Of a stretch of DNA of 11,879 nucleotides, positions 1 to 11,879 are shown in pieces. The position numbers were made by a program, and so were the translations under genes. The stretch is from Candidatus Eiseniibacteriota bacterium. GTDB taxonomy: Bacteria; JAFGKV01. The notes under the pieces were generated by a model that ran no database searches, was not told the origin of the DNA, and was given only the letters and a program-made list of their open reading frames with translations. Where the stretch lies: positions 1-11,879 of the forward strand of contig JALOPK010000074.1 of the NCBI GenBank assembly GCA_025453925.1, written 5' to 3'. The stretch's first letter is position 1; the number at the start of each line of letters is the position of its first letter.

Positions 1-190
1 CAGCCAGCGGCTGGCCGCCGGGATCGACGTAGACATGCAGCGGCACGAAGCAGACCGAGTCCGAGGAGCAGGTCTCCGGCGTCGCGACGACCTCAGTAGA
101 AAGGCATACGCCCCCGGAGAGAGCCGTAAGACACGCCACGAGTGCGATCAGGCGTCCCCGGCTCCGATCTGCTGCGCGTCGAGCGCTCAT
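1..190 (-). CDS. Secreted protein of unknown function, N-terminal fragment (possible cohesin-like domain)
   Basis: Only the first 63 codons are in the window; the gene runs off the left edge. The ATG at 190 is preceded by a strong GGGAGG ribosome binding site 4 nt upstream, and it starts 10 nt after the stop of the dockerin-like gene, so the two are probably co-transcribed and translationally coupled. The N-terminus is basic (MSARRAADRSRGR), followed by a hydrophobic stretch (LIALVACLTALSGGVCL) that looks like a signal peptide or lipoprotein-like signal. The mature part begins with two nearby cysteines (residues about 43 and 48) and a beta-strand-like segment, LHVYVDPGGQPLA. That segment resembles the first strand of cohesin-like beta-sandwich domains in planctomycete proteins, but too little is visible for a domain call. 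The coupling to a dockerin gene makes the idea attractive; it remains an inference. Confidence 0.7.
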   Translation of the reverse strand, partial: MSARRAADRSRGRLIALVACLTALSGGVCLSTEVVATPETCSSDSVCFVPLHVYVDPGGQPLA

Positions 191-200
191 CAGGCCTCCC

Positions 201-614
201 TCACTGCAGGGCCACCGCCGCTGCCGCGATCAGGTCAATGTCACTCTGGTCGACCTCGGCATCCCCGTTCACGTCCCAGCGGGCCTTGAGCGACTCCGAG
301 GCTTCGACGCGACGGGCAAGGGCAAAGGCATCGAGGATGTCCACCGCGCCGCTGCCATCCACATCGCCCACCGCTCCCTGCCGGGAGTGCGGGAGCAGGA
401 TCAGCACCGCAGCCGCCGCCGCGGCCAGCGGAGTCAGCCATCGCAGCGCCCGCATCCTTCCCCGCCGCGCGAAATGCCGCCAGGTCGCCTGCCGGACCCT
501 CTGATCCACTTCAGGCGTTACCGCGAGCGGGGCATGGTACAGCGAGCGGAGGTCCCGGACGAGGGCCGCCGGTGCGGTGAGATCGGTGTCCCGAATGCTA
601 TCGTTGTCGGTCAT
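201..614 (-). CDS. Single-pass membrane protein with extracytoplasmic dockerin-like domain; putative anti-sigma factor
   Basis: This 137-residue protein has three parts. A cytoplasmic segment (about 1-57) is rich in charged and helical residues and ends in a basic cluster. One membrane helix follows (about 58-74, LRWLTPLAAAAAAVLILLP). The C-terminal part carries two duplicated calcium-binding-like motifs: GDVDGSGAVDILDAF (Asp84, Asp86, Ser88, Asp95) and WDVNGDAEVDQSDIDL (Asp114, Asn116, Asp118, Asp125). This F-hand pair is the hallmark of type I dockerins, which bind cohesin domains. The positive-inside rule puts the dockerin outside the cytoplasmic membrane. The gene starts at an ATG with AGGAGA 5 nt upstream, 76 nt after the ECF sigma gene, which suggests the role of membrane anti-sigma factor. 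The usual zinc-containing anti-sigma motif (HxxxCxxC) is absent, so that role rests on gene order and topology. It could instead be a cell-surface anchor for a cohesin-bearing partner. Confidence 0.85.
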   Translation of the reverse strand: MTDNDSIRDTDLTAPAALVRDLRSLYHAPLAVTPEVDQRVRQATWRHFARRGRMRALRWLTPLAAAAAAVLILLPHSRQGAVGDVDGSGAVDILDAFALARRVEASESLKARWDVNGDAEVDQSDIDLIAAAAVALQ

Positions 615-690
615 GGTCGTCTCCTGTATGTGGAGTGCCGGCGGGGCACGAAAGGTTCACGATGGAGGCGCCCGGCTCCCCGCACGCGGA

Positions 691-1239
691 TCATTGGAGT
701 TCCTCGAAGTAGCGGAGAGTGCGTTCATCCTCGCGCAGGGCCTTCAGGGCGTTGTGCAGTCGCGATTTCACCGTGCCAACGGGGACCGCCAGCGCCGCGG
801 CGATATCTTCGAGCTTCATGTCATCGACGAACCGCATGAGCAACACCTCCCGGTGGATCGAGGGGAGCGTGGCGACCACGTCGGCGAGGCTGCGCTCCTC
901 GCCGCTCTCCAGGGGCGGATCACCGGCATGCAACACGATCTCTTCATCCAGGACGATCCGCCTGCTCTTCCGCAGCCTGCTCAGGGCGATGTTCTTGATG
1001 ACCGGATAGAGGAACGTGGTGAGCGCGGAAGAGAGGCGGAACCGGGGGAATCTGCCCAGCAGGTAGATGAACGCATCCTGGACGATATCCATCGCTTCGT
1101 CTTGGTTGCCGGTGAACCGAAAGGCGAGTTGGGCAGCCCAGGCCTTGTGACGCTGATACAGCGCATCGAATGCCCGGGGATCCCCCCGGTTCGATGCCTC
1201 CACCAGCTCTTCGTCACTACGGCCATTGGGTTTCGCCAC
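691..1239 (-). CDS. ECF-family RNA polymerase sigma factor
   Basis: The product is a sigma-70 family factor with only regions 2 and 4, the ECF layout. Region 2 (about residues 22-92) has AFDALYQRH, the core-binding segment DEAMDIVQDAFIYLL and the -10-recognition stretch TTFLYPVIKNIALSRLRKSRR. Region 4 (about 120-170) has LPSIHREVLLMRFVDDMKLEDIAAAL followed by the helix-turn-helix AVPVGTVKSRLHNALKAL. I chose the GTG at 1239 because it has GAGG 6 nt upstream and gives MAKPNGRSDEELVEASNRGD, a usual start for this family, and a typical 182-residue length. The reading frame stays open to a TTG at 1305, which would add 22 residues without similarity to the family. The gene leads a minus-strand run with the dockerin-like membrane protein and a secreted protein, so its activity is probably controlled from the envelope. 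It is divergent from the outer-membrane-type gene at 1586. Confidence 0.93.
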   Translation of the reverse strand: MAKPNGRSDEELVEASNRGDPRAFDALYQRHKAWAAQLAFRFTGNQDEAMDIVQDAFIYLLGRFPRFRLSSALTTFLYPVIKNIALSRLRKSRRIVLDEEIVLHAGDPPLESGEERSLADVVATLPSIHREVLLMRFVDDMKLEDIAAALAVPVGTVKSRLHNALKALREDERTLRYFEELQ

Positions 1240-1585
1240 ACCATGCCTCGCGAACCGGGCGCGCGGGCACCCTCCGGTATCATGGGTTACGACGTGCGTT
1301 GGCAACCAGCATCGTCGATGCCATCATCGTCAAGGGTGGAACGCCGCATCGTCCGGCTGACGGCGCGCGGCTCCGTGGGGGCTGCCGCCCATGAAGGGAC
1401 ACGGTTCATCGGCTCGGCCGCTTCGTCGTCAACCCCAATGGACCCTGCAGGGAAAGGTTGCGCTACGGCCCGTCTTTGCCTAGCTGTAGAGCTGGACGTC
1501 GGGCATGGACGTCCGAGGATGAGACGGTGGGTGCGCCTGATGCGACGCACCGAAGAGACAGACACTCGAATGGAGGAGCCTGACC
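1240..1585. other. Divergent intergenic region between ECF sigma gene and outer-membrane-type gene
   Basis: No convincing gene is seen. The left part may encode 22 extra N-terminal residues of the sigma factor if its TTG at 1305 is used. The right part holds the leader of the gene at 1586: a direct repeat of TGGACGTC at 1493-1500 and 1506-1513, the second copy being part of the palindrome GGACGTCC (1507-1514), and a hairpin with arms GGTGCG (1530-1535) and CGCACC (1546-1551). GGAAAG at 1451-1456 followed 15 nt later by GTCTTT at 1472-1477 faintly resembles an ECF promoter, but I do not call it. Confidence 0.5.
1493..1513. repeat. Direct repeat TGGACGTC, 13-bp period, upstream of gene at 1586
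   Basis: TGGACGTC occurs at 1493-1500 and again at 1506-1513, separated by GGGCA. The second copy continues into the 8-bp palindrome GGACGTCC. The pair lies 72-92 nt upstream of the start codon at 1586, a place where an operator would sit. No regulator for it is identified in the window, and two 8-mers this close could arise by chance in GC-rich DNA. Confidence 0.35.
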
Positions 1586-2293
1586 ATGAGGTCGATTTCC
1601 ATTGGTGCCCTGATCATTGGACTGCTGGTGGGCGTCCCCGCACAGGCCGCCGAGACCACCGCCGGTGTTGATCTGGTTTCCGCCTACGTGTTCCGCGGGG
1701 TGACCTACAACGACGGCCCTTGCCTGCAGCCCTCTCTGGAGACGAGCGCAGGGGCATTCACGTTCAATGTCTGGGCCAATTTCGATCTCAATGACTACGA
1801 ACCCGTGCAGTCGGGCGATTTCTCTGAAGTCGACTTCACGCTGTCCTATGGTGCCACGCTCGGAGCGGCCGAGCTGTCACTGGGCGTGATGGAGTTTCTT
1901 TTCCCGGAGGGCGGGCCTGACACGAACACCGGGGAACTGTATGCCTCAGCTGACATCCCGGTCGCCGCGGGTATAGGCGCATCAGCCTACCTGGGCTACG
2001 ATTTCGTCGTGGTGAAGGATCTCTATGCCTCGGTCGGGCTCTCCTATGACATTCCCATCGAGGTCCCCACACTGTCGGTCTCTTTCATGGCGGGATACGC
2101 CGGTGACGACGCCGCGGCAGGCGGCACGGCGGGGCTGCATGAGTATGCCGCAACCATCGAGGGTGCGTATCCCTTCTCAGAGGCCGTTGAACTGGGCGGT
2201 TTCGTTACCTACACCGGCGGCCTCGATGATGAGGTGCTGCCCGAGCAGGATGTCGAGGTTTTCGGGGGCCTGAAGGTTCGTTGCGCATTCTGA
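1586..2293 (+). CDS. Putative outer-membrane beta-barrel protein, TIGR02001/Gcw_chp-like
   Basis: The 235-residue product has a clear signal peptide (MRSISIGALIIGLLVGVPAQA, cleavage after about residue 21). The mature chain opens with GVDLVSAYVFRGVTYNDG, which matches the pattern (S-x-Y-x-F-RG near the N-terminus) of the TIGR02001/Gcw_chp family of conserved outer-membrane proteins. The rest alternates hydrophobic and polar residues in strand-like stretches rich in Gly, Tyr and Phe. The last residue is Phe, the usual C-terminal signature for beta-barrel assembly in the outer membrane. The length is typical of the family. The start has a strong ribosome binding site (GGAGGAG) 7 nt upstream. 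The gene stands alone: it diverges from the sigma gene and is followed by 314 nt without a gene. The substrate, if it is a channel, is unknown. The family call rests on motif and overall pattern, so it is moderate; outer-membrane location is more certain. Confidence 0.85.
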   Translation: MRSISIGALIIGLLVGVPAQAAETTAGVDLVSAYVFRGVTYNDGPCLQPSLETSAGAFTFNVWANFDLNDYEPVQSGDFSEVDFTLSYGATLGAAELSLGVMEFLFPEGGPDTNTGELYASADIPVAAGIGASAYLGYDFVVVKDLYASVGLSYDIPIEVPTLSVSFMAGYAGDDAAAGGTAGLHEYAATIEGAYPFSEAVELGGFVTYTGGLDDEVLPEQDVEVFGGLKVRCAF

Positions 2294-2607
2294 GGAGACA
2301 TCCGTGAGCGCAGAAGTCCCTGGGGGGCCCCCGCACCCATTCGAAGAAGCGCCGTGCGAATGAGGGCACCTCTCCCGCGCGGCACTGTTTGTTGTCGCAC
2401 GAGGTCCCGGAGAGAGCCGCATGACGTCAGATCCCAAAGCCGGCGGGCTCCGAAGCAAGGATCAGAGAGGAGGGGGTCGGCGTGTGCGCTGCCTGCCTCC
2501 GAGCGGATCACGGGATTGCTCCGGCCACATCAAACTGCGCAGCACCGGAATCGAGGTTGGAACGTGCGAGACTTTGCCCGAGTTGGTTCAACGCAGAGAG
2601 CTCCGGC
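2294..2607. other. Intergenic region without a gene
   Basis: This stretch separates the outer-membrane-type gene from the small HxxxH protein. Short open frames cross it, but none has a ribosome binding site or protein-like composition. It contains an inverted repeat with arms CATTCG (2338-2343) and CGAATG (2357-2362) around a 13-nt loop, about 45 nt after the upstream stop codon. That hairpin could weakly terminate transcription but has no T tract. A G-run/C-run palindrome just before it (2321-2332) has no loop. No clear promoter was recognised for the gene at 2608. Confidence 0.4.
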
Positions 2608-2991
2608 ATGAAGGCGTACGATCCCCTTCACCCGCCTGTCGCCAAGGAGTGGCTGGAGCTGACCGCAGCAGACCGTGTCACGCTCGTCGAGCGCTACCAT
2701 AGGCGGGCGGGGCCGAAGATGCCTAACCGCAAGGCGCATGCCGCCATACACGCGGCGGTCGAGAACCACGCCGCAAGGGGGAGCAGCACGCCCGTCCGGA
2801 AGACGATTGCGCGGCTGATGGCGGAAGGGCTGGATCGCCATGAGGCCGTGCATGCCGTTGGGGCCGTGCTTGCCCAGGTCATGCGGGCCGCGCTCACGAG
2901 CACCACGGGCACGAAGGGCCTGGGCGCCCGCTATGCCGATGCCCTGGGCGATTTGAACGCCCGGGACTGGCTCAGGGGACGCCGATCGTAA
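2608..2991 (+). CDS. Small conserved-looking protein of unknown function with two HxxxH motifs
   Basis: The chosen ATG gives 127 residues beginning MKAYDPLHPPVAKEWLELT; GAGAG lies about 7 nt upstream. Longer in-frame extensions to 2482 look non-coding. The protein is soluble and mostly helical. It contains YHRRAGPKMPNRKAHAAIHAAVEN (H44, H48, E52) and LMAEGLDRHEAVHAVGAVLAQ (H78, E79, H82), so there are two HxxxH motifs, the second also reading as HExxH. I recognise the general pattern (a short protein with IH..VEN and RH-x-A-(I/V)-HA(I/V)G) as one that recurs in bacterial hypothetical proteins, but cannot name the family reliably. The spaced His and Glu residues suggest metal binding; the size and lack of a signal peptide argue against a classical secreted metalloprotease. 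The residues after about 95 look like a variable tail. It is convergent with the VWA gene and has no clear operon partner. Confidence 0.75.
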   Translation: MKAYDPLHPPVAKEWLELTAADRVTLVERYHRRAGPKMPNRKAHAAIHAAVENHAARGSSTPVRKTIARLMAEGLDRHEAVHAVGAVLAQVMRAALTSTTGTKGLGARYADALGDLNARDWLRGRRS

Positions 2992-3146
2992 ACTGACGCG
3001 GGCGGCCCTGCCGCGATCCGCCGGCTGCAACTTCCCAGCGGATGATGATGACCTGCGGCGCCGCGCAGTCTCTGGAGCCCCGTGCGGTGAGGAATCCCAA
3101 GGCCGCGATGCAAGATCCCAGATGGCGGATGCCGCATCATGACCCA

Positions 3147-3174
3147 CTGCCGGGTCAGGCCTGGGCCCCGGCAG
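3147..3174. other. GC-rich hairpin in convergent intergenic region
   Basis: Perfect 8-bp arms CTGCCGGG (3147-3154) and CCCGGCAG (3167-3174) surround a 12-nt loop that itself contains AGGCCT. It lies 155 nt after the stop of the plus-strand gene at 2608-2991 and just left of a second, AT-rich palindrome. Both could end transcription of the two genes that face each other, but neither has a T tract. Confidence 0.4.
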
Positions 3175-3186
3175 CGACTGGCAGTG

Positions 3187-3208
3187 CATATAGGACTTGT
3201 CCTATATG
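3187..3208. repeat. Perfect AT-rich palindrome between convergent genes
   Basis: The arms CATATAGGAC (3187-3196) and GTCCTATATG (3199-3208) are exactly complementary and separated by only TT. The AT-rich ends stand out from the GC-rich surroundings. The element lies about 75 nt past the stop codon of the minus-strand VWA gene and about 195 nt past the stop of the plus-strand gene. Options are a bidirectional terminator or attenuating stem, a dispersed palindromic repeat of the genome, or a binding site for a dimeric protein. The 2-nt spacer is too tight for an ideal hairpin loop, so an extruded stem would open one or two pairs. Confidence 0.6.
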
Positions 3209-3282
3209 ATTCCAGAGCAGTGACCACGCAATGAGGCATGCATCGGCTGAATCGGGACTCCACCGCAGCAGGAAGTCGCGGT

Positions 3283-4425
3283 CTACTCGTCTCCGCCCGA
3301 CGGACTCCCGCTCTCGTAGGTCATGCCCTTCCGTCGCGCCTGCTCCCGGAGCATCTCGTTGACCTTGACGTCGAAGACGCTGCCCTTACCCTCTCTGGCG
3401 AGGCGGGCCGTCTCGGCGGCGATGTAGTCCTGCCGCTGCTTCAGCAGGTCATTGATCTCGGCCTGAACCTGCTGCCGCTTCGTTGCCTTCTCCTTGACGA
3501 TCCGCTGCCGTTCCGCTGCATCGGCCTTCCGCAGCTCCTCGGGCAGGTCGGCATCCTTCAGCTCTTCCAGCCGCACGGTTCCATCTTCGAGGTCCTTGAT
3601 CAACTCGCCGCCGCCCTGCACCACGACGCCGGTCTTCGCGTTGAAGACCATCCGGTCCGCCGCGACCGCAGATGGCGCTGCTTCCGCTGCTGCCTGCTTG
3701 GCCCGAACCAAGTGCTTCGTCTCGTCGGAGCCGTAGGCGACCAACGTCGTGCCAAGCTCTACGTTCAGCTCGGAAAGGCGGGCATCCATCGGGGTCGAGA
3801 TAACCTGCATATCGCCGGTCTGCCCTATGGCCACATAGGTGCCCTCACCGAGGCTGGCGATCTCCCGCCAGATGGGCACGGTCGCCGTGTGGTCACCGCA
3901 CTGGATGGTGTTGATGATGAGGTCCTTCCGCACGGCCCGCTGACAGGTGTCGGGATACTTCACGTCATCCGAGTAGTCCATATGCGGCGGGCAGTCGCCC
4001 ACGAGGAAGATGATCTTCAGCACGTCTCTCTCGCCGCTCCACGACAGCTCTGACACTGCTTCATGCAGTGCCTGGTTCACGGACTCGGGCGTATCGCCGC
4101 CTCCATCGGCACGGAACTCATACAGGTTGGCGTAGACGGCATCTATGTCCTCGGTGAGGTCGAACAACTTAGTCACGTAGTCGTCGCCAAGGTCACGGTA
4201 TCCGACCAGCCCGATGCTGAGCCGAGGAGCCGGCTTCGTCTCGACCATCTGATTCGCGATTGACCAGATCTTGGCCTTGGCACCCTCGATGAGCCCGCTC
4301 ATGGAGCCGGTGGTGTCCAGCACGAAGCACACCTCGACACGGGGCGGATTGTCAGGTCCACTGGCGGTGGCCAGCGCGGGCAGGGCGTGGAGAGCAGCCA
4401 GGACAAGGGCGATGGTTCGGATCAT
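3283..4425 (-). CDS. Secreted von Willebrand factor type A (VWA) domain protein with C-terminal coiled coil
   Basis: The 380-residue product begins with a signal peptide (MIRTIALVLAALHALPALATA). A VWA domain fills about residues 30-215. Its metal-ion-dependent adhesion site is visible: D37-T-T39-G-S41 in FVLDTTGSMSG, T112 in GGGDTPESVNQAL and D144 in IIFLVGDCPP. The usual Ser at the second coordinating position is Thr, which should still bind a divalent cation. After the domain comes a segment with a short beta-rich part (FNAKTGVVVQGGGELIKDLEDGTVR) and a charged helical stretch with coiled-coil character (about 295-345), ending in NEMLREQARRKGMTYESGSP. The start has AAAGGAG 6 nt upstream. It lies 160 nt downstream of the VIT-VWA gene on the same strand and may be in the same transcription unit, although a tandem-repeat mosaic separates them. 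Likely role: periplasmic or surface protein binding; the ligand is unknown. Confidence 0.92.
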   Translation of the reverse strand: MIRTIALVLAALHALPALATASGPDNPPRVEVCFVLDTTGSMSGLIEGAKAKIWSIANQMVETKPAPRLSIGLVGYRDLGDDYVTKLFDLTEDIDAVYANLYEFRADGGGDTPESVNQALHEAVSELSWSGERDVLKIIFLVGDCPPHMDYSDDVKYPDTCQRAVRKDLIINTIQCGDHTATVPIWREIASLGEGTYVAIGQTGDMQVISTPMDARLSELNVELGTTLVAYGSDETKHLVRAKQAAAEAAPSAVAADRMVFNAKTGVVVQGGGELIKDLEDGTVRLEELKDADLPEELRKADAAERQRIVKEKATKRQQVQAEINDLLKQRQDYIAAETARLAREGKGSVFDVKVNEMLREQARRKGMTYESGSPSGGDE

Positions 4426-4442
4426 TGGTTTCTCCTTTCAGA

Positions 4443-4580
4443 GTCAGGCGCCAGGGCTCAGGGTTCGGGACGAAGCCCGGAGCATCGAACGTTCAACGTG
4501 GAACCGGGTTGCCGATTGCCAACTCTCTTCCATCCTTCCATTCATCCACCTGTCCATCGTTCCATTCCCCCCTTCCATCG
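4443..4580. repeat. Mosaic of imperfect 7-bp and 8-bp tandem repeats
   Basis: Read on the plus strand, the spacer between the two VWA genes consists largely of short degenerate tandem repeats. There are four heptamers, GTCAGGC, GCCAGGG, CTCAGGG and TTCGGGA (4443-4470). Three more are TCGAACG, TTCAACG and TGGAACC (4485-4505), and two are TTGCCGA and TTGCCAA (4509-4522). Five octamers follow: TTCCATCC, TTCCATTC, ATCCACCT, GTCCATCG and TTCCATTC (4528-4567), with one more, TTCCATCG, at 4573-4580. Each block has its own unit. The pattern recalls the short tandemly repeated heptamers described in cyanobacterial genomes, but the sequences differ and a relation is not implied. Confidence 0.7.
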
Positions 4581-4585
4581 CCAGT

Positions 4586-6877
4586 TCAGTCGATGACTTC
4601 ATACACCGTGTCGTCCAGCAGCACCTGAACGTTGCGGCCGACGGACAGCCACTGGGCGGCGTTGGGGTGCTTCGCCAGCAACGCGAAGTACTCGACAGAG
4701 CCGATCTTCACCTGCACCCGGCGGGCATCCGTCTCGGTCTGAACATTGGCATCTATCCACTGACCGCCGTTCTGATAGAACGTCCGCCCTCCCACGTACC
4801 GATTCTGCTTCTGGGTAACGGCCTGCTCCATCCTGTCGGCCACGGGGGATGCCACCGTCGCGCGACCGCCCCGTAACATGGGAGTGTTGGCGATGCCGGG
4901 CGCCGACATTCCCTTGGCCCGCTTGAGGGCGTCGAGGCCCTGGGCGCCGCCCACGGCGGCGTCGCCGGCAACGGTGGTCGGAAGCTGGCGGTACATACGG
5001 CCCGTGGCCTCGTGGAGCTCGGCGTCGAACTGCGGAAGACTGCGCTCCGCCTGGGCCAGGCCCCGGCGATCTTCATCCTCCACGATGAGGTAGGCGGTGT
5101 AGGGCGTGACGATCCCATATTTCCTGGCCAACTCGACGACCTCGTCCCGGAGTTCCGCGCTTTCGCCATTGAGCCGGATCTGATCCAAGAGGAACCCCAC
5201 ACGGCGGGTTGCCCATAGTCTCGGGATGAAGGCGTGCTCGATGGCTGCCCGGGGGAAGCCAACTTCATGGGTGAAGCTGCGGGGTGTGCCGTTCACGGAC
5301 CCCTTGATAGTCACCGCCGCATCGCCCGTGCCCGAGTACCGGCCCAGCACCACCAACTGATCGCCCCTGAAGAGATCAGGCAGCATTCCGGGCACCAGCT
5401 TTGATGGCCGTATGCCTGCCGTGATCACAAGCTCGAGGTCGGTGAGCACCGGTTCATTGATCTTGGCATAGAAGCTGGAGACCTTGATCTCGATGTCTTC
5501 ATCGGGCAGTACATACTGGCTGGCCGCCCGGGTCTTCTCGGTGATGAGGTCCAGGAGATGGGTGTTCACGTCGGTGCCGATCCCGAAACAGAACACACGG
5601 ATCGTCTGGTCACCGATGCGCTTCGTGACGTCGCTCACGATCTCGTCGGTGGAGGTCGGGCCGATGGTCGGCTTGCCGTCGGTGAGGAACACCACGACGT
5701 AGGGTCTGCCGTCACGGGCCTCGCCCGAGTGCTTCAACGCCGTGGCGAGCGCCTCCTGAATGGCGGTTCCCCCGATGGGTTTAAGCCCTTCCACGAAGGT
5801 TTCGGCCTTGGCCCGATTCACGCTGTTCGCGGGCACCAGGCCCTCGAACAGTGCCTCCGCCTCGGTGGAGAACCTGACCACCTCGAACCGGTCGCCGTCA
5901 TTGAGGTTCCTCAGGCAGAGGGCAAGGGCACGCTTGGCAGCATCGATCTTGCCCCGTTCGGCCATCGAACCCGAGGTGTCCAGCACGAAGACGACGTCCT
6001 TCTCGACCACCCGCTGCCGCTCGTGCTGCACCGACGGCGAGGCCAGGAGGAGGAAAAACCCTCCGTCGCGGTCCTCACTCTCACGGTACGTGAGTACGTC
6101 GATTCCCACGTCGGACCTGGCTTCCGGCGCAAAGAAGAGCTGGAAGTCCGTGTCGGGTCGCACGTTGTCGGCCTCGTAACCGATGGTTGCTTTGGAAGAT
6201 CCGTGACGCGTGATCTCGACGGTGTGGCTGGGGCAGAATACCGACTTGACGCCCTTGGCACATGAGAGATCTACCTTCACCAAGACGTTTCGCAGCGGCC
6301 GCGCGGAGAACTTCTCGGTATTGAGCGGATACACGTATGACACCATCCCCGCATCGTTGCGGAGCAACTCGGTGTAGGAGAGCCTGATGCGCTTCTCGCT
6401 GTGTGGTTCGATGGGGTACACGCGCACCTTGAACAACGACTGACCGGCATACTCCAGAAGGGCCGGGTCTCTCATCCGCCGGACGATGTCCTCATAGATC
6501 TGACGCGCCTTGTCCGCGTCGAGCAGTTCTGCCTCGGCTTCCTTGCCGTTGATGTCCATGGAGAACCTGTCGATCCGGGCGCCCTTGGGAACCGGAAACA
6601 AGTACAACCCCTCCAGGCGCTGGCTGTTAGGATTGTAGAAAACCTGATCGACGTTGGTGACGGCCACCTGGTCATCGATTCGTGCCGTCACGTGGTGGTA
6701 CCTCACCTCCAATGGCGCGAACTCGTGGTGCGGGAGGGGCCAGGGGTGAGGCGGTCGTGGAGGATGCGGGGGCATGGGAGGGGGATGGGGGATGATGATG
6801 AGTCCATCCGCCGCCGCGGCGACAGCGAGGACCGCGACGAGCACGGCGATCCAGCGAGGGCGTGCGACGCGTATCAT
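4586..6877 (-). CDS. Secreted VIT-VWA protein (vault/inter-alpha-trypsin domain plus VWA domain)
   Basis: The 763-residue product has a signal peptide (about 1-23), a Pro/His-rich linker (about 30-52) and a VIT domain (about 52-180) with VFYNPNSQRLEGLYLFPVPKGA and LLDADKARQIYEDIVRRMRDPALLEY. A beta-rich section precedes the VWA domain (about 293-475). All metal-site residues are present: D300-T-S302-G-S304, T371 in IGGTAIQEAL and D400 in FLTDGKP. A conserved helix follows, ending in LARKYGIVTPYTAYLIVED (about 583-601). The C-terminal region (about 690-763) has NRYVGGRTFYQNGGQWIDA and a final beta-type segment. The architecture is common in bacterial envelope proteins that are thought to bind partners through the VWA site. 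The start codon has AAAGGAGG 8 nt upstream; an overlapping two-codon frame, ATG-ACA-TGA, sits just before it. An ECF-like promoter lies 39-66 nt upstream. Family and location are certain; the ligand is not known. Confidence 0.95.
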   Translation of the reverse strand: MIRVARPRWIAVLVAVLAVAAAADGLIIIPHPPPMPPHPPRPPHPWPLPHHEFAPLEVRYHHVTARIDDQVAVTNVDQVFYNPNSQRLEGLYLFPVPKGARIDRFSMDINGKEAEAELLDADKARQIYEDIVRRMRDPALLEYAGQSLFKVRVYPIEPHSEKRIRLSYTELLRNDAGMVSYVYPLNTEKFSARPLRNVLVKVDLSCAKGVKSVFCPSHTVEITRHGSSKATIGYEADNVRPDTDFQLFFAPEARSDVGIDVLTYRESEDRDGGFFLLLASPSVQHERQRVVEKDVVFVLDTSGSMAERGKIDAAKRALALCLRNLNDGDRFEVVRFSTEAEALFEGLVPANSVNRAKAETFVEGLKPIGGTAIQEALATALKHSGEARDGRPYVVVFLTDGKPTIGPTSTDEIVSDVTKRIGDQTIRVFCFGIGTDVNTHLLDLITEKTRAASQYVLPDEDIEIKVSSFYAKINEPVLTDLELVITAGIRPSKLVPGMLPDLFRGDQLVVLGRYSGTGDAAVTIKGSVNGTPRSFTHEVGFPRAAIEHAFIPRLWATRRVGFLLDQIRLNGESAELRDEVVELARKYGIVTPYTAYLIVEDEDRRGLAQAERSLPQFDAELHEATGRMYRQLPTTVAGDAAVGGAQGLDALKRAKGMSAPGIANTPMLRGGRATVASPVADRMEQAVTQKQNRYVGGRTFYQNGGQWIDANVQTETDARRVQVKIGSVEYFALLAKHPNAAQWLSVGRNVQVLLDDTVYEVID

Positions 6878-6915
6878 GTCATGAGCCTCCTTTGGCGTAC
6901 AACACTCGCACTCAA

Positions 6916-6943
6916 CAGGACCCCCCGCGCGGCGAAGGGTTCC
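6916..6943 (-). promoter_or_regulatory. Candidate ECF-type promoter for the VIT-VWA gene
   Basis: On the minus strand GGAACC (6943-6938) is followed after exactly 16 nt by GTCCTG (6921-6916). Many ECF sigma factors use a -35 element of the GGAAC type and a -10 element containing GTC at about this spacing. Transcription would begin near 6910, leaving a leader of about 33 nt that includes the ribosome binding site. An ECF sigma gene is in the same window, but nothing shows that it is the one that reads this site. The match is short, so chance is possible. Confidence 0.35.
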
Positions 6944-7067
6944 GCCTGCAGGGGATTGAAGTCCTGATCACCCCTCTAGCGTGCAACTCGCCATCTTGGT
7001 TCACGGGCAACCCGTCCTCGATTGCCTGACTCACAAAGGAACGAACAGATCGGGATGCCGGACCCCC

Positions 7068-7102
7068 GGCCGGGAACTCCGCGAATCGGAGCCTTCCCGG
7101 CC
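7068..7102 (-). terminator. Strong hairpin, candidate terminator of the downstream HD-GYP gene
   Basis: Arms GGCCGGGAA (7068-7076) and TTCCCGGCC (7094-7102) pair perfectly. Inside them CTCCG (7077-7081) pairs with CGGAG (7087-7091) around the 5-nt loop CGAAT, with a 2-nt CC bulge. The total is 14 base pairs. It lies about 140 nt past the HD-GYP stop codon on the minus strand. No T tract follows, so it is not a textbook intrinsic terminator. With the C/T-rich stretch upstream (7220-7203) it could instead be a stable 3' end after Rho-dependent termination. Confidence 0.45.
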
Positions 7103-7242
7103 CTCAGTGCCGTCTCACAGCGATCGGTATGCGCCAGCGTCATGCACGGCCGCACTCCCCGAGGTGAGTCGTGTCGAGCTTCGCATGCCGTGGACAAGGG
7201 GCGGGAGGAGAGGAGAAGAATGAGGATGGATAGACCGGACTC

Positions 7243-8832
7243 TCAGGCGCGGGCGCGGAACACCTCATCCAGGGCTTCCACCACCATCGGCTGAAACTGC
7301 GTTCCCGATCCCCGTTGCACCTCCGCGAGCCCTTCCGATATGGTCTTCGGTCGCGAGTAGAGCCTCGACGGCGATGTCATCGCTTCGAACGCGTCCGCGA
7401 CCGCCACGATCGACTCCTCTTTGGTGGTTTGTTTCAGCCCGCGGGGGTAGCCTGTGCCGTCCGGGCGCTCGTGGTGGCCGCCCGCGACGCGCGCCAGGGT
7501 CCGGAGCCCAAGGCCGTCCAGCAACTCCTCGCCGCGGGTGGTGTGTGAGCGCAGAATGCTCCAGTCCCGATCGGAGAGCGGGGAGACCTTGTTCAGGATG
7601 CACCAGGGAACGAGAAGCTTCCCGAAGTCGTGGAACAACCCATCCAGTTCCACCCGCTTCACCCGCCGTACTCTCGGCTCACCGTTTCCCAGAACCCTTA
7701 CGGCGATACGGCCCGCCAGGGCCGACACCCGCAAGGAGTGGTCTCCTCCCGTATAGGTATCCTTGCTTTGGAGGAGTTCGAGCACCTGCATGACCACTGG
7801 CTCGCCTGTGGACTCAAGGGCATGATGGGGATCCGGGGCCTTGGACACGAGATCCCGCAGAATGTCAACGAATACTTCGACAATGCGGAGCTCCTGCCGG
7901 GGATTGGCGACGAGAAGGCTCGACTGCATCGCTTTCCTCGCCCACTGAACCGCAGCGGCAGTCTCCCCGCGGGAAGCATAGACCTGTGCCCACCTCCGAT
8001 AGATCTCGGGGAGAAGCTGCTCTTGCCCCGCTCGCATGCACTCGGTCTCCAGCGGCGCGAGGATCCGCTCGGCCTTCCGGTGGTCGCCGAGGCGTACGCA
8101 GACCTCTGCGCGATTGCCCAGGGCGATCACCCGTGTCCGGGCATGGAGGGGAAGGGACAGCGCCTCCTCGATTGCGGCTGTCGCACGTTGCAGTACCGGC
8201 TTGTCGTTGCCGGTTGCCCGCGCCATGCGGAGGAGCACCCACCCCGCATTGTTGGTCAGCAGCCCCCGCACCTCCTGGGGGAGGAAGGAGTCCATCTCCG
8301 CGAAGACGGCTCTCGGGCGCTTCTGGACCAGGTTCATGATCTCACCGTAGATCTTGAGGGCCTCGCCGTATTGGCCCGTCTCCGTCAGCACCGCGGCGCG
8401 GTTGAGGAGAATCACCGGGGTCTGCGACAGCGGATCCGACGCCGGGATTAGTTCGAGCGCCTGACAGAAGAGCCTCTCGGCATCCTGGAATGCGCCTTGA
8501 TCGAAGCAGGCGAGCCCCGCGGCGTTGAGCATGGTCACGGCGCTGATCGGTCTGCCGTCCTCCAGGAAGACCCGGTGGCTGTGGAGGGCAATCGTCTCAG
8601 CCGCCGATGGGTCTCCAACGGCGCGAAGGTGGGCCGCGAGCGCGCACAGCGTCTCGAAGCCAAGGGGAGGGCCCGTGTCATGCTGAACTTCGGCAACGAG
8701 ACTCTGAATGCACTCTGACGCCGCCCGATGCTCTTCGTGGCTCAGTCTGGGCAATGGCGCGATGGCCATAACTCGAGCAGCAAGACCATCAGGGGCACTG
8801 GATGCATTTGTGCCGTCGTGCCTTTCGGTCAT
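7243..8832 (-). CDS. TPR-repeat HD-GYP domain protein (putative cyclic di-GMP phosphodiesterase), downstream copy
   Basis: I place the start at the ATG at 8832 because GGAGGAGG lies 5 nt upstream; this gives 529 residues. An upstream in-frame start at 8892 lacks such a site. There is no signal peptide or membrane segment. A helical TPR-like array covers about residues 60-330 (for example AVTMLNAAGLACFDQGAFQDAERLF and GWVLLRMARATGND). An HD-GYP domain covers about 345-525. The expected catalytic residues are present: H365, H401-D402 with K405 in LFHDFGKLLVP, H430, H453-H454 in HHERPDGTGYPRG with GYP at 461-463, and D480 in VADAFEAM. HD-GYP enzymes hydrolyse cyclic di-GMP. The TPR array probably senses a protein partner. 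It is the tandem paralog of the protein at 9257-10870, similar over its full length at roughly half the positions. No GGDEF partner is in the window. Confidence 0.93.
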   Translation of the reverse strand: MTERHDGTNASSAPDGLAARVMAIAPLPRLSHEEHRAASECIQSLVAEVQHDTGPPLGFETLCALAAHLRAVGDPSAAETIALHSHRVFLEDGRPISAVTMLNAAGLACFDQGAFQDAERLFCQALELIPASDPLSQTPVILLNRAAVLTETGQYGEALKIYGEIMNLVQKRPRAVFAEMDSFLPQEVRGLLTNNAGWVLLRMARATGNDKPVLQRATAAIEEALSLPLHARTRVIALGNRAEVCVRLGDHRKAERILAPLETECMRAGQEQLLPEIYRRWAQVYASRGETAAAVQWARKAMQSSLLVANPRQELRIVEVFVDILRDLVSKAPDPHHALESTGEPVVMQVLELLQSKDTYTGGDHSLRVSALAGRIAVRVLGNGEPRVRRVKRVELDGLFHDFGKLLVPWCILNKVSPLSDRDWSILRSHTTRGEELLDGLGLRTLARVAGGHHERPDGTGYPRGLKQTTKEESIVAVADAFEAMTSPSRLYSRPKTISEGLAEVQRGSGTQFQPMVVEALDEVFRARA

Positions 8833-9256
8833 GCGACCTCCTCCCGTGGCACGCCCTGTCCCGCACAATGAGAGCGCCTCTACAACCTGCACGCCGTGCC
8901 CCGGCGGTCAAGCTTCTGGTTCATCGCCCCAATCAGGACGATCGTGTTCCATCACCGATTTGAGTCGGTTGCAGGTCCAGCACGGGACGTGCCGCGGTCT
9001 CGGCATCGAGGGGAGCGGCGCTGCACGCCGGACCTGCGCCTTGCGCCGTCGAAGAGGGGCTCCAGAGGAGACGGGCGCTCCGCTATCGCCATGGTACTCG
9101 GATTCACAAATACGAGCGTGTTTGCATCCCGGGTCCGCCAGCCGGCGGATTGCTCGATCGGTGAGATATCGCAACGGATATCTGCCCTCCTCGCTTGCCC
9201 GCTGACCGGTCGCCCCCATGCTCTCGGTACGTGACCGTACGAATGAACCAGTGTGC
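8833..9256. other. Intergenic region between the two HD-GYP paralogs
   Basis: At 424 nt this is the longest gap between confident genes. One minus-strand frame (8908-9219) is a possible small gene and is listed separately. The region also holds an outer inverted repeat, GCAGGTCC (8971-8978) with GGACCTGC (9030-9037), enclosing GCCGC (8991-8995) paired with GCGGC (9015-9019) and an inner CTCG-GCAT-CGAG hairpin (8999-9010). A structured leader for the downstream HD-GYP gene is conceivable, but pairings of this size arise by chance in GC-rich DNA. On the minus strand TTGACC near 8907 could be a -35 element, but no good -10 follows. Confidence 0.4.
8908..9219 (-). CDS. Possible small Cys-containing protein between HD-GYP paralogs (doubtful)
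   Basis: An ATG at 9219 opens a 103-codon frame in the gap between the two HD-GYP genes, same strand. The ribosome binding site is weak (GAGAG, 1-2 nt upstream, too close). The predicted protein contains EGRYPLRYLTDRAIRRLADPG, two cysteine pairs (CKHARIC and CWTC) and an acidic tail (MEHDRPDWGDEPEA). These parts look protein-like. The middle is rich in Arg, Pro and Ser, as expected from a chance frame in GC-rich DNA, and the frame also continues upstream into the HD-GYP gene as a clear shadow. No family is recognised. Confidence 0.2.
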   Translation of the reverse strand: MGATGQRASEEGRYPLRYLTDRAIRRLADPGCKHARICESEYHGDSGAPVSSGAPLRRRKAQVRRAAPLPSMPRPRHVPCWTCNRLKSVMEHDRPDWGDEPEA

Positions 9257-10870
9257 TTAGCTGATGTGCGATAACTCCGGAGTGACTCGGGTTTCGTCGA
9301 CCACTGCCACCAGCGCCTCGACGATGTCCGGCCGGAATTGAGTGCCCGAACCGCGCTGCACCTCCGCCAGCGCTTCGGCGAAGGTCTTCGGCAGAGTGTA
9401 GAGCCGGGATGGCGACGCCATGGCGTCGAAGGAATCTGCGGCCGCGACGATGGCTGCCTCGATGGTGGATCGCGTATCCCCGCGAGGGTAGCCTGCACCA
9501 TCCGGCCGTTCATGGTGGCCGCCCGCCACCAACGCGAGGCTCCACAGGCCCAGATCGCGCAGGATCGCCTCCCCGGTGGTCGTGTGCGCCTTCAGGAGCT
9601 CCCAGTCCCTCCGCGAGAGACGAGGCACGCGGTTGAGCAGGCTCCACGGGATGCGTAGTTTGCCCACATCGTGGAAGAGGCCCCCGAGCTCTACCCGTTT
9701 GACCCACTTCTGCTGTCCCGGCCCATCCCCTACCATCCTGCACGCGATCCGCCTCGCCAGCTCGGCGACGCGCCGTGAGTGACTGCCTCCGGTATACGTG
9801 TCCTTGCTCTCCAGCAGCGCTACGATCTGTGAGACCACCGTCGCCCCCGAAGACTCCAACGCGAGGTACGGATCGGCCGCTCGTGACACGACGTCATGGA
9901 GGATGTCAAGAAACACCTCCACGATTCTGAGCTCCTGCCGGGGGTTTGCCTCCTGGATGCTCGTCTGCATCGCCTTCAGGGTCCACTCAATGGCGGTGTC
10001 GACATTGCCCATGGCGGCCTCAAGCTGTGCCCTCCTCCTATACGCCTCCGGGAGCAGCTTCTGGTAGCCGGCGCTGAGGCATTCGGCCTCCATGGTGGTC
10101 AGCGCCGCCGCGGCAGATTCCGTCTCTCCGAGCATGATGCTCGCTTCCGCGCGATTTCCCCAGGTGATGAGCCGGGTCCTTGGGTGCAGCGGGAGCTGCA
10201 GAGCGGCATCGAAGCTGGTCACCGCGCGTGCGATCAGCTCGCGATCGTTCCCGGCGGCTCGGGCGGAGCGAAGCAGCACCCACCCGATGTTGTTGGTCAC
10301 CAGCCCCCGCACTTGCTGGGGGAGAAGTGCATCCCGCTGACCATAGCTCCCCGGCGGCGAGGAGTCGAGTTCACGGATCGTCCGCTCATACAGGAGAAGC
10401 GCCTGTTCGTATCCTCCCATTTCTGTCATCACGGTGGCATGATTGATCAAGAGAACCGGGGTCTGGAGCCGCGAATCCGGGGACGGGATCAGGCTCAGAG
10501 CCTTCATGAAGTGATGCCCCGCATCCTCCAACGCTCCTTGGTCGAAGCAGGCAAGGCCCGCCATGTTGTACAGCGCAATGGCATTGGTGGTCTCGGACCG
10601 CTCCAGGAAACGATGGGCCGCCATGTCCGCGAGCGTTTCCGCAGCAGCAGGGTCGCCGATGGTGCGGAGATGGGATGCCACGGCTGCGAGCTCGTCGAAG
10701 TCGAGGCGGTGAGGAGGGGCGGTGGCGAACGCATCGAGCAACGCCTGGATCAGATCGGAGGCCGACCGGTGCTCGTCATTCGAGAGACCGGGCAGGGGTT
10801 GGAGATCTCTGACCTTCACAGTTAGCATCATCGTGTCCGGCGAACCCGGTACGCGAGATGGCTCGTCCAT
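9257..10870 (-). CDS. TPR-repeat HD-GYP domain protein (putative cyclic di-GMP phosphodiesterase), upstream copy
   Basis: The 537-residue product starts at an ATG with AGGAGG 4 nt upstream. It is soluble, with a TPR-like helical array (about 60-325; ALYNMAGLACFDQGALEDAGHHF, VLLINHATVMTEMGGYEQALLLYE and AYRRRAQLEAAMGNVDTAIEW are good repeats). The HD-GYP domain spans about 345-525. Catalytic residues are H364, H400-D401 with K404 in LFHDVGKLRIP, H429, H452-H453 in HHERPDGAGYPRG (GYP at 460-462) and D479. Compared with the downstream paralog the blocks ANPRQELRIVEVF, SKDTYTGG and EVQRGSGTQF are identical, while the segment around 165-185 and the last 15 residues differ. Expected function: hydrolysis of cyclic di-GMP gated by TPR contacts. 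A hairpin, GCGGCG-GTA-CGCCGC (10883-10897), lies right upstream of the ribosome binding site and might tune translation. Confidence 0.94.
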   Translation of the reverse strand: MDEPSRVPGSPDTMMLTVKVRDLQPLPGLSNDEHRSASDLIQALLDAFATAPPHRLDFDELAAVASHLRTIGDPAAAETLADMAAHRFLERSETTNAIALYNMAGLACFDQGALEDAGHHFMKALSLIPSPDSRLQTPVLLINHATVMTEMGGYEQALLLYERTIRELDSSPPGSYGQRDALLPQQVRGLVTNNIGWVLLRSARAAGNDRELIARAVTSFDAALQLPLHPRTRLITWGNRAEASIMLGETESAAAALTTMEAECLSAGYQKLLPEAYRRRAQLEAAMGNVDTAIEWTLKAMQTSIQEANPRQELRIVEVFLDILHDVVSRAADPYLALESSGATVVSQIVALLESKDTYTGGSHSRRVAELARRIACRMVGDGPGQQKWVKRVELGGLFHDVGKLRIPWSLLNRVPRLSRRDWELLKAHTTTGEAILRDLGLWSLALVAGGHHERPDGAGYPRGDTRSTIEAAIVAAADSFDAMASPSRLYTLPKTFAEALAEVQRGSGTQFRPDIVEALVAVVDETRVTPELSHIS

Positions 10871-10882
10871 CGTTCCTCCTGA

Positions 10883-10897
10883 GCGGCGGTACGCCGC
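10883..10897 (-). other. Small hairpin abutting the ribosome binding site of the upstream HD-GYP gene
   Basis: Arms GCGGCG (10883-10888) and CGCCGC (10892-10897) pair perfectly around GTA. On the minus-strand transcript the stem ends 2 nt before the AGGAGG of the gene starting at 10870. It could protect the 5' end or affect ribosome access. A 6-bp GC stem can arise by chance in this base composition. Confidence 0.3.
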
Positions 10898-10964
10898 GGC
10901 GTGTCACGGGTGTATGCAGTCCGGCGACTCGATGGCGAGGGTCTGACGGTCGAGGGAGCCACAG

Positions 10965-11000
10965 GGCGCCCGGGTACGCCGGTTGCGGCAGACGGGCGCC
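10965..11000 (-). terminator. Hairpin immediately after the radical SAM gene, candidate terminator
   Basis: Arms GGCGCCCG (10965-10972) and CGGGCGCC (10993-11000) pair perfectly. Within the 20-nt loop GCCG (10978-10981) pairs with CGGC (10986-10989). The stem begins 5 nt beyond the TAG stop codon at 11006. There is no T tract after it, so it may slow or process the transcript rather than end it. Its place between the radical SAM and HD-GYP genes suggests they are not tightly coupled. Confidence 0.45.
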
Positions 11001-11005
11001 GGGCG

Positions 11006-11879
11006 CTATTCACCGCAGTTGCACGGCATTGACTCGACGTCAAGGCCCAATGTCCGCCAGACCTCCTCGCTCTCCTCACAGAGGGCGACCGGGCAGACCT
11101 CTCGAAAGATAGACACCGCTGGACGATAGAGGCCGAGCCGGACATCCCATGGGTACCTCGCCAGACCCTTCGGATCATCCGGCGGCTCCAGCCCGGAGAA
11201 CAGGCCGTTCCCCATCACCCGCAGAAGATTGGCATCCGCGCGAAGCGTCCCGAGGGTCACCCGCTCCGGTGGAAGCGTTGCGAGCGCACGGGCGATCCCG
11301 TCGTGATCGTAGCCCGCGATCATCGGATCGATTCTCATCCGCACACGCCAGCCCGCAGCGAGCAACGCCGACGCAGCCTCCATTCGCTCGTCCACAGACG
11401 CCGCGCCGCCCTCGTAGCGGCGCGCCGCATCGGGGTTCGTCACCGAGAACGAAACAACGACGTTTCGGCACGGGGAGGAGTCCAGCAAGGGCCGGCACTC
11501 CCGGATGCCGCCCTTGGTGACCAGAAGCAGCGTGTGCGGCCGACCGGCGGCGTGCTGCCTGAAGGCATCCACCAAGCGCACGGCGAGGGGCCGAGCTTCC
11601 TCAAACACCAGGCTGTCGCAGAGATTCCCCGTGTTCAGCACGTTGGTTTCGAGGCCGTCTCGGCCGATCCACCGGCGTGTCTCCTCGATGATGCGATCGG
11701 TGTTGGTGAACGCTTCGGGACGGGGGAGGTACCAGAACGATGATTTGAGGTAACAGTAGCTGCACTGGGGAGAGAAGGCACACCCATTGGCGTGGGCCAG
11801 GACGAAGAAGTTCGGGCACACAGTCTTGGGGGGCGTCGTGCGAAATAGCTCGATGAACCGGCTTTGCCGTTCACGAAGG
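11006..11879 (-). CDS. Radical SAM protein of the spore photoproduct lyase-like family, 5'-truncated by the window edge
   Basis: The frame is open to the right edge, so the start lies outside; the GTG at 11821 is an internal Val codon. Just before it the frame reads SRFIELFRTTPPKT, which continues naturally into VCPNFFVLAHANGCAFSPQC. The cluster-binding motif is C-x5-C-x2-C (GCAFSPQCSYCYL). Next come LNTGNLCDSLVFEEARPLA, the strand motif TLLLVTKGG, VVVSFSVTNPD, and MRIDPMIAG in the second half of the barrel. The C-terminus has VCPVALCEESEEVWRTLGLD and ends in CNCGE. Spore photoproduct lyases repair UV damage in spore DNA, and this wider family is spread in non-sporulating bacteria with unknown substrates. 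The canonical motif is C-x3-C-x2-C, so the spacing differs here. The stop is followed by a hairpin. Family call is strong; DNA repair activity is uncertain. Confidence 0.9.
   Translation of the reverse strand, partial: LRERQSRFIELFRTTPPKTVCPNFFVLAHANGCAFSPQCSYCYLKSSFWYLPRPEAFTNTDRIIEETRRWIGRDGLETNVLNTGNLCDSLVFEEARPLAVRLVDAFRQHAAGRPHTLLLVTKGGIRECRPLLDSSPCRNVVVSFSVTNPDAARRYEGGAASVDERMEAASALLAAGWRVRMRIDPMIAGYDHDGIARALATLPPERVTLGTLRADANLLRVMGNGLFSGLEPPDDPKGLARYPWDVRLGLYRPAVSIFREVCPVALCEESEEVWRTLGLDVESMPCNCGE

Follow-up and report, generated by a model that had tools for sequence, protein, structure and literature searches.

An ECF sigma factor operon encoding a dockerin-bearing membrane protein and a secreted cohesin-like protein in a Candidatus Eiseniibacteriota bacterium

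Gene content and conservation of the locus

The stretch of DNA analysed here (the window) is the entire contig G000:C468 of a Candidatus Eiseniibacteriota bacterium, with a length of 11,879 nt. At its left end the minus strand encodes an ECF sigma factor, a single-pass membrane protein with a dockerin domain and the start of a secreted protein, as judged from Pfam matches, the transmembrane stretch and the reading frames. All three had been named in the original prediction and were found as described; a fourth gene of the operon, which codes for a VIT/vWA protein, and a promoter element had been missed.

More than 450 genomes were searched, and only four of them have the operon, in a total of five copies. 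Besides the window these are L008 from the closest named relative, a Candidatus Fermentibacteria MAG of the same genus; L043 from genome G002 of the same family; a second copy in genome G001; and L075 from genome G288. The searched set contained three genomes of the window's phylum. Among 386 genomes distributed across the domain, G288 was the one additional positive, and none was found in the phyla of G060, G041 and G018. L075 was placed in a separate phylum, as the search of the G288 phylum gave two genomes, none of them from the phylum of the window. The system is either rare or too divergent for detection by these searches.

The order of sigma factor, transmembrane dockerin protein, small secreted protein and VIT/vWA protein is the same in L008, L043 and L075. 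The second copy in G001 is split between two contigs, of which C253 (L044) ends past the sigma gene and C53 (L076) starts before the dockerin gene. The two contig ends have 44 identical bases in common, and since this piece resembles a dispersed repeat we take the join as likely without regarding it as proven. Between the dockerin gene and the third gene there is either an overlap of a few bases or a distance of no more than about 10 bases, and the third gene overlaps the VIT/vWA gene, which comes next in every complete copy and lies beyond the end of the window in the copy studied here. The VIT/vWA protein is exported, its vWA domain keeps the DxSxS metal site, and carboxypeptidase-regulatory domains are present on the proteins of two copies. 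Against TIGR03788 the L043 protein scored 516 bits, just under the cut-off of 552 bits. Pairing of sigma factor and dockerin as well as the three-gene order are thereby conserved in both phyla in which the family was found, in line with the original prediction. A sequencing artefact as the source of this arrangement was rejected.

The remainder of the window holds several other genes. Divergent from the sigma gene, a Gcw_chp-type protein (PF09694) is encoded at 1586-2293 on the plus strand, with a homologue at the same place in L008. On the minus strand, a vWA protein (3283-4425) and a VIT/vWA protein (4586-6877) are separate from the VIT/vWA gene of the operon itself; two adjoining paralogues that combine TPR repeats with an HD domain (HD_5) lie at 7243-8892 and 9257-10870; and a radical SAM protein resembling spore photoproduct lyase (PF20903) occupies 11006-11878 and is cut off at the contig edge.

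Sigma factor and promoter element

The sigma factor gene (691-1239, minus strand) encodes 182 aa from a GTG start, with an alternative longer TTG-start frame up to 1305. Pfam matches over the cut-off were obtained for Sigma70_r2 (PF04542, 1.8e-15) and Sigma70_r4_2 (PF08281, 1.4e-14), no sigma-3 domain was matched by Pfam in this protein, and the match to TIGR02937 reached 86.5 bits at a cut-off of 42.9. By these profiles the protein is classed as an ordinary ECF type with regions 2 and 4 and without region 3. In a tree of 23 ECF sigma factors those of all five dockerin operons formed one clade with a support of 98/94. The sigma factor of the window is 82-83% identical to that of the relative species, and the L044 sigma factor was grouped together with that of L043, to which it is 61% identical. 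A second ECF operon, made up of a sigma factor, a zinc anti-sigma factor and a small protein which we take to resemble YbjQ, is conserved in all three genomes (L047 1493-2882, L049 7589-8918 and L048 6665-8000), with the zinc anti-sigma factor observed in the L047 and L049 copies.

Between the sigma gene and the dockerin gene an ECF-type promoter element, TGAACCTTT-N14-ACTCCA, is located at 631-659 on the minus strand, and the same element at the same distance was present in all five operons. Its general form, (T/G)GAACCTTT-N14-RCTNNA, lies 43-47 bases upstream of the dockerin gene at each of the five loci. GAACCTTT occurred ten times in loci that partly overlap and add up to about 338 kb; five of these occurrences lie here at nearly equal distance, and the full pattern GAACCTTT-N14-RCTNNA was found in these five loci only; as the -10 part was derived from the same five loci, only the -35 part counts independently. 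GAAC followed by a spacer of 15-16 bases is typical of ECF promoters, which makes transcription of the operon by the sigma factor it encodes probable. An approximate match to the element on the minus strand at L076 4766, about 60 bases upstream of a gene presumably coding for a serpin-like protein, marks a possible member of the regulon.

Upstream of the sigma gene, a GCAACCTTT block common to the window and L008 lacks a conserved -10 part on the sigma strand and was rejected as a sigma promoter. In the region that separates the sigma gene from its divergent neighbour, ACAGCTAGGC-N16-GCAACCTTTC occurs on the sigma strand with equal spacing at 1442-1480 of the window and at 2584-2620 of L008; this block may be a promoter or an operator for either flanking gene.

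Dockerin membrane protein

The second gene (201-614, minus strand; coding part 204-614, stop codon 201-203) encodes an anti-sigma-type membrane protein of 137 aa. The protein matched Dockerin_1 (PF00404) with 36.3 bits at a cut-off of 22.9, and the domain, located at 228-368 on the minus strand, contains two complete calcium loops of 12 residues, DVDGSGAVDILD and DVNGDAEVDQSD. Dockerins of the PDB were found with the dockerin family profile (best 3.8e-5). On the Pfam match and both loops the domain is assigned to type I, and binding of a cohesin is predicted. A short cytoplasmic part is followed by a single hydrophobic stretch at residues 59-75, and because six positive residues precede this stretch and one follows it, the dockerin is predicted to lie outside the cell.

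Between the window species and the relative species the dockerin proteins are 61-62% identical. Four of the five copies have two complete calcium loops; L075 has lost the first one and retains the subsequent helix (VDIVDAF). Few other dockerins occur in these genomes: Pfam gave one to four matches per genome, and the single match in G002 is the dockerin of the operon. A 9211-residue frame on G000:C124 (L094, L105) has two Pfam cohesin matches and half a dockerin, and is unrelated to the operon.

Probable anti-sigma role of the dockerin protein

Three of the five dockerin proteins start with an N-terminal domain containing Hx3Cx2C (HVKACPRC in L043, HIRTCPEC in L076 and HAAGCRRC in L075), the signature that marks zinc-binding class I anti-sigma factors (ASDI; PMC7406223). 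The motif is missing from the proteins of the window and L008, as the original prediction had stated for the window; about 19 residues including the zinc ligands are gone in these two, while the membrane-proximal segment still aligns, so that by alignment the zinc segment is lost in the genus of the window. The motif is not obligatory, being present in about 56% of class I anti-sigma factors and absent from about 44% (PMC7406223). In the alignment, the membrane-proximal segment occupies the place of helix 4, which in class I anti-sigma factors contacts sigma region 2 (PMC7406223). The dockerin protein also has a gene adjoining the sigma gene and a transmembrane helix, two traits of class I factors of the membrane type.

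For comparison, a profile was built from 17 ordinary anti-sigma factors of the same genomes. The N-termini of the zinc-type copies (L043, L076 and L075) matched this profile with a probability of 95.9%, as against at most 5.8% for column shuffles, and all five N-termini together with 96.8%. The window-type pair (window and L008) alone gave only 40%, with a shuffle maximum of 21%, so the anti-sigma role of the window copy rests on its relatives. Nearly all other ECF sigma factors examined in these genomes are followed by a zinc anti-sigma factor without a dockerin. Since three divergent copies start with a zinc anti-sigma domain, the assignment of the dockerin protein as anti-sigma factor of the adjoining sigma factor is well supported, and inhibition of the latter is predicted.

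Third protein

The third frame (2-190, minus strand) starts with an ATG at 190, 10 bases past the dockerin stop codon, and has a signal-peptide-like beginning; it runs off the contig end, so that the protein is represented in the window by its first 63 residues only. This part matched the third-gene family with 5e-22, and in a search of the window's own genome with that family the window itself was the sole match.

The original prediction had raised the possibility of a cohesin-like third protein, and profile-profile comparison bears this out. In profile-profile comparison with 30 Pfam cohesins collected from genomes, the family matched with a probability of 95.5-95.6% (E about 1e-8) over 107 columns. 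Controls consisting of the reversed profile and 100 column shuffles gave a maximum of 4.2%, and VIT, vWA and carboxypeptidase-regulatory profiles all stayed below 1%. When single sequences were ranked against the cohesins, the third proteins of L043, L075 and L076 came out on top of 237 ORFs of the loci with 84-89%; that of L008, closest to the window and the most divergent copy, was next but with just 8%.

The Pfam cohesin model PF00963, in contrast, gave no match at E 10 to the third proteins of L043 and L008 (hmmscan), and no PDB sequence was found with the third-gene profile as query. With regard to the nine-stranded jelly-roll of cohesins, AlphaFold2 models of the L008 protein were all beta and reached a pLDDT of only 46 (with the partial sequence of the window) and 50 (mature domain alone). 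With these low-pLDDT models Foldseek and VIA-align returned a mixture of beta-sandwich proteins (FlgD, carbohydrate-binding modules, viral capsids), with no cohesin among the matches listed. As PF00963 fails to match, the label cohesin-like and not cohesin is used, and the third protein is described as a putative secreted single-domain cohesin-like protein.

Proposed mode of action and alternatives

The dockerin, rare in these genomes, adjoins a cohesin-like gene in two phyla, and the two proteins are for this reason proposed as partners. A chance association was rejected because the order is kept across two phyla and dockerins are rare; from gene order and homology it is unlikely that the two were paired by chance. 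In the reading we prefer, to which we give an even chance, the locus is an ECF/anti-sigma operon with the dockerin as outer sensor and the co-encoded cohesin-like protein as its likely ligand; somewhat more tentatively we propose that the cohesin-dockerin pair serves as an outer sigma switch in which retention or release of the sigma factor depends on the secreted partner.

In such a switch, the cytoplasmic part of the dockerin protein would retain the sigma factor at the membrane, while outside the cell the calcium-binding dockerin would dock the secreted cohesin-like protein. An alteration of this complex by ligand level, calcium, competition or engagement of the VIT/vWA protein, which probably belongs to the same surface complex, would then change the anti-sigma factor or lead to its degradation. 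The sign of the effect may go either way, as docking could stabilise the anti-sigma factor or trigger its proteolysis. RseB stabilises RseA, and degradation of the anti-sigma factor is the other known route. The freed sigma factor would transcribe the operon of dockerin, cohesin-like and VIT/vWA genes from the GAACCTTT promoter, and we infer that the system could in this way be autoregulated.

The same parts could be arranged differently. Instead of sensing, the dockerin might act as a tether by which the anti-sigma factor is fixed, within the envelope, to the cohesin-like protein and the VIT/vWA protein, with the VIT/vWA protein or a protease reading the signal. The position of the VIT/vWA gene, next in all complete copies and overlapping the third gene, and the retained DxSxS metal site of the vWA domain speak for such an arrangement, which we consider unlikely but well worth keeping in mind; it requires the same binding as the switch, and the results do not separate the two. 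The binding itself is put in question if the dockerin has another cohesin-bearing or an unrelated protein as its partner and the third protein is a beta-sandwich with a different role. That the third protein was missed by Pfam and the PDB sequence search would fit, as would the two Pfam cohesin matches elsewhere in G000, in the frame of 9211 residues. However, G001 and G002 are without any Pfam cohesin and the dockerin and third genes nevertheless stay together, and with a cohesin profile match of 95.6% and clean controls we judge a different partner distinctly unlikely.

Little probability is given to a dockerin that works alone as a calcium sensor, its calcium-dependent folding setting the state of the anti-sigma factor: the two complete loops of four copies would agree with this, but L075 has lost the first loop and kept the VDIVDAF helix, which fits a binding surface better, and the third gene would be left without explanation. 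Least of all do we expect the window copy to be decaying, with its zinc domain lost and its cohesin-like partner drifted, so that it may no longer signal. The absence of the zinc segment from the window and L008 and the divergence of the L008 cohesin-like protein, the strongest among the copies, would agree with decay; against it stand the open frames conserved between two species (82-83% for the sigma factor, 61-62% for the dockerin protein), the retained promoter element and the roughly 44% of class I anti-sigma factors that do without the zinc motif (PMC7406223).

Relation to known systems

The preferred reading, with dockerin and cohesin-like protein as a sensor pair, fits a known kind of system, an ECF sigma factor with a membrane anti-sigma factor. 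With class I anti-sigma systems (PMC7406223) the operon shares the ECF sigma factor beside a single-pass protein, the Hx3Cx2C motif on the cytoplasmic side (three of the five copies) and the ECF-type promoter ahead of the anti-sigma gene; it differs in the outer dockerin, the gene of a likely ligand next to it and the loss of the zinc segment in the window's genus. The SigI/RsgI pairs of cellulosome-making clostridia (PMC3413522, PMC11557425), to which the original prediction had drawn a parallel, likewise have an anti-sigma factor in the membrane that carries a binding module outside and is encoded beside its sigma gene, and to this extent the parallel is apt. SigI, however, is a different type of sigma factor, and RsgI bears an N-terminal domain of its own, senses polysaccharides through outer modules (CBM, PA14 or similar) and has neither a dockerin nor a co-encoded cohesin (PMC3413522, PMC11557425). 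As the sigma factor of the operon is an ordinary ECF type and Pfam gave no RsgI_N match to any of the five dockerin proteins, the comparison with SigI/RsgI does not go beyond analogy.

Dockerins and cohesin-like modules are shared with cellulosomal proteins and with the known single-cohesin proteins (PMC11557425), but the operon has no enzyme-bearing scaffoldin and its dockerin sits on a regulator. A cellulosome, for which many dockerin enzymes and a multi-cohesin scaffoldin would be expected, was rejected on the one to four dockerin matches per genome and the lack of Pfam cohesins in G001 and G002. In RseA/RseB, too, a periplasmic partner encoded beside the anti-sigma gene acts on the outer part of the anti-sigma factor; to our knowledge RseB is not cohesin-like and RseA carries no dockerin. 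The fourth gene resembles the VIT/vWA family of TIGR03788, annotated as marine proteobacterial sortase target protein, and differs from it by its linkage to an ECF operon and by the carboxypeptidase-regulatory domains in two copies.

We found no anti-sigma factor with a dockerin in the open-access papers covered, and those that join dockerin, cohesin and anti-sigma factor treat cellulosomes and SigI/RsgI; as the literature covered is open-access only, novelty is not proven. If the proposal is true, it would be the first use of cohesin and dockerin in transmembrane signalling found in that literature, and a protein-docking sensor would join the known inputs of anti-sigma factors. It would also offer a calcium-dependent switch of natural origin for reconstruction in a laboratory strain. 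Cohesins and dockerins occur in many bacteria without a cellulosome, and the operon provides a compact, conserved case in which a signalling role for them can be tested.
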